From Leifsonia soli (GTDB lineage Bacteria; Actinomycetota; Actinomycetes; Actinomycetales; Microbacteriaceae): DNA of 64,000 nt. The stretch is from the NCBI RefSeq assembly GCF_013408745.1, contig NZ_JACCBJ010000001.1, forward strand, positions 62,001 through 126,000, read 5' to 3'. The notes under the pieces are model-generated. The model did not search any database, was not told the DNA's origin, and saw nothing but the letters and a program-made list of their open reading frames with translations. Each line of letters opens with the position of its first letter. Position 1 is the stretch's first letter. A program made the translations under genes and the position numbers. Positions 1-64,000 of this stretch are shown here, piece after piece.

Positions 1-1458
1 GCGTCCGGTTTCTCGGGCGTCGCCGCGGGCGTCCTCTCGGCGATCCGGAAGCACCCGAAGACGTGGATGGCCGCAGCGGCCGCCGTCGTCTTCCTGCTGC
101 TCGGAACCGGCAGCGTCGCTCTCGGTGCCACGATCGGCTCGCCGGCCGCAGCGGCCGGGCGGACTTCCACGGCGACCCCGACGCCGACGCGCACCTCCAC
201 GCCGACCCCGACGCCGACCGTCGACCCCGAGCGTCCCGTTCCCGCGAACCAGGCGGCGGCGACACGCATCCGCACCTGCTCGGTCGCCGGGCTCGCGGGC
301 GACCGCCGGCTCGGCAACCTCGAGGCGCAGGTCGTCAACGCGAAGACGGGCCAGGCGTTGTTCGACCGCAACGGGACGAAGGCCGGACCGACGGCATCCG
401 TGCTCAAGACGCTCACCTCGGCGGCCGCCCTGGCCACCCTCGGACCGGACTATCGGGTCTCCACCACCGTCGTGGCCGGCAGCACGCCAGGACAGGTCGT
501 CATCGTCGGCGGCGGGGATGTGACGCTCTCGCGGCTTCCCGACGGCCAGGCGTCCTTCTACACCGGCGCGCCCAAGATCCAGGACCTCGCAAACCAGGTC
601 AAGCAGGCGATGGGCGGCCAGCAGATCACCTCGATCGTCGTCGACGCCTCGCTCTTCGGCGCGCCGTTCTGGCAGCCGAGCTGGGACGAGCGCGAGGAGC
701 GCGTCGTCGAGGGGTCGACTCCGTACATGACCGCCCTCATGGTCGACGGCGACCGCGACGACCCGACCGCGGTCGAGTCGCCGCGCAGCACCGATCCGGT
801 GGGCCGGGCGGTGCAGTACTTCCAGCAGTACCTGGGCACCAACGTCGGCGTCAGTCAGGGCGTCGCAACCGCCGGCGCCCGCCAGCTGGGCGTCGTCCAG
901 TCGCAGCCGGTCACCACGCTGATCGACCAGGCGATGCGCGTCTCCGACAACACGATCATGGAGGAGCTCGCCCGGCTCGTGGCCATCAAGAACGGCGCGG
1001 GCAACACCTTCGACGCCCTCAACGCCGGTGTGCTCGCCGGGCTCAAGGGCTACGGGATCGACACCGCGGGCATCCACATCGCCGACGGCTCCGGACTCAG
1101 TGGAGACAACGCGGTTCCCCCGTCGTACCTGACGCAGCTGTTCATCAAGGTCCTGAACCGTCAGAACGGACTCGGCGTCGTCTACGACAGCCTGCCGGTG
1201 GCCGGTAAGTCGGGAACGCTCGGGCCGGGTTACAACCGGTTCACCGGCGCCAACTCGGCTGCCCGCGGCGCCGTCCTGGCGAAGACCGGCTGGATCGACA
1301 ACGGGTACACGCTGTCCGGCATCATCAACGCGGCCGACGGCACGCCCTTGACGTTCGCCGTCTTCGCGCTCGGACCGGTCAGCGACAACGCGAAACAGGC
1401 GATCGACACGCTCGTCACCGGGTTCTACAAGTGCGGTGACAACCTCTCCAACGGCTGA
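1..1458 (+). CDS. dacB: D-alanyl-D-alanine carboxypeptidase/endopeptidase, PBP4 (DacB, peptidase S13) family, 5' partial
   Basis: Penicillin-binding protein 4-type serine peptidase that trims peptidoglycan stem peptides outside the membrane. The reading frame is open to the left edge. An ATG lies at 67, but residues encoded before it (a basic stretch ending KHPKTW) directly precede a hydrophobic segment, so the true start is probably upstream and this is a signal-anchor protein. A Pro/Thr-rich linker follows the membrane segment. Numbering from the ATG at 67, the active-site motifs are S111-V-L-K114 (SxxK), S293-D-N (SxN) and K381-S-G (KTG-like), in the right order and spacing for family S13. 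The sequence stays in frame and ends shortly after a conserved GP-x-S tail. No promoter is visible because the start is off the window. Family assignment is firm; whether it acts as carboxypeptidase or endopeptidase in the cell is not decidable here. Confidence 0.85.
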   Translation, partial: ASGFSGVAAGVLSAIRKHPKTWMAAAAAVVFLLLGTGSVALGATIGSPAAAAGRTSTATPTPTRTSTPTPTPTVDPERPVPANQAAATRIRTCSVAGLAGDRRLGNLEAQVVNAKTGQALFDRNGTKAGPTASVLKTLTSAAALATLGPDYRVSTTVVAGSTPGQVVIVGGGDVTLSRLPDGQASFYTGAPKIQDLANQVKQAMGGQQITSIVVDASLFGAPFWQPSWDEREERVVEGSTPYMTALMVDGDRDDPTAVESPRSTDPVGRAVQYFQQYLGTNVGVSQGVATAGARQLGVVQSQPVTTLIDQAMRVSDNTIMEELARLVAIKNGAGNTFDALNAGVLAGLKGYGIDTAGIHIADGSGLSGDNAVPPSYLTQLFIKVLNRQNGLGVVYDSLPVAGKSGTLGPGYNRFTGANSAARGAVLAKTGWIDNGYTLSGIINAADGTPLTFAVFALGPVSDNAKQAIDTLVTGFYKCGDNLSNG

Positions 1459-1497
1459 GCCGGCCGGCGCAGCGACCACGACCACCGGGAGGACGGG

Positions 1498-2073
1498 ATG
1501 GGCAAGGCGCTCTTCATCGTCGACGTGCAGAACGACTTCACCGAGGGCGGGGCGCTCGGCGTCGCGGGAGGGGCGGCGGTCGCGGAAGGCGTCACGGCGT
1601 TCCTCCGCGAGCACGCCGACGACTACGCGGTGATCGTCGCCAGCCGCGACTGGCACGACGCCGACAACGACAACGGCGGCCACTTCGCGACGGACGACGA
1701 GCCGGACTTCGTGGAGAGCTGGCCGCCGCACTGCGTCGCGGGCACGCCCGGGGCCGACTACCACGCGGCGTTCGACACGTCGCGGGTCACGTTCCACGTC
1801 CTCAAAGGGCAGGGCGTCCCGGCGTACTCGCTGTTCGAGGGCAGGACGGAATCGGGCGCGACGGTGCACGAGATCCTGGACGAGCGGGGCATCCACACCA
1901 TCGACGTGGCGGGGATCGCGACCGACTACTGCGTCCGGGCGTCCGCCCTCGACGCGCTGGCGCACGGTCAGCACGTCCGCGTGCTGACGTCCCTGGTGGC
2001 CGGAGTCGCTGAGGCGAGCTCGCAGGCGGCGCTCGCCGAACTCGCGCACGCCGGTGCCGAACTGGTGGACTGA
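1498..2073 (+). CDS. pncA: Nicotinamidase (isochorismatase-fold amidohydrolase)
   Basis: Hydrolyses nicotinamide to nicotinic acid for NAD salvage in the cytoplasm. The 191-residue protein has the usual length and the catalytic triad D9 (in VDVQNDF), K103 and C145 (in GIATDYCVRA). Likely metal ligands are D51, H53 and a following His near 62. The ATG at 1498 is preceded by a purine-rich GGGAGGACGGG stretch acting as Shine-Dalgarno. It lies 39 nt after the D,D-peptidase and probably shares its transcript. Isochorismatase-like hydrolases with other amide substrates have the same fold, but the TDYCV motif and the spacing of the triad fit PncA well. Confidence 0.88.
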   Translation: MGKALFIVDVQNDFTEGGALGVAGGAAVAEGVTAFLREHADDYAVIVASRDWHDADNDNGGHFATDDEPDFVESWPPHCVAGTPGADYHAAFDTSRVTFHVLKGQGVPAYSLFEGRTESGATVHEILDERGIHTIDVAGIATDYCVRASALDALAHGQHVRVLTSLVAGVAEASSQAALAELAHAGAELVD

Positions 2074-2091
2074 CCGGACGACGCCTGCCCG

Positions 2092-2120
2092 TGGACGCCC
2101 GGCGGCATCCACGGTACTGT
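2092..2120 (+). promoter_or_regulatory. Promoter of the MMPL transporter gene
   Basis: TGGACG at 2092-2097 (-35-like), a 17-bp spacer, and TACTGT at 2115-2120 (-10). The same -10 hexamer and spacing occur before the ArsR operon at 23571. The predicted transcription start falls inside the palindrome at 2122-2142. Confidence 0.5.
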
Positions 2121-2121
2121 A

Positions 2122-2142
2122 ATTGCTAGCTCATCTAGTAAT
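2122..2142. promoter_or_regulatory. Palindromic operator overlapping the MMPL transcription start
   Basis: ATTGCTAG, 5-nt spacer, CTAGTAAT: 7 of 8 bases of the arms are complementary. Size, AT-richness and position directly after the -10 resemble MarR- or TetR-type operators. No regulator gene is adjacent, so the binding protein would be encoded elsewhere. Confidence 0.5.
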
Positions 2143-2153
2143 CAGGAGGCGTA

Positions 2154-4355
2154 GTGTCGAAGGAAGCTCCCGACCGGACGGCCGCTCCCCGCGTTCCCGC
2201 CCGCTGGCTGCGGATCGTCGTGCCGACGGTCCTGGTGTTGATCTGGCTGGTGCTCGCCGGAATCGGCGGCCCCACCTTCGGCAAGCTCTCCGGGGTCTCC
2301 AGCAACGACCAGGCCGCATTCCTCCCGGCCAGCGCCGAATCGACCGAGGTGCAGGACTGGCAGAAGCGGTTCACCGACTCCGGGTCCATCCCGGCGATCG
2401 TCGTCGTGGAAGCCGATGAGAGCATCCCGAAGAGCGAGCTGGGCACGACCTACGCCGACCTCGGTGCGAAGCTCGGAGCGGTCGACGGCGTCGAGGCGCC
2501 GCCCGAGGGGCAGACCACCAGCGTCGCGGGGCCCATCCCGTCGGAGGACGGGCGCGCGGTCGAGTACATCGTGCCGATCTCCGACTCGGACGAGCTCAAG
2601 ACCGTCGTCGCGGATCTCCGCGCTGCGGCCGACGACGCCGTGCCCGACGGCGCCCGGGTGTGGGTGACGGGCCCGGCCGGGCTCACCGCGGACCTGGTCA
2701 ACGCGTTCGGAGGCATCGACGGCATCCTGCTGCTCGTCGCCGTCGCGGCCGTGTTCCTGATCCTGCTGCTGGTCTACCGTGCCCTGCTGCTGCCGTTCCT
2801 GGTGCTGCTGACCTCGGTGTTCGCCCTGTGCGCGGCGATCCTCATCGTCTACCTCTTCGCGCTCTGGGGATGGATCAAGCTCTCCGGGCAGAGTCAGGGG
2901 ATCCTGTCGATCCTGGTGATCGGTGCCGCGACCGACTACTCGCTGCTGCTCGTCTCGCGCTACCGGGAGGCGCTCGAGGTCGAGGAGTCGCGCTGGGTGG
3001 CGATCCTGCGGGCCTGGAAGGCCTCGTTCGAGCCGATCGTCGCCTCCGGCGCCACCGTCATCCTGGCCCTGCTGTGCCTGCTGTTCTCGGACCTGAACTC
3101 GAACAAGAGCCTGGGCCCGATCGCCGCGATCGGCATCGTGTTCTCGCTGTTCTCGGCGCTGACCCTGCTTCCCGCTCTCCTCGCCGTGTTCGGCCGGTCG
3201 GCATTCTGGCCGTTCCGTCCGGTCGTCGGGGCTCACGCGCACAAGCATGCCGACGGCGTGACCCTCACCGGGCTCGAGGGGGTGCGGGGCGTCTGGCGAC
3301 GCGTCGGGGGTCTGATCGCCCGCCGGCCCCGGGTCACCTGGATCGTGTCGTTCGTCCTGCTCGTCGCGTGCGCTCTGGGGCTGACCCAGCTCAAGGCGAA
3401 CGGCGTGCAGCAGACCGACGTGATCCTGTCGCAGTCCGACGCCGTCGACGGGCAGGCGGTGGTCGCAAAGCACTTCGACGCGGGCTCGGGATCGCCGGTG
3501 CTCATCGTCGCACCCGAGAGCCAGGGGGAGGCGGTGCTCACGGCGACCGAGAAGACGGACGGCATCGCTTCCGCCGCCTTCTTCACCGGCGGCGGACGCC
3601 CCCAGCCCGGTGCGACCCCGGAGCCGGTGGTCAAGGACGGCCATGTGCTGATCCAGGCGACCCTCGCCTCCGAGCCTGACTCGGCCGAGGCGGAGAAGGT
3701 GGTGAAGGGGCTCCGCGAATCGCTCTCCACCGACGGCTCCGTGCTGGTCGGCGGCGTGACCGCCATCGCGCTCGACACGAACGAGACCGCGCAGAGCGAC
3801 CTGATCAAGATCATCCCGATCGTGCTTGCCGTGATCCTCCTCATCCTGATGCTGCTGCTCCGGTCGATCGTCGCGCCGGTGATCCTGATCGGCAGCGTCG
3901 TGCTGTCGTACGCGGCGGCGCTCGGCGTCTCGGCCCTCGTCTTCAACCACATCTTCGGGTTCCCCGGGGCGGATGCGGCGGTGCCGTTGTTCGGGTTCGT
4001 CTTCCTCGTCGCGCTCGGCGTCGACTACAACATCTTCCTGATGACCCGCGTGCGGGAGGAATCGCTGCGCATCGGCACCCGGCCCGGCATCCTGCGCGGT
4101 CTGGGACTGACCGGAAGCGTGATCACCTCGGCCGGGATCGTGCTGGCGGCGACCTTCGCGGCGCTCGCCGTCATCCCGATCCTGTTCCTGGTGCAGATCG
4201 CCTTCATCGTCGCGTTCGGGGTGCTCCTCGACACCGTCGTCGTGCGGTCGCTTCTGGTGCCGGCGGTGTCGTACGACATCGGCCGCACCATCTGGTGGCC
4301 GTCGAAGCTGGCGCGTAGCAAGATGCATAGCGAAAAGGCCGAAGTCTCGTCCTGA
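2154..4355 (+). CDS. MMPL/RND-family transporter
   Basis: Large inner-membrane transporter of the MMPL branch of the RND superfamily; family members export lipids, drugs or siderophore-like compounds using the proton gradient. The 733 residues form two pseudo-repeats: an N-terminal helix, an extracytoplasmic loop, then a six-helix bundle, and the same again. Each half carries the signature with the proton-relay Asp-Tyr pair: GAATDYSLLLVSRYRE in the first and GVDYNIFLMTRVREES in the second. Translation starts at GTG 2154, 4 nt after AGGAGG (2144-2149). It is a single-gene transcription unit with its own promoter and palindrome, which suggests inducible expression, for example as drug or stress efflux. 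The substrate cannot be read from the sequence. Confidence 0.85.
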   Translation: MSKEAPDRTAAPRVPARWLRIVVPTVLVLIWLVLAGIGGPTFGKLSGVSSNDQAAFLPASAESTEVQDWQKRFTDSGSIPAIVVVEADESIPKSELGTTYADLGAKLGAVDGVEAPPEGQTTSVAGPIPSEDGRAVEYIVPISDSDELKTVVADLRAAADDAVPDGARVWVTGPAGLTADLVNAFGGIDGILLLVAVAAVFLILLLVYRALLLPFLVLLTSVFALCAAILIVYLFALWGWIKLSGQSQGILSILVIGAATDYSLLLVSRYREALEVEESRWVAILRAWKASFEPIVASGATVILALLCLLFSDLNSNKSLGPIAAIGIVFSLFSALTLLPALLAVFGRSAFWPFRPVVGAHAHKHADGVTLTGLEGVRGVWRRVGGLIARRPRVTWIVSFVLLVACALGLTQLKANGVQQTDVILSQSDAVDGQAVVAKHFDAGSGSPVLIVAPESQGEAVLTATEKTDGIASAAFFTGGGRPQPGATPEPVVKDGHVLIQATLASEPDSAEAEKVVKGLRESLSTDGSVLVGGVTAIALDTNETAQSDLIKIIPIVLAVILLILMLLLRSIVAPVILIGSVVLSYAAALGVSALVFNHIFGFPGADAAVPLFGFVFLVALGVDYNIFLMTRVREESLRIGTRPGILRGLGLTGSVITSAGIVLAATFAALAVIPILFLVQIAFIVAFGVLLDTVVVRSLLVPAVSYDIGRTIWWPSKLARSKMHSEKAEVSS

Positions 4356-4359
4356 TCGG

Positions 4360-4382
4360 ACAGTCTGACCAGCTCAGACTGT
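4360..4382. repeat. Perfect 9-bp inverted repeat after the MMPL gene
   Basis: ACAGTCTGA, loop CCAGC, TCAGACTGT. It starts 4 nt past the MMPL stop and ends 40 nt before the E1 alpha start. It could be a terminator without a U-tract or an operator for the dehydrogenase operon. The modest GC content of the stem favours an operator. Confidence 0.4.
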
Positions 4383-4422
4383 GCGTGTTGCTCGATCATG
4401 AGCGGTGCGCGAAAGTGGCGTC

Positions 4423-5454
4423 ATGACCATGACCACCACCGAGCGCGCCGCCGCGGCGCGCCCCGACGACGCGGCGCTGCTCCGGCGGCTGTACCGGACG
4501 ATGGCGACCGTCCGGCGCCTCGACCTCGACGGGGTCGCGATGCAGCGCCAGGGCATCATCCCCGGCTACGCGCCGATGCGCGGTCAGGAGGCCGCCCAGG
4601 TCGGCAGTGCCGCCGCGCTCGACCTCACCCGCGACTTCGCCTTCCCGACCTACCGCGAGCTCGGCGTCGCCGTGGCCATGGGCGTCGACCCCGTCGCCTA
4701 CCTGGCCTCCCACCAGGGCGCCTGGCACGGCGGGCTCTGGGATGCGGCGGCCGCACGCCTCGCTCCGATCAACGCCGTCGTCGGCGGCGCCGTCACCCAC
4801 GCCGTCGGCTGGGCACTCGGCGCGAAGCTCGACCGCACCGGGGGAGTGGCCATCGCCTACTTCGGCGACGGCGCCAGCTCGCAGGGCGACATCCACGAGG
4901 CCATGAACACCGCGGGCGTCTCGCAGCTCCCCGTCGTGTTCTTCTGCCAGAACAACGGCTGGGCCATCTCCGTGCCGACCGAGCAGCAGGTCGCGGGCGG
5001 ATCCGTCGCGGCGCGCGGCGCCGGGTACGGCATGCCGGGCGTGCGCGTCGACGGCAACGACGTCCTCGCCGTCTACGACGCGACCGCCGAGGCTCTGGAG
5101 CGCGCGCGCACCGGCGGGGGTCCGACCGTCATCGAGGCGATGACGTACCGCATGGGCCCGCACTCCACCTCCGACGACCCAGGCCGCTACCGCACCCTCG
5201 ACGAGGAGCAGAGCTGGCTCGCCCGCGACCCGCTCGCCCTGTGCGAGCAGCAGCTCCGCCAGACCGGGACGGTCGGAGACGAGTTCTTCGCCGAGGTCGC
5301 CGACACGGCCGGCGCCCTGGCCGATCGCGTGCGCGACGACGTCGCCGCCCTGGGCGGACGCCCGGCGGAGGAGATGTTCGACTTCGTCTTCTCGGACCCG
5401 CCTGCGGCCCTGCTCGGGCAGCGGCGCGCGTGGGAGGAGTCACGCCTTGGCTGA
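4423..5454 (+). CDS. Thiamine-dependent 2-oxoacid dehydrogenase E1 subunit alpha (branched-chain/pyruvate type)
   Basis: Alpha chain of the heterotetrameric E1, which decarboxylates a 2-oxoacid on thiamine diphosphate and transfers the acyl group to a lipoyl domain. The ThDP motif is clear: GDG near residue 147, about 27 residues, then QNNGW near 176. The phosphorylation-loop region reads YRMGPHSTSDDP, as in branched-chain oxoacid dehydrogenases, and the N-terminal RQG-I-PGYAPMRGQEA segment fits the same group. Candidate starts are GTG 4405, ATG 4423 and ATG 4429; I prefer 4423 because the purine-rich GAAAGTGG lies just upstream. It is the first gene of an operon with E1 beta, a lipoyl protein and a hydrolase. 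Substrate preference (branched-chain, pyruvate or acetoin) is an inference. Confidence 0.85.
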   Translation: MTMTTTERAAAARPDDAALLRRLYRTMATVRRLDLDGVAMQRQGIIPGYAPMRGQEAAQVGSAAALDLTRDFAFPTYRELGVAVAMGVDPVAYLASHQGAWHGGLWDAAAARLAPINAVVGGAVTHAVGWALGAKLDRTGGVAIAYFGDGASSQGDIHEAMNTAGVSQLPVVFFCQNNGWAISVPTEQQVAGGSVAARGAGYGMPGVRVDGNDVLAVYDATAEALERARTGGGPTVIEAMTYRMGPHSTSDDPGRYRTLDEEQSWLARDPLALCEQQLRQTGTVGDEFFAEVADTAGALADRVRDDVAALGGRPAEEMFDFVFSDPPAALLGQRRAWEESRLG

Positions 5455-6439
5455 GCTCACCACCATGCAGCGGGCGCTCAACCGCGCCCTCGACGACGCG
5501 CTCGCCGCAGACGACCGCACCCTCGTGTTCGGCGAGGATGTCGGAACGCTCGGCGGCGTCTTCCGGGTGACGGACGGCCTGAAGGCCAAGTACGGCGCCG
5601 ACCGCGTCTTCGACACCACGCTCGCCGAGTCCGGGATCATGGGCATGGCGGTCGGGCTCGCCATGGCCGGATGGCGCCCGGTGCCGGAGATCCAGTTCGA
5701 CGGCTTCTCGTATCCCGCCGTCGATCAGATCGTCAACCAGGTGGCGCGCATGCACTACCGCAGCCGCGGCGCCTTCGGGATGCCGATCACGCTGCGCCTG
5801 CCCAGCTTCGGCGGCATCCGTGCACCGGAGCACCACGGCGAGAGCCTGGAGGCGCTGTTCGCGCACGTGCCCGGCCTGAAGGTGGCGGCGCCGTCGACGC
5901 CCGCCGAGGCGTACACGCTGCTGCGGCAGTCGATCGACGACCCGGACCCCGTCATCTTCCTCGAGCCGAAGTCGCGCTACTGGCACAAGGACACCGTCTC
6001 GCTCGACGAGCCGGAGGAGTGCCTCCCGGTCGGGACCTCGCGCGTGGTCCGCACCGGCACGCACGTCACCCTGGTCGCCTGGGGCGCCATGGTCGCGCGC
6101 TGCCTGCAGGCGGCCGAGCTCGGCGCGGAGGACGGCGTGGAGATCGAGGTCGTCGACCTGCGCTGGCTGAAGCCCATCGACGCCGACGGGCTCGCCGCCT
6201 CGGTCGCGCGGACGCGCCGAGCCGTCGTCGTGCACGAGGCGCCGCTGACCGCCGGCCTCGGCGCCGAGGTGAGCGCCCTCATCACCGAGCGCTGTTTCGA
6301 CGACCTGAAGGCGCCCGTCCAGCGCGTCACCGGATGGGACGTGCCGTACCCGTCGCCGGTGCTGGAGGATGAGTACCTGCCGTCCATCGACCGCATCCTG
6401 GACGCCGTCCAGAAGACCCTGGAGTACCGCCGTGGCTGA
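5447..6439 (+). CDS. Thiamine-dependent 2-oxoacid dehydrogenase E1 subunit beta
   Basis: Partner chain of the preceding alpha subunit. At 330 residues it has normal length, with the transketolase pyrimidine-binding domain first ([27 protein letters not shown]) and the C-terminal transketolase domain after it ([14 protein letters not shown]). The start is TTG at 5447: GGAGGAG at 5433-5439 lies 7 nt upstream and no in-frame ATG precedes the conserved AELTTMQ. The start overlaps the alpha-chain stop by 8 nt, indicating translational coupling and 1:1 production. The next gene also overlaps its stop. Confidence 0.88.
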
Positions 6440-6755
6440 ACGAACCTTCGACCTCCCCGATCTGGGCGAGGGCCTGCAGGAGGCGACTGTGCTGGAGTGG
6501 CTGGTCGCCGAGGGCGACCACGTCGAGCGCAATGCGCCGCTCGTCGAGGTCGAGACGACGAAGTCGGCCGTCGAGCTGCCGTCCCCGCAGTCCGGCGTCG
6601 TCGCGCGCTTCCACGTCGCCGAGGGCGAGGCTCTCGAGGTGGGCGCCCCGCTCGTGACCTTCACCGTCGAGGACGACCAGGCGGGCATCGTCGGAACCGT
6701 CCCGACGGAGGAGGCGCCGCGCCGCCGTGTTCGACTGTCGCTGCCGGAGGACTGA
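6432..6755 (+). CDS. Stand-alone lipoyl-domain protein (E2 lipoyl domain without catalytic core)
   Basis: A 107-residue protein equal to the N-terminal lipoyl domain of an E2 acyltransferase: [13 protein letters not shown] at the start and the hairpin [12 protein letters not shown] with the acceptor lysine K44. After about residue 80 there is only a short tail (ending RVRLSLPED); the peripheral-subunit-binding domain and the CoA-dependent acyltransferase core of a normal E2 (about 400-550 residues) are absent. The start is GTG 6432, overlapping the E1 beta stop; in-frame ATGs further upstream lie inside E1 beta and would add junk sequence. Six nt later begins an alpha/beta hydrolase. Some acetoin dehydrogenase E2 proteins (AcoC of Pseudomonas) are a lipoyl domain fused to an alpha/beta hydrolase, so these two genes look like the split form. 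There is no sign of a frameshifted E2 remnant. Confidence 0.8.
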
Positions 6756-6761
6756 GCCGGG

Positions 6762-7490
6762 ATGCGCATCCACGTCGAGAGGCACCCCGGCGACGACCCC
6801 GTCCTGCTGGTGCACGGCTTCGCCTCTACCGGCTCGCTCACCTGGGAGGCGACGGGCTGGGTCCGCGCGCTCGCCGAGGCGGGCCGTGGCGCGATCGTCC
6901 CGGACCTCCGCGGCCACGGCGCCAGCGAGGCGCCGCACGACGCCGACGCGTACTCGCCCGACCTCCTCGCCGGCGACCTGCTGGCCGTTCTCGACGAGCA
7001 GGATGTGGACCGCGTGGATGTGATGGGCTATTCGATGGGCAGCTGGGTGTCCCTGGCGCTCACCGCCCTCGCCCCCGACCGCGTGCGGCGGCTCGTGATC
7101 GGCGGAGTCGGCACGGTCGAGCAGTTCGGCCACTGGGGTGTCTCGGCGGTGCAGGCCGCCCTCCACGACGACGCCTCAGCGCTCGACCCGGCCAGCCCGC
7201 TTGCGCCGCTCCTCGCATCCCTCCGCCAGGCGCCGGGCATCGACCGCGAGGCGCTCGCCGCCTGCGCCGCCGGCATGGCCGCGCATCCGCTCCCGCTGGC
7301 GAGCTCCGTCCCGACCATGCTCGTCGTGGGCGACGCGGACCCGGTCACCGAGGGCGCCGACGAAGCGGCCCGGCTGCTGGGGGCCGAGCTGGTCGTGCTC
7401 CCGCGGCGCAACCACGTCACCACCCTGAGCGCCCGCGCCTTCAAACAGGCTGCCCTTCCGTTCCTGGGAGCTTCGGTCAGCGTGCCGTAG
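6762..7490 (+). CDS. Alpha/beta-fold hydrolase, probable split AcoC-like partner of the lipoyl protein
   Basis: A 242-residue alpha/beta hydrolase. The oxyanion-loop motif LLVHGFASTG lies near residue 15, the nucleophile elbow GYSMGS has S91, the acid is D191 or D193 (VVGDADP), and the base is H218 (RRNHVTT), so a complete Ser-Asp-His triad is present. The gene follows the lipoyl protein by 6 nt and is the last of the E1-lipoyl set. In AcoC-type E2 proteins the same two domains occur in one chain. The role of the hydrolase (acyl transfer to CoA, thioester hydrolysis, or something unrelated) is unknown from sequence. An unrelated esterase inserted in the operon is the main alternative. Confidence 0.75.
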   Translation: MRIHVERHPGDDPVLLVHGFASTGSLTWEATGWVRALAEAGRGAIVPDLRGHGASEAPHDADAYSPDLLAGDLLAVLDEQDVDRVDVMGYSMGSWVSLALTALAPDRVRRLVIGGVGTVEQFGHWGVSAVQAALHDDASALDPASPLAPLLASLRQAPGIDREALAACAAGMAAHPLPLASSVPTMLVVGDADPVTEGADEAARLLGAELVVLPRRNHVTTLSARAFKQAALPFLGASVSVP

Positions 7491-7493
7491 GCG

Positions 7494-7513
7494 CGTACCC
7501 TGCGTCGTACGAT
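7494..7513. promoter_or_regulatory. Inverted repeat and -10 before the Lrp regulator gene
   Basis: CGTAC, 8-nt spacer, GTACG at 7494-7511, overlapping a -10-like TACGAT at 7508-7513. The geometry suits autoregulation by the Lrp/AsnC protein encoded 23 nt downstream. No convincing -35 is visible. Confidence 0.35.
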
Positions 7514-7536
7514 GTGCGAGGACCGAAGGAGGCCGC

Positions 7537-8070
7537 ATGATCGACAAGCTCGACGCCGATCTGATCGCGCTGCTGACCGAGGAGCCGCGCCTCGGGGTGT
7601 TCGAGGCGTCCCGGCGTCTCGGGGTGGCGCGCGGGACGGTGCAGGCCCGCCTGGACCGCCTGCAGCGGTCGGGGGTCGTCCGCGACTTCGCTCCGACGAT
7701 CGACACCGACCGGCTCGGGTACCCGGTGACCGCTTTCGTGACCGCGGAGATCGCCCAGGGCGACCGGGATGTCACCGTCGTCGAGCATCTGCGGGCCATC
7801 CCCGAAGTGCTCGAGGTGCACACCATCACGGGCGCGGGCGATCTGATGATCCGTGCGGTGGCGCGGTCGAACACCGACCTGCAGCGGGTGATCGACCGCA
7901 TCGTCAGTGATCCGGGCATCATGCGGACGTCGACGGTCATCGCGCTCGCCACCAAGATCGACCACCGCGCGGTGCCGCTGGTGCAGGCCGCGGTCGCCGC
8001 CGAGAACGCGGACGACGACACCGACGAGAACGCGGACGACGACGCGAAGAACGAGGAGGAACGCGGCTGA
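7537..8070 (+). CDS. Lrp/AsnC-family transcriptional regulator with acidic repeat tail
   Basis: One-domain HTH plus RAM ligand-binding domain, typical of feast/famine regulators that sense amino acids or oxoacids. The helix-turn-helix covers about residues 1-50 (LDADLIALLTEEPRLGVFEASRRLGV), and the ligand domain follows (VLEVHTITGAGDLMIRAVARS). At 177 residues it exceeds the usual 150 because of a tail in which ENADDD occurs twice, encoded by an exact 18-bp repeat (8002-8019 and 8026-8043). Start ATG 7537 has AAGGAGG about 5 nt upstream. It sits between the dehydrogenase genes and the acyl-CoA genes. Lrp-type BkdR controls the branched-chain oxoacid dehydrogenase in Pseudomonas, so control of this block is a reasonable inference. 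Confidence 0.82.
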   Translation: MIDKLDADLIALLTEEPRLGVFEASRRLGVARGTVQARLDRLQRSGVVRDFAPTIDTDRLGYPVTAFVTAEIAQGDRDVTVVEHLRAIPEVLEVHTITGAGDLMIRAVARSNTDLQRVIDRIVSDPGIMRTSTVIALATKIDHRAVPLVQAAVAAENADDDTDENADDDAKNEEERG

Positions 8071-9533
8071 TGGATGAGAAGGCTCTGCTGGATCGTGTGC
8101 CCGACGGGCTCTACATCGGAGGGGAGTGGACCGCCGGATCGGCCGGGACGTTCCCGGTGTACGACCCGGCGACGGGCGACACCCTCAAGCGGATCGCCGA
8201 TGCCTCGCCGGAGGACGGCATCCGTGCGCTCGACGCCGCCGTCGCCGCCGCAGACGACTGGGCCGCGACGCCGCCACGGGCGCGCGGCGAGATCCTGCGC
8301 CGCGCCTTCGACCTGCTGCAGGAGCGGCGCGACGATTTCGCCCTGCTGATGACGCTGGAGATGGGCAAGCCGCTCGCCGAGGCGAGCGGCGAGGTCACCT
8401 ATGGCGGCGAGTTCCTCCGCTGGTTCTCGGAGGAGGCCGTCCGCATCACCGGACGCTACGGGAGCAACCCGGAGGGCACCGGGCGGATGATCGTCTCCCA
8501 GCATCCCGTCGGCCCGTGCTTCCTGATCACACCGTGGAACTTCCCGCTCGCGATGGCGACCAGGAAGATCGCGCCGGCGCTCGCCGCGGGATGCACCGTC
8601 GTCATCAAGCCGGCGGAATTGACGCCGCTGACGACGCTGTACTTCGCCCGGCTGCTCGAGGATGCCGGACTGCCCGCCGGAGTCCTCAACGTCGTCACGA
8701 CGACCACCTCCGGAAAGGTCTCCGCCCCCATCATCGCCGACCCGCGGCTGCGCAAGCTGTCGTTCACGGGCTCGACGGAGGTCGGCCGGACGCTGCTGAA
8801 GCAGGCGTCCCAGAACGTGCTCCGCACCTCCATGGAGCTCGGGGGCAACGCGCCGTTCGTCGTGTTCGACGACGCCGACCTCGACAAGGCGGTCGACGGC
8901 GCGATGCTGGCCAAGTTCCGCAACATCGGCGAGGCCTGCACCGCGGCCAACCGGTTCATCGTCCATGAGGCCGTCGCCGACGAGTTCGCCCGGCGGGTGA
9001 CAGAGCGCGTGAACGGCCTGAAGGTCGGCCGCGGAACCGACGACGGCGTCACCATCGGCCCGCTCATCAACGAGGACGCGGTCAGGAAGGCATCGGAGCT
9101 GGTCGAGGATGCCGTCCGTCGCGGGGCCGCGGTACTGACCGGCGGCTCCCGCGTCGGCGGCACAGGCACCTTCTTCGCGCCGACGGTCGTGGCCGACGTC
9201 GCGGCGGGCAGCGAGATCCTGCGCCAGGAGATCTTCGGTCCGGTGCTGTCCATCGTCCGCTTCTCGGACGAGGACGAGGCGGTGCGGATCGCGAACGACA
9301 CCGAGTACGGGCTCGTCTCGTACGTCTTCACCAGGGACCTGGCCCGCGGACAACGGATGATCGAGCGCCTGGAGACGGGGATGATGGGCCTCAACGTGGG
9401 AGTCGTCTCCAACGCGGCCGCGCCGTTCGGCGGCGTCAAGCAGTCCGGACTGGGACGCGAGGGCGGATTCGAGGGCATCCGCGAGTACTTGAACACGAAG
9501 TACACGCTCACCCCGAACCCGTTCGGAGCCTGA
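8070..9533 (+). CDS. NAD(P)-dependent aldehyde dehydrogenase, succinate-semialdehyde dehydrogenase-like
   Basis: Oxidises an aldehyde to the carboxylic acid in the cytoplasm. The 487 residues show the ALDH fold motifs in order: the coenzyme-site TPWNFPLAMATRK, KPAELTPLT, FTGSTEVGR, the glutamate motif MELGGNAPF and catalytic C290 in GEACTAANR; the C-terminal FGGVKQSGLGREGG is typical of the GabD branch. The start ATG shares one base with the Lrp stop (TGATG), so the genes are translationally coupled. The neighbours (thiolase, HSD10-like dehydrogenase) suggest the aldehyde arises in branched-chain or fatty-acid catabolism. Succinate semialdehyde as substrate is a family-level guess only. Confidence 0.85.
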   Translation: MDEKALLDRVPDGLYIGGEWTAGSAGTFPVYDPATGDTLKRIADASPEDGIRALDAAVAAADDWAATPPRARGEILRRAFDLLQERRDDFALLMTLEMGKPLAEASGEVTYGGEFLRWFSEEAVRITGRYGSNPEGTGRMIVSQHPVGPCFLITPWNFPLAMATRKIAPALAAGCTVVIKPAELTPLTTLYFARLLEDAGLPAGVLNVVTTTTSGKVSAPIIADPRLRKLSFTGSTEVGRTLLKQASQNVLRTSMELGGNAPFVVFDDADLDKAVDGAMLAKFRNIGEACTAANRFIVHEAVADEFARRVTERVNGLKVGRGTDDGVTIGPLINEDAVRKASELVEDAVRRGAAVLTGGSRVGGTGTFFAPTVVADVAAGSEILRQEIFGPVLSIVRFSDEDEAVRIANDTEYGLVSYVFTRDLARGQRMIERLETGMMGLNVGVVSNAAAPFGGVKQSGLGREGGFEGIREYLNTKYTLTPNPFGA

Positions 9534-9534
9534 C

Positions 9535-10725
9535 GTGTCGCGATCAGAAGCGGTCATCGTCGACGTCGTCCGCACCCCCTCCGGGCGCGGCAAGCCGGAC
9601 GGCGAACTGTCCGACATCCATCCCGCCGACCTCCTGGCGGGCGTGCTCCTCGAGCTGGTGGGGCGCACCGGCATCGACCCGGCGGTCGTGGACGACGTCA
9701 TCGGCGGATGCGTCACCCAGTCGGGAGAGCAGGCGGGAAACATCACGCGCACGGCGGTGCTGAGCGCCGGCTTCCCGGAGAGCGTTCCGGCGGTGACCAT
9801 CGACCGGCAGTGCGGATCGAGTCAGCAGGCGGCGGCGTTCGCCGCCCAGGGCGTGCTGTCCGGCGCGTACGACGTGGTCATCGCGTGCGGTGTGGAGTCG
9901 ATGAGCCGTGCGCCGATGGGATCGAACGCGCAGGGCGCATCCCTCGGCGGCGAGCTGCTGAGGGCGCGGTATCCGGAGGGCCTGGTCACCCAGGGCGTCG
10001 CGGCCGAGCTGATCGCCGACCGCTGGGGGTTCAGCCGGGCGCAGCTCGACGACTACGCCGCCGACTCGCACGGCCGGGCGGCCTGGGCCGCGGCGAACGG
10101 CGCGTTCGAGGGCGAGCTGGTCGCCGTGCCGACACCGGACTCCGGCAGCGTCAACGCGGATGAGACCATCCGGCCGGGCACGACCGCGGAGAAGCTGGCG
10201 CAGCTGCAGCCCGTGTTCCGCACCGACCGCTTGGCGGAGCGCTTCCCGCAGCTGGAGTGGCGCATCACCGCGGGCAACTCCTCACCGCTGACCGACGGCG
10301 CCTCCGCCGCCCTCATCATGAGTGCCGACGCCGCGAAGCGGCTGGGCCTGCGCCCACGCGCCCGGTTCCACTCGTTCGCGGTCGCCGGCAGCGACCCCCT
10401 GCTGATGCTCACCGGCATCCTGCCCGCCACGCGCAAGCTGCTCGAGCGCAGCGGTGTGCGGCTGGATGAGATCGACGCGTACGAGGTCAACGAGGCGTTC
10501 GCGCCCATCCCGCTGCTGTGGCGGGAGGAGTTCGGCGCGGACCCGTCGCGGCTCAATCCGCGCGGCGGCGCGATCGCGCTCGGGCACGCGCTCGGCTCGT
10601 CGGGCACGCGCCTGCTGGCGACGCTGCTCAACGAGGTCGAGTCCCGCGGCGGCCGCTACGGCCTGCAGACGATGTGCGAGGGCGGCGGCACCGCCAACGC
10701 GACACTGATCGAAGTGCTGCGCTGA
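9535..10725 (+). CDS. Acetyl-CoA C-acyltransferase (thiolase)
   Basis: Cleaves a 3-oxoacyl-CoA with CoA into acetyl-CoA and a shortened acyl-CoA. At 396 residues it is a full-length thiolase II. The nucleophile is C93 ([11 protein letters not shown]), the NEAFAPIPL motif follows in the C-terminal half, and H351 ([14 protein letters not shown]) and C381 ([10 protein letters not shown]) complete the site. GTG 9535 begins 2 nt after the ALDH stop, so it is co-transcribed. With the HSD10-like dehydrogenase next to it, cleavage of 2-methylacetoacetyl-CoA in isoleucine degradation is a specific and testable possibility; general beta-oxidation is the alternative. Confidence 0.87.
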
Positions 10726-10757
10726 CGGCGCGGCACCGGATGATACGAAGGAGAACC

Positions 10758-11519
10758 ATGCAGCTCGACGGATGCTCGGCCATCGTCACCGGCGGAGCCA
10801 GCGGACTCGGCAACGCCACCGCGCACGCGCTCGCCGAGGCGGGCGCCCGCGTCGTGATCGTCGACCTCCCCCGCTCGGAGGGCGAGAAGGCCGCCGTCGC
10901 GCTGGGTCCGCACGCGCGGTTCGTGCCGGCGGACGTGACCAACGAAGCGGAGGTGCAGGCGGCGGTGGACACCGCGTCCGGACTCGCCCCGCTGCGCGTC
11001 GTGGTGAACTGCGCCGGGATCGCCACCGCCGAGAAGGTGCTGGGGCGTGACGGCGTCATCCCGCTCGAGCACTTCGAGCGCGTCATCCGGGTGAACCTGA
11101 TCGGAACCTTCAACGTGGTGCGCCTCGCGGCGGCCGCGATCGCCCAGACCGAGCCGGTCGGCGAGGAGCGCGGCGTGATCGTCAACACTGCATCGGTCGC
11201 GGCGTTCGACGGCCAGATCGGCCAGCCGGCGTATTCGGCGTCGAAGGGCGGGGTGGCCGCCATGACGCTGCCGTTGGCGCGGGAGTTCGCGCGCAGCCTC
11301 ATCCGCGTCATGACGATCGCGCCCGGCATCTTCGAGACGCCGATGATGGCGGGGCTGCCGCAGGCGGCGCAGGACTCACTGGCCGCCCAGGTGCCGCATC
11401 CCTCGCGGCTCGGCCGGCCGGCGGAGTACGCGGCGCTGGTGGGCGCGATCGTCGAGAACCCGATGCTGAACGGCGAGACGATCCGCCTCGACGGCGCGAT
11501 CCGGATGCAGCCCAAGTAG
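10758..11519 (+). CDS. Short-chain dehydrogenase, 3-hydroxyacyl-CoA dehydrogenase type 2 (HSD10-like)
   Basis: NAD-dependent classical SDR of 253 residues. The nucleotide-binding motif is TGGASGLG, followed by NCAGIA, a serine in NTASVAAF and the Y159-S-A-S-K163 catalytic pair. Long stretches recall human HSD17B10 (for example [22 protein letters not shown] and the C-terminus [20 protein letters not shown]), an enzyme that oxidises 2-methyl-3-hydroxybutyryl-CoA in isoleucine breakdown. ATG 10758 has AAGGAG at 10748-10753. The frame continues upstream into the thiolase gene but only as an antisense-like extension. It is the last gene of the catabolic block and is followed by a long hairpin. 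Confidence 0.87.
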
Positions 11520-11542
11520 CCCGAGCGCCCGACCCCCAGCTG

Positions 11543-11602
11543 ACAGCTCCTGAGTTTTTCGGCCGCACGGCGGGGTGTCGGGCGGAAAAACTCAGGAGCT
11601 GT
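11543..11602. terminator. Bidirectional terminator, 18-bp perfect inverted repeat
   Basis: Arms 11543-11560 (ACAGCTCCTGAGTTTTTC) and 11585-11602 are exact complements around a 24-nt loop. It lies between convergent genes, 23 nt after the SDR stop and 26 nt before the end of the opposite regulator gene. The T5/A5 runs sit inside the stem rather than after it. Confidence 0.6.
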
Positions 11603-11627
11603 TGGCGTAGGGCGGGGGCTACACAGA

Positions 11628-13082
11628 TCAGGCGCCCGAGTGCGCCTCCAGGAACGTGTAGACGTCGGAGTCGTCGACGCCGGGGAACGACCCCGACGGC
11701 AGCGGCGACAGGATGTGCGCGTGCAGCCGGGCGCTCGGCCACGCCTTGCCCGCCCAGCGGCCCGAGAGCGTGGCGGGCGGACGCTTGCAGCACGACTCGT
11801 CGGGGCAGCGCGACTCGGCCCGCACCGTCGTCTCTCGGCCGCGGAACCACTTCGCCTCGTCGAACGGCACGCCGACGGTGATCGAGAACCCGCCCTCCGC
11901 GGTCGTCCCGGTCTGGGTCGCGCACCAGTAGGTTCCCGCCGGGGTGTCGGTGTTCTGGTACAGCTCCGTCGTGCGGTTGGTGTGCGTGAAGGCCGTCCGT
12001 GCTCCCCACTTCCGGCAGACGACCTGGCCCTCGATGGATCCGGTCACATCCGTCGGGAGCGGCAGGCCGTCGTTCTCGTAACCCTTGTACAGTGCGCCGT
12101 CGTCGCCGACGCGGAGGAAGTGCATCGTCATGTCCAGATGGCTCGTCGCGAGGTTCGTCAGCCGCAGCGCCGCCGCCTCGTGGGTCACGCCGAAGGCGTC
12201 GCGGAAGTCCTCGACGGCGAGGTCCCTCTCCTTCTTCGCCTGCTGCAGGAAGGCGACCGCCGCCTCGCGGGGCATGAGGCAGCAGGCCGCGAAGTAGTTG
12301 ATCTCCAACCGCTGCCGCAGGAAGTCCGCGTACGACTCGGGACGGGTGTGGCCGAGCAGCCGGTGCGCCATCGCCTGCAGGGCCATGGAGCGGAGGCCGT
12401 GGCCGCCCGGGATGGACGCGGGCGGCAGGTAGATCCGCCCGTTCTCGAGGTCGGTGATCGAGCGGGCCGACCGGGGGAGGTCGTTCACGTAGATGAGCTC
12501 GAAGCCCAGCTGCTCCGCCATCACGCTGACCTCGCGGTGCGTGAGTGCGCCGCGGGTGTGGCCGGACGCGCGGACGCGCTGCTCGGCGAGCTCCTCGATC
12601 TCGGGCATGTAGTTGTGCTGGGCGCGCATCCGCTCGCGCAGTTCGGTGTTCGCGCGCCGCGCCTCCTCGGGGGTCGCGATCGCCTCGCTCGCCCGGCGGC
12701 TCAGCTCGCGGTGCAGGCCGACGATGGCACGCAGGGTCTCGGTCGGGGTGCCCTTCGTCGGCTTGACCGCCGGCAGCCCGAGGGACGCGTACAGCGGTCC
12801 GCGCTGCGCCCGGGCGAGCTCGATCTCGAGGGCGGCGCGCTCGTCCGGCGGCTCGGCGGACAGCAGGTCCGCCGGCTGGACGCCGAGGGCGGCGGCGAGG
12901 GAACTCAGCAGCGAGATCCGGGGCTCGCGCTTGCCGTTCTCGATCAGCGACAGCTGGCTCGCGGCGACGCCTGTTGCGGCGCCCAGGTCGTCGAGGGTCA
13001 TGCGGCGGCTGGTGCGGAAATGCCGGATGCGATGGCCGAGCGTGGCGACATCGATGTCGCCCGCCTCCACGGGAGTGCTCAT
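11628..13082 (-). CDS. XRE-family regulator with ImmA/IrrE-like domain, RamB/PrpR type
   Basis: A 484-residue regulator of the short-chain fatty-acid type (RamB of Corynebacterium, PrpR of Mycobacterium), which control acetate, glyoxylate or propionate genes. An HTH_3 domain occupies about residues 15-70 (LSLIENGKREPRISLLSSLAAALGV). A central IrrE/ImmA-like domain follows, lacking an obvious HExxH but keeping the AHRLLGH and NYFAACCLMP segments. The C-terminal domain has cysteines in VVCRKWG, TYWCAT and CPDESCC, matching the Fe-S cluster domain described for PrpR. The ATG is 6 nt from a TATTGT -10, so the message is probably leaderless. It is divergent from pckG, a plausible target. Confidence 0.82.
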   Translation of the reverse strand: MSTPVEAGDIDVATLGHRIRHFRTSRRMTLDDLGAATGVAASQLSLIENGKREPRISLLSSLAAALGVQPADLLSAEPPDERAALEIELARAQRGPLYASLGLPAVKPTKGTPTETLRAIVGLHRELSRRASEAIATPEEARRANTELRERMRAQHNYMPEIEELAEQRVRASGHTRGALTHREVSVMAEQLGFELIYVNDLPRSARSITDLENGRIYLPPASIPGGHGLRSMALQAMAHRLLGHTRPESYADFLRQRLEINYFAACCLMPREAAVAFLQQAKKERDLAVEDFRDAFGVTHEAAALRLTNLATSHLDMTMHFLRVGDDGALYKGYENDGLPLPTDVTGSIEGQVVCRKWGARTAFTHTNRTTELYQNTDTPAGTYWCATQTGTTAEGGFSITVGVPFDEAKWFRGRETTVRAESRCPDESCCKRPPATLSGRWAGKAWPSARLHAHILSPLPSGSFPGVDDSDVYTFLEAHSGA

Positions 13083-13088
13083 GGCTTC

Positions 13089-13122
13089 ACAATAGCGAAA
13101 GATTCGCGATTCTTACAGCGAA
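13089..13122. promoter_or_regulatory. Promoter of the RamB-like gene with TTCGC/GCGAA half-sites
   Basis: On the minus strand a -10 TATTGT (13089-13094) and a weak -35 TGTAAG (13112-13117) are 17 bp apart. GCGAA at 13095-13099, TTCGC at 13103-13107 and GCGAA at 13118-13122 flank and fill the spacer; the first two form an inverted repeat with a 3-nt centre. They are candidate binding sites for the regulator itself. Confidence 0.45.
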
Positions 13123-13197
13123 TTTGTCGGGTCGAACCGTCGGAATCTCTCACATGCTGGAGGAGACACCACTTCTTACGACGAAAAGGACTCCGTC

Positions 13198-15030
13198 ATG
13201 AGCATCGCCGAGCTGACCATCGCCGACACGGCCCCGTCCGACGGGATGGACGCCGTGCGTGCCTGGGTCGACGACATCGCCGCCCTCACCCGGCCCGACG
13301 AGATCGTCTGGTGCGACGGCTCCCTCGGTGAGGCCGACCGTCTGACCAAGCAGCTCGTCGCGGAGGGCAAGCTCATCCGGCTGAACCCCGAATGGCGGCC
13401 GAACAGCTTCCTCGCGCGCACCGACCCGGGCGACGTCGCCCGGGTCGAGGACCGCACCTTCATCTGCTCGGAGGACGAGGCGGACGCCGGCCCCACCAAC
13501 AACTGGCGCGAGCCGGCCGCGATGCGCGCCGAGCTGCGCGACGTCTTCGCGGGCAGCATGCGCGGCCGGACCATGTACGTCGTCCCGTTCTCGATGGGGC
13601 CGGTCGGCGGTCCGATCTCGCAGGTCGGCATCCAGCTCACCGATTCCGCGTACGTCGCCGTCAGCCTCGGGATGATGACCCGGGTCACCGAGACGGTGCT
13701 CGATCTGATCGCGGCCGGGCAGGAGTGGGTTCCGACCGTGCACAGCGTCGGCTTCCCGCTCGTCGACGCGGACGGGACCCGCCACGACGACGTGGCCTGG
13801 CCGTGCAGCACGACCAAGTACATCGTGCAGTTCCCGGAGACCCGGGAGGTGTGGTCGTACGGCTCGGGATACGGCGGCAACGCCATCCTCGCCAAGAAGT
13901 GCTTCGCCCTGCGGATCGCCTCGGTGATGGCCCGCGACGAGGGCTGGCTCGCCGAGCACATGCTCATCGTCAAGGTGACATCGCCGGAGGGCCGCGTGTT
14001 CCACTTCGCCGCGGCGTTCCCGTCGGCGTGCGGCAAGACCAACCTCGCGATGCTGCAGCCGAGCATCCCGGGCTGGACGGTCGAGACCATCGGGGACGAC
14101 ATCGCCTGGCTGCGCCAGGGACCGGATGGCCGGCTGCGCGCGATCAACCCGGAGGCGGGCTTCTTCGGCGTCGCGCCGGGCACCGGCGAGACCACCAACC
14201 GCACCGCGGTGGAGACGCTGTGGGGCAACACGATCTTCACCAACGTGGCGCTGCGCGACGACGGCGACGTCTGGTGGGAGGGGCTGACCGACGAGCCGCC
14301 TGCCCACCTGATCGACTGGGAGGGGAAGGACTGGACGCCCGGCAGCGGGCGCCCGGCCGCGCATCCGAACTCCCGCTTCACCGTGAGCGCCGCGCAGTGC
14401 CCGTCCATCGCCGACGACTGGGACGCCTTCGACGGCGTTCCGATCGACGCGATCCTGTTCGGGGGACGGCGGGCGACGAACGTCCCGCTCGTCGCCCAGG
14501 CTCGCGACTGGCGGCACGGGGTGTTCATCGGGGCGACGATCTCCTCCGAGCGCACCGCTGCGGCGGAGGGCACGGTCGGCGAGCTGCGCCGCGACCCGTT
14601 CGCGATGCTGCCGTTCTGCGGCTACAACATGGCCGACCACTGGGCGCACTGGCTGGAGATGGGGGAGCGGCTCGGCGAGCACGCACCGGCGGTGTTCCAG
14701 GTGAACTGGTTCCGCACGGGCGACGACGGCCGGTTCCTGTGGCCGGGGTTCAGCGAGAACGCCCGGGTGATCGAGTGGATCGCGCGTCGCGTCGAGGGCA
14801 GCGCCGGGAGCGTGTCCACGCCGATCGGGCAGCTGCCGGTGGTCGAGGAGCTCGACCTGGACGGCCTCGACCTCCCGGAGGAGGACGTGGCTGCCCTCTT
14901 CGAGGTCGACCCGCAGAGCTGGCTCGCCGAGTGCGACCTGACCGACGAGTTCTTCGCCCGCTTCGGCACCCGCGTCCCGGCCGCCCTGCGCGCCGAGCTC
15001 GCCTCCCTCCGCTACCACCTCCGCGCCTGA
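13198..15030 (+). CDS. pckG: Phosphoenolpyruvate carboxykinase (GTP)
   Basis: Interconverts oxaloacetate + GTP and PEP + CO2 + GDP; the first committed step of gluconeogenesis. The 610 residues match the GTP-dependent family in length. Visible motifs are the substrate-site [15 protein letters not shown], the kinase-1 P-loop [12 protein letters not shown] with the reactive cysteine, and the kinase-2 segment [11 protein letters not shown] 13198 has AAAGGA at 13185-13190. It is transcribed away from the RamB-like regulator and ends at a very long perfect hairpin. Regulation by that neighbour is inferred from position. Confidence 0.95.
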
Positions 15031-15037
15031 GACCCCA

Positions 15038-15103
15038 CCGTCGAGTACGCAAAAACTGCACGCTATCCGAGCGGATGGCGTGCAGTTTTTGCGTACTCGA
15101 CGG
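15038..15103. terminator. Bidirectional terminator, 26-bp perfect inverted repeat
   Basis: Arms 15038-15063 and 15078-15103 are exact complements with a 14-nt loop. The arms begin CCGTCGAGTACG and include A5/T5 runs. It lies 7 nt after pckG and 7 nt before the end of the convergent ABC gene, so it can serve both. Confidence 0.65.
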
Positions 15104-15110
15104 GGGTCGG

Positions 15111-17093
15111 TCAGACGAGGAGCTGGTGCTTGGCGAGGTCGCGGTAGAGCGGGGTGGTTTCGACGAGTTCGGAGTGGGTGCCGCTGCCGATGACGCGGCC
15201 GTGGTCGAGCACCACGATCTGGTCGGAGTCGACGACGGTCGACAGCCGGTGGGCGATCACGAGTAGCGTGCGGTCCTCCGCCACGGCGTCGATCGCCTCG
15301 CGCATCAACTGCTCGTTGCGGCCGTCGAGGCTCGAGGTGGACTCGTCGAGAAGCAGAACGGGCGGAGCCGCCAGCAGCGCGCGCGCGATCGCGAGGCGCT
15401 GGCGCTCGCCGCCGGAGAGCATGATGCCGTCCTCGCCGACCGGGGCGCCGAGGCCGAGCTCGCTCCGCTCCAGCACCTCCGTCAGGTTGACGGCGTGCAG
15501 GACGTCGATGCACTCGGCGTCGGTCGCGTCCGGCGCGGCCAGCGTCAGGTTGTCGCGCAGCGATCCGGCGAGCACGGGCGCATCCTGCTCGACATAGCCG
15601 ATCTGCGAGCGGAGCGAGACGCGGTCGAGGGTGCGCACATCCATCCCGCCGAAGCGCACCTCGCCCGCCTGCGGGTCGTAGAACCGCTCGACGAGGGCGA
15701 GGATGGTCGACTTGCCCGCGCCGGACGGCCCGACGAGCGCGGTGCGCTTGCCGCGCGGGACGCGGAAGCTGACACCCTGGAGCACCCCACCGTGCCGGTG
15801 GGCGCCCTCGTCGGAGCCCGCTCCGGCAGCGGCCTCCGCCTCGGCGACGACGTCCGCCCCGGTCAGCGCCTCGAACGCGAGCCGCTCCGGCGTCGGCTGC
15901 TCGACGGCGGCCGGCCCGGCGCCCGCACCGGTGGTCCCCTCCGCGCTGTCGGCCACAGTGGACTCCGGGTACGCGAACCGCACATCCACGAACTCGATCG
16001 CCGGCGCCTCCGGAGCCAGCGCTTCGTTCGCGGCTCCGACGGTGAGGGCCAGCGGCGCGATGTCGCGGTCGTGCTGGTCCTCGGTCGGCAGGTCGAGGAT
16101 CTCCTGGATGCGCCCGAGCGCCCCGAGCGCCGAGTTGACCGCCGCGATGGCTCCGAACGCCTGTCCGAGCGGCAGGATCATCATGAACAGGAACAGGATG
16201 AAGGCGACCAGGTTCGCGACCGTGATCGCCCCGCTGGCGACGCGGAAGCCGCCGACGCCGAGCACGACCAGGAACGACACCTGCATCGCGATGCCGGCGA
16301 CCGGCACGACGAGCGCCGAGATCTTGGCGACCCGGATGCCCATCCGCCACGCTCCGGTCGCATCCTCGTCGACGGCCGCGATCTCGCGCTCCGTCGCATT
16401 GGAGGCGCGGATGGTCCGCACGGAGCTGATCGCGCGCTCGACCGCCGCGGCCAGGTCGCCCACTTTGTTCTGCGCCTTCTGGCTCGCGACGCGGATGCGG
16501 CCGGACAGCAGCACGACGACCACGATGGAGACGGCCACGACGAGAACGGTCAGCCCGAGCAGCACGGGGTCGATGATGAGCATCGCGATGAGCGCGCCGA
16601 TGAAGGTGAGCGCTCCGCCGATCGCCTCGACGAGCCCCTGCGTGAGCACGGCCCGCAGCAGCGTGGTGTCCGACCCGACCCGCGACACCAGGTCGCCCGT
16701 GCGGCGGGTGTCGAACTCGCTGATCGGCAGCCGCAGCATCCGCCCGACCAGCTTGCGCCTGGACGACAGCACGACGCCCTCGCCCGTGCGCTGCAGCAGG
16801 TAGTGCTGGTATCCCGAGATGAGGCCGGAGATGACGACCAGCGCGATGAGGCCCCACACCAGGCCGCCGAGCGGCTGCTGCTTTCCGACCACCTCGATGA
16901 CCTGGCTGACCAGGAGCGGTTGCGCCAGGCTCGCCGCGGCGCCCAGGATGCTGAGCACGATGACGAACGCGAGGACGCGCTTGTGCTCCAGCAGGTAGGG
17001 GAGCAGCTGCGAGAACCGCGCGCGGGGGCCGGCGTCGTCGGTGGGCCGCCCGAAGCCGCGACGGCGGCGGGCGGGGGCTGACGTGGTGGACAT
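15111..17093 (-). CDS. ABC exporter, fused membrane and ATPase domains (multidrug/lipid type)
   Basis: A 660-residue half-transporter: six-helix ABC type-1 membrane domain (about residues 30-330) followed by a nucleotide-binding domain with Walker A GPSGAGKST, signature LSGGERQRLAIARAL, Walker B VLLLDEST and the H-loop AHRLST. Such proteins work as homo- or heterodimers that export drugs, lipids or peptides. Between the domains sits an unusual insert of roughly 60 residues rich in Ala, Glu and Gly (around GTTGAGAGPAAVEQPTPE and AEAEAAAGAGSDEGAHRHGG). The start is the ATG at 17091-17093. It is transcribed alone, divergent from a second ABC system. Substrate unknown. Confidence 0.85.
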   Translation of the reverse strand: MSTTSAPARRRRGFGRPTDDAGPRARFSQLLPYLLEHKRVLAFVIVLSILGAAASLAQPLLVSQVIEVVGKQQPLGGLVWGLIALVVISGLISGYQHYLLQRTGEGVVLSSRRKLVGRMLRLPISEFDTRRTGDLVSRVGSDTTLLRAVLTQGLVEAIGGALTFIGALIAMLIIDPVLLGLTVLVVAVSIVVVVLLSGRIRVASQKAQNKVGDLAAAVERAISSVRTIRASNATEREIAAVDEDATGAWRMGIRVAKISALVVPVAGIAMQVSFLVVLGVGGFRVASGAITVANLVAFILFLFMMILPLGQAFGAIAAVNSALGALGRIQEILDLPTEDQHDRDIAPLALTVGAANEALAPEAPAIEFVDVRFAYPESTVADSAEGTTGAGAGPAAVEQPTPERLAFEALTGADVVAEAEAAAGAGSDEGAHRHGGVLQGVSFRVPRGKRTALVGPSGAGKSTILALVERFYDPQAGEVRFGGMDVRTLDRVSLRSQIGYVEQDAPVLAGSLRDNLTLAAPDATDAECIDVLHAVNLTEVLERSELGLGAPVGEDGIMLSGGERQRLAIARALLAAPPVLLLDESTSSLDGRNEQLMREAIDAVAEDRTLLVIAHRLSTVVDSDQIVVLDHGRVIGSGTHSELVETTPLYRDLAKHQLLV

Positions 17094-17229
17094 GACGGTG
17101 TCTCCGTTCGGGGGAGGAGGAGGGGCGTCGGGGCGGGTGTTTTCCGCTCACTCCGAAGGTACTTCGTGTGAACTGCCTGTTTGCTGACATCGCGTGCCGT
17201 TGCCCCCTCCGAATGTCCGTGGTCGCGGC

Positions 17230-17243
17230 TACAGTGCTGAACT
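17230..17243 (+). promoter_or_regulatory. -10 element for a nearly leaderless ABC exporter operon
   Basis: TACAGT at 17230-17235 ends 8 nt before the ATG at 17244, and no Shine-Dalgarno sequence lies between. A CGAAG-GTA-CTTCG inverted repeat at 17154-17166 sits further up in the divergent region. Confidence 0.4.
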
Positions 17244-18170
17244 ATGCCGACGCCCGTCATCGCCGCCCGTGATCTGGTCAAGAAGTACAAGGACGTCCCG
17301 GCCGTCGACGGCATCAGCTTCGAGGTGGAGCCGGGGGAGTCGTTCGGGCTGCTCGGGCCGAACGGCGCGGGCAAGTCCACGACGATGCGGATGATCGGCG
17401 CGGTCTCCACGCGCACGGCCGGCTCGCTGAGCATCCTCGGCCTCGACCCGGACACCTACGGTCCCGAGATCCGGTCGCAGCTCGGCGTCGTGCCGCAGGC
17501 CGACAACCTCGACACCGAGCTGCGCGTGCGCGACAACCTCATCGTGTACGGGCGGTACTTCGGCCTGCCGTCCTCCCGCGTGCGCGCGCGGGCGGACGAA
17601 CTCCTGGCCTTCGCGCAACTCGAGGACAAGGCGAAGGCGAAGGTCGACGACCTCTCGGGCGGGATGAAGCGGAGGCTGACCATCGCCCGCGCGCTCATCA
17701 ACGATCCGCGCATCCTGCTACTCGACGAGCCGACGACCGGGCTCGATCCGCAGGCGCGCCACATCCTCTGGGACCGCCTGTTCCGCCTGAAGGAGCAGGG
17801 CACCACCCTGGTGCTGACCACGCACTACATGGATGAGGCCGAACAGCTCTGCGACCGCCTGGTCGTCGTCGACAAGGGCACGATCATGGCGGAGGGTTCG
17901 CCCGCGGCCCTGATCCGCGCGTACTCGACCCGGGAGGTGCTCGAGGTCCGGTTCGGCTCCGAGCGCAACGCCGAGGTCGCGGAGCGGCTCGACGGCGTCG
18001 GCGACCGCATCGAGGTGCTGCCCGACCGCATCCTCGTCTACAGCGACGACGGCGAGGCCGAGCTCGTGCGCATCGTCGAGCGCGGGCTGCACCCGCTGAC
18101 CAGCCTGGTGCGCCGGTCGAGCCTCGAGGACGTCTTCCTCCGCCTCACCGGACGGAGCCTGATCGAATGA
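17244..18170 (+). CDS. ABC exporter ATP-binding protein (DrrA/NodI type)
   Basis: Energises the two permeases encoded next. The 308 residues contain Walker A GPNGAGKSTTM, Q-loop VVPQADNLD, signature LSGGMKRRLTIARAL, Walker B ILLLDEPTTGLDP and switch TTHYMDEAEQL. A C-terminal extension of about 80 residues after the ATPase core is typical of DrrA-like drug exporters. The stop overlaps the next start as ATGA. The cargo may be a drug, a lipid or a polysaccharide; the family does not tell. Confidence 0.88.
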   Translation: MPTPVIAARDLVKKYKDVPAVDGISFEVEPGESFGLLGPNGAGKSTTMRMIGAVSTRTAGSLSILGLDPDTYGPEIRSQLGVVPQADNLDTELRVRDNLIVYGRYFGLPSSRVRARADELLAFAQLEDKAKAKVDDLSGGMKRRLTIARALINDPRILLLDEPTTGLDPQARHILWDRLFRLKEQGTTLVLTTHYMDEAEQLCDRLVVVDKGTIMAEGSPAALIRAYSTREVLEVRFGSERNAEVAERLDGVGDRIEVLPDRILVYSDDGEAELVRIVERGLHPLTSLVRRSSLEDVFLRLTGRSLIE

Positions 18171-19048
18171 GCGTCGCCGTCGGCTCCGCCGGGGGAGCGG
18201 CAGGCGACCCCGGCCCAGAGGCCCGCGCCGAGGCGCGGCAGGCGCTCGCCGCCGCCGTCCGCCCACGCCGCTTCGGCGCCTGGTACGTGGCGGAGCACCG
18301 CTTCCGGGTGATGCGCTCCTACCTGCAGACCGTGCTGGTCACGGGGTTCGGCAACCCGCTGCTCTACCTGCTCGCGATGGGCCTCGGTCTCGGCTCGCTG
18401 GTCAGCGCCAATCTGGGACCGAACGCGGTCGACGGCGTCAGCTATCTCGCGTTCGTCGCGCCCGCGCTGCTCTGCACGGCGGCCGTCACCGTCGCGAGCG
18501 AGGAGTTCACGTACCCGATCATGCTCGGCTTCAAGTGGAATCCGACGTTCTTCGGCATCAACGCGTCGCCGATCGCGCCCGGCCAGATCATCGACGGCGT
18601 CGTGATCGCGGTCGTCGCGCGCATCCTGGGGACCAGCGCCATCTACTTCGCCTTCATGGTGATCTTCGGGGCGGTGCCGAGCCCGTGGGGCTGGGTCAGC
18701 ATCCTGGTCGGAACGCTCGGCGGTCTCGCGTTCGGCGCGCCCGTCATGGCGTACGTGGCGACGCTGGAGCAGGACACCGGCCAGATCGCCATGCTGATGC
18801 GGTTCGTGCTGCTGCCGATGAGCCTGTTCTCCGGCACGTTCTTCCCCCTGTCGTCCATGCCGCCGTCCCTGCAGTGGATCGGGTGGATCTCGCCGCTCTG
18901 GCACTCGACCGAGCTCAGCCGGGTGTTCACGTACGGGATGAGCGAACCGCTCTGGCTGTCCGCCGTCCACGTCGTGTACCTGGTCGCGCTCTTCGTCGCG
19001 TTCTGGCTGTGGAGCCGGCGCATCGCCGCGAGGAGGCTGAACAAGTGA
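18167..19048 (+). CDS. ABC-2 type exporter permease (first of two)
   Basis: A 293-residue integral membrane subunit with an N-terminal cytoplasmic stretch, about six membrane helices and the ABC-2 signature region around FSGTFFPLSSMPPSLQWIGWISPLWHS written in part as LFSGTFFPLSSMP. The ATG overlaps the ATPase stop (ATGA), and the stop overlaps the next GTG, so all three genes are coupled. Together with the following permease it would form a heterodimeric channel, as in NodJ-like or DrrB-like systems. Confidence 0.85.
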   Translation: MSVAVGSAGGAAGDPGPEARAEARQALAAAVRPRRFGAWYVAEHRFRVMRSYLQTVLVTGFGNPLLYLLAMGLGLGSLVSANLGPNAVDGVSYLAFVAPALLCTAAVTVASEEFTYPIMLGFKWNPTFFGINASPIAPGQIIDGVVIAVVARILGTSAIYFAFMVIFGAVPSPWGWVSILVGTLGGLAFGAPVMAYVATLEQDTGQIAMLMRFVLLPMSLFSGTFFPLSSMPPSLQWIGWISPLWHSTELSRVFTYGMSEPLWLSAVHVVYLVALFVAFWLWSRRIAARRLNK

Positions 19049-19875
19049 CCGCGACGGATCAGCGGCTGGCCGCATCCACTCCGCGTCCGCGGGCGTTCCG
19101 TGCGCTCTACGCCGGCAACGCGCGCTCGGTGATGCAGCGCGGCTGGTCCGCGACGCGCAGCACCAACTGGCTGGTGATCGTCTCGGGCTTCTTCGAGCCG
19201 ATCTTCTACCTGCTCTCCCTCGGCATCGGCTTCGGCGCCCTCGTGGGCGATGTGCAGACCTCGTCCGGGCAGACCGTGCCATACGCGGCGTTCATCGCTC
19301 CCGCGCTGCTGGCGACGGCGGCGATGAACGGCGCCGTGTACGACTCCACCTGGAACGTCTTCTTCAAGATGCACTTCGCCAAGCTGTACGAGGGGATGCT
19401 GGCCACCTCGCTGGGGCCGCTCGACGTGGCGCTCGGCGAGATCCTGCTGGCTCTCCTCCGCGGGGCGCTGTACGCGCTCGGCTTCATGCTGGTGATGCAG
19501 GCGCTCGGTCTGAACCTGTCGTGGTGGGCGCTGCTCGCCCTCCCCGCCGTCCTGCTCATCGCCTTCGGCTTCGCGAGCTTCGGGATGGGCATCACCAGCT
19601 ACATGAAGACGTTCCAGCAGATGGACTGGATCAACTTCATCCTGCTGCCGATGTTCCTGCTCTCGGCCACGTTCTACCCGATCACCGTGTACCCGGAGCC
19701 GGTGCAGGTGATCATCAAGGCCCTGCCGCTGTGGCACGGCGTCGAGCTGGTCCGCGGCCTGACCACGGGCATGGTCGACCCGGGGATGCTGTGGCACGTG
19801 CTGTACTTCCTGGTCATGATCGTGCTCGGCCTCATCCTGACCACCCGCCGCTTGCGCGCCCTCTTCCTCGACTGA
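19045..19875 (+). CDS. ABC-2 type exporter permease (second of two)
   Basis: A 276-residue paralogue of the previous permease with about six membrane helices and the same closing region (FLLSATFYPITVYP, then PLWHGVELVRGL). The start is GTG 19045 inside a GTGA overlap; the frame is open further upstream within the first permease but without permease-like sequence. Last gene of the three-gene exporter operon. Two distinct permeases imply a heteromeric transporter. Confidence 0.85.
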   Translation: MTATDQRLAASTPRPRAFRALYAGNARSVMQRGWSATRSTNWLVIVSGFFEPIFYLLSLGIGFGALVGDVQTSSGQTVPYAAFIAPALLATAAMNGAVYDSTWNVFFKMHFAKLYEGMLATSLGPLDVALGEILLALLRGALYALGFMLVMQALGLNLSWWALLALPAVLLIAFGFASFGMGITSYMKTFQQMDWINFILLPMFLLSATFYPITVYPEPVQVIIKALPLWHGVELVRGLTTGMVDPGMLWHVLYFLVMIVLGLILTTRRLRALFLD

Positions 19876-19918
19876 ACGGCGAGAGCCGCCGAGCGGTGAC
19901 TCTGCCACCGGCTGCACC

Positions 19919-20017
19919 GATGGGAATATCACCATCGGCACGGGTGACGGTGATACTACCGTCAGGTAACTTGACGGGGATTTAGCCGTCATCTACGCTG
20001 ATGGGAAAATTACCGTC
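19919..20017. promoter_or_regulatory. hipBA control region: four operators at exact 27-bp spacing over a strong promoter
   Basis: Four 18-bp sites fit GAYGG-N8-CCRTC: O1 19919-19936 GATGGGAATATCACCATC, O2 19946-19963 GACGGTGATACTACCGTC, O3 19973-19990 GACGGGGATTTAGCCGTC, O4 20000-20017 GATGGGAAAATTACCGTC. Starts are 27 bp apart every time. The promoter is TTGACG (19971-19976), 17 bp, TACGCT (19994-19999): O3 covers the -35 and spacer, and O4 covers the start of transcription. This is autorepression geometry for a HipB-like protein; E. coli hipBA also has four operators. Confidence 0.75.
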
Positions 20018-20029
20018 ATGGAGGTCGCG

Positions 20030-20269
20030 ATGTCGCTGGTGGCGCGGATTGACTCCCCCGAATCCCTCGGGCGAGCAATAGAGCAGGCGAGGCTGCTGCG
20101 AGGCCTCTCTCAGCGCGAGCTGGCACGGATGCTCGGCACGGACCAGAAGTATGTGTGGGAGCTCGAGAACGGCAAGTCGACGGTCGCAATTCAGCGCCTG
20201 CTCCGGGCGTCAGACCTTCTCGGCGTCACGCTCCTCGCCGAACTCGACGAGAAGGGCACGGATCAGTGA
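20030..20269 (+). CDS. hipB: HipB-like antitoxin / XRE-family DNA-binding protein
   Basis: A 79-residue helix-turn-helix protein (SLGRAIEQARLLRGLSQRELARMLGTDQKYVWELENGKSTVAIQRL is the HTH, here named by its core QRELARMLGTDQKYVWELEN). It is expected to bind and neutralise the HipA kinase and to repress the operon through the four upstream sites. Starts at ATG 20030 (GGAGG at 20020-20024) or ATG 20018, directly after O4, are both possible; the Shine-Dalgarno favours 20030. The stop overlaps the hipA start (GTGA), the usual arrangement in type II toxin-antitoxin pairs. The gene has more A/T in third positions than its neighbours, in line with horizontal acquisition. Confidence 0.8.
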   Translation: MSLVARIDSPESLGRAIEQARLLRGLSQRELARMLGTDQKYVWELENGKSTVAIQRLLRASDLLGVTLLAELDEKGTDQ

Positions 20270-21522
20270 CCGAGCGTCTGCTGGCCGTCGAGTTGTACGG
20301 GATGAGACTCGGCGTCGTCACCGGAGACGATCGCCGGTTCGATTTCGAGTCCGAGCGCGGTGCGATCGAGTCGTTCGGCCTCGGCTCAACCGTGCTGTCC
20401 GAGTCCGTCCCACTCACTGTGGTGACGCGACCGGCCGGATGGAAGCGACGGCAGAATTACTTCATCGAGCTCCTTCCGGAAGGTGAGCAGCGCGAGTGGC
20501 TTGCCGCCGAGGCCGGGTTGAGGCCGTGGCAGCACCTCTCGCTCCTTGCGGCATTCGGTCGCGACGTCGCTGGCGCGGTGCAGCTCTGGGACCTCCACGA
20601 CCCAGGAGAGCCGCGAACGCCTCGGCTACGGCCGCTTGATGACTCGGGGGTAGCTGAAGTCCTCCGTAATCGGCGGGCCATGCCGCTGGGAAACGTCCCT
20701 GGGGGTGGGAAGTCCAGCCTCGTGGGCGTGCAGCCGAAAGTTGTCCTGGCCCGCGCCAGGGGAACCTGGAACGGCGTGGAAGACGGCTACCCGTCCACCC
20801 ACATTCTGAAGCCCATCCCCGAGGGGCATCCAGCACTGATCTTCAATGAGGAGTACGGGTCACGCCTCGCTCGAGCGCTCGGACTCCTCGACTACGAGGT
20901 CGTCCTCACCGACTTCGCGGGGGAGACCGCGCTCGTCATCGAGCGATACGATCGCGACGCCGCGCTGCCCGACGGGCGGTTGCATCAGGAGGATATGAAT
21001 CAGGCGCTGGGCGCGCAGGGCAATGAGAAGTATCAGCGGCTCGGGGGAAAGGTGACTCTGCGGCGGATCGCCCAGGTCTTCTCGTCCCGCGGGGATGCGG
21101 ACTCGCTGACTCGTCTAGCGCGCCTCGTGGCGCTTTCCGTGGCCACCGGCAACCTCGATGCACACGCCAAGAATGTCAGCATGATCCATCGGCCGGATGG
21201 GCGGGTGACGTTGGCGCCCGCGTATGACATCGTCCCGCAGGCGCATGAGAGCAACGATGGCGAGATGGCGCTCGCCGTCAACGACCGATACCTCCACGCT
21301 GCGATCACCGCGGAGGACCTGATCTCCGAGGTGAAGGGGTGGGGAGTGGTCGACGCGCGCGCGATTGTCTTGGACGCGCTTGACCGGGTGGCGCGCGCTG
21401 TCGAGACGCTGGAGCCCGACCCGCGGGCCCATCCGGGGGTCGCCGAGGACGTGGCGGAATTCACCCGCAACCTCCTTCGCGGCGATCCCGCCGGACGGGC
21501 CGCCTCAGCAGCCAGGAGATGA
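20266..21522 (+). CDS. hipA: HipA-like serine/threonine kinase toxin
   Basis: A 418-residue kinase of the HipA family; E. coli HipA phosphorylates glutamyl-tRNA synthetase and causes growth arrest and persistence. Motifs run in order: N-terminal HipA_N domain, glycine-rich loop region GGGKSSLVGVQPKVVL (E. coli has the regulatory Ser150 here), ATP-site lysine in THILKP, catalytic loop GNLDAHAKNVS and metal-binding APAYDIV. All catalytic residues look intact. Start GTG 20266 in a GTGA overlap; longer in-frame extension overlaps hipB and is rejected. The target here is not known. It ends 6 nt before the end of the convergent transporter gene. Confidence 0.85.
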   Translation: MTERLLAVELYGMRLGVVTGDDRRFDFESERGAIESFGLGSTVLSESVPLTVVTRPAGWKRRQNYFIELLPEGEQREWLAAEAGLRPWQHLSLLAAFGRDVAGAVQLWDLHDPGEPRTPRLRPLDDSGVAEVLRNRRAMPLGNVPGGGKSSLVGVQPKVVLARARGTWNGVEDGYPSTHILKPIPEGHPALIFNEEYGSRLARALGLLDYEVVLTDFAGETALVIERYDRDAALPDGRLHQEDMNQALGAQGNEKYQRLGGKVTLRRIAQVFSSRGDADSLTRLARLVALSVATGNLDAHAKNVSMIHRPDGRVTLAPAYDIVPQAHESNDGEMALAVNDRYLHAAITAEDLISEVKGWGVVDARAIVLDALDRVARAVETLEPDPRAHPGVAEDVAEFTRNLLRGDPAGRAASAARR

Positions 21523-21528
21523 AATCGG

Positions 21529-22923
21529 TCAGCTCACGTTCGCGGTGAAGTCGACGTCGCGCGTCTCCTTCGACAGCAGGAGGGCGATGAGCGTCAGCAC
21601 GCCGGCGAGCGACAGGTAGACGCCGACCCAGAACGTGCTGCCGTCCGCGAGGGTCCACAGCCACACCGCGATCGTCGGCGCGACGGCCGCGCCGAGCACG
21701 CTGGACAGGTTGTAGGCGATCGCCGAGCCCGTGTAGCGGACGTTCGTCGGGAACAGCTCGGGCAGTTCCGCGCCCATCGGCCCGAAGGTGAGCCCCATCA
21801 GCGTGAAGCCGATGATGAGCAGCGCCATCGTGCCGACCGTGCCGCCCGCGAACAGCGGGACGAACAGCAGCCCGAACACGATGATGCCGAGCGTGACCCA
21901 GATCAGCGTCTTCCGGCGGCCGAAGCGCTCGGCGAGCGGCCCGGCGACCAGCGTGAAGATGCCGAAGAACACCACGCCGATGATGAGCATGACGAGGAAG
22001 TCGTTGCGGCTGTACCCGAGGCCGGGCACGAAGCTCGCCGCGGCGAACGGCTTGCCGGCCTTCTCGGCCGCGGCCTGCGCCTGCGCGGCGGTCGAGGCGG
22101 TTGTGCCGTAGGTCAGCGTGAACGCGGTCATCAGGTAGAACAGCACGTAGGTGGCCAGCATGATGAACGTGCCGAGCACGATCTGCCACCAGCTGGTGCG
22201 GAAGACGCGCGCGAGCGGGAGCTTGGCGACCTCGCCGCTGTCGACGACCTTCTGGAACGCCGGGGTCTCGACCAGCTTCAGCCGGACGTAGAGCCCGACG
22301 ATGACGAGCACGGCGCTCAGCAGGAACGGGATGCGCCAGCCCCACGCGGCGAACGCGTCGGCGGAGATCGTCAGGCTCAGGATGAGGAACAGCACGTTGG
22401 CGACGATGAACCCGATCGGGGCGCCCAGCTGTGGGAACGTCCCGTAGATGGCGCGCTTGCCTGCTGGGGCGTTCTCGGTGGCGAGCAGCGCCGCGCCGCT
22501 CCACTCACCGCCGAGCCCGAGGCCCTGGCAGAACCGCATCACGACGAGCAGGAACGGCGCCCAGAACTCCCAGCCCGGCACCTGCGCGGTCGGCAGGCAG
22601 CCGATGAGCACGGTGGCGACGCCCATGGTGAGCAGCGAGCCGACGAGGGTCCCCTTGCGGCCGATCCTGTCGCCGAAGTGGCCGAACAGGATGGACCCGA
22701 CGGGACGCGCGATGAAGGCGACGCCGAACACGGCGAACGACGCCAGCAGGGCGGTCGTCGGGTTCTCGTTCGTGAAGAAGAGTGCCGGGAACACCAGCAC
22801 GGCGGCGGTCGCGTAGACGTAGAAGTCGTAGAACTCGATCGACGTGCCGATGAGGCTGGCCAGGATGACGCGCCCGCGAGTGTTCGCGGGCGCAGGGGTG
22901 GTGACGGGTGCCGTCGTAGACAT
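21529..22923 (-). CDS. MFS transporter, metabolite:H+ symporter (MHS) family
   Basis: A 464-residue, 12-helix major facilitator with the MHS signatures SLIGTSIEFYDFYVYATAA near the N-terminus, GHFGDRIGRKGTL in loop 2-3 and MRFCQGLGLGGEWSGAALLATE in helix 4-5. Relatives take up shikimate, proline/betaine, citrate or 2-oxoglutarate with protons. An insert rich in Ala and Lys after helix 7 (around STAAQAQAAAEKAGKP) is longer than usual. The substrate is undetermined. A LacI-type operator-like palindrome lies upstream at 23009-23024, although no LacI regulator gene is near. Confidence 0.85.
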   Translation of the reverse strand: MSTTAPVTTPAPANTRGRVILASLIGTSIEFYDFYVYATAAVLVFPALFFTNENPTTALLASFAVFGVAFIARPVGSILFGHFGDRIGRKGTLVGSLLTMGVATVLIGCLPTAQVPGWEFWAPFLLVVMRFCQGLGLGGEWSGAALLATENAPAGKRAIYGTFPQLGAPIGFIVANVLFLILSLTISADAFAAWGWRIPFLLSAVLVIVGLYVRLKLVETPAFQKVVDSGEVAKLPLARVFRTSWWQIVLGTFIMLATYVLFYLMTAFTLTYGTTASTAAQAQAAAEKAGKPFAAASFVPGLGYSRNDFLVMLIIGVVFFGIFTLVAGPLAERFGRRKTLIWVTLGIIVFGLLFVPLFAGGTVGTMALLIIGFTLMGLTFGPMGAELPELFPTNVRYTGSAIAYNLSSVLGAAVAPTIAVWLWTLADGSTFWVGVYLSLAGVLTLIALLLSKETRDVDFTANVS

Positions 22924-23008
22924 GCGTGTGAAGAGCTTCCGGTGGAGACGAGAGAGGCCACATGGCGTGCGCGGCGTCGATCGGGCGGAAGGCGCGCGTG
23001 GGCGGGGG

Positions 23009-23024
23009 TGGAAAGCGCTTGTGG
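23009..23024. promoter_or_regulatory. LacI-type operator-like palindrome
   Basis: TGGAAAGCGCTTGTGG has the central AAGCGCTT and matches 12 of 16 bases of the perfect palindrome TGGAAAGCGCTTTCCA typical of LacI-family sites. It lies 86 bp upstream of the MHS transporter start, between divergent genes. Confidence 0.35.
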
Positions 23025-23090
23025 CGCACCTTCTACCCTATGCGGCCTCCGCGTGGCCCGCCCAATCGGCCCGGTCGCTACGCTGAGGGC

Positions 23091-23519
23091 ATGGAAACAC
23101 TCTTCGCCGTGCTGCACGTCGTGACCGCCGTCTTCATCGTCGGTCCGATGGCCATCCTTCCCATGACGGCGATGCGCGCCGTCCGTGCGGGCGACGCCCG
23201 TCAGGTCGACACGCTCGCGAAGTCGACCAATCTGCTGTCGCTGCTCTCCCTGCTGGTGGTGCTGTTCGGGTTCGGCGTCATGGGCCTGGCCGACAAGAAG
23301 TACGATCTCAGCGTCACGACGCCGTGGATCCTCTGGTCGCTCATCCTCTATGTCGTCGCGCTGGCCCTGACCCTGTTCGTCGTCGTGCCGGCGATGCGCC
23401 GGGCCGCCGAGGCGCTGCGCGACGGCACGGCGTCCCGGTACCCGCAGATCGCCGCGGGGTCGGGGGTCGCGAGCCTGCTGCTGCTCGCCGTGGTCGTGCT
23501 CATGGTCTGGAAGCCGTAG
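23091..23519 (+). CDS. Small integral membrane protein, DUF2269-like
   Basis: A 142-residue protein with about four membrane helices: LFAVLHVVTAVFIVGPMAILP, one around SLLSLLVVLFGFGVMGLA, WILWSLILYVVALALTLFVVV and SLLLLAVVVLMVW. The first helix with its LHVVTAVFIVGP pattern resembles the DUF2269 family of unknown function. Start ATG 23091 follows a TACGCT -10 (23079-23084) by 6 nt with no Shine-Dalgarno, indicating leaderless transcription. Single gene; no function can be assigned. Confidence 0.7.
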   Translation: METLFAVLHVVTAVFIVGPMAILPMTAMRAVRAGDARQVDTLAKSTNLLSLLSLLVVLFGFGVMGLADKKYDLSVTTPWILWSLILYVVALALTLFVVVPAMRRAAEALRDGTASRYPQIAAGSGVASLLLLAVVVLMVWKP

Positions 23520-23547
23520 AGGCATCCCCGCGCTGCGCGCTCGGCTC

Positions 23548-23597
23548 TTGACGCCGGGCGCGCATTCTTCTACTGTTGTATTCAACAAAACGGTTGA
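23548..23597 (+). promoter_or_regulatory. Promoter and ArsR-type operator of the arsR-SRPBCC operon
   Basis: TTGACG (23548-23553), a 17-bp spacer and TACTGT (23571-23576) form a good promoter. Immediately downstream lies TCAAC-AAAACG-GTTGA (23582-23597), a perfect inverted repeat over the transcription start, as expected for autorepression by the ArsR protein encoded next. Confidence 0.65.
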
Positions 23598-23615
23598 TAA
23601 AGAAAGTGGTTGATC

Positions 23616-23972
23616 ATGCAGGCTGAGGGCTGTCTCGACGCGGCGTTCGCGGCGCTGGCGGATCCGGTGCGACGGGCGATCATCGCCCGCCTCAGCCGGG
23701 GCCCGGCGACGGTGAACGAGCTGGCGGAACCGTTCGACATCACCCTGCAGGCGGTGTCGCGGCACATCGGCGTGCTCGAGGCGGCCGGCCTGGTCTCGCG
23801 AACGCGCGAGGCTCAGCGCCGCCCGGTGCACCTCGACGCGGCCGCGCTCGAACGCCTCACCTCCTGGATCGACCGCTACCGCCTCGAGGCGGAGTCGCGT
23901 TACCGCCGCCTCGACGCCGTCCTCACCACACATCAGACCAGCGACACCCCGAACAGGGAGAAGAGATCATGA
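23616..23972 (+). CDS. ArsR-family regulator (no visible metal site)
   Basis: A 118-residue winged-helix repressor. It opens with FAALADPVRRAIIARLSRGPATVNELAEPF, then the recognition helix region in ITLQAVSRHIGVLEAAGLVSR. It lacks the CxC of metal sensors, so it belongs with the ArsR proteins coupled to SRPBCC/AHSA1 partners. ATG 23616 is chosen over the TTG at 23610 because of the GAAAGTGG upstream. The stop overlaps the next gene as ATGA. Confidence 0.82.
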   Translation: MQAEGCLDAAFAALADPVRRAIIARLSRGPATVNELAEPFDITLQAVSRHIGVLEAAGLVSRTREAQRRPVHLDAAALERLTSWIDRYRLEAESRYRRLDAVLTTHQTSDTPNREKRS

Positions 23973-24451
23973 GCAACCCCGTCGTCATCGAAGCCGTCCC
24001 GGGCACCTCGTACGCCGACCTCACGCGAGAGTTCGACGCGCCCGTCGCGGCCGTCTTCCGCGCACACACGGACCGCACGTCGTTCGCCGAGTGGATCGGT
24101 CCCCGCAGCCTCACCACCACCATCACGCAGTGGGACGTCCGCACCGGCGGCGGCTACGCCTACGAGCAGCGCGACACCGACGGAGCCGTCTATGCGTTCC
24201 GCGGCGTGTTCCACAGCGTCGTCGAGAACGAGCTGATCATCCAGACCTTCGAGTACGTGGGGATGCCGGACGAGGTGGCCCTCGAACTCATGCGCTTCGA
24301 GGAGCTGCCGGACGGCCGCTCCCGGCTCTCCTCCCGGTCGGTGATGAGCTCGCGCGAAGCGCTCGAGAGCATGATCGAGAACGGGATGGAGTACGGCGTC
24401 CGCGAGGGATACGAGAAGCTCGACGAGCTGCTGCTCCGCCAGGGCGCGTGA
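23969..24451 (+). CDS. SRPBCC (AHSA1/START-like) domain protein
   Basis: A 160-residue single-domain protein of the AHSA1 group: the N-terminal FDAPVAAVFRAHTDRTSFAEWIGP and W-x-V-x-GG-YAYEQ segments line a hydrophobic cavity for small ligands in this fold. Pairing an ArsR regulator with an overlapping AHSA1 gene is common in actinobacteria and implies that the two respond to the same signal, although what that is remains unknown. The following DHFR-like and VOC genes belong to the same operon. Confidence 0.8.
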   Translation: MSNPVVIEAVPGTSYADLTREFDAPVAAVFRAHTDRTSFAEWIGPRSLTTTITQWDVRTGGGYAYEQRDTDGAVYAFRGVFHSVVENELIIQTFEYVGMPDEVALELMRFEELPDGRSRLSSRSVMSSREALESMIENGMEYGVREGYEKLDELLLRQGA

Positions 24452-24489
24452 GGCAGCCGGGCGCCCTGACGACGGAGGGGGACGAAGAC

Positions 24490-25128
24490 ATGGCACTGAC
24501 CTACCTGCACGCGGTGGCATCGCTCGACGGGTTCATCGCCGCCGACGACGATGACGTCGGGCCCCTGCACGACTGGTATTTCGACGGCGACCATCCGCTC
24601 GAGGTCGAGGACCACCCCGAGGTGCACAGCGGCCCGTTCCGGGTCTCCGCCGCCTCCGTGGACTATGTCAGCGGGATGTGGTCGCGACAGCGCGCGCTCG
24701 TCATCGGCCGCAGGCTCTTCGACCTCAGCAACGGGTGGGAGGGGCACCCGCCCGCGAGCGAGCACGTCGTCGTGGTCTCGCACCGGGCGAAGCCCGACGG
24801 CTGGCACCCGGAGGCGTCGTATCACTTCGTCGACTCGGTGGAGCGGGCGGTCGCGCTCGCCCAGGAGCTCGCCGGCGACGGCGAGGTCGGCGTGACCGCT
24901 GGCGACATCGGCGGTCAGGCCCTGGCGCTCGGGCTCATCGACTATGTGGCCATGGATCTGGTGCCCGCGGTCTTCGGCAGCGGGAAGCGCTACTTCGGCT
25001 CGTTCACGGGTGGACCGCTCGTACTCGACGACCCGGACATCGTGATCCCGGGCGAACGGGTGCTGCACCTGCGCTACCCCGTGCGCCGCGGGCCCGCCGC
25101 GCAGAGCACCGACCAGGAGGAATCATGA
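24490..25128 (+). CDS. Dihydrofolate reductase-like protein (RibD C-terminal domain family)
   Basis: A 212-residue member of the RibD_C/DHFR-like fold: YLHAVASLDGFIA at the N-terminus, ALVIGRRLFDLSNGWEG for the NADPH-site region and the closing GSGKRYFGSF. Proteins of this type reduce unknown small molecules with NADPH. ATG 24490 is preceded by GGAGGGGG. The gene lies 38 nt after the SRPBCC gene and overlaps the next start by ATGA. It is not the folate DHFR nor RibD itself, which is encoded at 27976-29082. Confidence 0.75.
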   Translation: MALTYLHAVASLDGFIAADDDDVGPLHDWYFDGDHPLEVEDHPEVHSGPFRVSAASVDYVSGMWSRQRALVIGRRLFDLSNGWEGHPPASEHVVVVSHRAKPDGWHPEASYHFVDSVERAVALAQELAGDGEVGVTAGDIGGQALALGLIDYVAMDLVPAVFGSGKRYFGSFTGGPLVLDDPDIVIPGERVLHLRYPVRRGPAAQSTDQEES

Positions 25129-25532
25129 CGAACCCGACGCCGCCCGTGCCCGCCGGGGCGATGATGCTCGAACTGGTGATGCTGCCGGTCGCCGACATCG
25201 ACCGCTCGCTCGCGTTCTACCGCGACCGGGTGGGCTTCACGCTGGACGTGGACGTGCGGCCGGCGGAGGGCGTCCGCGTCGTGCAGCTGACGCCTCCCGG
25301 CTCCTACTGCTCGGTCACGATGACCACCGGGATCGGGCAGGCGCCGCCGGAGCCCGGCTCCGTGCGGGGACTGCACCTCGTGGTCGCCGACATCGAGGCG
25401 GCGAGGGCCACCCTGGTCGAGCGTGGCGTCGACGTCTCGCCCGTCCAGGACATGGGCGGAGTGTTCTACGCCTGGTTCGCCGATCCCGACGGGAACACCT
25501 GGGCGCTCCAGCACATGCCCTGGCGGGCATAG
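25125..25532 (+). CDS. VOC-superfamily (glyoxalase/bleomycin-resistance) protein
   Basis: A 135-residue vicinal-oxygen-chelate protein with two beta-alpha-beta-beta-beta modules: LVMLPVADIDRSLAFYRDRVGF first and GLHLVVADIEAARATLVERGV second, closing with FADPDGNTWALQH. Members detoxify electrophiles, bind drugs or act as dioxygenases. It overlaps the DHFR-like stop (ATGA; AGGAGGAA upstream) and ends the operon. Taken with its neighbours it suggests a small stress- or xenobiotic-response operon under the ArsR protein, which is an inference. Confidence 0.78.
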   Translation: MTNPTPPVPAGAMMLELVMLPVADIDRSLAFYRDRVGFTLDVDVRPAEGVRVVQLTPPGSYCSVTMTTGIGQAPPEPGSVRGLHLVVADIEAARATLVERGVDVSPVQDMGGVFYAWFADPDGNTWALQHMPWRA

Positions 25533-25569
25533 ACCGGAGCGCCCGGACACCGCGGCGCGTCGAGGTGCG

Positions 25570-26046
25570 TCAGCCGCGCAGGGAGCGGAGGGTGAGCGCG
25601 GTCGCGAGTGCCGCGTGCGCGGCCTCAGCGCCCTTGTCCTCCTGCGAGTCCGCGAAGCCGGCGCGGGCGAGGCCTTGCGCCTCATCGTCCAGCGTGAGGA
25701 CGCCGAAGCCGACCGGCTTGCCGGTGTCGATGGCGACGCGGGTGAGGCCGTCGGTCGCGGCGGCCGATACGTACTCGAAGTGCGGTGTGCCGCCGCGGAT
25801 GATCACGCCGAGCGCGACGACGGCATCCGCCCCCGCATCCAGCGCCGCCTTGCTGACGACGGGCAGCTCGAAGCTGCCGGGCACGCGGACGAGCGTGTGG
25901 GTCGCGCCCGCCGCATCCAGCGTCCGCTTCGCGCCGGCGATGAGGCCGTCGCTGATCGTCTCGTGCCAGGTTCCGGCGACGATGACGACGTTCAGGCCGC
26001 TCCCGTCGATCCGCTCCTCCGCGTTCGGGGCTCCGGCTCCGCTCAT
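25570..26046 (-). CDS. ribH: 6,7-dimethyl-8-ribityllumazine synthase
   Basis: Condenses the pyrimidine intermediate with 3,4-dihydroxybutanone phosphate, the penultimate step of riboflavin synthesis; forms icosahedral or pentameric shells. The 158 residues include [28 protein letters not shown] and the phosphate-site [16 protein letters not shown]. The start overlaps the ribBA stop by 4 nt (ATGA), making it the last gene of ribD-ribE-ribBA-ribH under the FMN riboswitch. Confidence 0.93.
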
Positions 26047-27344
26047 CGTGCAGTCCTCTCCGCCGCGAGTCCCGCGGCCGTCTCGGTGGCCGGGGACACC
26101 GTGTCGATGTCCCCGATCGCGTGACCCATGCGGTCGCGCTTGGTCTCCAGGTAGCCCTCGTTGAAGGCGCCGACGCCGACGACGAGCGGCACGCGCTCCT
26201 CGACCTCGATGCCGTGCTCCTCGAGCTGGCGCACCTTCTCCGGGTTGTTGGTCAGCAGGCGCACGGACTCGATGCCGAGGTCCTGCAGGATGGCGGTGGC
26301 CGCGCCGTAGTCGCGGGCGTCGATCGGCAGGCCGAGGGCCAGGTTGGCGTCGAGCGTGTCGAGCCCCTCCTCCTGCAGCTTGTACGCGCGCAGCTTGTTG
26401 ATGAGCCCGATGCCGCGGCCCTCGTGCCCGCGGAGGTAGACGACGACGCCGCCCTCCCGCTGGATGGTGTCGAGCGCGGCGTCGAGCTGCGGGCCGCACT
26501 CGCACTTGAGCGAGCCGAACGCCTCGCCGGTCAGGCACTCGGAGTGGACGCGGATGAGCGTGCCGTCGCGCTGCGGGGTGCCAGCGACGATCGCGACGTG
26601 GTCGGCGCCCGTCATGCGGTCGCGGTAGGCGCGCATCCGGAACGGCCCGTGCGTGGTCGGGACGGTCGTCTCGACCTCGAAGATCACACGGGAGGTCTCC
26701 GGGATGGGCGCCACCGTCTCCAGCGGCTGGTCGCAGTGGAACTCCTGCAGGTACGCGATGAGCGCCTCGATCGTGACGACGAGCACTCCCTCGCGCTGCC
26801 CGAGCTCGATCAGGCCGGGGAGGCGCATCATCTCGCCGTCGTCCGCGACGATCTCCGCGATCGCCCCGACCGGGGTCATCCCGGCGAGCTTCAGCAGGTC
26901 GACCGCGGCCTCGGTGTGCCCGTCGCGCTCGCGGACTCCGCCCTCCACCGCGCGCAGGGGCAGGATGTGTCCCGGCCGGTGAAGACTCGACGGCGTCGAG
27001 TCGAGGTTCGCCAGCACGCGGAGGGTGTGGGCGCGGTCGGCAGCGCTGATCCCGGTGGAGAGGCGGTCCGCCGCATCCACGCTGACCGTGTAGTTGGTGC
27101 CGCGGGAGTCCTCGTTGTTGGCGACCATCACCGGCAGTTCCAGGCGGTCGGCGATCTCGTTCGTCATCGGCGCGCAGATGAAGCCGGACGAGTTCTTCAC
27201 CGTCCAGGCGATCCACTCCTGGCTCGCGAGCTCGGCGGCGAGGACGACGTCCCCCTCGTTCTCGCGGCTCTCGTTGTCCACGACGATGACCGGTCGGCCG
27301 GCGCGCAGCTCCTGGAGGGCCTCGGGGATGGTGGCCAGGCTCAT
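26043..27344 (-). CDS. ribBA: Bifunctional 3,4-dihydroxy-2-butanone-4-phosphate synthase / GTP cyclohydrolase II
   Basis: Makes both precursors of riboflavin. The N-terminal half (about residues 1-205) is RibB with the acidic metal loop [14 protein letters not shown] and the HILPL-like segment [12 protein letters not shown]. The C-terminal half is RibA with the zinc cysteines of [19 protein letters not shown] and the [10 protein letters not shown] motif. Both active sites look complete in the 433 residues. Translation starts at the ATG 27342-27344, overlapping the ribE stop by 4 nt. The frame stays open upstream through ribE but those residues do not belong. Confidence 0.93.
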
Positions 27345-27970
27345 GATGCGCTCCGTTCGCTCAGTGCCGGTTCGAGCGCGAGCATGCGCTCCACGTGGCG
27401 GGCCAGGATGTCCGTCTCGATGTTGACCCGGTCGCCGACGACCCGGTCGCCCAGGGTCGTCGCGGCCAGTGTCTCGGGGATGAGGGAGACCTCGAACCAG
27501 CCGTCCTCGCGCCCGCCGCCCACGGCGCTGACCGTGAGGGAGACGCCGTCGATCGCGATCGAACCCTTGCGCGCGACGAGCGGTGCGTGCTCGGGGTCGA
27601 GGCTCAGCCGCACGACGCGCCAGGCGCTTCCGTCGGTGATCGCCAGCACGGTGGCCGTGCCGTCGATGTGACCCTGGACGATGTGGCCGCCCAGGCGGTC
27701 GCCGACCTGCGCGGCGCGCTCCAGGTTGACGCGGCGGCCCGGCCGGACGCCGTCGAGGGTGCTGATCGCGAGGGTCTCGGCCATCACATCCGCCGTGAAC
27801 GTCTCCGCGTCCTTGCCGATCACCGTCAGGCACACGCCGCTGACCGAGATCGAGTCGCCGTGCTTGGCGTCGCTGACGGCGAGCGGACCGCGCACCGTGA
27901 CGCGGGCGGCGTCCTCGCCGTGCTCGACGGCGGTGATCTCGCCCAGCTCTTCGATGATTCCAGTGAACAT
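27341..27970 (-). CDS. ribE: Riboflavin synthase alpha chain
   Basis: Dismutates two lumazine molecules to riboflavin. The 209 residues contain the two lumazine-binding repeats: [12 protein letters not shown] with [14 protein letters not shown] motif ([11 protein letters not shown]) in the first, and [11 protein letters not shown] with [11 protein letters not shown] in the second. The gene begins 5 nt after ribD and overlaps ribBA. Length and repeats are normal. Confidence 0.93.
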
Positions 27971-27975
27971 GGTGG

Positions 27976-29082
27976 TCAGCCCTCCTGGCCTGTGGAAATC
28001 GGGGATGTGGGGACGATGTCGGCACCGTCCGCGTCGACGCCCTCGTCGGCGGGGCGGGAGGTGCGGGGTGCGCCGTCGGCGACGGGGACCGCGCGGATGA
28101 GGAGATCGCCGCCGAGGCGCTCGACGTCGATCACGCGCAGGCGGCGCTGGTCGGCGATGGTCTCGACCCCGATGTCGCCGAGGGCGACCCGCGGGCCGCC
28201 CAGCAGCGTCGGGGCGAGGTAGATCGCGTACTCGTCGACGAGGCCGGCGGCGACGAAGGCGCTCGCCAGCGTCGGGCCGCCTTCGACGTAGACGCGGCGG
28301 AAGCCGCGCTGGTGCAGGTCGGCGAGCGCCTCCTCCAGGTCGTGCGTTCCCTCGAAGATCACAGGGTTGGGGTGGCGGAACACCGCGGCGTCCTTCGGGA
28401 TGGCGCGGGTGCCCACCACGACGGGCGTCGGCTGGGTGCCCAGGAGCTCGCCCGCGTCGCCCCGCGCCGTGAGGCTCGGGTCGTCGGCGAGCACGGTCCC
28501 GGTGCCGACGACGATCGCGTCGGACGCCTCTCTCTGCTCATGCACACGCTGCCGGGCCGCGGCTCCGGTGATCCACTTGCTGCTGCCGTCGGCGGCGGCG
28601 GCCCGCCCGTCGAGGCTGCTCGCCCACTTGACGACGATGTAGGGCCGGCCCAGCCGGGCGGCGGTGAGCCAGTCGCCCAGGAACGCCTCGATCTCGTCGC
28701 GCAGCACGCCGCCGATCACCTCGACGCCGGCCTCGCGGAGCCGCTCGGCCCCGCCGCTGGAGTGGTGGCCAGGGTCGTCGGTCCCGTAGACGACGCGCGC
28801 GACGCCGGCCTCGATGAGCGCGACCGAGCACGGACCGGTGTGGCCCCAGTGGTTGCACGGCTCGAGCGTGACGACGGCGGTGGCCCCGCGGGCTCCGCCC
28901 TCGGGCAGCCGGCTCAGCGCATCCACTTCGGCGTGCGCCGTGCCGACGCCGCGATGCCAGCCCTCGGCGAGGACACGGCCGTCGGCGTCGAGGATCACGC
29001 AGCCGACCCGCGGGTTCGCGCCGGTCGCGGGACCGTTCGCGGCGAGCTCGAGCGCCGTGCGCATGGGGGCTTCCCACGTCAT
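27976..29082 (-). CDS. ribD: Bifunctional riboflavin-pathway deaminase/reductase
   Basis: Deaminates and reduces the ribosylamino-pyrimidine made by GTP cyclohydrolase II. The N-terminal CMP/dCMP-deaminase-like domain has the zinc ligands HAEVDAL and EPCNHWGHTGPC; the reductase domain follows with VKWASSLDGRAAA and GGPTLASAFVAAGLVDE. The start is ATG 29080-29082 (368 residues), with AGGATGG about 8 nt upstream; more distal in-frame codons fall in the riboswitch leader. A C-terminal tail beyond the reductase core (ADGAPRTSRPADEGVDADG) is unusually polar. Confidence 0.93.
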   Translation of the reverse strand: MTWEAPMRTALELAANGPATGANPRVGCVILDADGRVLAEGWHRGVGTAHAEVDALSRLPEGGARGATAVVTLEPCNHWGHTGPCSVALIEAGVARVVYGTDDPGHHSSGGAERLREAGVEVIGGVLRDEIEAFLGDWLTAARLGRPYIVVKWASSLDGRAAAADGSSKWITGAAARQRVHEQREASDAIVVGTGTVLADDPSLTARGDAGELLGTQPTPVVVGTRAIPKDAAVFRHPNPVIFEGTHDLEEALADLHQRGFRRVYVEGGPTLASAFVAAGLVDEYAIYLAPTLLGGPRVALGDIGVETIADQRRLRVIDVERLGGDLLIRAVPVADGAPRTSRPADEGVDADGADIVPTSPISTGQEG

Positions 29083-29127
29083 CCCGTTGCCATCCTGTCT
29101 CTCGTCGAGACGTGTCGCCGGGGTCGC

Positions 29128-29156
29128 GTGGGCGCCAGCCCATACGGGCTGCCCAC
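29128..29156 (-). promoter_or_regulatory. Stem-loop after the FMN aptamer (candidate expression platform)
   Basis: On the minus strand GTGGGC pairs with GCCCAC around an inner stem AGCCC-GTAT-GGGCT. It directly follows the aptamer 3' end and precedes the ribD start by about 45 nt. There is no U-tract, so it may act through folding or Rho rather than as an intrinsic terminator. Confidence 0.4.
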
Positions 29157-29306
29157 CGTGCTTCCTCCCATCCGGACTGAGCGGGCCGGCTCTCGCCTGC
29201 ACGCATTACCGTCGGTGCCGGAATTCCACCGGCTCAGCAGGGCGCCTGGGCGTCCCGCTCGCGGACTGTCACCGCCGGTTCGGACTTTCACCGACCCCGG
29301 AGCACG
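29157..29306 (-). ncRNA. FMN riboswitch (RFN element)
   Basis: The minus strand carries the RFN core in order: P1 strand CGTGCT, GGTCGGTGAAAGTCCG, ACCGGCGGTGACAGTCCGCG (split here), CCGGTGGAATTCCGG, CACCGACGGTAATG, AGTCCGGATGGGAGGA, and the closing P1 strand AGCACG. The outer stem pairs perfectly over 6 bp. It sits in the leader of ribD and would switch the whole rib operon off when FMN is abundant. Upstream, TAGACT at 29320-29325 is a good -10, putting the transcription start about 6 nt before the aptamer. Confidence 0.93.
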
Positions 29307-29319
29307 TATTTCGTTGTCG

Positions 29320-29325
29320 AGTCTA
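29320..29325 (-). promoter_or_regulatory. -10 element of the riboflavin operon
   Basis: TAGACT on the minus strand, 14 bp upstream of the FMN aptamer. No good -35 (GACCGC at the 17-bp position), as is frequent in actinobacterial promoters. Confidence 0.45.
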
Positions 29326-29375
29326 GATCAACGCGCCCTGACGCGGTCTATTCCCGGAAACGGCGCGACGCCGCG

Positions 29376-30401
29376 TTACGCGGCGGCAGCGGACCGCGGC
29401 TCGCCGGCAGGCTCGACGGGCAGGGGCTGCGTGAGCTGCACGAGCGCCCGCGCCGTGCCCTCGTCGACGATGAGGTCGGTGATCAGGCCTGCGGCGAGAG
29501 CGCCGCGGAGGCTGTGCACCTTGGAGGGGCCGGACACGATGCAGACCCGGCGCGGGACCCGCTTGATCAGGTCGATGTCCGGACCGCTCGCGCGCTCATT
29601 CAGCGGGATGCCGTGATGGCTGCCGTCCTCGCGGAAGAACACGGTCGCGACGTCGCCGACGACGCCCGAATCGTCGAGCGATGCGTAGTCCGCCTGGTCG
29701 AGGTAGCCGCCTGCATAGACGTGCGACCGGACCTCCGAGAACGGGGAGCCGAGGCCGAAGATCGCCACATCCATCCGCTCCTGGATGTCGAGGATGCGCC
29801 GGGTGCTGCGCTCGCGCCACATCGCGATCTTGGTCTGCGGGTCGTCGAACAGCGCGGGGACCGGGAACTCCTGGATCGTGCCCGAGTAGGTGTCGCCGAA
29901 GCGGCGGAGGATCTCGGACGCATAGAGCACGCCGGTCGTGTAGGTGTTGCCGGCGCCGTTGAGCTGGACGAACTCGACGTTGTGCAGCTCCTTCGGGATG
30001 AGGTGCCTGCTCAGAGCGCTCATGGTCGAGCCCCACGCGATCCCGACGGTCTGGTTGGAGTCGATGAACCGGTCGAGAATTCGTGCAGCGGAGATCGCGA
30101 CGCGCTCCAGCCGGTCGACGTCGCTGATCGCGCTCGGCATGGGCACGATGTGCGCCGCGATGCCGAAGCGCTCGTGGATCGTCTGCTGGATGCGGCTCGC
30201 GCCTTCGTGCGGCTCGGCGATCTGGATGGTGACCAGACCGGACGACCGCGCATAGCTCAGCAGCCGGGAGACGCTGGAGCGCGAGGTGTGCATCTCGTGC
30301 GCGATGGCCTCCATCGTGAGGTCCTGCATGTAGTACAGGTGGCCCGCCTTGAGGGCGTCGCGGACCTTGTCGGGCAGATGCTCGGTCTCGGGCTGGGGCA
30401 T
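29376..30401 (-). CDS. SorC/DeoR-type sugar-binding transcriptional regulator, candidate glycerol regulator
   Basis: A 341-residue regulator of the SorC family: an N-terminal helix-turn-helix (MEAIAHEMHTSRSSVSRLL, about residues 28-47) and a C-terminal sugar-phosphate-binding domain related to phosphosugar isomerases (TVGIAWGSTMSALSRHL, FVQLNGAGNTYTTG, VAIFGLGSPF). Members act as repressors or activators and usually sense phosphorylated sugars. It is divergent from glpD with 144 nt between, and the palindrome TGCAC-N4-GTGCA occurs in that gap and again before glpF, making glycerol genes the likely targets with glycerol-3-phosphate or a relative as effector (inference). Start ATG 30399-30401; purine-rich AAAGAGG upstream. 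Confidence 0.85.
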   Translation of the reverse strand: MPQPETEHLPDKVRDALKAGHLYYMQDLTMEAIAHEMHTSRSSVSRLLSYARSSGLVTIQIAEPHEGASRIQQTIHERFGIAAHIVPMPSAISDVDRLERVAISAARILDRFIDSNQTVGIAWGSTMSALSRHLIPKELHNVEFVQLNGAGNTYTTGVLYASEILRRFGDTYSGTIQEFPVPALFDDPQTKIAMWRERSTRRILDIQERMDVAIFGLGSPFSEVRSHVYAGGYLDQADYASLDDSGVVGDVATVFFREDGSHHGIPLNERASGPDIDLIKRVPRRVCIVSGPSKVHSLRGALAAGLITDLIVDEGTARALVQLTQPLPVEPAGEPRSAAAA

Positions 30402-30452
30402 TCGGGGCCTCTTTCTCCTCCGGCACGTTCGCTTCACGCGGATCGGGGGGTG

Positions 30453-30466
30453 TGCACGTATGTGCA
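30453..30466. promoter_or_regulatory. Operator TGCAC-N4-GTGCA between the SorC-type gene and glpD
   Basis: TGCACGTATGTGCA, a perfect palindrome in both 5-bp arms. It is 52 bp from the regulator start and 80 bp from glpD. The same architecture recurs at 32286-32299 before glpF. Confidence 0.6.
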
Positions 30467-30545
30467 TCGAGCTTGATCGAAGTTGTGCCGACACGAAAAC
30501 TATAGCTGCAGCACCACCCGACACCAGCAGAAAGCAGGAAAGACC

Positions 30546-32285
30546 GTGACGACGAAGTCGACCACCCGCACCGAGGTCCAGCGCCTCCGCGAACGCCCGC
30601 GAGCACAGGTGCTCGTCGTCGGCGGCGGCATCAACGGACTCGGCACCTTCCGCGACCTCGCCCTGCAGGGCGTCGACGTCGTCCTCGTCGAGCGCAACGA
30701 CTTCGTTTCCGGCGCATCGGCGGCCTCCAGCCACATGATCCACGGCGGCATCCGCTACCTCGAGAACGGCGAGTTCCGCCTCGTCAAGGAGTCGGTGACG
30801 GAGCGCAACGGCCTGCTGAAGATCGCGCCGCACTACGTCAAGCCGCTCGAGACCACGATCCCGATCTTCTCCACCTTCTCCGGCATCCTCGCGGCCCCGC
30901 TCCGCTTCCTCACCCACAAGCAGGGCAAGCCGAAGGAGCGCGGCGCGTTCCTCATCAAGACCGGCCTGACCATCTACGACTCCTTCTCGCGCGACGGCGG
31001 CTCGGTGCCGCGGCACACCTTCCACGGCCGGAAGAAGTCGCTCGAGATCCTGCCGGCGCTGAACCCGGACCTCAAGTACACGGCGACCTACTTCGACGCC
31101 TCCGTGCACGACCCGGAGCGCCTCGCCCTCGACGTCCTCTCCGACGGTCTCGCCGCCGGCCCGCACGCCCGTGCGGTCAACTACGTCGAGGCCATCGGCG
31201 CCCGCGACGGCGGCGTGCTGGTGCGCGACCGCGAGACCGGCGAGGAGTTCACGATCACGGCGGACGTCGTCGTCAACGCCTCCGGTCCGTGGACCGACCT
31301 GACCAACGAGGCGCTCGGCCAGGAGACGCGCTACATGGGCGGCACCAAGGGCTCGCACATCGTGCTCGACAACCCGGAGCTCCTGGAGGCCTGCCAGGGC
31401 CGCGAGATGTTCTTCGAGAACAACGACGGCCGCATCGTCCTCATCTACCCGCTCAAGGGCCGCGTCATGGTCGGCACGACCGACATCGACGCGGACATGT
31501 CGGAGCGTGCAGTCATCACCGAGGACGAGATCGACTACTTCATCGAACTGGTCTCGCACGTTTTCCCACGCATCCCGGTCACCCGCGAGCAGATCGTCTA
31601 CACCTTCTCCGGCGTCCGTCCGCTGCCGCACCACGACGACACGGCCCCCGGGTTCGTGTCGCGCGACTACCGGATCGTCCCCGGCACGGTCGCCGGCCTC
31701 GGCGACACCACGGTGCTCAGCCTGGTCGGCGGCAAGTGGACGACGTTCCGAGCACTCAGCGAGCACCTCGCCAACGAGACGCTGAAGGCGCTCGGCGCGA
31801 CCCGCACCGTCGAGACCCTCGGGCTGCCGATCGGCGGCGGGGCCGGCTTCCCGACCACGCCGCAGGCGGAGCGCGACTGGATCGCCCGGTACGGCGCGGA
31901 TGTCGGCGACGAGCGCGCCGCCATGCTGCTGCACCGCTACGGCACGAAGGCCACGTACGTCATCGACGCGATCGCCGGCTGGGACGGGGACGACGTCCCG
32001 CTCGCCGCCGCTCCGACCTACTCCCGTGCGGAGATCGACCACGTCGTCCGGAGCGAGCACGTCGTGCACCTCGACGACGTGTTCCTGCGGCGCACGAGCC
32101 TGGCGTTCACCGGCGCGGTCAGCCTGCCTCTGGTGCACGAGATCGCCGAAATAACGGCAAACGCGCTCGGATGGTCGCCAAACCGCCGTGCGGAGGAGGA
32201 AGATTCGTTCGTAGCGGACCTCGCCGACGCCCACCGGGTGCAGTTGAAGTCGGGGGACGGGAGCGAAGCCGCGGCGCTTCGATAA
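30546..32285 (+). CDS. glpD: Aerobic glycerol-3-phosphate dehydrogenase (FAD)
   Basis: Oxidises glycerol-3-phosphate to dihydroxyacetone phosphate at the membrane, passing electrons to quinone. The 579 residues have the FAD-binding motif VLVVGGGINGLGTFRDLA near the N-terminus, SHMIHGGIRYLENGEF, and the FAD-site STFSG-like VYTFSGVRPL in the middle; a C-terminal DAO_C domain completes it. Start GTG 30546 with AGGAAAG upstream; a longer frame begins at 30483 but has no ribosome site. First gene of glpD-glpF-glpK. Confidence 0.93.
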   Translation: MTTKSTTRTEVQRLRERPRAQVLVVGGGINGLGTFRDLALQGVDVVLVERNDFVSGASAASSHMIHGGIRYLENGEFRLVKESVTERNGLLKIAPHYVKPLETTIPIFSTFSGILAAPLRFLTHKQGKPKERGAFLIKTGLTIYDSFSRDGGSVPRHTFHGRKKSLEILPALNPDLKYTATYFDASVHDPERLALDVLSDGLAAGPHARAVNYVEAIGARDGGVLVRDRETGEEFTITADVVVNASGPWTDLTNEALGQETRYMGGTKGSHIVLDNPELLEACQGREMFFENNDGRIVLIYPLKGRVMVGTTDIDADMSERAVITEDEIDYFIELVSHVFPRIPVTREQIVYTFSGVRPLPHHDDTAPGFVSRDYRIVPGTVAGLGDTTVLSLVGGKWTTFRALSEHLANETLKALGATRTVETLGLPIGGGAGFPTTPQAERDWIARYGADVGDERAAMLLHRYGTKATYVIDAIAGWDGDDVPLAAAPTYSRAEIDHVVRSEHVVHLDDVFLRRTSLAFTGAVSLPLVHEIAEITANALGWSPNRRAEEEDSFVADLADAHRVQLKSGDGSEAAALR

Positions 32286-32299
32286 TGCACGAACGTGCA
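32286..32299. promoter_or_regulatory. Operator TGCAC-N4-GTGCA upstream of glpF
   Basis: TGCACGAACGTGCA, perfect in both arms and extendable by one base pair on each side (A/T). It starts at the last base of the glpD stop codon region and ends 11 bp before the -35 of the glpF promoter, a position more typical of an activator site. Confidence 0.6.
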
Positions 32300-32310
32300 T
32301 GACACGGTTC

Positions 32311-32340
32311 TTGTCAAGGTGAGCGTGCCCGCAATAGCGT
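32311..32340 (+). promoter_or_regulatory. Promoter of glpF
   Basis: TTGTCA (32311-32316), 18-bp spacer, TAGCGT (32335-32340). It gives glpF and glpK an independent promoter next to the second palindrome. Confidence 0.5.
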
Positions 32341-32417
32341 TCACATGCCCACCCTGACAAGAGCCACACCAGAACGCACGACAGGGTGCGGGTCAACTGA
32401 ACAACTGGAAGGTCAAC

Positions 32418-33194
32418 GTGGACAATATCGGTGTAGATTTCCTGTCCGAGCTGGTAGGCACAGCGATGCTGGTCCTGCTCGGTACCGGTGTCGTGGCGAA
32501 CGTCGCCCTCATCAAGAACAAGGGCTTCAACGGCGGGTTCCTGATGGTCAACTTCGGTTGGGGCATCGCGGTGTTCTCGGGTGTGGTCGTCGCCTACAAC
32601 TCCGGAGCGCACCTCAACCCGGCTGTGACCCTCGGACTCGTCGCCAACGGCGCCAAGACATTCGGCTCCGCGGCGGCGCACACCCTGGTGCCGGTCAACT
32701 TCATCACGGTGCTGCTGTACATCCTGGCTCAGCTGATCGGCGCGATCATCGGCGCCGTGCTGACGTTCCTGGCGTACAAGCGGCACTTCGACGAGGAGCC
32801 GGACCCGGCGAACAAGCTCGGTGTCTTCTCGACCGGCCCGGCCATCCGCGGCTACGGCTGGAACCTGGTCACCGAGATCATCGGCACGTTCGTGCTGGTC
32901 TTCGTGGTGATCGCGTTCGGCCACCAGCCCGGCCAGGCGGCCGGCCTCGCCGCCCTCGGGGCTCTCCCCGTCGCCCTCCTCGTGATCGGCATCGGCGCCA
33001 GCCTCGGTGGTCCGACCGGGTACGCCATCAACCCTGCTCGTGACCTCGGTCCGCGCATCGCTCACGCGATCCTCCCGATCAAGGGCAAGGGCTCGAGCGA
33101 CTGGGCGTACTCGTGGGTCCCGATCGTCGGCCCGATCATCGGCGGTCTGATCGCCGGCTGGCTGGCGCTGCTGCTCCTCCCGCTCATCAAGTGA
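32418..33194 (+). CDS. glpF: Glycerol facilitator (MIP/aquaglyceroporin)
   Basis: Six-helix channel that admits glycerol by facilitated diffusion. The two NPA boxes appear as SGAHLNPAVTLGL and GYAINPARDLGPR, and the asparagine and arginine of the selectivity filter are in place; Asp after the second NPA-R (PARDLG) is typical of glycerol-conducting members. The start is GTG 32418 with AAGG upstream. Lies between glpD and glpK, followed by a stem-loop. Confidence 0.92.
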   Translation: MDNIGVDFLSELVGTAMLVLLGTGVVANVALIKNKGFNGGFLMVNFGWGIAVFSGVVVAYNSGAHLNPAVTLGLVANGAKTFGSAAAHTLVPVNFITVLLYILAQLIGAIIGAVLTFLAYKRHFDEEPDPANKLGVFSTGPAIRGYGWNLVTEIIGTFVLVFVVIAFGHQPGQAAGLAALGALPVALLVIGIGASLGGPTGYAINPARDLGPRIAHAILPIKGKGSSDWAYSWVPIVGPIIGGLIAGWLALLLLPLIK

Positions 33195-33199
33195 CATCG

Positions 33200-33230
33200 G
33201 GGGCCGGCCGGGAGCCATCCCGCCGGCCCC
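33200..33230 (+). terminator. Intercistronic stem-loop between glpF and glpK
   Basis: GGGGCCGGC (33200-33208) pairs exactly with GCCGGCCCC (33222-33230) over a 13-nt loop. It follows the glpF stop by 5 nt. No U-tract, so it may attenuate or protect the upstream message rather than stop all transcription. Confidence 0.45.
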
Positions 33231-33266
33231 TCCCCGTTCCACCCCCAAAGAACAAAGGAGTTACCT

Positions 33267-34787
33267 ATGGCCGACTACGTCGTCGCCATCGATCAGGGCA
33301 CGACCAGCACCCGGGCGATCATCTTCGACAAGTCCGGGTCGATCGTCTCGACCGGACAGCTCGAGCACGAGCAGATCTTCCCGAAGGCCGGCTGGGTCGA
33401 GCACAACCCGGTCGAGATCTGGAACAACACCCGCGAGGTCATCGGCCAGGCGCTCTCCAAGGCGGACCTGACCCGCCACGACATCGCGGCGGTCGGCATC
33501 ACCAACCAGCGCGAGACCGCGGTGGTGTGGGACAAGAACACCGGCGAGCCGGTCTACAACGCGATCGTCTGGCAGGACACCCGCACCCAGCCGATCGTCG
33601 ACCGCCTGGCGTCCGACGGCGGCACGGAGCGCTTCAAGGACATCGTCGGCCTGCCGCTGGCGACCTACTTCTCCGGCACGAAGATCGTGTGGATCCTGGA
33701 GAACGTCGAGGGCGCCCGCGAGCGCGCCGAGGCGGGCGACCTGCTGTTCGGCACGACCGACACCTGGGTGCTCTGGAACCTCACCGGCGGCCCGGACGGC
33801 GGCGTCCACGCGACGGACGTGACCAACGCGTCCCGCACGCTGTTCATGGATCTCGAGACGCTGAGCTGGCGCGACGACATCCTCGAGGTGTTCGGGGTGC
33901 CGAAGTCGATGCTCCCTGCCATCAAGAGCTCGTCCGAGGTCTACGGCCAGGTCGAGGCGTCCAGCCTCCTCCGCGAGGTGCCCGTCGCGGGCATCCTCGG
34001 CGACCAGCAGGCCGCGACCTTCGGCCAGGCCGCGTTCGACACCGGCGAGTCCAAGAACACGTACGGCACGGGCAACTTCCTCATCTTCAACACGGGCGAG
34101 GAGATCGTCCACTCGAAGAACGGTCTGCTGACGACCCTCGGCTACAAGCTCGGGGATGCGGCGCCGCACTACGCGCTGGAGGGGTCGATCGCGGTCACCG
34201 GCTCGCTGGTGCAGTGGCTGCGCGACAACCTCGGGATCATCTCCAGCGCACCGGAGATCGAAGAGCTGGCCAAGACGGTCGACGACAACGGCGGCGCCTA
34301 CTTCGTGCCGGCGTTCTCCGGACTGTTCGCGCCGTACTGGCGGGCGGACGCGCGTGGCGCGCTCGTCGGCCTCACCCGGTACGTGAACAAGGGCCACATC
34401 GCCCGGGCGGTGCTGGAGGCCACGGCCTTCCAGACCCGCGAGGTGCTGGATGCCGTCAACGCCGACTCCGGCGTCGACCTCACGGAGCTCAAGGTCGACG
34501 GCGGCATGATCGCCAACAACCTGCTCATGCAGTTCCAGGCCGACATCCTCGGCGTCCCGGTGATCCGTCCGGTGGTCGCGGAGACGACGGCCCTCGGCGC
34601 CGCGTACGCCGCCGGCCTCGCCGTCGGGTTCTGGTCGGACCTCGACGACCTGCGCAAGAACTGGCAGGAGGACAGCCGCTGGACGCCGAACATGGCGCCG
34701 GAGGAGCGCGACCGTCAGATCCGTCTCTGGAAGAAGGCCGTCACCAAGACCTTCGACTGGGTCGACGACGACGTGCGCAACGCCTGA
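33267..34787 (+). CDS. glpK: Glycerol kinase
   Basis: Phosphorylates glycerol to sn-glycerol-3-phosphate. The 506 residues show the FGGY-kinase signature at both ends: [17 protein letters not shown] with the ATP-site, and the C-terminal [19 protein letters not shown]. The phosphotransfer Asp lies in [16 protein letters not shown] 33267 has AAAGGAG 6 nt upstream. It completes the glycerol uptake and use set and is followed by a strong hairpin. The His phosphorylated by HPr in Firmicutes is not obvious here. Confidence 0.95.
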
Positions 34788-34799
34788 GCCGTTCCCCTC

Positions 34800-34833
34800 G
34801 AAGCGCCGTCCGGCATCCGCCGGGCGGCGCTTC
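34800..34833. terminator. Terminator after glpK
   Basis: GAAGCGCCGTCCGGC pairs with GCCGGGCGGCGCTTC (one G-T pair) around the loop ATCC: a 15-bp GC-rich stem 13 nt after the glpK stop. The opposite gene (HAD) ends 67 nt further on, so it may serve both. Confidence 0.65.
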
Positions 34834-34899
34834 GCCATTCGCCCGCCGACCTGGTTGCCACGACACGCCGTCCCGGCGCTCCGCCGACGGCGTGCCGCG

Positions 34900-35655
34900 T
34901 CAGCTCGATGCCGGCGGTGCGATGCGCGTCAGCAGCGGGGCGAGGTCGGCCAGGGTCGGGATGATGTGCACAGCGGCGGCGACGGCGTCGCGCTCGTCGT
35001 CGGGGGACGGCACGGCGTTGCGCCGGTTGAGCCACACCCCGGTGAGTCCGGCCCGGGCGGCGCCGATCGCGTCCGTCCTCAGCCGGTCGCCGACGTAGGC
35101 GGCCTGGTCGGGGCGGACCCCGAAGGCGTCGCACGCGAAGCGGAAGATCGCGGCTTCGGGCTTGGCGACCCCGACCTCCCCGGACGCGATCAGGTGGTCC
35201 ATGCGGGCGTCGAGGCCGACCGCCTCCACCTTCCGGCCCTGGAAGGCCAGGTCGCCGTTCGTGATCAGGCCGAAGCGGACCCCCGGGAGGGCCGCCTGGA
35301 GCGCATCGAGCGCCGGCACCGCGTCGTCGTGCAGCGACCAGGCGGCGACGTAGTGCTCGAAGTAGTCGGCGAACCAGGCGCTCGCCTGCGCGTCGTCGAG
35401 TTCGACCCCGTGCCGGGCCGCGAAGTCGCAGGCGCGCGCCCGGCGCTGCCCCTCGAAGTCGAGGTCGCCCGCGAGGTAGGAGTGGTAGTGCTCCTCTTCG
35501 AGGTCGTGCCAGAGGGTGACCACCTCGTCCGCCTCGGCCGTCCCGTAGGGCGGGCCGAGAGTCTCGGCGTAGCGCAGGATGCCGGCCTCGACGGCGGCGC
35601 GATGCGCGAACAGCGTGTCGTCGAGGTCGAACAGCACGATCCGGAGGTCGCTCAC
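34900..35655 (-). CDS. HAD-superfamily hydrolase
   Basis: A 251-residue haloacid-dehalogenase-type phosphatase. Motif I is FDLDDTLF with nucleophile D10 and acid D12, motif II lies in RFGLITNGD, and motif III/IV in KPEAAIFRFACDAFG with GDRLRTDAIGA. A helical cap domain sits between motifs I and II, as in YjjG/phosphoglycolate phosphatase types. Starts at GTG 35653-35655 in a GTGA overlap with the acetyltransferase gene; the frame is open upstream but only within that gene. Substrate unknown. Confidence 0.82.
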   Translation of the reverse strand: MSDLRIVLFDLDDTLFAHRAAVEAGILRYAETLGPPYGTAEADEVVTLWHDLEEEHYHSYLAGDLDFEGQRRARACDFAARHGVELDDAQASAWFADYFEHYVAAWSLHDDAVPALDALQAALPGVRFGLITNGDLAFQGRKVEAVGLDARMDHLIASGEVGVAKPEAAIFRFACDAFGVRPDQAAYVGDRLRTDAIGAARAGLTGVWLNRRNAVPSPDDERDAVAAAVHIIPTLADLAPLLTRIAPPASS

Positions 35656-36245
35656 GCGGGTGCCTGCACGTACGAGACGTCCGGCCAGTCGCCCGCCGCG
35701 CGTCCGGCGTCCGCCGGCAGAAGGGTGCCGCGCCACTCGTCGAACCGCTCGCCGCGCTGCTCGGCCCCGCCCGGGACGACGCCGTCCCAGCGGAAGCCGG
35801 CGCGGCGGGCCACGGCGGCGCTGGCGGCGTTGCCCGCCAGCGCGCGCCACACCAGTTTCCGCAGCGCGAGGCCGTCCGGTGCCGGTGCGAAACCGTAGCC
35901 GATCACCAGCGCGGCCGCCTCGGACATGATGCCGTGCCCGCGCGCCTCCGGCGCCATCCAGTAGCCGATCTCGCCCTGGTGCTCGCGGATGTCACCGATG
36001 CTGATCATGCCGACGAGTGCGCCCTCCGCCCGGACCGCCCACGTGCAGACCCGGCCGCTCGCCCAGCCGTCCGGGACGACGCTGGTCACGAATCCCACCG
36101 CGTTGTCGCGCGTGTACGGCGACGGCACGGTCGTCCAGCGGGCGATGGCCGGGTCGGCGCACACCTCGGCGATCCGGTCGACATCCGCGTGGCCGGGCGT
36201 CGAGAGCGTCACCCGCGCCCCCGTCAGGACGACCGGCGCCGGCAT
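35652..36245 (-). CDS. GNAT-family N-acetyltransferase (RimJ/RimL type)
   Basis: A 197-residue acetyl-CoA-dependent acetyltransferase. The order TGARVTLSTPGHADVDRIAE, GEIGYWMAPEARGHGIMSEA (the pyrophosphate-binding motif A) and ALAGNAASAAVARRAGFRWDG (motif B) is that of the RimJ/RimL/Acetyltransf_3 group, which acetylates ribosomal-protein or small-molecule amines. It is coupled to trpS upstream (TGATG, 1-nt overlap) and to the HAD gene downstream. Confidence 0.82.
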   Translation of the reverse strand: MPAPVVLTGARVTLSTPGHADVDRIAEVCADPAIARWTTVPSPYTRDNAVGFVTSVVPDGWASGRVCTWAVRAEGALVGMISIGDIREHQGEIGYWMAPEARGHGIMSEAAALVIGYGFAPAPDGLALRKLVWRALAGNAASAAVARRAGFRWDGVVPGGAEQRGERFDEWRGTLLPADAGRAAGDWPDVSYVQAPA

Positions 36246-37255
36246 CAGCGGGCCCGTCTCAGCAGACCGATGCGGTCGTACGCCTTCTCGAGCGTGCCCT
36301 CCGCCACCTCGCTCGCGCGCTGCGCGTTGGTCGCGAGGATGCGGTCGAGCTCGCCGGGGTCGGCGAGCAGGTCGAGCGCGCGCTTGCGGACCGGGGCGAA
36401 CTCCTCGACCACCACCTCCACGAGACCCTTCTTGAAGTCGCCGTAGCCTTTGCCCTCGTACTCGACCTCGATCGACTCGATCGTGCGGCCGCTCAGCGCG
36501 GAGTAGATCGAGAGCAGGTTGGAGATGCCCGGCTTGCCCGCGCGGTCGAACGACACGACGCCGTCCGTGTCGGTGACGGCGCGCATGATCTTCTTGCGGG
36601 TCACCTCGGGCTCGTCCAGCATCCAGATGATGCCCGCGCCCGACTCCGCCGACTTCGACATCTTCGACTCCGGGTTCTGGAGGTCGTAGATGCGCGCGCT
36701 GTCCTTCAGGATCATGGCCTGCGGAACGACGAACGTCGGGCCGAAGCGGCCGTTGAAGCGCTCGGCGAGGTCGCGGGTGAGCTCGACGTGCTGGCGCTGG
36801 TCGTCGCCGACGGGCACGACCTCTGCGTCGAAGAGCAGGATGTCCGCCGCCATCAGCACCGGGTAGGCGAACAGCCCGACCGAGGTCGCCTCGGCGCCCT
36901 GCTTGGCCGACTTGTCCTTGAACTGCGTCATGCGCGACGCCTCGCCGAAGCCCGTGATCGTGTTGAGGATCCAGGCCAGCTGGGCGTGGGCGGGCACGTG
37001 CGACTGCACGTAGAGGGTGGATGCGGACGGGTCGATCCCGGCCGCGATGTACTGCGCCGCGGTGCGGCGGGTCTTCTCGCGCAGCTCGGCCGGGTCCTGC
37101 GCCACCGTGATGGCGTGGAGGTCGACCACCGAGAAGAACGCGTCGTGCGTGCTCTGGAGCTCCTTCCACTGCAGGAGCGCTCCGATGTAGTTGCCGAGGT
37201 GCAGCGAGTCGGCCGACGGCTGCATGCCGGAGTAGAGGCGGGGGAGTGTCGTCAT
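36245..37255 (-). CDS. trpS: Tryptophanyl-tRNA synthetase
   Basis: Charges tRNA-Trp with tryptophan. Class I synthetase of 336 residues with the HIGH-type signature [11 protein letters not shown] at about residue 17-25 and the KMSKS loop as [10 protein letters not shown] near residue 200. A second loop [15 protein letters not shown] binds the nucleotide and amino acid. Start at the ATG 37253-37255, with GAAAGCAGAACC upstream as a weak ribosome site. First gene of a three-gene operon with the acetyltransferase and HAD hydrolase. Confidence 0.94.
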
Positions 37256-37299
37256 GGTTCTGCTTTCGAAATCTGGAGGGATGCGGATGCTTCGGGCCG

Positions 37300-38136
37300 T
37301 CAGAGCGCGTAGTCGACGACCACAGGCGTGTGGTCCGACCATCGCTCGTCGTAGGCGGCCGCGCGGTCGACCGACCAGCCCGTGACCCGCTCCGCGAGTG
37401 CGGGGGTCGCCAGCTGGTAGTCGATGCGCCATCCGGTGTCGTTGTCGAACGCCTTCCCGCGCCACGACCACCACGTGTACGGCCCGTCGACCTCGCCCGC
37501 GTGCTTGCGGACGATGTCGACCCAGCCGAGTCCGGCTCCGTCGTTGTACGCCGGGTCGCCCTCTGCGCCGAGGATGCGGTCGAAGTACTCGCGCTCCTCT
37601 GGCAGGAAGCCGGCGCGCTTGACGTTGCCCTTCCAGTTGCGGATGTCGAGCGTGCGGTGGCCGACGTTGAGGTCGCCCATCACCACCGCGAGCTCATTGT
37701 GCTTCTGCAGCTCGGGGAGCCGCGCCTCCATCGCGTCGAGGAAGCGGTACTTCTCGGTCTGCTTCTCCGTGCCCGCCTCGCCGGAGTGGACGTACGCGCT
37801 GACGACGGTGATCACCGTTCCGGCGACCTCGTAGTCGGCCTCCAGCCAGCGGCCCGCGCTGTCGAACTCGCTCGGGCCGAGCTCCACACGGTGGATGGAC
37901 GCGCGGTGCCTGCTCGCGATCGCGACACCAGCGCGGCCCTTCGCGGTGGCCGGGTCGTGGACGATGTCCCACTCGTCGCCGAGCAGCCCCTGCAGGTCTT
38001 CGGACGAGGCCCGCACCTCCTGGATGGCGAGGATGTCGACGTCGCGCCCGTCGAGCCAGGCGCCCATGCCCTTGCGGAAGGCGGCGCGGATGCCGTTGGC
38101 GTTGATCGTGGCGATGCGCAAGCGACTCGAGGGCAT
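37300..38136 (-). CDS. xthA: Exodeoxyribonuclease III
   Basis: AP endonuclease/3'-5' exonuclease of base-excision repair. The 278 residues follow the ExoIII family order: [21 protein letters not shown] with the metal-binding Glu, [24 protein letters not shown] and the C-terminal DYQLATPAL plus [10 protein letters not shown] with the catalytic Asp-His. ATG 38134-38136 is preceded by TAGGCT (38143-38148) at 6 nt without a Shine-Dalgarno, so leaderless expression is likely. Confidence 0.92.
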
Positions 38137-38142
38137 GCTTCC

Positions 38143-38148
38143 AGCCTA
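38143..38148 (-). promoter_or_regulatory. -10 element of xthA
   Basis: TAGGCT on the minus strand, 6 nt before the ATG. It overlaps the end of the upstream yihY reading frame. Confidence 0.4.
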
Positions 38149-39399
38149 CCGGGGGCGGCCGACACCCAGCGGGCCCGCCGGTTCTCCGTCGAGCAGGTCA
38201 TTCAGCCGCTGCTCGGCCCGCGCGACCCGGCGCTGCGCGGCGAGGCGGGAGAACCATCGTGCCGCCGCCAGCTCGTCCTGCGCCCGGGCCAGCTCCGACC
38301 GCGCGACGAGCACACGCGCCTCGTGCTCGGCGGCGGCGCGCTCCGCGGCTTCCTCCTCCGGGGTGACGGCCCGCGGCGAGAGGCCGCGGTCGAACATCCC
38401 GATCGCGATCCACGACGCCGAGAGCAGGATGACGCGCGAGATGAGGTTGAACCAGAGCAGGAGGCCGATGAACACGGCGAAGGTCGCCAGTAGCGGGTTC
38501 TTGTAGGTGCCGCCGAGGAGCAGCCCGCCGAGCGCGCTCAGTCCGGCGAGCACCAGTGCGCCGAGCAGCGCGCCGAAGAACAGGTTCCGCCACGGGATGG
38601 CGACGCGCGACATGATCCGGAACATCGCCCCCAGCGTCACGATGTTCAGGGCGACGGAGACCACGAGACCTGAGAAGCGGGCGGCCGCGTTCGTCCAGAA
38701 CGAGTCGGACGAGAGCCCGGCCAGGTCCAGGATGAGCGTCAGCGCCTGCGTGCTCAGGATGCTGAGCAGCGCGGAGAACACGAACAGCACGCCGAAGACC
38801 AGCGCGAGCCCGAGGTCGCGCACCTTCTGCAGCACGTAGCTGGTGGTGTCGCGGCTGAGACGGAACACCGCGCGCACCGCCTGTCGCGTGTAGTACAGCC
38901 AGCCGATGGCCGTCCAGATCAGGCCGACGGCGGCGATGATGCCCGTCCAGCCGAAGGAGCTCGCGTTCCTGAGCTCGTCCTGCGGGATCGCGCCGACCGT
39001 CGTCGGGGTCTGGATGAGTCCGGGGACCGCCCGGTTGATCAGGGCGACGAGCGCGTCGAAGACGGCCTCGTTGCCCGCGAGCCAGAAGCTCGCGACCGAG
39101 AATCCCACCCAGACCGCGGCGAACACGGCGAACAGCGACTGGTACCCCATCCCGGCGGCGCGCAGATTGCCGTCCGAGTACGAGTAGTTGATGTACACGC
39201 GGTAGGGCCGCAGATCCTTGACCCACTTCGCCCAGCCCGTGACGCGGGCGACCGGGCGCTGGAACCGCCGCACCAGGGGGTCGGCGCGCTCCACCAGGCG
39301 CTCCTTCAGCGACTCCTCCGCCTCCGGCTCCACATTGCCCGCGGCGCGCTGGAGACCCGGGTCCGGCGGGGAGGGCTCGCCTCGGGACTTCTTGGCCAC
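38146..39399 (-). CDS. YihY/BrkB-family membrane protein
   Basis: A 417-residue inner-membrane protein of the YihY (virulence factor BrkB) family, function unproven. About six membrane helices run from around residue 95 to 325: SLFAVFAAVWVGFSVASFWLA, then IAAVGLIWTAIGWLYYTRQA and others. The family motif region near PLVRRFQRPVARVTGWAKW precedes the helices. A C-terminal basic-acidic helix (ERAAAEHEARVLVARSELARAQ) is a probable coiled coil. Start GTG 39397-39399 lies 6 nt after TATCCT (39406-39411), pointing to a leaderless transcript. Confidence 0.82.
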   Translation of the reverse strand: MAKKSRGEPSPPDPGLQRAAGNVEPEAEESLKERLVERADPLVRRFQRPVARVTGWAKWVKDLRPYRVYINYSYSDGNLRAAGMGYQSLFAVFAAVWVGFSVASFWLAGNEAVFDALVALINRAVPGLIQTPTTVGAIPQDELRNASSFGWTGIIAAVGLIWTAIGWLYYTRQAVRAVFRLSRDTTSYVLQKVRDLGLALVFGVLFVFSALLSILSTQALTLILDLAGLSSDSFWTNAAARFSGLVVSVALNIVTLGAMFRIMSRVAIPWRNLFFGALLGALVLAGLSALGGLLLGGTYKNPLLATFAVFIGLLLWFNLISRVILLSASWIAIGMFDRGLSPRAVTPEEEAAERAAAEHEARVLVARSELARAQDELAAARWFSRLAAQRRVARAEQRLNDLLDGEPAGPLGVGRPR

Positions 39400-39405
39400 G
39401 CCGTC

Positions 39406-39411
39406 AGGATA
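39406..39411 (-). promoter_or_regulatory. -10 element of the yihY-like gene
   Basis: TATCCT on the minus strand, 6 nt before the GTG start; no Shine-Dalgarno in between. Confidence 0.4.
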
Positions 39412-39438
39412 CCGAGGCCCTGGCCGGCCCGGAGATGC

Positions 39439-39473
39439 ACGACGGCCCGCTCCGGTGCGGAGCGGGCCGTCGT
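39439..39473 (-). terminator. Terminator of the sdhCDAB operon
   Basis: A 16-bp perfect stem (39439-39454 with 39458-39473; core GACGGCCCGCTCC) around a 3-nt loop, 20 nt after the sdhB stop on the minus strand. No strong U-tract. Confidence 0.65.
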
Positions 39474-39492
39474 CGAGGTCGTCGGGGGTGGA

Positions 39493-40254
39493 TCAGGGCT
39501 TCCCGCGCATGATCGCCTGCTTCACCTCGGCGATCGCCTGCGTGACCTGGATGCCGCGCGGGCAGGCGTCGGTGCAGTTGAAGGTCGTGCGGCAGCGCCA
39601 CACGCCCTCCTTGTCGTTGAGGATGTCGAGGCGCACCTGGGCGTTGTCGTCGCGCGAGTCGAAGATGAAGCGGTGCGCGTTCACGATCGCCGCAGGGCCG
39701 AAGTACTGGCCGTCGGTCCAGAACACCGGGCAGGACGACGTGCACGCGGCGCAGAGGATGCACTTGGTGGTGTCGTCGAAGCGGGCGCGGTCGGCGACCG
39801 ACTGGATGCGCTCCTTGCCCTTCTCCGGCTTCGAGTTCGCGACGAGGAACGGCTGCACCTCGCGGTACGACTCGAAGAAGGGCTCCATGTCGACGATGAG
39901 GTCCTTCTCGAGCGGCAGGCCCTTGATCGCCTCGACGTAGATCGGCTTCGAGATGTCGAGGTCCTTGATCAGCGTCTTGCAGGCGAGGCGGTTGCGGCCG
40001 TTGATGCGCATGGCGTCCGACCCGCAGATGCCGTGCGCGCAGGAGCGGCGGAAGGTCAGTGAGCCGTCCTGCTCCCACTTGATCTTGTGCAGGGCGTCCA
40101 GGATTCGGTCGGTCGGGTACAGCTCGACGTCAAAGTCCTGCCAGCGCGGTTCCGTGTCCACATCCGGGTCGAAGCGGCGGATGATGAGGGTGACGGTGAA
40201 CGACGGGACCGGGGCCTCGGGGGCCGGGGGAGTCTCGAGCACGGCGTTCGACAT
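39493..40254 (-). CDS. sdhB: Succinate dehydrogenase iron-sulfur subunit
   Basis: Carries electrons from the flavin of SdhA to the membrane subunits through three Fe-S clusters. The 253 residues show the 2Fe-2S ligands in SCAHGICGSDAMRINGR plus a downstream Cys, the 4Fe-4S set CILCAACTSSCP and the C-terminal CRTTFNCTDACPRGI with the 3Fe-4S/4Fe-4S cysteines. Start ATG 40252-40254 overlaps the sdhA stop by one base. Last gene of sdhC-sdhD-sdhA-sdhB. The same frame is open upstream through sdhA but is not coding there. Confidence 0.95.
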   Translation of the reverse strand: MSNAVLETPPAPEAPVPSFTVTLIIRRFDPDVDTEPRWQDFDVELYPTDRILDALHKIKWEQDGSLTFRRSCAHGICGSDAMRINGRNRLACKTLIKDLDISKPIYVEAIKGLPLEKDLIVDMEPFFESYREVQPFLVANSKPEKGKERIQSVADRARFDDTTKCILCAACTSSCPVFWTDGQYFGPAAIVNAHRFIFDSRDDNAQVRLDILNDKEGVWRCRTTFNCTDACPRGIQVTQAIAEVKQAIMRGKP

Positions 40255-42056
40255 CAGTACTTCCTCTCCATCGGCTGGTAGCGGGTCACGACGACGGGCT
40301 TCCAGTCGAGCGTGATGTGGTCTGCCGCGTCCGACGAGTGCGGGTCGCCGGTGAGGTAGGCCATGGTGTGCTTCATGTAGTTCTCGTCGTCGCGCTTCGG
40401 GAAGTCGTCGCGCATGTGGCCGCCGCGCGACTCCTTGCGGTTGCGCGCGGAGTAGACGACGACTTCGGCGAGATCGAGCAGGAAGCCGAGCTCGACGGCC
40501 TCCAGCAGGTCGGTGTTGTAGCGCTTGCCCTTGTCCTGCACCTGCACCTTGCGGTAGCGGTCGCGCAGCTCGTGGATGGTCTGGGTGACCTGGGCGAGCG
40601 ACTCGTCGGTGCGGAACACCTGGGCGTTCCGGTCCATCTCGTCCTGCAGCTCCTTGCGGATGGCGGCGATGCGCTCCGTGCCGGTGGAGGTGCGGAGCTC
40701 GTCGATCATGCCGCGGACGGCACCGGCCGGGTCTTCGGGCAGCGGCACGAAGTCGGCGGTCTTGACGTACTCCACCGCGTTGTTGCCCGCGCGCTTGCCG
40801 AAGACGTTGATGTCGAGCAGCGAGTTGGTGCCGAGCCGGTTCGAGCCGTGCACCGAGACGCAGGCGCACTCGCCCGCGGCGTAGAGGCCGGGGACGACGG
40901 TGGTGTTGTCGCGCAGCACTTCGGCGGCGGTGTTGGTCGGGATGCCGCCCATGGCGTAGTGCGCGGTCGGCATCACCGGGACGGGCTCGACCACCGGGTC
41001 GACGCCGAGGTAGGTGCGGGCGAACTCGGTGATGTCCGGGAGCTTGGTCTCCAGGACTTCGGCGCCGAGGTGCGTGCAGTCGAGCAGCACGTAGTCCTTG
41101 TGCGGGCCGGCGCCTCGTCCTTCCGCGACCTCCTGCACCATGCAGCGGGCGACGATGTCGCGCGGCGCGAGGTCCTTGATGGTCGGCGCGTAGCGCTCCA
41201 TGAAGCGCTCGCCCGAGGCGTTGCGGAGGATGGCGCCCTCGCCGCGGGCTCCCTCGGTGAGGAGGATGCCGAGCCCGGCGAGGCCGGTCGGGTGGAACTG
41301 GAAGAACTCCATGTCCTCGAGCGGGAGGCCCTTGCGCCAGATGATGCCGACGCCGTCGCCGGTCAGCGTGTGCGCGTTGGAGGTGGTCTTGAAGATCTTG
41401 CCGAAGCCGCCGGTGGCGAAGATGATCGCCTTCGAGTGGAAGACGTGCAGCTCGCCGGTCGACAGCTCGTAGGCGACGACGCCGGCCGGCTGGGGGACGC
41501 CGTCGACGTCCGTCATGATCACGTCGAGCACGTAGAACTCGTTGAAGAAGTTGATGCCGAGCTTGACGCAGTTCTGGAACAGCGTCTGCAGGATCATGTG
41601 GCCGGTGCGGTCGGCCGCGTAGCAGGCGCGGCGCACCGGCGCCTTGCCGTGGTCGCGGGTGTGGCCGCCGAACCGGCGCTGGTCGATCTTGCCCTCGGGG
41701 GTCCGGTTGAACGGGAGGCCCATGTTCTCGAGGTCGATGACCGCGTCGATGGCCTCCTTGGCGAGGATCTCCGCGGCGTCCTGGTCGACGAGGTAGTCGC
41801 CGCCCTTGACGGTGTCGAAGGTGTGCCACTCCCAGCTGTCCTCCTCGACGTTCGCGAGCGCGGCGGCCATGCCGCCCTGCGCCGCGCCCGTGTGGGAGCG
41901 CGTCGGGTAGAGCTTCGAGATCACGGCGGTGCGGGCGTGCGGGCCCGCCTCGATCGCCGCGCGCATCCCGGCGCCGCCGGCGCCGACGATGACGATGTCG
42001 AACTCGTGGTAGTGGACGCCGTCGATGACGGTGGATTCAGTAGCTTCTGTTGTCAC
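40254..42056 (-). CDS. sdhA: Succinate dehydrogenase flavoprotein subunit
   Basis: Oxidises succinate to fumarate with covalently bound FAD in the TCA cycle and respiratory chain. The 600 residues have the FAD motif [17 protein letters not shown], the flavinylation histidine region [15 protein letters not shown], the substrate-site [17 protein letters not shown] and the C-terminal AHSPAA-like [14 protein letters not shown]. Start is GTG 42054-42056, with GAAGACTTGTGACAAC context and weak ribosome site. Downstream of sdhD by 21 nt. Confidence 0.95.
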
Positions 42057-42077
42057 AAGTCTTCCGTTGTCGAAGGA

Positions 42078-42521
42078 TCAGCGTGCCGGGCAGAAGGACG
42101 GCAGGTCGGCGGCGGCGGCACCGGCCGGGCACGGGTCGAACGTGAAGATCACGAGCGTTCCGAGCACGATCAGCACGACGACCGCGGCGAGGACGGCCCA
42201 CTTCAGGACGCGGTTCACGACCCGGTTGTAGGCGTAGTCGTTGATGAGCGTGCGCATCCCGTTGCCGCCGTGGATCAGGGCGAGCCACAGCATCAGGAGG
42301 TCCCAGACCTGCCAGAACGGCGTGGCGTACTTGCCGGCGACGAAGGCGAAGTCGATCTGCTTGACGCCGTCGCCGAGGACGAGGTTGATCAGCAGGTGGC
42401 CGAAGATGAGGATCACGAGCACCAGACCGGATGCCCGCATGTAGATCCAGCCCCACTTCTCCCAGTTCTTGCCGCGGGAGGACCGGGCGGCGGGGGTGCG
42501 CGGCGCCTCGATGGTCGTCAC
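42078..42521 (-). CDS. sdhD: Succinate dehydrogenase hydrophobic membrane anchor subunit
   Basis: A 147-residue subunit with three membrane helices (about residues 29-49, 68-88, 105-128) that bind heme b and quinone together with SdhC. The histidine of GHLLINL and the second-helix WLALIHGGNGMR are the usual heme/quinone residues. Starts at GTG 42519-42521, 2 nt... in the stop region of sdhC (1 nt apart), so co-translated. It has an N-terminal polar extension of about 25 residues. Confidence 0.88.
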   Translation of the reverse strand: MTTIEAPRTPAARSSRGKNWEKWGWIYMRASGLVLVILIFGHLLINLVLGDGVKQIDFAFVAGKYATPFWQVWDLLMLWLALIHGGNGMRTLINDYAYNRVVNRVLKWAVLAAVVVLIVLGTLVIFTFDPCPAGAAAADLPSFCPAR

Positions 42522-42522
42522 G

Positions 42523-42939
42523 TCAGTTCACCTCCGAGAAGATGTGCACGAGCTGGACGGGCACGAAGCCGGCCATCAGGATCACCCAGAGCGCGATGAC
42601 GATCCAGAACATGGCCCTCTGGTACTTGACGCCCTTGCTCCAGAGGTCGATCAGGATGATGCGGATGCCGTTGAAGGCGTGGAACACGATGGCCGCGACG
42701 AGGGCGATCTCGCCGAGTCCCATGATCGGGTTCTTGTAGGTGCCGATCACCGCGTTGTAGGCCTCGGGGCTCACGCGGATGAGCGACGTGTCCAGGATGT
42801 GGACGAGAAGGAAGAAGAAGATGGCGACGCCGGTGATGCGGTGGAGGACCCACGACCACATCCCCTCGCGGCCACGGTACAGAGTTCCGCCGGGCCGGGT
42901 CTTGGCCGGCTGCAGGGTCCCTGTCGCTTGGTCTGACAC
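42523..42939 (-). CDS. sdhC: Succinate dehydrogenase cytochrome b556 subunit
   Basis: A 138-residue membrane subunit with three helices. The family motif GREGMWSWVLHRITGVAIFFFLLVHILD (core: SWVLHRITG and LLVHILD) contains heme-binding and quinone-site His residues, and FHAFNGIRIILIDL is the second signature. The preferred start is GTG 42937-42939, 6 nt after GGGAGGG; a TTG two codons upstream overlaps the Shine-Dalgarno. First gene of the sdh operon; a perfect palindrome lies about 100 bp upstream. Confidence 0.9.
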   Translation of the reverse strand: MSDQATGTLQPAKTRPGGTLYRGREGMWSWVLHRITGVAIFFFLLVHILDTSLIRVSPEAYNAVIGTYKNPIMGLGEIALVAAIVFHAFNGIRIILIDLWSKGVKYQRAMFWIVIALWVILMAGFVPVQLVHIFSEVN

Positions 42940-43036
42940 GGACAACCCTCCCTGGTTGCTGATCGCTGATGCGGCGCGGTGAGCGCAGCGCCAGTCTATG
43001 CCGGGAGGGGTCCAGCCGCCTCTTAGGGTGACCTCA

Positions 43037-43058
43037 GTTATCTCGACGTCGAGATAAC
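43037..43058. promoter_or_regulatory. Perfect 22-bp palindrome between sdhC and the divergent small gene
   Basis: GTTATCTCGAC followed directly by its reverse complement, with no mismatch or spacer. It lies 98 bp upstream of sdhC and 43 bp upstream of the plus-strand gene at 43101. A regulatory site for the sdh operon, the small gene or both is likely. The next bases (43058-43075) form a further hairpin, CCCGCC-N6-GGCGGG. Confidence 0.6.
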
Positions 43059-43087
43059 CCGCCCTGTACGGCGGGATCGGCCCGGCG

Positions 43088-43093
43088 TACCGT
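43088..43093 (+). promoter_or_regulatory. -10 element of the 74-residue protein gene
   Basis: TACCGT, 7 nt before the ATG at 43101, with TGTACG (43065-43070) at 17-bp spacing as a -35-like element. Together they support that the small frame is a real gene. Confidence 0.4.
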
Positions 43094-43100
43094 CCAGCGC

Positions 43101-43325
43101 ATGACACAGGACGAACCGATCATGCACGGAAGCACCGATGCGAGCGACGACGCCAAGGTCGCCGGCATCGTCGAGCAGGTCCGCGCGGACATGCAGCTGC
43201 GCAGCCAGGAGGACAGCGAGAAGACGCTGAAGCAGCGTCTCGACGAGTCCGGCATCCAGCTCCCGCCCGAGGAGGTCTCGCGGCTGGTGCAGGAGATCCA
43301 GAACGGTCCGTCGGTCGTCGACTGA
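43101..43325 (+). CDS. Small hydrophilic protein of unknown function
   Basis: A 74-residue protein with no recognised domain. Most of it is predicted helical and charged (VAGIVEQVRADMQLRSQEDSE, then LKQRLDESGIQLPPEEVSRLVQEI), and no membrane segment or signal is present. Evidence that it is real: its own promoter-like elements, a leaderless-type start, no competing frame and a third-position GC pattern like the neighbours. It is divergent from sdhC across the 22-bp palindrome. Confidence 0.55.
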   Translation: MTQDEPIMHGSTDASDDAKVAGIVEQVRADMQLRSQEDSEKTLKQRLDESGIQLPPEEVSRLVQEIQNGPSVVD

Positions 43326-43349
43326 CCGACCCGCAGGCAGGCCGCCGGG

Positions 43350-44489
43350 CTAGAGCACGTCCGTCGAGCCGGTGATCTTCAGCGCGTCCACGACGGCCTT
43401 CACCCGCTGCGCGTTCTCGCTGGTGGTCACCAGCAGCGCATCCGGCGTGTCCACGACGACGATGTCCTTGACGCCGATCAGGCTGATCACGCGATTGCTC
43501 TGGCTCACCACGATGCCGCTGGACGAGTCGGACAGCACCCGGGCGTTCTCGCCGAGGATGGCGAGGTCCGACTTGCGGCCTCCCGAGTTGAGCTTCGCGA
43601 GCGACGCGAAGTCGCCGACGTCGTCCCAGTCGAAGTAGCCGGGGATGACCGCCAGCCGTCCGGCCGCGGCCGCCGGCTCCGCGACGGTGTAGTCGATGGC
43701 GATCTTCTCGAGCGCCGGCCAGATCCGGTCGACCGCGGGCCCTCTCTTCGCAGGGTCGTCCCACGCCTCCGCGAGCTCCAGCAGTCCGGAGAGCAGCTTC
43801 GGCTTGTTGCGGCCGATCTCCTCGAGCAGCTTGTCGGCCCGGGAGATGAACATGCTCGCGTTCCACAGGTACGACCCGTTCGCGAGGTAGCCCTCCGCCG
43901 TCGCCAGGTCCGGCTTCTCCTTGAAGGAGTCGACGGCCAGCGCGCTCGGCGCTCCCGCGATCTCCAGGCGCTCGCCGTAGTGGATGTAGCCGAAGCCGAC
44001 CGCCGGCTCCGTCGGCTGGATGCCGATCGTCGTGATGTACCCGGCGCGCGCGGCGGCCGCCGCCTCCCGCACCGCCGACTGGAAGAGCGGGAGGTTGTTG
44101 ATGACGTGGTCCGCGGCGAACGATCCGATGATCACGCCGGGCTCGCGGTGCTCCAGGATGGCGGCGGCGAGACCGATCGCCGCGGTGGAGTCGCGCGGCT
44201 CCGACTCGAGCACCACGTTCGGGTCCGTGAGCGACGGCAGCTGCGACTCGACGGCGGCGCGGTGGGCGCGGCCGGTGACGACCATGATGCGCTGCTCGCC
44301 GGAGAGCGGGACCAGCCGGTCCCAGGTGTCGCGCAGCAGCGTCTGGCCCGATCCGGTCAGGTCGTGCAGGAACTTGGGGGCGTCTGCGCGCGACAGCGGC
44401 CACAGCCGCGAACCGATGCCGCCGGCCGGGATCACGCTGTAGAAGCGCTCGATGGGCGGGCCCTGCGTGATCCTGCGCTTCTGAGTCAT
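43350..44489 (-). CDS. manC: Mannose-1-phosphate guanylyltransferase
   Basis: Makes GDP-mannose from mannose-1-phosphate and GTP. The 379 residues begin with the nucleotidyltransferase motif YSVIPAGGIGSRLWPLSRADAPKFL and include the sugar-phosphate region GFGYIHYGE, FKEKPDLATAEGYL and WNASMF. There is no isomerase domain, so it is the single-function type. Start ATG 44487-44489 lies 6 nt from TATCCT (44496-44501), so probably leaderless. It is divergent from a glycosyltransferase that may use its product for lipoglycan or glycolipid synthesis. Confidence 0.9.
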   Translation of the reverse strand: MTQKRRITQGPPIERFYSVIPAGGIGSRLWPLSRADAPKFLHDLTGSGQTLLRDTWDRLVPLSGEQRIMVVTGRAHRAAVESQLPSLTDPNVVLESEPRDSTAAIGLAAAILEHREPGVIIGSFAADHVINNLPLFQSAVREAAAAARAGYITTIGIQPTEPAVGFGYIHYGERLEIAGAPSALAVDSFKEKPDLATAEGYLANGSYLWNASMFISRADKLLEEIGRNKPKLLSGLLELAEAWDDPAKRGPAVDRIWPALEKIAIDYTVAEPAAAAGRLAVIPGYFDWDDVGDFASLAKLNSGGRKSDLAILGENARVLSDSSSGIVVSQSNRVISLIGVKDIVVVDTPDALLVTTSENAQRVKAVVDALKITGSTDVL

Positions 44490-44495
44490 GCCGAA

Positions 44496-44501
44496 AGGAT
44501 A
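44496..44501 (-). promoter_or_regulatory. -10 element of manC
   Basis: TATCCT on the minus strand, 6 nt before the manC ATG; the divergent glycosyltransferase gene has TAACGT (44552-44557) in the mirror position, 6 nt before its own ATG at 44564. Confidence 0.4.
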
Positions 44502-44563
44502 GCGAGCGTCCCCGGACACCGGCTGTTCACGGCGACGACACCGGCGCCGCCTAACGTGCGGGT

Positions 44564-45697
44564 ATGCGGGTCGCAGTGGTCAGCGAGAGCTTCCTCCCCA
44601 CGGTCAACGGGGTCACGACGAGCGTGCTGCGGGTTCTCGACCATCTGGCGGAGGAAGGACACGAGGCGATCGTCATCTGCCCGGACGCGGGGGCGCCGGC
44701 GGAGTACGCCGGGTTCCGCATCCATCAGGTGCCTTCCGTCGCCTACCGGCAGTTCCCGGTGGGGCTGCCGAGCCCGCAGGTGCAGCGCATCCTCGCGGGG
44801 TTCGGTCCCGACGTTCTGCACGCGGCCTCCCCGTTCTTCCTGGGCGCGCAGGCGATCGCCGCGGCCAACCGGATGGGCGTCCCCTCCGTCGCGATCTACC
44901 AGACCGACGTGGCCGGGTTCGCCCGGAGGAACGGCCTCGGCGTCACCTCGGCCATCGCCTGGAAGTACGTCCGCTGGGTGCACGAGGGCGCCGACCTCAC
45001 CCTGGCTCCGTCGGCGGCGAGCGAGTACGACCTGCGCACGGCGGGCGTCTCGCGCATCGCCCGCTGGGGCCGCGGCGTCGATCTCGTGCGCTACCACCCC
45101 AATAAGAGGAGGACGTCTGCGGCGGTCGCGCTGCGGGAGCGTCTCTCGCCGGACGGCGAGACCGTCGTCGGCTACGTCGGCCGCATCGCGCCGGAGAAGC
45201 AGGTGGAGCGCCTGCGCGCCCTGCGCGGGATCGGAGGAGTGTCGCTCGCGATCGTCGGCGACGGCCCCTCGCGCGACGCCGTCGCCCGCGAGCTCCGCGG
45301 CATCCCGGTCACCTGGCTCGGCCGCCTCGGCGGCGAGGACCTCGCCGCCGCCTACGCCGCCTTCGACGTGTTCGCCCACACGGGTTCGGAGGAGACGTTC
45401 GGCCAGACCGTGCAGGAGGCCCACGCCTCCGGTCTCCCGGTCGTCGCTCCCCGGGCCGGCGGACCGATCGACCTGGTCGAGCACGGGGTGGACGGCCTGC
45501 TGTTCCGCCCGTCGGACGACCGGGCGCTGCGCGCCGCCGTCGCCATGCTCGTCCGCGACGGCGCCCTCCGGAGGCGCATGGGGGAGGCGGGCCGACGGGC
45601 CGTGCTCGGGCGCAGCTGGGACGTGGTGTGCGGCGAGCTGACGCGGCACTACGAGCGCGTCATCCTGGGCGCTGTGGCCGCGACGGCGGTCCGGTGA
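44564..45697 (+). CDS. GT4-family glycosyltransferase, MgtA/PimB-like mannosyltransferase
   Basis: A 377-residue GT-B glycosyltransferase. The N-terminal half has VVSESFLPTVNGVTTSVLRVLDHL, the acceptor-side signature of actinobacterial GDP-mannose-dependent alpha-mannosyltransferases; the C-terminal half has GYVGRIAPEKQVERLRAL and the nucleotide-sugar motif HTGSEETFGQTVQEAHASGLPVVAP with the EX7E glutamates. Divergent from manC, which supports GDP-mannose as donor (inference). Likely acts on membrane glycolipids at the cytoplasmic face. Start ATG 44564 appears leaderless. Confidence 0.83.
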   Translation: MRVAVVSESFLPTVNGVTTSVLRVLDHLAEEGHEAIVICPDAGAPAEYAGFRIHQVPSVAYRQFPVGLPSPQVQRILAGFGPDVLHAASPFFLGAQAIAAANRMGVPSVAIYQTDVAGFARRNGLGVTSAIAWKYVRWVHEGADLTLAPSAASEYDLRTAGVSRIARWGRGVDLVRYHPNKRRTSAAVALRERLSPDGETVVGYVGRIAPEKQVERLRALRGIGGVSLAIVGDGPSRDAVARELRGIPVTWLGRLGGEDLAAAYAAFDVFAHTGSEETFGQTVQEAHASGLPVVAPRAGGPIDLVEHGVDGLLFRPSDDRALRAAVAMLVRDGALRRRMGEAGRRAVLGRSWDVVCGELTRHYERVILGAVAATAVR

Positions 45698-46034
45698 CGG
45701 CGGAGCGCTCGATCTCCCGGTTGCCCCACCCGTCCGCCGAAACGGAGGTCGGCCGGCCGTCGGGGCCCGACTCTGTCCTCCGTTCCTCGCGACGCGCCGA
45801 GCAGTGCGTGCTGATCGCCTCCGTTCTCTCTCGGCCCGTCCCGCGCACGAAAGGGAGGCGTATCCGGCGCGAGATCGCCGGATCGGCGCGAAAGGGAGGT
45901 GGATGGCGTGCGCACAGGCACGGGCTTCCTCAGCATCCAGCCGCCGGAGGGTTTGCGAGCGTACAGTGAGGTGGCCCCTCGGGCCGTCCAGCTCTCGAGT
46001 CGACACGACGTCGTCCGGACCACGGAGGTGACTC
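45698..46034. other. 337-nt intergenic region before corA, no convincing gene
   Basis: No credible reading frame. It holds an 8-bp hairpin at 45862-45883 (ATCCGGCG-CGAGAT-CGCCGGAT), flanked by two direct repeats of CGAAAGGGAGG at 45848-45858 and 45889-45899 (period 41). TACAGT at 45962-45967 is a possible -10. It could be a structured corA leader. I do not see the consensus of the Mg2+ M-box. Confidence 0.5.
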
Positions 46035-47168
46035 ATGGCCAACCAGAATCGTCGCGGCATCCCGATGCCCTTCGTGACGCGCACCCGCCGGGTCGAGCCT
46101 CCCTCTCCGGCCGTCGCGACGTCGCCGGTCGAAGCGTCCGCCGGCCGGCGGAGCATGGTCGACAGTGCGATCTACGCCGACGGCGTCCGCGTCGCCTCCC
46201 CGACCTCCCTCGCCGAGACCTATGCGGCGCTCGACCGCACCCCGGGCGGTGTCGCCTGGATCGGCCTCTACCGGCCGAGCGAGCAGGAGCTGCTGTCGCT
46301 GTCGGAGGAGTTCAACCTCCACCCGCTGGCGATCGAGGACGCCATCGTCGCCCACCAGCGTCCAAAGCTCGAGCGGTACGACACGGTGCTCTTCGTCGTC
46401 CTCAAGGCGGCGAACTACCTGGACGTCCCGGAGGAGGTCGACTTCGGCGAGCTCCACCTCTTCGTCGGGCGCAACTTCGTCATCACGGTCCGCCACAGCG
46501 AGTCGCCGGACCTCTCGCACGTCCGCCAGAGGATGGAGAGCGAGCCGGAGCTGCTCGCGCTCGGACCGCAGGCGATCCTGTACGCCATCATCGACGCGGT
46601 GGTGGACGCGTACAGCCCGGTCGTCGCCGGTCTCGCCAACGACATCGACGAGATCGAGACCCAGGTGTTCGGCGGGGACGCCCTGGTCTCCCGCCGCATC
46701 TACGAGCTGTCGCGCGAGGTGATCGACTTCCAGCGGGCGACGCATCCGCTCTCGGCCGTGATGCTCGCGCTGGAACGCGGCTCGGTGAAGTACGGGGTGA
46801 CCCAGGAGCTCGAACGCCGCCTGCGCGACGTCGCCGACCACCTCACCCAGGTGAATGAGCGCGTCGACGGGTTCCGCTATCTGCTTCGCGACATCCTGAC
46901 GGTGAACTCGACGCTCGTCTCCGAACGGCAGAACGAGGAGATGACCCGGCTGGCGCACTCGAGCAACCGGCAGGGCGAAGAGGTCAAGAAGATCTCGTCG
47001 TGGGCGGCCATCCTGTTCGCGCCGTCGCTCATCGCCGGCATCTACGGCATGAACTTCACGCACATGCCGGAACTGGCGTGGCCGCTCGGGTACCCGCTCG
47101 CCCTCCTGGCGATGCTCGGGCTGAGCGGTCTGCTGTACTCCATCTTCAAGAGGCGCGGCTGGCTCTGA
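46035..47168 (+). CDS. corA: CorA-family magnesium/cobalt transporter
   Basis: A 377-residue CorA channel: a large N-terminal cytoplasmic funnel with IGLYRPSEQELLSL, a long helix, two C-terminal membrane helices and the selectivity motif YGMN (YGMNFTHMPEL) near residue 337 between them. It starts at ATG 46035 with GGAGGTG at 46024-46030. Transcribed alone, after a structured leader. Mg2+, Co2+ and Zn2+ specificities cannot be separated from sequence. Confidence 0.92.
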   Translation: MANQNRRGIPMPFVTRTRRVEPPSPAVATSPVEASAGRRSMVDSAIYADGVRVASPTSLAETYAALDRTPGGVAWIGLYRPSEQELLSLSEEFNLHPLAIEDAIVAHQRPKLERYDTVLFVVLKAANYLDVPEEVDFGELHLFVGRNFVITVRHSESPDLSHVRQRMESEPELLALGPQAILYAIIDAVVDAYSPVVAGLANDIDEIETQVFGGDALVSRRIYELSREVIDFQRATHPLSAVMLALERGSVKYGVTQELERRLRDVADHLTQVNERVDGFRYLLRDILTVNSTLVSERQNEEMTRLAHSSNRQGEEVKKISSWAAILFAPSLIAGIYGMNFTHMPELAWPLGYPLALLAMLGLSGLLYSIFKRRGWL

Positions 47169-47223
47169 ACCCCCTCCCCGAACGGGGGACGGGCTGCTCG
47201 AATGAGCACGTGCCAACCGCGTG

Positions 47224-47291
47224 AGCGTTTGTAACGCTTGCATGAAGAACCCGGATTTTCGAACGGAGTGGTTCGTCACATTCGGTAACGT
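47224..47291 (+). promoter_or_regulatory. Upstream region of the BMP lipoprotein gene with two inverted repeats
   Basis: AGCGTT-TGT-AACGCT (47224-47238) and CGAAC-GGAGTG-GTTCG (47260-47275) are both perfect in their arms, followed by a -10-like TAACGT (47286-47291). Both repeats are candidate operators for the nucleoside cluster; no -35 is evident. Confidence 0.45.
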
Positions 47292-47345
47292 GAACCGCAG
47301 AAGCCTGCGATTACCCGCGCGGCTACGCATCTTGGAGGAACAACC

Positions 47346-48428
47346 TTGACAATCACAGCCCGTAAGGCCGGCCTCGTCGGCCTGGCGGCGATCGGCGTCG
47401 TCTCGCTGCTCGCCGCGTGCTCGGCTGCCCCGTCGGACAGCTCGTCCGGTGGCGCCGCGAAGAGCGACTTCCTGCCCTGCATGGTCTCCGACTCCGGTGG
47501 ATTCGACGACCACTCGTTCAACCAGCTCGGCTACGAGGGCCTGCAGCAGGCCGCGAAGTCGCTCGACGTGAAGTACAAGCAGGCCGAGTCGAAGAGCGAG
47601 AACGACTTCGCTCCGAACATCCAGAGCATGGTCGACGCCAACTGCAACCTCGTCGTGACGGTCGGCTTCCTTCTCAAGGACGCGACGGAGAAGGCCGCGA
47701 AGGCGAACCCCGACGTCGACTTCGCGATCATCGACGACAACGAGATCCAGGCGAAGAACGTCAAGCCGATCATCTTCGACACCGCCCAGGCCGCGTTCCT
47801 GGCCGGATACGCCGCCGCCAGCTACTCGAAGACCGGCATCGTCGGCACCTTCGGCGGCATGCAGATCCCGACGGTCACCATCTTCATGGACGGCTTCGCC
47901 GACGGCGTGAAGTACTTCAACGAGCAGAAGGGCAAGTCGGTCAAGGTCGTCGGCTGGGATGTCGACAGCCAGAACGGTCTCTTCACCGGTGGCTTCGACG
48001 CCAACGAGACCGCGAAGAACACCGCGCAGGGCATCATCGACCAGAACGCCGATGTGATCATGCCGGTCGGCGGTCCGATCTACCAGTCGGCCGCTCAGGC
48101 GATCAAGGACTCCGGCAAGCCGATCGCGATGATCGGCGTCGACGCCGACGTCTACGAGTCCGACCCGACCGTGAAGGACCTGCTCCTCACCTCGGTCATG
48201 AAGGGCATGAAGCCGGCGACCAACGATGTCGTCACCCAGGCCGCCAAGGGCAAGTTCGACGCGACCCCGTACGTGGGAACGCTGAAGAACGACGGCGTCG
48301 GCATCGCCCCGTTCCACGACTTCGAGTCGAAGGTGGACTCGGGTCTGCAGGGTGAGCTCGACAAGATCAAGGCCGGCATCATCGACGGCTCGATCAAGGT
48401 CACCTCGCCCTCGTCGCCCAAGCAGTAA
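47346..48428 (+). CDS. BMP-family lipoprotein, nucleoside ABC transporter binding protein
   Basis: Periplasm-side (cell-surface) solute-binding lipoprotein of the BmpA/PnrA group that captures nucleosides. The 360 residues start with a lipoprotein signal whose lipobox LLAAC sets the acylated cysteine at C25, then VSDSGGFDDHSFNQ at the ligand site, IDDNEIQAKNVKPIIFDTAQAAFLAGYAAA, and VGWDVDSQNGLFTGGF. The start is TTG 47346, with GGAGGA at 47334-47339; no ATG is available before the signal. A strong stem-loop follows, which may keep its level above that of the downstream genes. Confidence 0.9.
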   Translation: MTITARKAGLVGLAAIGVVSLLAACSAAPSDSSSGGAAKSDFLPCMVSDSGGFDDHSFNQLGYEGLQQAAKSLDVKYKQAESKSENDFAPNIQSMVDANCNLVVTVGFLLKDATEKAAKANPDVDFAIIDDNEIQAKNVKPIIFDTAQAAFLAGYAAASYSKTGIVGTFGGMQIPTVTIFMDGFADGVKYFNEQKGKSVKVVGWDVDSQNGLFTGGFDANETAKNTAQGIIDQNADVIMPVGGPIYQSAAQAIKDSGKPIAMIGVDADVYESDPTVKDLLLTSVMKGMKPATNDVVTQAAKGKFDATPYVGTLKNDGVGIAPFHDFESKVDSGLQGELDKIKAGIIDGSIKVTSPSSPKQ

Positions 48429-48447
48429 CAGCGACGAGAAACGCTCG

Positions 48448-48479
48448 ACGGGGAGGTCAGCCACGGCTGGCCTCCCCGT
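48448..48479 (+). terminator. Intercistronic terminator/attenuator after the BMP gene
   Basis: A 14-bp stem (ACGGGGAGGTCAGC with GCTGGCCTCCCCGT, one T-G pair) around the loop CACG, 20 nt after the stop and followed by TTCCGTTCC. Probably partial, so that binding protein is made in excess over the ATPase and permeases. Confidence 0.6.
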
Positions 48480-48641
48480 TCCGTTCCATCCCTTGCCTTC
48501 CCTGCTCATCTGAGCACACACTGACATCTGCGCAGGAAGGTAGGGTGAGGATGCGCGACGAGGCCACCAGCCGTTCCGCGTGCCCCTCCTCACACAGGCT
48601 CTTCGCTCCGCCCGGGCGAGTAGAGAAGGAAACCCACCCGA

Positions 48642-50162
48642 ATGAAGCTCGAACTCCGCGGGATCACCAAACGGTTCGGTCCCCTGGTCGCGAACAACCA
48701 CATCGATCTCACGGTCGAACCCGGCGAGATCCACTGCCTGCTCGGCGAGAACGGCGCAGGCAAGTCCACCCTCATGAACGTGCTCTACGGGTTCTATCAG
48801 CCCGACGAGGGCGAGATCCTGTTGGACGACGTGGTCCAGCATTTTGCCGGTCCCGGCGACGCCATGAAGGCCGGCATCGGCATGGTGCACCAGCACTTCA
48901 TGCTCATCCCCGTCTTCACGGTCGCCGAGAACGTCATGCTCGGCCACGAGCAGACGAAGTTCGGCGGCCGCCTCGACCTCAACGCCGCGCGGGCCAAGGT
49001 CCGCGAGATCTCCGCCCGGTTCGGCTTCGACGTGGACCCCGACGCACTGGTCGAGGACCTCCCGGTCGGCGTCCAGCAGCGCGTCGAGATCATCAAGGCG
49101 CTGTCGCAGGACGCCAAGGTGCTCGTCTTCGACGAGCCGACGGCCGTGCTGACGCCCCAGGAGACCGATGAGCTCATGGCGATCATGCGCCAGCTCAAGG
49201 AGCAGGGCACCGCGATCGTCTTCATCACCCACAAGCTGCGCGAGGTGCGCGAGGTCGCCGACCGCATCACGGTCATCCGTCTCGGCACGGTGATCGGCGA
49301 GGCGCAGCCGACCGCGACCAACGTCGAGCTCGCGTCGATGATGGTGGGCCGGGCGGTGTCGCTCACCGTCGACAAGAAGCCCGCGACGCCCGGCGATCCT
49401 GCCCTGGTCGTGAAGGATCTCTCGGTGATCGACCCGCTCGGGCAGATCGTCGTGAACAATGTCAGCTTCGAGGTGGCCGCCGGAGAGATCCTCGCGATCG
49501 CCGGCGTGCAGGGCAACGGCCAGACGGAGCTGACGGAGGCGATCATCGGTCTCCAGCCGCGGGTGCAGGGTGAGATCGTGCTCGACGGGAAGCCGATCCA
49601 GGGCAACAGCGTCCGCAAAGTGCTCGACGAAGGAGTCGGGTTCGTGCCGGAGGACCGCAACGAGGACGGCCTGGTGGGGGAGTTCACCATCCAGGAGAAC
49701 CTCATGCTCGACCGTTCGACGGGCGAGCCGTTCGTCAAGGGCGGCAACATCCAGTTCTCGTACCTCAAGCAATTCGCCGAGGAGAAGGTGAGTGAGTTCG
49801 ACGTCCGCACCCAGTCCATCGACGAGAAGGTCGGCCGGCTCTCCGGCGGCAACGCGCAGAAGGTCGTGCTCGCACGCGAGCTCAGCCGCGACCTGCGGCT
49901 GTTCGTGGCGGCGCAGCCGACGCGCGGCCTCGACGTCGGTTCGATCGAGTTCGTGCACAAGCGCATCGTCGCGACCCGGGATGCCGGCGTCCCGGTGATC
50001 GTGGTGTCGACCGAGCTCGACGAGGTCGCCGCCCTCGCCGACCGCATCGCCGTGATGTACCGCGGCGGAATCGTAGGAATCGTGCCGGGCAACACGTCTC
50101 GCGACGTGCTCGGCCTCATGATGGCCGGCGAATCGCCGGAGCAGTCAGGAGCAGCAGCATGA
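48642..50162 (+). CDS. Nucleoside ABC transporter ATP-binding protein (two-domain)
   Basis: A 506-residue tandem ATPase of the sugar/nucleoside importer type (RbsA/NupO-like). Domain 1 has Walker A GENGAGKSTLMN, signature LPVGVQQRVEI and Walker B VLVFDEPTAVL. Domain 2 has the degenerate GVQGNGQTELTEA in place of Walker A and signature LSGGNAQKVVLAREL. This asymmetry is normal in the subfamily. ATG 48642 follows GAGAAGGAAAC. 213 nt after the BMP gene; the stop overlaps the next start (ATGA). Confidence 0.9.
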   Translation: MKLELRGITKRFGPLVANNHIDLTVEPGEIHCLLGENGAGKSTLMNVLYGFYQPDEGEILLDDVVQHFAGPGDAMKAGIGMVHQHFMLIPVFTVAENVMLGHEQTKFGGRLDLNAARAKVREISARFGFDVDPDALVEDLPVGVQQRVEIIKALSQDAKVLVFDEPTAVLTPQETDELMAIMRQLKEQGTAIVFITHKLREVREVADRITVIRLGTVIGEAQPTATNVELASMMVGRAVSLTVDKKPATPGDPALVVKDLSVIDPLGQIVVNNVSFEVAAGEILAIAGVQGNGQTELTEAIIGLQPRVQGEIVLDGKPIQGNSVRKVLDEGVGFVPEDRNEDGLVGEFTIQENLMLDRSTGEPFVKGGNIQFSYLKQFAEEKVSEFDVRTQSIDEKVGRLSGGNAQKVVLARELSRDLRLFVAAQPTRGLDVGSIEFVHKRIVATRDAGVPVIVVSTELDEVAALADRIAVMYRGGIVGIVPGNTSRDVLGLMMAGESPEQSGAAA

Positions 50163-51457
50163 CGGGGACCCCCACGCCCGGGCAGCCTGTGGCGCCGGCC
50201 CAGCCCGCGGAGCCGGGAAATCCGGCTCCCGCAGCCCAGGGCGATGAGCCGTCGCGCTGGAACCAGGCGGTCCGCGAGATCATGGGCGGCCCGGTGGTCA
50301 TCTCGATCCTCGCGGTCGTCCTCGCCCTGATCGTCGGCGCCATCCTCATCGCAGTGACCGACCCTGAGGTGCAGCGCGCCGCCGGGTACTTCTTCGCGCG
50401 GCCCGGCGACACGTTCTCCGCTATCTGGACGTCGGTCTCCGACGCGTACGTCTCGATGTTCCAGGGCGCGATCTACAACTTCCGCCGGCCGTCTTTCAGT
50501 GCGGGGATCCGTCCGCTGACCGAGACGCTCACCTTCGCGACCCCGCTGATCGTCAGCGGTCTCGGCGTCGCCCTGGCGTTCCGCGTCGGCCTGTTCAACA
50601 TCGGTGGTCAGGGACAGATCCTCATCGCCGCCGCCGCATCGGCGTGGGTCGGATTCTCGTTCGACCTCCCGCCCGTCGTGCACCTGGTGCTCGCCGTCGT
50701 CGCCGGCATCGCCGGCGGCGCGATCTGGGCCGGCATCGTCGGCCTGCTCAAGGCCAGGACCGGCGCCCACGAGGTGATCGTCACGATCATGCTCAACTAC
50801 ATCGCGTTCTATCTGATCTCCTACATGCTGCGCACGCAGGGGCTCCTGCAGGCGCCGGGGTCGAACAACCCGAAGGCGCCGGCGGTGCACCCCAACGCGG
50901 TCTTCCCGCCGCTGTTCGGCTCGCAGTACAACCTCACCTGGGCGTTCGTGCTGGTGATCGGCGCCACCGTGTTCGTCTGGTGGCTGATCAACCGGTCGAG
51001 CCTCGGCTTCCGCTTCCGAGCGGTGGGCGAGAACCCGAACGCGGCGCGGGTCGCCGGCATCAACGTGAAGAACGTCTACGTGTACGCGATGCTCATCGCC
51101 GGTGGTCTCATCGGCATCACGGGCGCCAGCCAGGCGCTCGGCGTGTTCCCCGCCGGCATCAGCTCCGGTGTGGATGCGGGCATCGGCTTCGACGCGATCA
51201 CCGTCGCCCTGCTCGGCCGGTCGCGCCCGTGGGGCGTGTTCGTCGCCGGTCTGCTGTTCGGAGCGCTCAAGGCCGGTGGCTACACCATCCAGGCGGCCAA
51301 TGACATCCCGATCGACATCGTGCTGATCCTGCAGTCCCTGATCGTCCTGTTCGTCGCCGCGCCGCCGCTGGTGCGCGCGATCTTCCGCCTGCCCACTCCG
51401 GGGAGCACTCCCCGGAGACAGCGTCCCATCGTCACGAAGGAGGTGGCGGCCAAGTGA
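50159..51457 (+). CDS. Nucleoside ABC transporter permease (first)
   Basis: A 432-residue permease of the BPD_transp_2 family (YufP/NupP-like) with about ten helices. The family motif FRVGLFNIGGQGQILIAAAAS and TGAHEVIVTIMLNYIAFYLISY are clear. An N-terminal Pro-rich cytoplasmic tail of about 40 residues is longer than in most relatives. Overlaps both neighbours (ATGA upstream, GTGA downstream), giving strict coupling within the importer. Confidence 0.88.
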   Translation: MTGTPTPGQPVAPAQPAEPGNPAPAAQGDEPSRWNQAVREIMGGPVVISILAVVLALIVGAILIAVTDPEVQRAAGYFFARPGDTFSAIWTSVSDAYVSMFQGAIYNFRRPSFSAGIRPLTETLTFATPLIVSGLGVALAFRVGLFNIGGQGQILIAAAASAWVGFSFDLPPVVHLVLAVVAGIAGGAIWAGIVGLLKARTGAHEVIVTIMLNYIAFYLISYMLRTQGLLQAPGSNNPKAPAVHPNAVFPPLFGSQYNLTWAFVLVIGATVFVWWLINRSSLGFRFRAVGENPNAARVAGINVKNVYVYAMLIAGGLIGITGASQALGVFPAGISSGVDAGIGFDAITVALLGRSRPWGVFVAGLLFGALKAGGYTIQAANDIPIDIVLILQSLIVLFVAAPPLVRAIFRLPTPGSTPRRQRPIVTKEVAAK

Positions 51458-52746
51458 GCACCACCGCCCCCGCCGTTCCCAACTCCTCGCCGATCGTCCT
51501 CGAGAAGGCGGAGATCCGCTCGTGGAAGGCGCCGATCGCGTTCGGCATCTTCGTGCTGATCAGCATCATCCTGTTCTTCGGGTTCTCCCGCCACGGGGAG
51601 AGCACCTTCCGGTTCTCGGAGAAATCGGACGCCGTCCGCCTGCCCACCCTGACGGTCGACAGCTTCGCGACCACGACGGTCGTGACCGTCCTCCTGCTGG
51701 CGCTGACCCTGTGGAGCGCGTACCTGTCCTACCGCGCGCGGAGGACGCCGATCTGGGTCGTGATCGTCTTCTCGCTGCTGTTCATGTTCGCGTTCCTGAC
51801 CTGGGCCGACTCGGGCAGCCCGTACCCGGTGCCGGTGACCGGCCTCCTGCTCGGCACGATCAGCCTCGCCGTCCCTCTGGTCTTCGGCGCCCTCGGCGGC
51901 GTCGTGTCGGAGCGCGGCGGCGTGGTGAACGTCGCCATCGAAGGTCAGCTGCTCGCCGGTGCGTTCGTCTCCGCCATGACGGCGACGCTCACCGGCAGCT
52001 GGGCGGTCGGCCTCATCGCCGCGATGGTCGCCGGCGTCCTGGTGTCGTTCCTCCTCGGCGCGTTCGGGATCAAGTACCTCGTCGACCAGGTGATCGTCGG
52101 CGTCGTGCTCAACGTCCTCGTCATCGGCCTCACGAGCTTCCTGTACTCGAAGGTGCTCGCGGGCAACCCGCAGCTGCTCAACCACCCGCCGCGCCTGCCG
52201 AGCTGGCCGATCCCGGTGCTCAGCGAGATCCCCATCATCGGCAAGGTGCTCTTCGACCAGTCGATCATCGAGTACCTCATGTACCTCGCCGTCTTCCTGG
52301 TCTGGTTCGGTCTGTTCAAGACCCGCTGGGGCCTGCGTCTGCGCTCGGTCGGCGAGCACCCGGAGGCCGCGGACACGGTCGGCATCAAGGTCAACAGCAC
52401 GCGGTTCTGGAACGTCGCTCTCGCGGGCGCCATCGCCGGCCTCGGCGGCGCGTACTACACGCTCGGATCGGTCGGGGCGTTCTCCAAGGAGATGACCGCG
52501 GGCCAGGGCTTCATCGCCCTCGCCGCCGTGATCTTCGGGCGCTGGGATCCGATCCGGGCCACCCTCGCGGCCCTGCTGTTCGGCTTCGCCACGAACCTGC
52601 AGAACGTTCTCAGCACCATCGGCTCGCCGGTGCCGAGTGAGTTCATGCTGATGCTGCCCTACGTCGTGACGATCCTCGCCGTCGCCGGGCTCGTCGGGCT
52701 CTCCCGGGCTCCGGCAGCGGACGGAAAGCCGTACATCAAGTCATGA
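51454..52746 (+). CDS. Nucleoside ABC transporter permease (second)
   Basis: A 430-residue partner permease (YufQ/NupQ-like) of the same family. The GGVVSERGGVVNVAIEGQLLAGAF segment is the characteristic motif and the C-terminal part has RSVGEHPEAADTVGIKV. An extra 100-residue N-terminal region with three helices precedes the core. GTG 51454 overlaps the first permease stop, and the stop overlaps the cytidine deaminase start. Confidence 0.88.
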   Translation: MSTTAPAVPNSSPIVLEKAEIRSWKAPIAFGIFVLISIILFFGFSRHGESTFRFSEKSDAVRLPTLTVDSFATTTVVTVLLLALTLWSAYLSYRARRTPIWVVIVFSLLFMFAFLTWADSGSPYPVPVTGLLLGTISLAVPLVFGALGGVVSERGGVVNVAIEGQLLAGAFVSAMTATLTGSWAVGLIAAMVAGVLVSFLLGAFGIKYLVDQVIVGVVLNVLVIGLTSFLYSKVLAGNPQLLNHPPRLPSWPIPVLSEIPIIGKVLFDQSIIEYLMYLAVFLVWFGLFKTRWGLRLRSVGEHPEAADTVGIKVNSTRFWNVALAGAIAGLGGAYYTLGSVGAFSKEMTAGQGFIALAAVIFGRWDPIRATLAALLFGFATNLQNVLSTIGSPVPSEFMLMLPYVVTILAVAGLVGLSRAPAADGKPYIKS

Positions 52747-53180
52747 GCGCCGTCGACCAGAACCCCGGGCCGATCGACTGGGACGCCCTGCGCTCCGCCG
52801 CGATCGAGGCCAAGTCGCACGCGTACGTGCCGTACTCGAAATTCCCGGTCGGCGCGGCGGCGCTCGTCGACGACGGCCGGATCGTCAGCGGCTGCAACGT
52901 CGAGAACGCCAGCTATGGTGTGACGCTGTGCGCCGAGTGCGGGCTCGTCTCGTCGCTCGCCATGACCGGCGGCGGCCACCTCGTCGCGTTCACCTGCGTG
53001 AACGGCGACGGCGACATCCTGATGCCCTGCGGACGCTGCCGCCAGCTGCTCTACGAGCACTCGGCGGAGGGGATGCTGCTCGAGACGGTCTCGGGCATCC
53101 GCACCATCGATGAGGTGCTGCCCGACGCCTTCGGGCCGCGCCAGCTCGCCGCCTACGCGGCCGAGCACGACAACGACTGA
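52743..53180 (+). CDS. cdd: Cytidine deaminase
   Basis: Deaminates cytidine and deoxycytidine to uridine forms, the first step after import. A 145-residue homotetrameric type: the zinc cysteines lie in TLCAECGLVSS (with the catalytic Glu) and MPCGRCRQLLYE; the substrate motif YVPYSKFPVGAA and CNVENASYGVT precede them. Coupled to the permease by ATGA. Its place directly after the transporter links the importer to pyrimidine nucleosides. Confidence 0.93.
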   Translation: MSAVDQNPGPIDWDALRSAAIEAKSHAYVPYSKFPVGAAALVDDGRIVSGCNVENASYGVTLCAECGLVSSLAMTGGGHLVAFTCVNGDGDILMPCGRCRQLLYEHSAEGMLLETVSGIRTIDEVLPDAFGPRQLAAYAAEHDND

Positions 53181-53194
53181 AGAGGAACACCTTC

Positions 53195-54502
53195 GTGACC
53201 GACCGTGCACCAGAGGTCGAGGCGTTCGACGCCGTCGACCTGATCAGGACGAAGCGCGACCGCGGCGAGCTCAGCACCGCGGAGATCGACTGGCTGGTCG
53301 ACGCCTACACGCGCGGCTACGTCGGCGACGAGCAGATGTCCGCGATGACCATGGCGATCTTCCTCAACGGGATGACGCGGCGTGAGATCAAGGATCTCAC
53401 CCTCGCGATGATCGCGTCGGGCGAGCGGATGGACTTCGCAGGGTTAGGCAAGCCGACCGCCGACAAGCACTCAACCGGGGGCGTCGGCGACAAGATCACC
53501 CTGCCGCTGATGCCGCTGGTCGCGACCTTCGGCGTCGCCGTGCCGCAGCTGTCCGGCCGCGGTCTGGGCCACACCGGCGGCACCCTGGACAAGCTGGAGA
53601 GCATCCCCGGCTGGCGGGCGAACCTCAGCAACGAGGAGATGCTCGCCCAGCTGCGCAACGAGGGCGGCGTGATCTGCGCCGCCGGGTCGGGCCTCGCTCC
53701 GGCCGACGGCAAGCTGTACGCCCTGCGCGACATCACCGGGACGGTCGAGGCCATCCCGCTGATCGCCTCATCGATCATGTCGAAGAAGATCGCGGAGGGG
53801 ACCGGCGCGCTGGTGCTCGACGTGAAGTTCGGCTCCGGTGCGTTCCTGAAGGACATCGAGCGCTCGCGCGAGCTCGCCCGGACGATGGTGGAGCTCGGCC
53901 GGGATGCCGGCGTCGCGACGTCGGCGCTGCTGACCGACATGAACATCCCCCTCGGGCTCGCGATCGGCAACGCGAACGAGGTGCGCGAGTCCGTCGAGGT
54001 GCTCGCCGGCGGCGGCCCCGCCGACATCGTCGAGCTGACCGTCGCGCTCGCCCGCGAGATGCTGGCCCTCGCCGGACGCCCGGACGAGGACGTCGAGGCG
54101 GCCCTGAAGGACGGCCGCGCCATGGACAAGTGGCGCGAAGTCATCCGCGCCCAGGGCGGCGACCCGGATGCGGCGCTTCCGGTCGCGAAGGAGACGCACA
54201 CCGTCGTCGCCGACCAGGACGGCGTCCTCGTGGAGCAGCAGGCGCTGCCGTTCGGCATCGCCGCCTGGCGCCTGGGCGCCGGGCGTGCCCGCAAGCAGGA
54301 CCCGGTGCAGCACGCGGCCGGGATCGACCTGCACGCGAAGCCCGGCGATGAGGTCAGGGCCGGACAGCCGCTGTTCACGCTGTCGGCCGACGAGCCCGCT
54401 CGGTTCGAGCGCGCGCTCGAGGCGCTGGAGGGCGCCTACCGGATCGCGGCGCCCGGCACCGCGTACGAGCGCGGCCCGCTGATCGCCGACCGCATCGCCT
54501 AG
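53195..54502 (+). CDS. deoA: Thymidine/pyrimidine-nucleoside phosphorylase
   Basis: Phosphorolyses thymidine (and perhaps uridine) to base and deoxyribose-1-phosphate. The 435 residues show the helical domain first, then KHSTGGVGDKITLPLMPLVA (phosphate site) and SGRGLGHTGGTLDKLES, and the C-terminal PYNP domain. Start GTG 53195, 14 nt after cdd; AGAGGAAC upstream. The deoxyribose-1-phosphate formed would need a phosphopentomutase; see the mutase at 58024. Confidence 0.93.
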   Translation: MTDRAPEVEAFDAVDLIRTKRDRGELSTAEIDWLVDAYTRGYVGDEQMSAMTMAIFLNGMTRREIKDLTLAMIASGERMDFAGLGKPTADKHSTGGVGDKITLPLMPLVATFGVAVPQLSGRGLGHTGGTLDKLESIPGWRANLSNEEMLAQLRNEGGVICAAGSGLAPADGKLYALRDITGTVEAIPLIASSIMSKKIAEGTGALVLDVKFGSGAFLKDIERSRELARTMVELGRDAGVATSALLTDMNIPLGLAIGNANEVRESVEVLAGGGPADIVELTVALAREMLALAGRPDEDVEAALKDGRAMDKWREVIRAQGGDPDAALPVAKETHTVVADQDGVLVEQQALPFGIAAWRLGAGRARKQDPVQHAAGIDLHAKPGDEVRAGQPLFTLSADEPARFERALEALEGAYRIAAPGTAYERGPLIADRIA

Positions 54503-54505
54503 GGT
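54500..54505 (+). promoter_or_regulatory. -10-like element before the adenosine deaminase gene
   Basis: TAGGGT overlapping the deoA stop, 7 nt before ATG 54513. It may give add a secondary, leaderless promoter inside the operon. Confidence 0.35.
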
Positions 54506-54512
54506 TGGACGC

Positions 54513-55631
54513 ATGAGCGACGCCTGGAACGAGTACACGCTGGCCGACGGCACGGAGATCCGCCCGCTGCCGAAGGTCTCCCTCCACGATCACCTCGACG
54601 GCGGCCTCCGGCCCGCGACGGTGCTCGAGCTGGGGCAGGAGATCGGGCTCGAGCTGCCGGCGCAGGATGCGACCGAGCTGGGCCGGTGGTTCGCCGAGAA
54701 GTCGAACTCGGGCTCGCTCGTGGAGTACCTGAAGACCTTCGACCTGACCACGGCCGTGATGCAGACGCGCGAGGGCCTCGTGCGCGTGGCCCGGGAGTCG
54801 GTCCAGGACCTCGGGGCGGACGGCGTCGTGTACGGCGAACTCCGCTGGGCCCCCGAGCAGCACCTCTCCGGCGGCCTCAGCCTCGACGAGACCGTCGACG
54901 CCGTTCAGGAGGGCATCGAGCAGGGCATCGCCGACGTCCGCGGCGCCGGGGGACGCATCCGCATCGGTCAGCTCGTCACCGCCATGCGCCACAACGACCG
55001 CGGTCTCGAGATCGCCGAGCTCGCCGTCCGCCACCGCGACCGCGGCGTGGTCGGCTTCGACATCGCCGGCGCGGAGGCGGGCTTCCCCGCCTCCAACCAC
55101 CGCGCCGCCTTCGACTACCTGGCGTCGGAGTTCTTCCCGGCCACCGTCCACGCGGGCGAGGCCGACGGCCTCGAGAGCATCCGCAGCGCGCTCCTCGACG
55201 GCCGCGCCCTGCGCCTCGGCCACGGCGTGCGCCTCGCCGAGGACATCACCGTGGAGCGTCAGGACGACGAGAACACCTACGTGACCCTCGGCACGCTCTC
55301 GCAGTGGGTGAAGGACCGCGAGATCGCCCTCGAGACGAGCCCGACGTCGAACCTGCAGACCGGCGCCATCGCCGCGTGGGGCGACGACATCCTCGACCAC
55401 CCGTTCGACCTCCTCTACCAGCTGGGCTTCCGCGTCACCGTCAACACCGACAACCGGCTGATGAGCGGGACGACGCTGACCCGCGAGCTGAGCATCCTCG
55501 CGGACGCGTTCGCCTACGACCGCACCGACCTGGAGATCTTCCAGCTCAACGCTGCGGCGGCGTCCTTCCTGCCGCTGGAGGAGCGCGAAGAGCTCTCGGA
55601 GATCATCACAGCGGGTTTCGAGGGTTCGTAA
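54513..55631 (+). CDS. add: Adenosine deaminase
   Basis: Converts adenosine to inosine, supplying the substrate for purine nucleoside phosphorylase. The 372 residues have the metal ligands in SLHDHLDGGLRP, the AGEADG motif with the catalytic Glu and preceding His, a further His in LGHGVRL and TVNTDNRLMSG with the last Asp. 10 nt after deoA. A leaderless-type -10 (TAGGGT) precedes it, but co-transcription with the operon is also likely. Confidence 0.93.
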   Translation: MSDAWNEYTLADGTEIRPLPKVSLHDHLDGGLRPATVLELGQEIGLELPAQDATELGRWFAEKSNSGSLVEYLKTFDLTTAVMQTREGLVRVARESVQDLGADGVVYGELRWAPEQHLSGGLSLDETVDAVQEGIEQGIADVRGAGGRIRIGQLVTAMRHNDRGLEIAELAVRHRDRGVVGFDIAGAEAGFPASNHRAAFDYLASEFFPATVHAGEADGLESIRSALLDGRALRLGHGVRLAEDITVERQDDENTYVTLGTLSQWVKDREIALETSPTSNLQTGAIAAWGDDILDHPFDLLYQLGFRVTVNTDNRLMSGTTLTRELSILADAFAYDRTDLEIFQLNAAAASFLPLEEREELSEIITAGFEGS

Positions 55632-55643
55632 CCCCTCGGGCGT

Positions 55644-55649
55644 TACGCT
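55644..55649 (+). promoter_or_regulatory. -10-like element before the PTS IIA gene
   Basis: TACGCT, 6 nt before ATG 55656, no Shine-Dalgarno. Suggests that the IIA/IIB pair can be transcribed apart from add. Confidence 0.35.
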
Positions 55650-55655
55650 GAAGAT

Positions 55656-56114
55656 ATGCCACTGCCACCGCTGCCTGATTCCGCCATCACCGTCGGCGCG
55701 CATGCCGCCGACTGGCGTGAGGCGGTCGAACTGGCAGGGGAGGCGCTGGCCCGTTCCGGCGCGACCGAGCAGGGCTATGCGCAGCGGATGATCCAGGTCA
55801 TCGAGGAGTTCGGCGCATACATCGTGATCGCGCCGGGGCTCGCTCTGGCCCACGCCCGTCCGGGGCCGGACGTGAACGCGGACGGTCTCTCGGTCGTCAC
55901 CCTCGACGAGCCCGTCGTGTTCGGGCACCCGCACAACGACCCGGTCTCGGTGGTCCTCGGGCTCGCCGTCTCCACGCCGGAGGCGCACGTGACGAGCGTG
56001 GCCGAGCTGGCGAACGTGTTCAACGACCCGGAGGCGATCCCGGCCTTGGCCGCCGCCACCGACGTGGCCGATGTGCAGCGCATCCTCACCCTCAGCGAGG
56101 AGGCATCGCGGTGA
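55656..56114 (+). CDS. PTS EIIA component (mannitol/fructose or ascorbate-type IIA fold)
   Basis: A 152-residue PTS_EIIA type-2 domain. The phosphorylatable histidine lies in LALAHARPGPDVN, the conserved motif of the SgaA/UlaC and fructose-type IIA proteins. It is a single domain without IIB or IIC attached. The next gene encodes IIB with a GTGA overlap, but no IIC membrane permease is encoded before the convergent ArsR gene. It may phosphorylate its IIB to serve a IIC elsewhere, or act in regulation. Confidence 0.82.
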   Translation: MPLPPLPDSAITVGAHAADWREAVELAGEALARSGATEQGYAQRMIQVIEEFGAYIVIAPGLALAHARPGPDVNADGLSVVTLDEPVVFGHPHNDPVSVVLGLAVSTPEAHVTSVAELANVFNDPEAIPALAAATDVADVQRILTLSEEASR

Positions 56115-56383
56115 AGATCGTCGCGATCTGCGGTGTCGGCGTCGGCACCTCCGGCATCCTCAAGGTCAACGCCGAGCGCGTGCTCGACCGGCTGGGGATC
56201 GACGCCGACGTCACAGCGTCAGACGCCGCGCACATCGACGAGGCCGCCGCGGATGCCCAGGTCGTGCTGACCTCGCCCGAGCTGGTCGACCGCATCGGCC
56301 GGACGAACGCCGACGTCATCGTGGTGGAGAACTACTTCGACCTGGACGAGCTGGAGCGCAAGCTCGACGAAGCGCTCGGCTGA
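56111..56383 (+). CDS. PTS EIIB component (ascorbate/galactitol type)
   Basis: A 90-residue IIB domain of the lactose/cellobiose-fold superfamily as in UlaB/GatB. The phosphorylated cysteine is in CGVGVGTS directly after the first strand (VAICGVGVGTSGILKV). Start GTG 56111 overlaps the IIA stop. The stop lies 1 nt from the end of the convergent ArsR gene. As for IIA, the lack of a IIC next door is unusual. Confidence 0.82.
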   Translation: MKIVAICGVGVGTSGILKVNAERVLDRLGIDADVTASDAAHIDEAAADAQVVLTSPELVDRIGRTNADVIVVENYFDLDELERKLDEALG

Positions 56384-56384
56384 C

Positions 56385-56687
56385 TCAGCCCTGCAGCAGG
56401 GCCTCGATCAGTCCAGGGAACCGCTCGTCCAGCTCGTCGCGGCGCAGCTGGATCGCGTGGGTGCGGCCCGAGACGATGGTGCGAGTGACGCCGGCCTCGC
56501 GCAGGGTCTTGAAGTGGTGCGCCATCGTCGACTTCTGGATGTCGAAGCCCCACTCGGTCATCGATTTGGGATGCGGCCGGCCGTCCGCGAGGACTCGGAC
56601 GATCTGCAGGCGGATGGGGTCGGCCAGGGCGCGCAGCACCTCGACGAGCTGCACATCCGCCATGTCGGGGGTGGGGTAGTCGGTCAT
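56385..56687 (-). CDS. ArsR-type (HTH_20) transcriptional regulator
   Basis: A 100-residue winged-helix regulator (LRALADPIRLQIVRVLADGRPHP, then the recognition helix in FDIQKSTMAHHFKTLREAGVT). There is no metal-binding CxC. Start ATG 56685-56687 with GGTGAG upstream; a TTG 21 nt before is less likely. Divergent from an MFS exporter with which it shares a 50-nt control region, typical of local regulator-efflux pairs. Confidence 0.8.
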   Translation of the reverse strand: MTDYPTPDMADVQLVEVLRALADPIRLQIVRVLADGRPHPKSMTEWGFDIQKSTMAHHFKTLREAGVTRTIVSGRTHAIQLRRDELDERFPGLIEALLQG

Positions 56688-56701
56688 CTCACCACAACTG
56701 T

Positions 56702-56756
56702 TTGACAATCATCGAACAATAGCCGTACCTTAACGGTATGACGTTCATCGAACAAT
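56702..56756 (+). promoter_or_regulatory. Promoter and direct repeats for the divergent MFS gene
   Basis: TTGACA (56702-56707), 18-bp spacer and TACCTT (56726-56731), with the ATG 6 nt after the -10: a leaderless promoter with a consensus -35. The 12-nt sequence TCATCGAACAAT occurs at 56709-56720 and again at 56745-56756 (period 36), bracketing the -10 and start codon; it is a candidate binding site of the ArsR-type protein. Confidence 0.6.
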
Positions 56757-57925
56757 CGTACCGCAGATCCCTCCCGGCCCTGCTGGTGCTCGCCCTCGCC
56801 CTGTTCGTCGTCGGCACCAACGCGTTCGTGATCGCGGGACTCCTGCCGCGCGTGGGCGAGGGGATCGGCGCGACGGCCACCCAGGTCAGCTGGTCGATCA
56901 CCACCTACTCTCTGGTCGTGGCGGTCGCCGCACCCGCAGTCTCCGTCCTCCTGCCGCGCGTGCCCCGAGCCACCCTGATGGCAGCCGGACTCGCGGTCTT
57001 CGCCGTCGGAACGGCCGCCTCGGCCCTCGCCCCGAACCTTCCGCTGTTCATCGCAGGTCGCACGTTCTCCGGCCTGGGCGGCGCCGCACTCGTGCCCACG
57101 GCAACCGCCGCAGCCGCCTCCCTGGCCCGGCCGGGCAAGCGCGGCCAGGCCCTCGCCATCGTGGGCGCCGGGTTCACGCTCGCCACGGCAGTCGGCTCGC
57201 CGCTCGGCACCGCCCTCGGCGGCGTCGCGGGGTGGCGCTTCGCACTCTGGTGCATCGTCGGCATCGCCGTGGTTCTCGTCGTGGCCATCCCGCTCGTCGT
57301 CCGCGGCGTGCCGGTTCCCCCGGCCGTCGGCCTGCGCCGGCGGCTCGCCCCGCTGGCGGACCTCCGTATCGTCGCGCCGCTCGCGACAACACTGCTCATG
57401 GTCGCCGGCTTCAACATCGTCTACATCTTCTCGGCAGCGGTGACCCACGCGTCCACCGGCGGCTCGGGGTCGCTGCTGGCCATCCTGCTGCTCGCCTACG
57501 GCGTCGCCGGCGTGGCGGGTAACTCCGTCGCCGGTCCGCTCACCGATCGCTTCGGGAGCAGGATCGTCGCGGTCGTCGCCCTCGCCGGCCAGGCGCTCAC
57601 GCTGGTGGTCCTGGCGTTCACCGAGGCGTCCTTCGTCGCGTCCGTCATCGTGTTCGCGCTGTGGGGCGTCGCGGCGTTCGCGATCGCCATCCCGGTGCAG
57701 CACCGCCTCGTCCACGTCGATCCGGAGAGCTCGGCGCTCGCGCTGTCCTGGTACTCCACGGCGATGTACGTCGGGATCGCGATCGCGCCCCCGATCGGGA
57801 CGCTCGCTCTGGCTGCGGGCGGCGCCGTCGCCGTTCCCCTCGCGGGTGCCGCGGTCACCGTCGGAGCGCTCGCCGTGTTCGTCGTCGGCTACCTCGCGCG
57901 GGCTCCGCGCCCGCTGACGGCCTGA
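56738..57925 (+). CDS. MFS efflux transporter (DHA1, AraJ/Cmr-like)
   Basis: A 395-residue, 12-helix major facilitator of the drug:H+ antiporter-1 type. Motif A variant lies in loop 2-3 after PAVSVLLPRVPRATL, and motif C is ALAIVGAGFTLATAVGSPLGTALGG in helix 5, the antiporter signature. The ATG begins right at the predicted transcription start. The neighbouring ArsR regulator suggests induction by an exported toxic compound; the cargo is unknown. Confidence 0.82.
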   Translation: MTFIEQSYRRSLPALLVLALALFVVGTNAFVIAGLLPRVGEGIGATATQVSWSITTYSLVVAVAAPAVSVLLPRVPRATLMAAGLAVFAVGTAASALAPNLPLFIAGRTFSGLGGAALVPTATAAAASLARPGKRGQALAIVGAGFTLATAVGSPLGTALGGVAGWRFALWCIVGIAVVLVVAIPLVVRGVPVPPAVGLRRRLAPLADLRIVAPLATTLLMVAGFNIVYIFSAAVTHASTGGSGSLLAILLLAYGVAGVAGNSVAGPLTDRFGSRIVAVVALAGQALTLVVLAFTEASFVASVIVFALWGVAAFAIAIPVQHRLVHVDPESSALALSWYSTAMYVGIAIAPPIGTLALAAGGAVAVPLAGAAVTVGALAVFVVGYLARAPRPLTA

Positions 57926-57938
57926 CGCGCCGGCACCC

Positions 57939-57986
57939 GACGCACCGGACGCTCCGACGCTCCGGACGCACCGGACGCTCCGACGC
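57939..57986. repeat. 22-nt tandem duplication upstream of the terminator
   Basis: GACGCACCGGACGCTCCGAC plus GC occurs at 57939-57960 and 57965-57986, separated by TCCG (period 26). The second copy contains the left arm of the hairpin that follows. Confidence 0.6.
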
Positions 57987-58019
57987 GGACCCGCCGAGAC
58001 GGGCCTGCGTCGGAGCGTC
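57974..58019. terminator. Bidirectional terminator between the MFS and mutase genes
   Basis: GACGCTCCGACGC (57974-57986) pairs exactly with GCGTCGGAGCGTC (58007-58019) around a 20-nt loop. It lies between convergent genes, ending 4 nt before the mutase stop. Confidence 0.6.
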
Positions 58020-58023
58020 ATGA

Positions 58024-59742
58024 TCAGCCGACGAGGCTGCGCATCGCCTCGGAAAGCGCGGCGACCCGGCCGGTCGCCGTTCGACGGCGCTCCTCGACGG
58101 TTCCCTCGTCGCTCGAGGCGTCGATGTAGATCTTGAGCTTCGGCTCGGTGCCGCTGGGGCGGACCATGACGCGGGAGCCGTCCTCCAGCAGGATGCGCAG
58201 CACATCGCTCGGGGGCAGGCCGCCGAAGCCGTCGCGCAGGTCGTCGATCTGCGTCACCCGCACATCCCCGAGGTGGCTGGGCGGCGTGGACCGCAGCGCT
58301 GCCATGATCTCGCCGATCCGCGAGAGGTCGGTCACCCGGAGCGAGATCTGGTCGCTGGCGAAGAAGCCGAACCGCTCGGCGAACTGCTCCAGACGCTCAG
58401 CGATGGTGACGCTGTCGGCGGCCAGCCCGTTCGCCAGGTCGAGCAGCGCGACGGCCGCAGAGATGCCGTCCTTGTCGCGGACGGTGTCCGGGTTCACCAG
58501 GTAGCCCAGTGCCTCCTCGTAGCCGTAGACGAGTCCGGGCGCGCGGGAGACCCACTTGAAGCCGGTGAGCGTGTCCGCGAAGTCCAGCGTGTACGCGCGC
58601 GCGACGGCGGCGAGGGCGGGTGAGGAGACGACCGAGCACGCCAGCGTTCCGACGGGTCCGCGCTCATCCGCCCGCTCCGCCGCGATCTCGGCGGCGCGCC
58701 AGCCCAGCAGCGCGCCGACCTCGTTGCCCGACAGGCGCCGGTAGCCGTCGGGGCTCGACGGGTCCGGCACGGCGACGGCGAGGCGATCGGCGTCGGGGTC
58801 GTTCGCGATCACCAGGTCCGCTCCGGCGTCGCGGGCGGTCCGGAACGACAGGTCCATCGCTCCCGGCTCCTCCGGATTGGGGAACGCGACGGTCGGGAAG
58901 GCCGGATCGGGATCGATCTGCTCCGTGACCGGCGTGGGGGAGGCGAACCCGGCGCGCGCGAACACCTCGCGCGCGGTGCGCCACCCGACGCCGTGCATCG
59001 CGGTGTAGACGAACGAGACCGCATCCCGTGGCGTCTCCGTGACGGCCACGGCGACGGTCGCGTCGATGTAGGCCCGCTCGACGTCGTCCGGCGCGATCTC
59101 GTACCGGTCGGAGCGCGGAAGCTCGGCGACGCTGCCCCGCGCGACGTCGAGGATGCGCGCGGCGATCTCGGCGTCGACGGGCGACACGATCTGCGAACCG
59201 TGATCCTCGCCGCCCAGGTAGACCTTGTACCCGTTGTCGTTCGGCGGGTTGTGGCTGGCGGTCACCATGACGCCGGCGCTGGCATCCAGGTGCCGGACGG
59301 CGAACGCGAGCACCGGCGTCGGCAGGAGGCGCGGGAGCAGGATGGCGCGCACGCCCGCTCCGGCCATCAGCTCGGCGGTGTCGCGGGCGAACACGTCGGA
59401 GTTCTTGCGGCCGTCGTAGCCGATCACGACCGACGGCGTTCCACCCTCGGCGTGCTCCAGCAGCCAGCGGGCGAATCCGGCGGCGGCCTGGGCGACGAGG
59501 ACCCGGTTCATCCGGTTGGGACCGGCGGCGATGGCGCCGCGCAAGCCAGCCGTTCCGAACGCGAGCCGCTCGTCGAACCGCGAGTGCAGGTCGGCGACCG
59601 CCTCGGCCGAACCGGCCTCCGCGGCGACGATGAGCGCCTCCAGCTCGTCACGGGTCTCCGGGTCCGGGTCCTGAGCCAGCCAGGACCGCGCCTCGGCGAG
59701 CAGCTCCGGGGTGTCCTTCGTCGGGGGTGTCAGGTCGGTCAC
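58024..59742 (-). CDS. Phosphosugar mutase (PGM2-like phosphoglucomutase/phosphopentomutase)
   Basis: A 572-residue alpha-D-phosphohexomutase. The phosphoserine loop is TASHNPPNDNGYKVYLGG, the Mg site DPDADRLAVA, the sugar loop GFKWVSR and the phosphate-binding RPSGTEPKLKIYI; the extra segment GGEDHGSQIVSP is shared with PGM2-type enzymes. These act on pentose-1-phosphates or glucose-1,6-bisphosphate. It starts at GTG 59740-59742, overlapping the punA stop by 4 nt, so conversion of ribose-1-phosphate to ribose-5-phosphate is a strong contextual guess; phosphomannomutase is the alternative. Confidence 0.85.
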   Translation of the reverse strand: MTDLTPPTKDTPELLAEARSWLAQDPDPETRDELEALIVAAEAGSAEAVADLHSRFDERLAFGTAGLRGAIAAGPNRMNRVLVAQAAAGFARWLLEHAEGGTPSVVIGYDGRKNSDVFARDTAELMAGAGVRAILLPRLLPTPVLAFAVRHLDASAGVMVTASHNPPNDNGYKVYLGGEDHGSQIVSPVDAEIAARILDVARGSVAELPRSDRYEIAPDDVERAYIDATVAVAVTETPRDAVSFVYTAMHGVGWRTAREVFARAGFASPTPVTEQIDPDPAFPTVAFPNPEEPGAMDLSFRTARDAGADLVIANDPDADRLAVAVPDPSSPDGYRRLSGNEVGALLGWRAAEIAAERADERGPVGTLACSVVSSPALAAVARAYTLDFADTLTGFKWVSRAPGLVYGYEEALGYLVNPDTVRDKDGISAAVALLDLANGLAADSVTIAERLEQFAERFGFFASDQISLRVTDLSRIGEIMAALRSTPPSHLGDVRVTQIDDLRDGFGGLPPSDVLRILLEDGSRVMVRPSGTEPKLKIYIDASSDEGTVEERRRTATGRVAALSEAMRSLVG

Positions 59743-60572
59743 AGCGCCTCCACGATCTGGGCGAGAAGGGCGCTGATCACCGGCTCGGCGGCACGACCGG
59801 CGTCGATGACCTCCTGATGGCTCAGCGGCGTCTTCTGGATGCCCGCCGCCAGGTTGGTGATGAGCGACATGCCGAGGATCTCCATGCCCGCCTGACGGGC
59901 GGCGATCGCCTCGAGCGCCGTGGACATCCCGACGATGTGGCCGCCGATGGTCTTGGCCATCTGCACCTCGGCCGGCGTCTCGTAGTGCGGGCCGCGGAAC
60001 TGCGTGTACACGCCCTCGTCGAGGGACGGGTCGATGGTTCGGGCGATGGCGCGGAGGCGCGGGGAGTAGAGGTCGGTGAGGTCGATGAACGTCGCGCCCT
60101 CGAGCGGGGAGTCCGCCGTCAGGTTGATGTGGTCGGAGATGAGGACGGGCGTGCCCGGCTTCCAGTGCTCCTTGATGCCGCCCGCGCCGTTGGTGAGCAC
60201 CATCGTCGTCGCTCCCGCGGCCGCGGCGGTGCGGACGCTGTGGACGACGCGGCGCACGCCGTGCCCTTCGTAGTAGTGGGTTCGCGCGCCGATGACCAGC
60301 GCGTGCTTGCCGTTCGGCAGGCGGACGGAGCGCAGCGTCCCGACATGGCCCTCGAGCGCCGGCTTGCTGAAGCCGACGATCTCGGTGGCGGGAAGGGTGG
60401 CGACGGTCTCGCCGATCAGGTCGGCGGCACGGCCCCAGCCGCTGCCCAGCGTGAGCGCGATGTCGTGGCGCTCGACGCCCGTCTTCTCGGCGAGCTGACC
60501 GGCGGCCTCCCGCGCGATCTCGAACGGGTCGGCAGCGGGGTCGTCGAGCGGGTTCGTGATGGATTCCAGCAT
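59739..60572 (-). CDS. punA: Purine-nucleoside phosphorylase
   Basis: Splits inosine and guanosine with phosphate into base and ribose-1-phosphate. The 277 residues are the trimeric PNP type: TLGSGWGR (phosphate site), ARTHYYEGHGV, VLTNGAGGI, FRGPHYETPAEVQM and MSLITNLAAG with the base-binding Asn. ATG 60570-60572 is 6 nt from TAGAGT (60579-60584), so probably leaderless. It is translationally coupled to the mutase and continues the adenosine-to-inosine route of the cluster at 47-56 kb. Confidence 0.94.
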   Translation of the reverse strand: MLESITNPLDDPAADPFEIAREAAGQLAEKTGVERHDIALTLGSGWGRAADLIGETVATLPATEIVGFSKPALEGHVGTLRSVRLPNGKHALVIGARTHYYEGHGVRRVVHSVRTAAAAGATTMVLTNGAGGIKEHWKPGTPVLISDHINLTADSPLEGATFIDLTDLYSPRLRAIARTIDPSLDEGVYTQFRGPHYETPAEVQMAKTIGGHIVGMSTALEAIAARQAGMEILGMSLITNLAAGIQKTPLSHQEVIDAGRAAEPVISALLAQIVEAL

Positions 60573-60578
60573 GAGCCA

Positions 60579-60584
60579 ACTCTA
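60579..60584 (-). promoter_or_regulatory. -10 element of punA
   Basis: TAGAGT on the minus strand, 6 nt before the ATG; no Shine-Dalgarno. Confidence 0.4.
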
Positions 60585-60656
60585 CTGAGCAGGCGGCTTT
60601 CCACAGGCCCGGCCCCGAATGCGCATCGGTGCACCCCATACGGAAGAATGGGGCGC

Positions 60657-62090
60657 ATGGCGTACGAATTCGAGCGGAAACAGCGCATCGCGGTCCTCGG
60701 CGGCGGCCCCGGCGGTTACGAGGCGGCGCTGGCGGGTGCGCAACTCGGCGCCGACGTGACGCTGGTGGAGCGCTCGGGGGTCGGCGGTTCCGCCGTCATC
60801 ACCGACGTCGTTCCCTCGAAGAGCCTGATCGCCACCGCTGAGGCGACCAACGCGCTCGCCGAGGCGGCCGACCTCGGCGTCCAGTTCTTCTCCCGCGGCG
60901 AGACCGGCAAGCCCGTCCGCCCCGAGATCGCGGTCAACCTCGCCGCCGTCAACAAGCGCCTGATGGGCCTGGCCCGCCAGCAGTCGGAGGACATGCGGGC
61001 GGAGCTGGTGCGCGCCGGGGTCCGCATCGTCACGGGGGAGGGGCGGCTCGACGGGTCCAGTGCGATCATCGTCTCCACCTCGAAGGATTCCGGCACCGAC
61101 TTCGACCGGGTCGAGGCCGACACCATCGTGGTCGCGGTGGGCGCACGTCCTCGCGTCCTGGCCTCCGCGGTGCCGGACGGGGAGCGCATCCTCACCTGGA
61201 CCCAGCTGTACGACCTGCAGACGGTGCCGTCGCACCTCATCGTGGTGGGATCGGGTGTCACCGGCGCCGAGTTCGCCTCGGCGTACACGGCGCTCGGATC
61301 GAAAGTGACCCTCATCTCGTCGCGAGACCAGGTGCTCCCCGGCGAGGACGCCGACGCCGCCCGCGTCATCGAGAACGTCTTCAAGCGGAACGGCATGCAG
61401 GTGCTGTCGAAGTCGCGCGCAGAGTCCGTGGTGCGCACCGACGACGGCGTCGTCGCCACCCTCACCGACGGTCGGACGATCGAGGGCTCGCACTGTCTGA
61501 TGGCGGTCGGCTCCGTGCCCAACACGGCCGGCATCGGCCTGGAGGAGGCGGGCGTGCAGGTGACGAACTCCGGCAACATCCGGGTCAACCGCGTCGCGCG
61601 CACCTCCATCCCGAACATCTACGCGGCCGGCGACTGCTCCGACTCCCTGCCGCTCGCCTCCGTGGCGTCGATGCAGGGCCGCACCGCCGTCTTCCACGCC
61701 ATGGGCGACGCGGTCAACCCGATCGAGCTGCGCAACGTCAGCTCCAACATCTTCACCCAGCCCGAGATCGCGACGGTCGGCTGGAGCCAGAAGCAGATCG
61801 AGGAGGGCATCGCGCAGGGCGACATCTACAAGCTGCCCCTCAAGTCCAACCCGCGGGCCAAGATGCTCGGCATCCGCGACGGCTTCGTGAAGCTCTTCGC
61901 CCGCACGGGCTCCGGAACGGTTATCGGGGGCGTCATCGTCGCCCCGCGCGCGTCGGAGCTGATCTTCCCGCTCGCGCTCGCGGTCGAGCAGCGCCTGACC
62001 GTCGACCAGGTGGCCCGGGCGTTCACCGTGTACCCGTCCCTCTCCGGCTCGATCACCGACGCAGCGCGCGCGATGCACATCGTGCTCTGA
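60657..62090 (+). CDS. lpdA: NAD(P)H-quinone dehydrogenase, LpdA-like flavoprotein without redox cysteines
   Basis: A 477-residue member of the pyridine-nucleotide disulfide oxidoreductase fold. The FAD motif is VLGGGPGGYEAAL and the NAD(P) motif VVGSGVTGAEFAS, with the dimerisation domain after it. The position of the CxxxxC disulfide reads GGSAVITDVVPSKSL: both cysteines are missing. Mycobacterial LpdA (Rv3303c), a quinone reductase, likewise lacks a working pair, so disulfide reduction is excluded and quinone reduction is probable. Start ATG 60657; an ATG at 60648 in the same frame is possible, the long upstream frame is not coding. Confidence 0.85.
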   Translation: MAYEFERKQRIAVLGGGPGGYEAALAGAQLGADVTLVERSGVGGSAVITDVVPSKSLIATAEATNALAEAADLGVQFFSRGETGKPVRPEIAVNLAAVNKRLMGLARQQSEDMRAELVRAGVRIVTGEGRLDGSSAIIVSTSKDSGTDFDRVEADTIVVAVGARPRVLASAVPDGERILTWTQLYDLQTVPSHLIVVGSGVTGAEFASAYTALGSKVTLISSRDQVLPGEDADAARVIENVFKRNGMQVLSKSRAESVVRTDDGVVATLTDGRTIEGSHCLMAVGSVPNTAGIGLEEAGVQVTNSGNIRVNRVARTSIPNIYAAGDCSDSLPLASVASMQGRTAVFHAMGDAVNPIELRNVSSNIFTQPEIATVGWSQKQIEEGIAQGDIYKLPLKSNPRAKMLGIRDGFVKLFARTGSGTVIGGVIVAPRASELIFPLALAVEQRLTVDQVARAFTVYPSLSGSITDAARAMHIVL

Positions 62091-62105
62091 CGGGAGGCCG
62101 GGGGG

Positions 62106-64000
62106 ATGGAGGTCGGGCTCGTCATCGGGGTGCTCGCGGTGCTCACCATCGCCGCGGCCACGACCTTCGGGCCGCGCTTCGGGGTCGCGTCGCCGCTCAT
62201 CCTGGTGGTCGTCGGCATCCTGGTGAGCCTGCTGCCCTTCGTGCCGGCGATCGAGCTGGAACCGGAGTGGATCCTCGCCGGAGTGCTCCCGCCCCTGCTC
62301 TACTCGGCATCCGTGTCGATGCCCGCCATGAACTTCCGGCGCGAGTTCGGAGCGATCGGCGGGCTCTCCGTCCTGCTGGTGATCGTGAGCTCCGTCCTGC
62401 TCGGGCTCTTCTTCGCCTGGGTGATCCCCGGGCTGGGTCTCGGGTGGGGGATCGCGCTCGGAGCGATCGTCAGCCCGACCGACGCCGTCGCGACCGGAAT
62501 CGTGAAACGGGCGGGCGTCTCACCGCGCGTCGTCGCGATCCTGGAGGGCGAGAGCCTGCTCAACGACGCGACCGCCCTGGTGCTGCTCCGCGCGGCCGTT
62601 GCGGCCGCCGGTGCATCGTTCACCCTCGGCGCCGTCACGCTGTCCTTCGTGTACTCGGTGCTCGTCGCCGTCGTCTTCGGCGGGGTGGTGGGCTGGCTGA
62701 ACCTGGTGGTCCGCGCCCGGGTGAAGGACGCGACCGTCAACACCGTCATCTCGTTCACCGTGCCGTTCCTCGCCTCGATCCCGGCCGAGGCGCTCGGCGC
62801 ATCCGGCCTGGTCGCCGCCGTGGTCGCCGGCCTCGTGACCGGGAGCAGGGCGCCGCGCGTTCTCTCTCCCGAGCACCGGCTGTCGGATGCCCAGAACTGG
62901 CGGACGGTCGAACTCATCCTCGAGGGGCTCATCTTCCTGACGATGGGTCTGGAGCTGTTCGGCATCCTGCAGAAGGTGCAGAGCGATCATTCCGGCGTCG
63001 CCCCGGCCGTCGGCATCGCCGCGGGAGCGCTCCTGCTGACGATCCTGGTCCGCGCGGCGTTCGTCGCTCCGCTGCTGACTCTGCTGGCCCGGCGCAGCAA
63101 GCGCGGGCAACGCATCCGGCCCCGGCTGGAACAGCTGCAGGAGCACCTGAGCGATCCGGAGGCCGTGCAGCGGGGGATCGCCCAGCGCATCGCGCAGCCG
63201 GGCGAGCAGCGGGCGCTGGGCGCCGGATCGTCGGGGGAGGGCGAGGCCGGGGGTGATGCCGAGGTCGTCGACGAGTCCGGCGCCGGATCGGGAGCCGACG
63301 TCCCGGCCGAGCCGGAGCAGCAGCCGGCCGCTGCTGCCGCGGGTTCCGCCGCGACCGTGGTCCCCGAGCCGGCGTTCCCGGACCCGGCGTTCCCCGATCC
63401 GTCCTTCGGCGACCCGTCCTTCGGCGACCCGTCCTTCGGCGACCCGTCCTTCGGTGACCCGCCCTCGGGCGACCCGGGGAACCGCCGTCCGATCTCGGCC
63501 AAGCAGGCGGAACGCCGGCGTCGCCGGCTCGCCCGCCGCGGAGTCCCCACCGTCGAGAACCTGACCAGGTTCGGCACACGGCTCCGCCGCCTGATCGCCG
63601 ACATCGAGTACTTCACGGGCGCACCGTTGGGCTGGCGCGAGGGGACCATCGTGGTCTGGGCCGGGATGCGCGGCGCCGTGACCGTCGCGGCAGCGCAGTC
63701 GCTGCCGGGCTCCACCCCCGGCCGGTCGGTCCTCGTGCTCATCGCCTTCCTCGTGGCCGCCGGCTCGCTGCTCCTCCAGGGAGGCACGCTCGGCCTCGTG
63801 CTGAAAGCCGTGAAGCCCGCGGCATCCGACCCCGAGGCGGAGCGTCAGGAACGCCGCAGGCTGATGGAGCTTCTCTACGACGCGGCGAAGACGATCCCGT
63901 TGCCGACCACGACGGAGCGGACGCCCGAGGCGTTCGCCGAGCACAAGAGGGCGCGCCTCGCCCGGCTCCGCGCCCAGCGCAACGCCCTCCTCGACGCCCG
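62106..64000 (+). CDS. CPA1-family Na+/H+ antiporter, 3' partial, with tandem-repeat insert
   Basis: A cation:proton antiporter with about 10-12 helices. Recognisable are the ion-site segment AIVSPTDAVATGIV, EGESLLNDATALV in helix 5 region, and WAGMRGAVTVAAAQSLP in the last helices, the signatures of NhaP/NhaG-type CPA1 proteins. At residues of about 380-455 a low-complexity insert occurs between membrane segments: acidic-Gly, Ala/Pro/Gln, then seven pentapeptides (63366-63470), followed by a basic RRRRRLARRG stretch. The frame is open to the right edge, so at least 631 residues. Start ATG 62106 lies 16 nt after lpdA and probably shares its transcript. Confidence 0.85.
   Translation, partial: MEVGLVIGVLAVLTIAAATTFGPRFGVASPLILVVVGILVSLLPFVPAIELEPEWILAGVLPPLLYSASVSMPAMNFRREFGAIGGLSVLLVIVSSVLLGLFFAWVIPGLGLGWGIALGAIVSPTDAVATGIVKRAGVSPRVVAILEGESLLNDATALVLLRAAVAAAGASFTLGAVTLSFVYSVLVAVVFGGVVGWLNLVVRARVKDATVNTVISFTVPFLASIPAEALGASGLVAAVVAGLVTGSRAPRVLSPEHRLSDAQNWRTVELILEGLIFLTMGLELFGILQKVQSDHSGVAPAVGIAAGALLLTILVRAAFVAPLLTLLARRSKRGQRIRPRLEQLQEHLSDPEAVQRGIAQRIAQPGEQRALGAGSSGEGEAGGDAEVVDESGAGSGADVPAEPEQQPAAAAAGSAATVVPEPAFPDPAFPDPSFGDPSFGDPSFGDPSFGDPPSGDPGNRRPISAKQAERRRRRLARRGVPTVENLTRFGTRLRRLIADIEYFTGAPLGWREGTIVVWAGMRGAVTVAAAQSLPGSTPGRSVLVLIAFLVAAGSLLLQGGTLGLVLKAVKPAASDPEAERQERRRLMELLYDAAKTIPLPTTTERTPEAFAEHKRARLARLRAQRNALLDA
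63366..63470 (+). repeat. Seven in-frame 15-bp repeats inside the antiporter gene
   Basis: Units encode EPAFP, DPAFP, DPSFG (four times) and DPPSG. The four central units 63396-63455 differ only at two positions (gatcc/gaccc, ggc/ggt), showing recent tandem expansion. Residues 421-455 of the protein. Confidence 0.85.

Follow-up and report, generated by a model that had tools for sequence, protein, structure and literature searches.

Introduction

The hipBA operon of E. coli K-12 is preceded by four operators of the form TATCC-N8-GGATA, with steps of 28, 39 and 28 bp; they form two 28-bp pairs, and the pairs stand 11 bp further apart, about one helical turn. A sequence-only reading of the locus studied here had drawn on these operators for comparison, with their number and sequence correctly given, but the spacing that it called irregular is so only in part. 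In E. coli, dimerization of HipA within operator complexes has been reported, and its disturbance has been linked to antibiotic persistence; a change of Gly22 in HipA is thought to disturb the dimer. The structure of the HipA-HipB-promoter complex of E. coli was reportedly described by Schumacher et al. in 2015. The complex is available as PDB 4yg7, under the title 'FL autorepression promoter complex'.

Operators in series have also been described for other bacteria. The hipBA1 and hipBA2 promoters of Caulobacter contain inverted repeats in series, three operators each, and the authors consider the repeat intervals consistent with the higher-order HipA/HipB/promoter structure of E. coli (excerpts of PMC7029023 and PMC8545095). 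In the hipBST operon of Legionella, three HipB operators stand at even intervals before hipB, with gaps of 53 bp between them (excerpt of PMC10653801), and the PaaR2/YdaS operators of a cryptic prophage of E. coli O157:H7 are likewise evenly spaced palindromes (excerpt of PMC8630535). As far as these excerpts go, the kind of system is already known, with intervals described for Caulobacter (PMC7029023) and even operators for Legionella hipBST (PMC10653801). Here, we analyse a hipBA locus in a window of 64 kb (the whole stretch of DNA under study) and compare its operator array with those of its relatives.

Results

Four evenly spaced dyads overlap a predicted hipBA promoter

Directly 5' of hipB-hipA, four 18-bp dyads (GAYGG-N8-CCRTC) follow one another at a step of exactly 27 bp each, over a sigma-70-like promoter (Table 1). 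The sequence-only reading had claimed four such sites, and all of them are present without a mismatch to the motif; the promoter that it drew through O3-O4 is also as it had described, and its view of the sites as operators fits their resemblance to those of a hipBA operon. The promoter is a consensus match and not a mapped one, with a spacer of 17 bp between the -35 and -10 boxes. The GACG of the -35 box is common to O3 and the end of the -10 box adjoins the start of O4, and, to judge from this promoter position, the transcription start is expected to fall within O4. A step of 27 bp corresponds to about 206 degrees (about 2.57 turns, with 10.5 bp to the turn), which places neighbouring sites on different faces of the DNA, as the earlier reading had stated.

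The window contains five exact matches to the motif, four in the array and an isolated fifth, compared to a mean of 1.4 and a largest number of 5 in 200 dinucleotide shuffles of the window; two matches at most 100 bp apart occurred in none of the 200 shuffles. Within the locus, O2-O3 is the best-scoring pair (period 27, p 0.01 against shuffles). The lone fifth match (10767-10784) lies far from hipBA, in a window where 1.4 matches are expected by chance. A possible degenerate site at 19892-19909, one 27-bp step 5' of O1, agrees at 7 of 10 arm positions; it may be due to chance and was left out of the operator count.

Table 1. Features of the hipBA locus (positions in the window).
Feature	Position	Strand	Basis
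Operator O1 GATGGGAATATCACCATC	19919..19936	+	exact motif match
Operator O2 GACGGTGATACTACCGTC	19946..19963	+	exact motif match, also exact in the same-genus relative
-35 box TTGACG	19971..19976	+	sequence, consensus match
Operator O3 GACGGGGATTTAGCCGTC	19973..19990	+	exact motif match; overlaps the -35 box
-10 box TACGCT	19994..19999	+	sequence, consensus match; at the end of the O3-O4 linker
Operator O4 GATGGGAAAATTACCGTC	20000..20017	+	exact motif match; begins immediately after the -10 box
Ribosome-binding site GGAGG	20020..20024	+	predicted from sequence; fits the start codon at 20030
hipB, helix-turn-helix antitoxin, presumed repressor	20030..20269	+	HTH_3 5.7e-12
hipA, HipA-family serine/threonine kinase toxin	20266..21522	+	HipA_C 5.1e-41, Couple_hipA 2.6e-13

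The operon encodes a HipBA system

The start of hipB is most likely the ATG at 20030, which is preferred over an in-frame ATG at 20018 (giving 83 aa) because the ribosome-binding site fits the former. hipA starts with GTG and overlaps the hipB stop. The arrangement is that of HipBA systems, with a small HTH gene directly 5' of hipA in one operon, several palindromic operators (here four dyads) over a consensus promoter, and both HipA domains in one protein (PF13657, 50.7 bits at a cut-off of 22.5; PF07804, 141.1 bits at a cut-off of 30.5). As HipA is a single protein of 418 aa with both domains, the locus is not of the HipBST type, in which HipS and HipT are encoded apart. The structure predicted for HipA, with a mean pLDDT of 87, matches the Shewanella and E. 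coli HipA structures, with TM values of 0.76-0.82 among the ten best chains. Ser151, Asp298 and Asp321 are invariant in a seven-row alignment that includes E. coli HipA, whose kinase residues we take to be Ser150, Asp309 and Asp332. Ser150 is also mentioned in an excerpt of PMC10627512.

HipB of the window, with HipB(Lp) as its best PDB match (E 5.7e-7), is not of the E. coli type: it scores 21.4 bits for the equivalog NF007271 (against 79) and 50 for the subfamily TIGR03070 (against 71.65), and its C-terminus, DEKGTDQ, has no terminal Trp. In E. coli, the C-terminal Trp of HipB enters a pocket of HipA (excerpt of PMC3376134). Concerning a phage link, HipB had no match in 50,697 phage records, and none of the 67 viral_contigs stretches that matched HipA patterns was confirmed as a relative.

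The step is conserved among relatives

HipA matches at E 0.001 occur in 6 of the 28 genomes of the genus, and the strong ones are the window's own, one at 91% identity and one at 49%. The 91% relative aligns without an indel over the whole array, with three gaps in the stretch 5' of it. One of its four sites is exact to the motif and the other three, including the counterpart of O1, are each off by one arm position.

A wider set of 139 loci (the window locus included) was collected by HipB or HipA similarity, never by operators, and hipB lies directly before hipA in 135 of them. Removal of L104 (no hipB found), L137 (short upstream region) and 11 near-duplicates left 126 loci, of which three (L005, L014, L030) are without a detected hipA. 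These 126 non-redundant upstream regions were scanned, independently of any motif, for pairs of similar 18-bp dyads at periods of 18 to 80 bp. The best period was 27 bp in 86 regions, 26-29 bp in 102 and 50-56 bp in 14, numbers to be read in view of the mostly actinobacterial origin of the loci and of related loci not being independent; in shuffles of the regions, the best period was 26-29 bp in 10.5%. Individually, 102 of the 126 regions were significant at 0.05, 90 of these at 26-29 bp. Steps were counted in the 100 loci that are significant and have hipA beside hipB. Two sites were found in 27 of these loci, three in 66 and four in 7, and 169 of 180 successive steps measure 26-29 bp.

The comparison of homologous loci, which had been proposed as a check, thus shows a step of 26-29 bp kept in homologous promoters. 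As a property that would set the window locus apart from other hipBA promoters the step does not hold, since 27 bp is the commonest value among the scanned relatives and E. coli K-12 too has 28 bp within its pairs.

For the hipB-like genes L014 and L030, possibly orphans or remnants, no hipA was detected in the retrieved sequence; their dyads stand 27 and 26 bp apart.

Site letters and linkers vary at a fixed step

Across the relatives, the step is independent of the operator letters. Several kinds of half-site occur, GACTAC, GACGG, GACGTC, TATC, TATTG and others. On a quick HipA tree that took in 99 of the 100 rows, the minimum number of changes is 49 for the half-site 5-mers (35 states), 23 for the six broad half-site classes and 12 for the step class (4 states); half-site and step counts are not strictly comparable as the numbers of states differ. 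Within loci, the arms of the 58 three-site arrays agree at 0.84 and the linkers at 0.33, and linker length is nonetheless fixed.

Residues around the HipB recognition helix correlate with the type of half-site. All 10 cases with an Asp just before QKY have an xxxGG half-site (2 of 90 for other residues there), and a Trp five residues on is accompanied by GA-type half-sites in 52 of 52 (14 of 48 without that Trp). Tree-based paired tests of this correlation gave two to three supported independent pairs, too few to reach significance.

Controls and deeper HipA families

As a control, we scanned the 27 of 40 further HTH homologues that have no hipA, a weak and poorly matched set with no more than 6 small stand-alone proteins. 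None of the 27 has a significant array in a 160-nt, same-length scan, and the best period is 26-29 bp in one; a longer-window scan gave one significant case, at 21/24 bp, and a best period of 26-29 bp in two.

In a further set of hipBA loci, 93 were left after four loci with no HTH found and one unpaired locus; 60 of these have significant arrays and the other 33 do not. Without the near-duplicates L145, L202 and L259, 57 loci remain, in which the smallest step is 24-25 bp in 2, 26-30 in 27, 31-36 in 3, 37-42 in 15, 43-51 in none, 52-59 in 2, 60-63 in 5 and 64-80 in 3. Steps in the deeper HipA families are therefore mostly 26-30, 37-42 or 60-63 bp. A 61-bp step, which exceeds 27-29 bp by about three helical turns, is seen before other hipBA genes in L147, L253, L259 and L263.

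The longer-window scan included 14 plasmid stretches. Steps are 27-28 bp in those from Sulfitobacter, Leisingera, Citrobacter, Leclercia and Cronobacter, 27 and 54 bp in Pseudosulfitobacter, 26 and 52 in Alteromonas, 39 in Agrobacterium and 75 in Rhizobium. No significant array was seen in the stretches from Cupriavidus, Bradyrhizobium and Mitsuaria; the Acetobacter locus is unpaired, and no HTH was found in that of Bifidobacterium.

Four HipBST-like actinobacterial operons (L193, L196, L197, L200) encode the N-terminal domain of HipA in one reading frame and the kinase in another, as judged by Pfam for the two scanned and by the frames alone for the other two. Steps of 41-42 bp occur in all four and a 31-bp step in three. 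Three of them (L196, L197, L200) follow a long-short-long plan (41-42/31/42), the reverse of the short-long-short plan of E. coli K-12 (L032, 28/39/28), L212 (29/40/29) and L281 (26/32/26).

A single helical phase common to all steps is not supported by the data: the best-fitting period is 12.1 and not 10.5, and the modes are 11-12 bp apart. At 10.5 bp the phases differ, with 196 degrees for the 26-30 bp steps and 272 for the longer ones, and as related loci are not independent, helical phasing across the step classes is suggestive only.

Discussion

A near-constant step between sites that differ in their letters suggests a distance dictated by the protein assembly on the DNA. We consider it probable that HipB uses the four dyads as operators and so represses its own hipBA operon, with a step fixed by protein assembly, likely through HipA-HipA contacts. 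A HipB dimer carrying a HipA kinase would occupy each 18-bp site, and the bound complexes would shut off the promoter spanning O3-O4. The geometry of the assembly from one site to its neighbour, most likely by HipA-HipA contacts, would fix the 27-bp step and so align the complexes in a zigzag row. We infer HipB binding and autorepression from family membership and from the match between HipB residues and half-sites, and bridging between HipA molecules from the step itself: that it is kept while site letters and linkers change argues that something physical between one site and the next maintains it, and together with the reports on E. coli this favours HipA-HipA bridging. The HipA-HipB assembly would then set the step, probably by contacts between neighbouring HipA molecules as reported for E. 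coli.

For bridging, we count the conservation of the step, its persistence through many half-site changes, the correlation of HipB residues with half-sites, the diverged linkers of fixed length, the 28-bp pairs of E. coli and the near absence of significant arrays from the poorly matched HTH controls. The HipS/HipT-like split operons, with other steps (41-42 and 31 bp), point the same way, and they differ in HipB too, not only in HipA architecture. Against it, the step is kept at L014 (27 bp) and L030 (26 bp), where no hipA was detected, and Gly22 of E. coli HipA aligns with an Arg in HipA of the window, an assignment that is uncertain at 27% identity. In addition, cooperative binding to the four E. 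coli operators is ascribed to HipB by itself (excerpt of PMC3376134), and in that case HipA may not be needed for the step.

These last points lead to the alternative in which HipB alone sets the step, with HipA as a passenger: neighbouring dimers, or the distortion of the DNA between them, would cooperate only at that distance. Besides the cooperativity on the E. coli operators, repression of the E. coli O127 hipBST promoter by HipB alone (excerpt of PMC10627512), the evenly spaced PaaR2 palindromes without HipA (excerpt of PMC8630535) and the two loci without a detected hipA are consistent with this explanation. Nevertheless, L014 and L030 may have lost hipA recently, the HTH homologues without hipA lack significant arrays (0 of 27, same-length scan, poorly matched controls), and full-length HipA and split HipS/HipT operons differ in step. 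We regard it as less likely, with a modest chance of being right.

The geometry of the promoter might also dictate the spacing, if the sites that provide the -35 box and adjoin the -10 box have to stand 27 bp apart at a 17-bp spacer. Indeed, 42 of 51 GA-type relatives share the register of the window, in which TTGAC is shared with a site through its GAC and the -10 box starts six bases before the next site, where it ends. Such a register accounts for 27 bp in that one step only, whereas of the 80 steps farther from hipB than the nearest one, 72 also measure 26-29 bp. Moreover, none of 20 TAT-type loci has the register and their step is still 27 bp, a count that took in loci only when their last step was 27; the promoters there are weak consensus matches. 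With the step kept away from the promoter and at TAT-type promoters, we reject this explanation as improbable.

The sequence-only reading had suggested a helical or DNA-wrapping assembly, from the placement of neighbours on different faces (27 bp being about 2.57 turns). In a toy chain, a rough model with one bend per site, bends of 70 degrees (presumably the value for E. coli HipB) nearly oppose each other at steps of 26-28 bp, and the path is extended, with an end-to-end/contour ratio of 0.78-0.82. At 27 bp the modelled path would zigzag (0.81, against 0.29 at a 32-bp step), and with bends of 30 degrees the ratio at 26-28 bp is 0.96-0.97. Wrapping is very unlikely on this model. Finally, tandem duplication of a 27-bp unit, from which equal steps would be expected as a leftover, is hardly credible and was rejected, as linkers have diverged (0.33 against 0.84 for the arms of the 58 three-site arrays) while their length stayed fixed and the step persists through many half-site changes.

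The step classes allow a further, more tentative reading, which we hold to be doubtful. Each HipA group would have its own quantised step because neighbouring HipA molecules must meet through an interface that also masks their kinase sites, and evenly spaced arrays like that of the window would keep the kinase in store in a short HipA-HipB row templated by DNA. Behind it are the classes of 26-30, 37-42 and 60-63 bp, roughly whole helical turns apart, and the 41-42 with 31 bp of split HipS/HipT.

In the literature searched, partly as excerpts and with two key structure papers outside it, we found no statement of a family-wide 27-bp step or of separate step classes. Should the spacing be the footprint of a HipA-HipA contact, promoter comparison alone would show the same kind of assembly to be widespread in actinobacterial hipBA operons and present in some proteobacterial ones. 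The HipA groups at 37-42 and 60-63 bp, and the split HipS/HipT at 41-42/31 bp, should then differ in the contact, and promoter-templated masking of HipA would become testable outside E. coli.

Comparison with known systems

Among systems with even operators, PaaR2/YdaS has a lambda-like repressor and no HipA, as described in the excerpt of PMC8630535. Legionella hipBST shares evenly spaced operators with the window but differs in its 53-bp gaps and in a kinase split into HipS and HipT (excerpt of PMC10653801). The Caulobacter hipBA1 and hipBA2 promoters, going by the same excerpts as above, resemble the window in having inverted repeats at intervals and belong to another phylum. The best solved relative of the window HipA by sequence is that of Shewanella oneidensis HipBA (PDB 4pu3, 4pu4, 4pu5; E 1e-23), with structures that, going by the PDB titles, include HipB and operator DNA.

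Compared to E. coli K-12 hipBA, HipA of the window is 27% identical in the alignment, and HipB is without the C-terminal Trp and scores below the HipB equivalog cut-off. The half-site is GAYGG in the window and TATCC in E. coli, and the steps are 27/27/27 and 28/39/28, respectively. The two loci have in common the hipB-hipA order, four 18-bp dyads with N8 before hipB, the fold of HipA, and a step near 27 bp, which in E. coli is the 28 bp within its pairs.
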